DNA of 5,340 bases from positions 1 to 5,340 of the forward strand of contig DAOVMD010000241.1 of NCBI GenBank assembly GCA_030630935.1, given 5' to 3'. This DNA is from Candidatus Mcinerneyibacteriota bacterium (lineage in GTDB: Bacteria > AUK180 > JAQVHJ01). Each line of letters starts with the position of its first letter. Position 1 is the first letter of the stretch. Shown piece after piece: positions 1-5,340 of this stretch. Under the pieces are notes generated by a model that was not told the origin of the DNA, did no database searches, and worked only from the letters and a program-made list of their open reading frames with translations. The position numbers were made by a program, and so were the translations under genes.

Positions 1-50
1 AGTCTCTTTAAAGTCACTGTTAGTTTTTTTTTTGTTATTTTTTCTCCGTG

Positions 51-82
51 TTCGGAGTTTATCCCGAACTTTTTGCTTCGGG
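51..82 (+). repeat. Degenerate copy of the CGGAGTTTAYCCCG hairpin repeat
   Basis: This is the first of four related copies in the window (the others are at 86-122, 281-320 and, inverted, 4811-4844). It begins TTCGGAGTTTATCCCGAA. CCCGAA at 63-68 can pair with TTCGGG at 77-82 around an 8-nt T-rich loop. A T-rich tract at about 24-46 lies just before it, and the same arrangement precedes the inverted copy downstream of the operon. The repeat shape is seen directly. That it is a genome-wide dispersed element is inferred from the several copies here. Its role is unknown. Confidence 0.6.
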
Positions 83-85
83 CTG

Positions 86-122
86 TCCGGAGTTTACCCC
101 GTTTTTGCGGAGTGGTAAAAAT
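86..122 (+). repeat. Hairpin repeat copy A (TCCGGAG...GGTAAAAAT)
   Basis: This 37-bp element is closely related to copy B at 281-320. TTTACC at 93-98 pairs with GGTAAA at 114-119, and inside it CCG at 99-101 pairs with CGG at 108-110, leaving a 3-nt bulge (AGT) on the 3' side. Copies A and B share both ends almost exactly (TCCGGA at the left, GGTAAAAAT at the right) and differ mainly in the hairpin tip. The element could act as an RNA hairpin, for example as transcript-end protection or a weak terminator of an upstream gene outside the window. It could also be a passive dispersed repeat. Confidence 0.65.
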
Positions 123-218
123 ATTACATTCGGTTGCTTTACTAAGTACCTCCAACTCTAAATAAATGCAGCATAATAATTAAAGCAAAACCATTCATAT
201 TATTTTCTTCATGTTCTT

Positions 219-265
219 TCCCGATGGAATAATCGGGACTACTCCCTGAACTACATATGTTCAGG
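219..265. repeat. Two adjacent small inverted repeats
   Basis: The first is a perfect 7-bp inverted repeat: TCCCGAT at 219-225 against ATCGGGA at 232-238, with a 6-nt loop. Six bases on is a second perfect 7-bp inverted repeat: CCTGAAC at 245-251 against GTTCAGG at 259-265, with a 7-nt loop. Neither is followed by a T-run close enough for a typical intrinsic terminator. The pair sits between hairpin copies A and B and is probably part of the same mosaic of intergenic repeats. An operator role is possible but unsupported, as the pair lies about 90 bp upstream of the promoter. Confidence 0.5.
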
Positions 266-280
266 TCGCAGCCTGCTTAA

Positions 281-320
281 TCCGGAATTTACCCCGAATT
301 TACTTCGGGGTGGTAAAAAT
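281..320 (+). repeat. Hairpin repeat copy B (TCCGGAA...GGTAAAAAT)
   Basis: This 40-bp element is the best-formed copy in the upstream region. ACCCCGAA at 291-298 pairs with TTCGGGGT at 304-311 around a 5-nt loop. Alternatively TTTACC at 288-293 pairs with GGTAAA at 312-317 on top of CCGAA/TTCGG, which is the same bulged architecture as copy A. A run of seven T follows at 322-328, 11 nt beyond the shorter stem and 4 nt beyond the extended one. It could therefore terminate transcription entering from the left, insulating the promoter at 353-381. That function is inferred. Confidence 0.65.
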
Positions 321-352
321 CTTTTTTTGTTTTTTCTTTGAACTAAAAAATC

Positions 353-381
353 TTGTAAACATTCAATTAATATGTTATACT
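353..381 (+). promoter_or_regulatory. Predicted sigma70-type promoter of the ABC-LolA-barrel operon
   Basis: A -35-like TTGTAA at 353-358 is separated by exactly 17 bp from a -10 box TATACT at 376-381. The -10 is preceded by an extended -10 TG at 373-374. The predicted transcription start is near 388, giving a 5' leader of about 90 nt before the ATG at 481. A weaker second candidate, TTTACA (414-419) with TATACA (437-442) at 17-bp spacing, would give a shorter leader. This is the only good promoter pattern before a tightly packed operon, so it probably drives all four genes. If the host used Bacteroidota-type promoters the call would weaken. Confidence 0.6.
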
Positions 382-470
382 AAAAATCGTTCGATCTTTA
401 GGTACTGACACTTTTTACAAGCACATCACGTAATATTATACAAGGTAGTAAAGATTGAACTTAAAAATTT

Positions 471-474
471 GGAG
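471..474 (+). promoter_or_regulatory. Shine-Dalgarno GGAG that sets the ATPase start at 481
   Basis: GGAG lies 6 nt before ATG 481, normal spacing for initiation there. The in-frame TTG at 469 overlaps this motif and has no purine-rich site of its own at a useful distance, so the four extra residues it would add (MEFN) are unlikely to be made. Confidence 0.75.
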
Positions 475-480
475 TTTAAT

Positions 481-1185
481 ATGAAAGAATGCATACAAGT
501 AGAAGGAGTAAACAAGGTCTATGACCTTGGTGACATCCAGGTCCAGGCATTAAAGGATATCTCGTTTTCCTTACCTGATTCCTCATTTGTCAGTTTTGTT
601 GGTCCGTCGGGTAGTGGCAAAACAACTCTCTTAAACCTGATAGGTTGTCTTGATGTTCCGACTTCAGGCAGAATTGATATTTGCGGGGAAGATATCACAA
701 AGTTATCTTATAAGGAACGCGCCCGGTTTCGTGGTAATAATCTTGGAATAATATTTCAGGATTTTAATTTAATATCTGTCCTCACGGTATTTGAGAATAT
801 TGAATACCCCCTTATTATGGTTCAGAATCTCCCGGCTTCAGAAAGAAGGGAGCGTGTTATGGAACTTTTGGAATCAGTTGAAATGCTTGAGCAGAAGGAT
901 AAGTTCCCCAGTCAGATTTCAGGTGGTCAGAAGCAACGAGTTGCAGTTGCTCGGGCATTAGCAGTAAAACCAAGGTTTGTACTCGCTGATGAGCCAACTG
1001 CCAACCTTGATCATGAGACAGCATATAAAATTATTTCGTTAATGAAAAAGATGCGTGATGAGAGAGGAACCAGCTTTATCTTTTCGACTCACGACTTAAA
1101 AGTTGTGAAGGAAGTTGATTACATTTATAAAATTGAAGATGGTTTTCTCAAGGGTAAAGAGAAAGTAGGAGGGGAAAATGTATAA
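481..1185 (+). CDS. ABC transporter ATP-binding protein, MacB/LolD type
   Basis: This is the cytoplasmic ATPase subunit that powers the permease encoded next. All nucleotide-binding-domain motifs are intact in the 234-residue protein: Walker A GPSGSGKT (41-48), Q-loop Gln93 in IIFQDFNL, signature ISGGQKQR (146-153), Walker B FVLADE (166-171) with catalytic Glu171, D-loop NLD (175-177) and the H-loop His204 in STHD. The length and the pattern 'ADEPTANLD' match the MacB/LolD/FtsE group of stand-alone ATPases (E. coli LolD is of similar size). The start is taken at ATG 481 rather than the in-frame TTG at 469, because GGAG at 471-474 is correctly spaced for 481. The 3' end overlaps the permease gene by 8 nt and contains that gene's ribosome binding site, which implies coupled translation. 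The family is certain. Whether the system is LolD-like (lipoprotein/lipid extraction) or MacB-like (efflux) is inferred from the neighbours, which favour the former. Confidence 0.95.
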   Translation: MKECIQVEGVNKVYDLGDIQVQALKDISFSLPDSSFVSFVGPSGSGKTTLLNLIGCLDVPTSGRIDICGEDITKLSYKERARFRGNNLGIIFQDFNLISVLTVFENIEYPLIMVQNLPASERRERVMELLESVEMLEQKDKFPSQISGGQKQRVAVARALAVKPRFVLADEPTANLDHETAYKIISLMKKMRDERGTSFIFSTHDLKVVKEVDYIYKIEDGFLKGKEKVGGENV

Positions 1186-2413
1186 TATTATTAAGATTGC
1201 GTACAGGAATTTAATCAGGCAGACGAAAAGAACATTGTTGACGGTTTCAATTATTATTCTTGGAGTTATTTCAGTTCTTGTCTTTTCTTCTTTGACAGGT
1301 GCGTTTAAGGATCTTATGATAGGCGAGATTACCGATTCAGTACTTGGTCATATTCAAATACACAGAAAAGGATATGTCAGTTCAATTGACAACCTTCCCC
1401 TGAATAAAACATTTAATGAAAAGCAGATCAAGAAGATAAAAGAGATTCTTGATAAGAACGAAAATATCGAAGCATATTCATTCAGGATCTTATTCGGTGG
1501 GATGTTAAGTAATTATGCCGAGACAACAAATGTGAAGTTAGTTGCGATTCATCCTGAGCAGGAACTGAAGACCCTTCCATTATTGGAGAAGCGATTGGAG
1601 AAAGGAGAATTTCTCCAAGCAGAAGGTATTCTGATCCCTGATTTAATTGCCAGGGGATTTAAAGTGAACCTGAAGGATAGTATTGTATTAGTTGCAAATA
1701 ATAAGGAAGGTTCGGTAAACGGGCTGCCCCTTAAACTTAATGGAATTGTAAAGTCTATTCCAGGTCCGGCAGGGAAGTTCGGGTATGTGAAGATTAAGGA
1801 TGCGGCATCAATATTAAGAATGAATAAACCTGAATATAATGAAATTGTAATTAGGCTTAAAAACCTCTCAAAACTTGAAAAAATAAAAAAAGAATTAGAT
1901 GCTGAGATCGGAAGTATCTTAGGGAAAAACGATAAACCGATGTTTGAAGTTCATACCTGGGAACAACTTTCACCTTTTAGTAATATTGCTGATATGATTG
2001 ATTTGATGGCTTTCTTCATAAAAATAATCTTGGTTGTGATAGTCCTTATTAGTATAATGAATGTAATGATTATGAGTGTTTATGAAAGGACAAAAGAGAT
2101 TGGAACTATTGCTGCAATTGGAACATTACCCGGGAAGATTCTGATGTTATTCGTGACGGAGGGTACTATGTTAGGTTTATTCGGTGTGATATCAGGGAGT
2201 ATCTTAGGAACAATTTTGATTTTAATTTTAAAGATGATAAAACCCGTTATCGCGTTCGGGAGATCTGATAATATTGTTCTGATTCCGGAAATACCTTTTA
2301 ATGATATGTGGGTGATTGGAATTATAATTTTATTGGTTGCAGTGATCGGGGCTTTTGGACCCGCGTTAAAGGCATCAAAGCTGGAACCGATTAAAGCAAT
2401 TAGAAATTCGTAG
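1178..2413 (+). CDS. ABC transporter permease, FtsX/MacB fold (LolC/E-like)
   Basis: This is the inner-membrane subunit of the ABC machine. Its 411 residues show the four-helix MacB/LolCE topology. TM1 lies at about 20-41 after a short basic cytoplasmic end. A large periplasmic domain of about 230 residues (45-275) follows. TM2 is at about 277-301, TM3 at about 327-353 and TM4 at about 375-396. The conserved cytoplasmic coupling segment ERTKEIGTIAAIG (303-315) follows TM2, and the C-terminal PALKASKLEPIKAIR (395-409) is the typical FtsX-family ending. Length is close to E. coli LolC/LolE and shorter than MacB, whose ATPase domain is fused. AGGAGG at 1167-1172, 5 nt before ATG 1178, supports the start. 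Only one permease gene is present, so the transporter probably works as a homodimer, unlike the LolC-LolE heterodimer. The family uses ATP hydrolysis for mechanical work on substrates at the periplasmic face rather than classic channel transport. The substrate is unknown. Confidence 0.92.
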   Translation: MYNIIKIAYRNLIRQTKRTLLTVSIIILGVISVLVFSSLTGAFKDLMIGEITDSVLGHIQIHRKGYVSSIDNLPLNKTFNEKQIKKIKEILDKNENIEAYSFRILFGGMLSNYAETTNVKLVAIHPEQELKTLPLLEKRLEKGEFLQAEGILIPDLIARGFKVNLKDSIVLVANNKEGSVNGLPLKLNGIVKSIPGPAGKFGYVKIKDAASILRMNKPEYNEIVIRLKNLSKLEKIKKELDAEIGSILGKNDKPMFEVHTWEQLSPFSNIADMIDLMAFFIKIILVVIVLISIMNVMIMSVYERTKEIGTIAAIGTLPGKILMLFVTEGTMLGLFGVISGSILGTILILILKMIKPVIAFGRSDNIVLIPEIPFNDMWVIGIIILLVAVIGAFGPALKASKLEPIKAIRNS

Positions 2414-2422
2414 GAGGATGAA

Positions 2423-3205
2423 ATGAAAAAATTAACAATTATTATTCTTGTTCTGTCGATGCTGGTTGTCTTCGCTTTCGCAGAAGGTGAGAAGGAGAAG
2501 GAACTTACTGAGGAACAAAAACTTATTATTAAGAAGGGGACAGAATTATTAAATTCTGTTGATAAAAATCTTGCCCCGCCATCTTATGAATCGTATAGGA
2601 AGATTATTAATATTGAACCTAACGGTTTCAAGAAGGAATTCGTAATGTACTCAGTCAAGAAAGGCCGTGATAAAATGGCCCTTGCATTTCTCGAGCCGAA
2701 GTCCGAAGTGGGGAGAGTAACCTTAAGAGTCGACGAAAACATGTGGCTTTATATACCCAATGTGGGAAAACCTATCCGAATTACGTCGCTTCAGTCTGTG
2801 ACAGGGGGATTATTTAATAATTCTGATATTATGTCATTGGATTATGGGGAAGAGTATAATGTTGAGGACATGGAAGAGACTGAGAAGGAAACAATTCTGA
2901 TCTTAAGGGCAAAGACGAAAGCGATTGCTTATGATAAATTGAAGATGTGGGTTGATAAAAAAGATAAATTACCTACAAAGATAGAGTGTTATTCAGCATC
3001 TGATATGCTGATCAAGACTCTTGAGTTTAAAGATATCAAGGAATTTGAAAAAGGCCTGAAGCGTCCTTCGGTAACGGAGACATACAGTCCGCTTCATAAA
3101 GGTTATAAATCAATTATGATCTTTGCCAAAATGAAGAAGCGCGAGCTTGAAGATGAAGTATTTACAGTTGATTATATGCCGAAGGTTCCGGATTTGAGAA
3201 AATGA
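2423..3205 (+). CDS. Secreted LolA-like outer membrane lipoprotein-sorting protein
   Basis: This is a probable periplasmic carrier of 260 residues. It starts with a clear Sec signal peptide: basic MKK, a hydrophobic core to about residue 18, and an AFA cleavage site after residue 20. There is no lipobox cysteine, so the mature protein should be soluble. A charged, Lys/Glu-rich linker (21-37) follows. The body matches the LolA-like lipoprotein-sorting family (I judge Pfam PF17131) by pattern: the MALAFLEPKSEVGR strand region (85-98), DENMWLYIPNVGKPIRI (104-120), a GGLFNNSDIMSLDY segment (128-141), then KMWVDKKDKLPTKIECY (174-190). These proteins fold as an open half-barrel that shelters lipid chains. 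AGGAGG at 2412-2417 overlaps the permease stop and lies 5 nt before ATG 2423. The 9-nt gap to the permease gene supports a joint role, as does the 4-nt overlap with the barrel gene. The inferred job is to take lipid or lipoprotein from the ABC permease to the outer-membrane partner. The family call is from motif memory, not a database search. Confidence 0.85.
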   Translation: MKKLTIIILVLSMLVVFAFAEGEKEKELTEEQKLIIKKGTELLNSVDKNLAPPSYESYRKIINIEPNGFKKEFVMYSVKKGRDKMALAFLEPKSEVGRVTLRVDENMWLYIPNVGKPIRITSLQSVTGGLFNNSDIMSLDYGEEYNVEDMEETEKETILILRAKTKAIAYDKLKMWVDKKDKLPTKIECYSASDMLIKTLEFKDIKEFEKGLKRPSVTETYSPLHKGYKSIMIFAKMKKRELEDEVFTVDYMPKVPDLRK

Positions 3206-4512
3206 TAAAGCAATTTTTAGTTTTATTTTTCGCATTAAGTTCAATTGTCTTTTCATTTGCAGGTGATTACGACTTTGATGTTTCAGAATTTGAAAAGAAA
3301 CCTTTTGAGATTAATACTGAGTTAAAAATTAATCCTATTCTTATTGGTTTAAATACGGACTCAATCTTTTATCAGCTTCAGAAGAAGTCAGGTGATTCGG
3401 ATTTCTATTCAAGATGGCGGTTTGAATTATATTCTTCATTTAAAAAAGGAGATAATACATTATTTTTTTCGGGACAGAGCATAATTGATATTCATGAACC
3501 GGAAACTGAAGAGACTAATAAAGTATATGAATATTATCTTGAAAGTAGAGTATCAGCAAATTGGTCTTTCATTATTGGGAAGAAAAGTGTTAAATGGGGA
3601 AAGGGCTATGTATTTAATCCGGTATCTTTTGCCGGGAGACAGAAGGATGTTAATGATGTTGACGCTTCTCTTGAAGGTTATGGATTAACATCTGTTCAGT
3701 ACATAAAAAGTTTAAAAGGTCCGCTCTCAAATTATTCAGTACAAATTATTGCTTTACCTGGTTTTACCGGGAATGAGTCGGAATGGGACAATATGAATTC
3801 AGATTTTCCAACAGATGCAGGATGGAATTTTATTGGTAAGTTATACCTCTTATACAGGGATGTTGATATTGACTTTTATATTTTATATAATGAACTTCAA
3901 CAGAATAAATATGGCTTTGATATGGCTTTAAATTTGACTACTAACTTTGAGGTGCACGGTGAAGTCTCATACGAAGAGAATTTTGAAAGGTATAAGTTGT
4001 TTAATGAATCTGAAGGGGCTGGAAATGAAATTCAGTTTGAAAAATTTCAGGTGAAAAAATATCTGGCGGGGGTTAGATATCTGACTGTTCCGGGAACAAC
4101 CTTTATACTTGAATATATTTATAATGAAGAAGGACTCTCTTTAGATGAGACAAAACAGTACTTTGAATGGGTAAGAAATGATACCTGGCCAATTATGTAT
4201 GATTCTTCTTATATTTTCCCAATGGAATTTTATAAGGAATATTTTACGCACCAATTCTCAATGCAGAATTACCTTTATTTAAAGGCGTCTCATCCGGAAC
4301 CATTTGATATCTTATATTTTACTCCGGGAATATTCTCAATTTATAACCTTGATGATAATAGTTTTCAAGCAACACTTGATCTTTCGTACAGCAGATTTGA
4401 TGACTTCTTAGTCTCACTTAAGTATTCCAGGATGTTCGGGGATGAAAATACCGAGTTCGGGGAAAAGATCATAACAGAGAAACTTGAGTTCAATTTCACC
4501 TTAACATTTTGA
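3202..4512 (+). CDS. Outer-membrane beta-barrel protein, possible DUF1302/porin-like
   Basis: This is a predicted outer-membrane barrel of 436 residues. A Sec signal peptide (basic start MIK, hydrophobic core, FSFA cleavage site after residue 20, no lipobox) precedes a mature chain rich in alternating aromatic and polar strands. The protein ends LEFNFTLTF, so its last residue is the Phe typical of barrel insertion signals recognised by BamA. KWGKGYVFNP (131-140), preceded by a strand with Gly126-Lys127, resembles the 'GxxxxxWGxGxxfNP' motif of the DUF1302/alginate-export-like barrels. LEYIYNEEG (303-311) is another barrel-like strand and turn. The protein is shorter than typical DUF1302 members, and I cannot assign it firmly to a family. 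Its ATG overlaps the LolA-like gene's stop (ATGA) with only a weak GAGA in front, so it is probably translated by coupling to that gene. It may be the acceptor or exit for whatever the LolA-like protein carries. Substrate and direction are unknown. Confidence 0.85.
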   Translation: MIKQFLVLFFALSSIVFSFAGDYDFDVSEFEKKPFEINTELKINPILIGLNTDSIFYQLQKKSGDSDFYSRWRFELYSSFKKGDNTLFFSGQSIIDIHEPETEETNKVYEYYLESRVSANWSFIIGKKSVKWGKGYVFNPVSFAGRQKDVNDVDASLEGYGLTSVQYIKSLKGPLSNYSVQIIALPGFTGNESEWDNMNSDFPTDAGWNFIGKLYLLYRDVDIDFYILYNELQQNKYGFDMALNLTTNFEVHGEVSYEENFERYKLFNESEGAGNEIQFEKFQVKKYLAGVRYLTVPGTTFILEYIYNEEGLSLDETKQYFEWVRNDTWPIMYDSSYIFPMEFYKEYFTHQFSMQNYLYLKASHPEPFDILYFTPGIFSIYNLDDNSFQATLDLSYSRFDDFLVSLKYSRMFGDENTEFGEKIITEKLEFNFTLTF

Positions 4513-4552
4513 AAGATTGACACGATATGTAGGCTTTCCGAGAACAATATTT

Positions 4553-4593
4553 GTCATTGCGAGGATTGAACGAAGTGATTGACGTGGCAATCT
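4553..4593 (+). repeat. GTCATTGCGAGG...CGTGGCAATCT palindromic repeat, copy 1
   Basis: This 41-bp element lies 40 nt after the barrel gene's stop. Its ends match those of the copy at 5024-5063 (12 of 12 at the left, 10 of 11 at the right), while the middles differ. ATTGC at 4556-4560 can pair with GCAAT at 4587-4591. Intergenic elements of this GTCATTGCGAGG/GGCAATCT form are found in many unrelated bacterial genomes. A run of seven T at 4596-4602 follows 4 nt after the stem, so it may serve as the operon's only visible terminator, though the stem is short. Confidence 0.7.
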
Positions 4594-4595
4594 CA

Positions 4596-4602
4596 TTTTT
4601 TT
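4596..4602 (+). terminator. Weak candidate terminator (T-run after palindromic repeat)
   Basis: Seven T residues follow the ATTGC/GCAAT stem of the repeat at 4553-4593. The stem is only 5 bp, has a long loop and is 4 nt from the T-run, so this is not a textbook intrinsic terminator. It is listed because no stronger hairpin plus T-run occurs on the + strand between the barrel gene and the window end. Confidence 0.25.
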
Positions 4603-4810
4603 ATAAGACAAAAGAAAGCAAAAACAAGAAAAACAAAAAAAGATAAATTTTCAACAGGGACTTACAAAGAGACTTATAAATAGCTTACTAATATTGATTA
4701 TAATTGTTTAGAGCAACTGTTGCTTACAGAAACTGAAGAATGCTTATTTAAAAATAGCCGCTGACAAGCGAAGCGCAGGCATCCCGTATTCCGCAGGACA
4801 TCGGGAAGAG

Positions 4811-4844
4811 GACGCCCCGAAGTGAATTCGGGGTAAACTCCGGA
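4811..4844 (-). repeat. Hairpin repeat copy C, inverted
   Basis: Read on the - strand this is TCCGGAGTTTACCCCGAA followed by a hairpin tip and TTCGGGG, closely matching the repeats at 51-82, 86-122 and 281-320 on the + strand. CCCCGAA at 4815-4821 pairs perfectly with TTCGGGG at 4827-4833 around a 5-nt loop. On its own strand it is preceded by a T-rich tract and TCTCTGCG, matching the T-rich tract and TCTCCGTG ahead of the 51-82 copy. The operon is therefore flanked by inverted versions of the same composite repeat. Confidence 0.65.
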
Positions 4845-4875
4845 CGCAGAGAAAAAACAAAAAAAGAAAAACAAT

Positions 4876-4914
4876 ATTCTTCAGCAGGTCGACGAATGGA
4901 GAGAAGAGATCCCG
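4876..4914 (+). repeat. 39-bp direct repeat, copy 1
   Basis: This copy matches 5169-5207 at 35 of 39 positions and shares the exact core AGCAGGTCGACGAA. Both copies follow an A-rich tract and end in GATCCCG. In this copy TCCCG at 4910-4914 can pair with CGGGA at 4930-4934. The pattern 'GTCGACGAAyGGAGAGA...GATCCCG' recalls short dispersed repeats of the CGAACGGAG...GAGATC type common between genes in Bacteroidota and related genomes. That likeness is from memory. Confidence 0.65.
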
Positions 4915-4992
4915 TATAGAGAATCGTATCGGGAGAACTTAAGAGAACTAACGAGACTTATAATGGGTAAATTGAAAGTGTTATATGCGGTG

Positions 4993-5024
4993 CCCTGAAC
5001 CCTAACAAAGTGCGTGGTTCTGGG
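4993..5024. repeat. Inverted repeat CCCTGAACC / GGTTCTGGG
   Basis: CCCTGAACC at 4993-5001 can pair with GGTTCTGGG at 5016-5024, with one T-T mismatch and a 14-nt loop. It abuts the second GTCATTGCGAGG element, sharing base 5024. It has no T-run after it and no gene beside it, so no function is proposed. Confidence 0.45.
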
Positions 5025-5063
5025 TCATTGCGAGGCGCTAATTCATTAATGCCGCGGCAATCT
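5024..5063 (+). repeat. GTCATTGCGAGG...CGCGGCAATCT palindromic repeat, copy 2
   Basis: This 40-bp relative of the element at 4553-4593 has the same left end (GTCATTGCGAGG) and nearly the same right end. Its centre is unrelated and contains the 10-bp palindrome TGCCGCGGCA at 5050-5059. ATTGC at 5027-5031 can pair with GCAAT at 5057-5061. Conserved ends with a divergent centre suggest that the ends are what is maintained or recognised. Confidence 0.7.
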
Positions 5064-5066
5064 AAC

Positions 5067-5086
5067 AGTGCGATATCCATCGCACT
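5067..5086. repeat. Perfect 8-bp hairpin AGTGCGAT / ATCGCACT
   Basis: AGTGCGAT at 5067-5074 is the exact reverse complement of ATCGCACT at 5079-5086, with a 4-nt loop (ATCC). It sits three bases after the second GTCATTGCGAGG element. It is followed by A-rich sequence on the + strand and has no T-run on either strand, so a terminator is unlikely. It may be a structural part of the repeat cluster. Confidence 0.6.
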
Positions 5087-5119
5087 TCCAAGAAAAATAA
5101 AAAACAAAAAAATATTAAC

Positions 5120-5142
5120 CACTGATCACACTGAACACACTG
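5120..5142 (+). repeat. 9-bp tandem repeat (CACTGATCA CACTGAACA CACTG)
   Basis: Two 9-bp units differing at one base (5120-5128 and 5129-5137) are followed by a partial third, and a poly-A tract comes after. It resembles the AACCACAGATTACACAGAT style of intergenic tandem repeat seen in many environmental bacterial genomes; that resemblance is from memory. Confidence 0.55.
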
Positions 5143-5168
5143 CAAAAAAAGAAAAAAAGACAAATTTT

Positions 5169-5207
5169 ATTCTTTAGCAGGTCGACGAACGGAGAGAGAA
5201 GATCCCG
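5169..5207 (+). repeat. 39-bp direct repeat, copy 2
   Basis: This is the partner of 4876-4914, with four mismatches in 39 positions and no gaps, in the same orientation 293 bp downstream. The A-rich lead-in is also similar, so the repeated unit probably includes that tract. The two copies enclose the second GTCATTGCGAGG element. Confidence 0.65.
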
Positions 5208-5332
5208 ATGAACATCAACGATTTTTCAGCACATATTAATTAAACATTTATGAATACAAATGACGAACAGTATACGGTTAATTGATTTAAAAGACAAAAT
5301 AATTATGGCGATTATAAAATCATAAGGAAAAT

Positions 5333-5340
5333 ATGCTAAA
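5333..5340 (+). CDS. Possible start of the next gene (cut by window end)
   Basis: ATG at 5333 is preceded by AAGGA at 5324-5328 with a 4-nt spacer, and the frame (ATG CTA AA...) is open to the window edge. Only two full codons are visible, so no product can be named. It is offered because this is the only purine-rich site with a well-placed ATG in the whole downstream region. Confidence 0.3.

Follow-up and report, generated by a model that had tools for sequence, protein, structure and literature searches.

The window analysed here, a stretch of 5,340 bases that makes up the whole of contig C310 of a fragmented genome (80% complete, 3.16 Mb), carries four genes that we propose, with a probability of about 0.6, make up a four-part shuttle that would carry a hydrophobic or amphiphilic ligand across the envelope, with its own dedicated outer-membrane barrel. 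This system would be the ABC-driven sister of the MMPL (RND) cassettes, separate from the housekeeping Lol and MacAB-TolC systems. The gene set, its order, the homologies, the folds and the co-evolution of carrier and engine all have direct support. The operon is real, widely conserved and without an earlier description in the searchable literature; no published account of an ABC-PF17131-DUF1302-like set was found in the open-licence literature. Apart from LPS and lipoproteins, the route by which hydrophobic molecules traverse the periplasm is an open question, and the operon is a compact and common candidate that names every part of a possible route: engine, carrier and barrel.

The four-gene operon

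The genes lie on the forward strand and are tightly packed: ATPase and permease overlap by 8 nt, a gap of 9 nt separates the permease from the LolA-like gene, and the LolA-like and barrel genes overlap by 4 nt. ORF calls agreed to the base with the arrangement in the original prediction. The first gene (481..1185) encodes a 234-aa ABC ATPase of the LolD/DevA/MacB type (type VII ABC); it starts at ATG 481, and an alternative TTG at 469 is also in the open frame. The second (1178..2413) encodes a single type VII permease of 411 aa, the third (2423..3205) a periplasmic LolA-like carrier of 260 aa including its signal peptide, and the fourth (3202..4512) an outer-membrane beta-barrel of 436 aa, recognised from its predicted structure and profile homology. 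Both secreted proteins have, as read from the sequence, an N-terminal stretch that resembles a signal peptide and contains no lipobox Cys. The fourth protein had been described as a signal-peptide barrel ending in Phe, and the terminal residue was confirmed as F436 and is invariant in 70 relatives.

No informative genes flanking the operon were found on the window contig. Its non-coding flanks contain imperfect direct repeats (4852-4914 and 5145-5207; 51-71, 86-106 and 281-301), possibly dispersed repeats that broke the assembly.

The ABC engine and the LolA-like carrier

The ATPase matches PF00005 (2.1e-33) with all its motifs intact (Walker A GPSGSGKTT, signature SGGQKQR, Walker B VLADEPT and H-loop STHD), and its best NCBIfam model is LolD_lipo_ex, at 219 bits against a cut-off of 307.75. 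The permease matches FtsX (PF02687, 2e-13) and MacB_PCD (PF12704, 2e-10). These three Pfam matches, all above cut-off, together with the fold match described below, place the pair among the type VII (MacB/LolE-type) ABC transporters. The curated LolCE model was not reached by the permease (94.8 bits, cut-off 362.45). Its AlphaFold model (pLDDT 88) has four TM helices and, after TM1, a periplasmic MacB/LolE-like domain, and a fold search with this model returned LolE with Z 29.4 over 383 residues and MacB with Z 21.4; the closest LolE folds include LolCDE solved with a bound lipoprotein. By sequence profile the nearest protein is LolF (E 7.5e-30). Thus, of the MacB-fold ABC that had been predicted, the FtsX/MacB_PCD matches and the four helices stand, but the permease is nearest to LolE/LolF and not to MacB. 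The permease is expected to work as a homodimer.

The third protein belongs to PF17131 (LolA_like; 2.5e-40, 138.6 bits) and falls outside PF03548 (LolA), for which it scores 13.1 bits, below the cut-off of 23.6. It has a solved relative in 3BUU (LolA superfamily, NE2245; 2.9e-22).

Kaplan et al. are said to have found in 2018 that a loop in LolC forms the hook that binds LolA. When the permease was aligned with the LolCE of its own genome and with LolF/LolE, no LolC-type hook extension was found in its periplasmic domain: in this sequence alignment the loop at the hook position is ~7 residues shorter than that of the own-genome LolCE and ~5 shorter than that of LolF, and an invariant NxxGSxNG motif replaces the extension. 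The missing hook loop counts against the proposed shuttle, since a LolA-like protein would have to dock in some other way; the NxxGSxNG motif is a candidate docking site for it.

Relationship to the housekeeping Lol and MacAB-TolC systems

The genome carries a LolCE-like permease with a LolD-like ATPase on contig C315, a PF03548 LolA gene on C171 and a separate TolC-MacA-MacB-type set on C407. The LolCDE, LolA and MacA/TolC genes for which the original prediction had proposed a genome check are therefore all present elsewhere, which makes the operon an extra system. LolB was not found in this 80% complete genome.

Two known identities were considered for the operon and rejected. It is not the housekeeping Lol system, because the curated LolD and LolCE models were missed and the genome has a separate Lol set. 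The operon shares with LolCDE-LolA-LolB and LolDF a type VII ABC with a LolE/LolF-like permease and a periplasmic carrier of the LolA superfamily; it differs from LolCDE-LolA-LolB in having one permease without the hook extension, in having PF17131 instead of PF03548, and in ending at an integral barrel without LolB. It is not MacAB-TolC either, with which it shares the fold family of the permease: MacB is one chain that includes the ATPase, and the MacA adaptor and the TolC-type channel have no place in the window and belong to the separate set on C407. The claim that MacA and TolC partners are missing from the operon was borne out, as neither is encoded within the window. Within this MacAB-TolC-type operon of the genome, a gene for a multi-pass membrane protein that looks Yip1-like (L017:1679-2524) separates the TolC gene from the MacA gene.

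The operon could also be a second, specialised Lol system, in which a subset of lipoproteins would travel by way of the ABC transporter and the LolA-like protein, and the barrel would stand in for LolB or display these lipoproteins at the surface, as has been proposed for Borrelia BBJ23-29. The permease nearest to LolE/LolF, the LolA-superfamily carrier, the failure to find LolB in the 80% complete genome and this published parallel (PMC13078400) would all fit such a system. However, the curated LolD, LolCE and LolA models are missed by wide margins, the hook extension is missing, separate LolCE/LolD and LolA genes are present in the genome, and a survey of the neighbours, made without a lipobox scan, showed no recurrent lipoprotein gene, so that we regard a specialised Lol system as unlikely.

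The outer-membrane barrel

The AlphaFold model of the fourth protein (pLDDT 88.5) is a confident beta-barrel whose closest folds are the OprD/Occ channels (Z ~24) and AlgE (Z ~22), although a common fold with either is no proof of function. OprD/Occ-type barrels are uptake channels. By sequence, the barrel had no Pfam or PDB match, and a few of its relatives touch Porin_O_P. The Pfam search gave no Omp85 match and the best folds are OprD/AlgE, although a hit list that lacks a family does not prove that the protein lies outside it.

Because iterated profiles could drift, a clean profile built from 70 window-type barrels was used to test homology again; it retrieves barrels of MMPL cassettes that adjoin LolA-like genes, including two from the window genome (E 8e-7 for the barrel on C247 and 8e-6 for that on C355). 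An hhalign comparison of the window-type barrels with eleven MMPL-cassette barrels, all of which match PF06980 (DUF1302), gave 99.4%, E 8e-22 over 343 columns, and a control with a FadL alignment gave 0.8%, E 0.067. By these profile comparisons, the barrel is a divergent homologue of the DUF1302 barrels that lies below direct detection by the Pfam DUF1302 model. The concern that the third and fourth proteins might match families with unrelated functions thus fell away, the former belonging to PF17131 and the latter being homologous to DUF1302 barrels.

The resemblance to OprD/Occ-type barrels bears on a second alternative, in which transport is retrograde: the barrel would admit a hydrophobic compound, the LolA-like protein would carry it inward, and the ABC transporter would power its release into, or its removal from, the inner membrane. 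Pseudomonas putida requires its DUF1302 and DUF1329 proteins (PP_0765/PP_0766) to grow on Tween 20, which could mean uptake (PMC10866462). However, the characterised LolCDE, MacAB and YbbAP systems handle molecules that leave the inner membrane; AmeABCD, the RND-DUF1329 (LolA superfamily)-DUF1302 set that confers monoterpene tolerance on Castellaniella defragrans, behaves as an efflux system (PMC6394551); and no recurrent catabolic genes were seen beside the operon. We consider uptake quite improbable. OprD/AlgE-like folds are compatible as well with a water-filled channel through which polar solutes would pass, which speaks against the shuttle that we favour.

Proposed mechanism and comparison with known systems

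In the outward-directed shuttle that we favour, two ATPases would power a homodimer of the single permease, which would extract a hydrophobic ligand from the inner membrane at the expense of ATP. The LolA-like protein would take the ligand, shield it inside its open half-barrel and hand it to the operon's dedicated barrel; this barrel would place it in the outer membrane or release it outside. Extraction, hand-over, direction and substrate are here modelled on LolCDE, on YbbAP-TesA, a precedent for type VII ABCs that extract hydrophobic compounds (PMC12646458), and on AmeABCD (PMC6394551).

With the MMPL/RND (HAE3)-LolA superfamily-DUF1302 cassettes, such as AmeABCD and PP_0765/PP_0766, the operon shares homologous types of carrier and barrel and the same engine-carrier-barrel logic; it differs in its ATP-driven type VII ABC instead of an RND engine, in PF17131 instead of DUF1329, and in a barrel below Pfam DUF1302 detection. 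The nearest published proposal that combines an ABC transporter, a LolA-like protein and a barrel is Borrelia BBJ23-29 (PMC13078400), where a type VII ABC (a predicted homodimer), a LolA-like protein and a dedicated barrel are also clustered and the prediction likewise comes from sequence only. There, however, the barrel is Omp85/BamA-like and accompanied by TPR proteins, whereas here it looks OprD/AlgE/DUF1302-like and TPR proteins are lacking. YbbAP-TesA is comparable in that a type VII ABC handles hydrophobic compounds of the inner membrane, but its partner is a hydrolase and it has neither carrier nor barrel.

Conservation and spread of the operon

Two LolA-like sequences were used to search 84,980 bacterial and archaeal genomes; among at least 587 pattern hits, 501 relatives were confirmed, and 80 loci were kept as a sample. 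The order ATPase, permease, LolA-like gene, barrel is complete in 62 of these 80 loci, and contig ends truncate most of the remainder; as exceptions, L033 and L075 look broken and L054 has no adjoining ABC genes. The four-gene set is present in more than a dozen bacterial phyla, the loci coming from Desulfobacterota, Nitrospirota, Cloacimonadota, Neomarinimicrobiota, Aminicenantes, Pseudomonadota, Elusimicrobiota, Planctomycetota and others. Because so many relatives from many phyla keep this order, the four genes are not together by chance; chance adjacency is ruled out by this conservation and by the tree of engines and carriers presented below. A lack of conserved order in relatives would have spoken against the original prediction, and the opposite was found.

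The LolA-like protein is 57-70% identical to its relatives in other phyla. The window barrel was not found in the six nearest same-class relatives of the window genome, and it was found in a distant genome (G029) that has the complete four-gene operon. The operon has likely spread horizontally. No plasmid-borne copies of the window type were found, only distant PF17131 proteins with ~24% identity.

ABC and MMPL engines among PF17131 genes

The window genome has three further PF17131 genes. Two lie in MMPL cassettes, with the order TetR, MMPL, LolA-like gene, barrel on C355 and MMPL, LolA-like gene, barrel on C247. The third, on C281 (G000; L005:3241-8877), belongs to a second ABC cassette whose order, TetR, LolA-like gene, barrel, ATPase, permease, permease, differs from that of the window operon.

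Engines were surveyed around 80 PF17131 genes of ~60 genomes. MMPL was the neighbouring engine in 41 cases, a type VII ABC in 22 and both together in one, and no engine was found in 16; in 69 of the 80, the same gene run included a barrel of the same superfamily at most four genes away. A tree built from 91 LolA-like proteins needs only two changes of engine (ABC or MMPL), compared with a mean of 24.5 changes for shuffled labels, and none of 500 shufflings was as low as two, which argues that carrier and engine evolve together. The window type forms a fully supported clade within the ABC-driven PF17131 proteins and has one permease, whereas the other ABC cassettes usually have two. The idea that the operon is an ABC-driven counterpart, or sister, of the MMPL(RND)-LolA-like-DUF1302 cassettes thus holds up at the level of sequence and gene order, with homologous MMPL cassettes, two of them in the same genome. 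The clean split of the PF17131 carriers into ABC and MMPL clades provides a framework for hundreds of genes, whose current annotation as outer membrane lipoprotein-sorting proteins may mislead.

PF02579 proteins and metal, arsenic and thiol genes near the operon

The original prediction had missed a link to PF02579 and to metal, arsenic and thiol genes. In 17 of the 80 sampled loci the operon has a fifth member, a secreted PF02579 protein (Nitro_FeMo-Co, NifX-like). Its gene lies between those for the permease and the LolA-like protein in nine (L019, L044, L048, L051, L065, L066, L067, L084 and L097), directly before the ATPase gene in six (L029, L031, L032, L041, L056 and L068) and before the LolA-like gene in L054. 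On a Sedimentisphaerales contig (L094:5632-6687, + strand), a secreted PF02579 domain and the PF17131 LolA-like domain form a single in-frame fusion. The presence of PF02579 requires 13 changes on the tree, so a single inherited event does not account for the association. The secreted NifX-like partner and the L094 fusion are a specific, testable link to metal/sulfur chemistry.

CDF efflux genes and Metal_resist/ZraP-like genes each recur eight times in the 80 loci. At least one CDF, Metal_resist, ArsP, ArsM-like, ArsR, CcdA or PF02579 gene is nearby in 35 of 80, compared with 2 of 39 random regions drawn from 16 of the host genomes (Fisher p 5e-6, for families picked after the neighbours had been viewed and loci that are related to each other) and 11 of 80 other PF17131 loci. 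PF02579, CDF, Metal_resist, ArsR and a GSGGWGMG protein are individually significant; the others are not significant alone. Judging only from these neighbouring genes, the operon probably serves in metal(loid)/thiol stress in many relatives.

A third alternative extends this role to the function itself: the shuttle would export a metal- or sulfur-containing amphiphile or, when metals cause stress, repair the outer membrane, with a periplasmic NifX-like partner in many lineages. The recurrent PF02579 gene, its fusion to a LolA-like domain, its repeated association on the tree and the enriched neighbour families speak for it. On the other hand, PF02579 is missing from the window operon and from the Cloacimonadota relatives, only five of the families are significant by themselves, and the choice of families and the relatedness of the loci weigh on the comparison. 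We see a rather small chance for this alternative. The more specific idea that the pathway exports a metal- or sulfur-bearing amphiphile, and that periplasmic PF02579 loads or senses the ligand on the LolA-like carrier, is likewise doubtful.

The small secreted protein with the GSGGWGMG motif, which has no Pfam match (L050:3466-3933, L057, L072, L088, L033 and L089), occurs chiefly in Nitrospirota, and in most cases its gene immediately precedes the ABC operon. At L016:592-3072 (G029), CcdA-like, CDF efflux and rhodanese genes lead directly into the four-gene operon, and in L083 the matching position is occupied by CDF, thioredoxin-like and CcdA-like genes.
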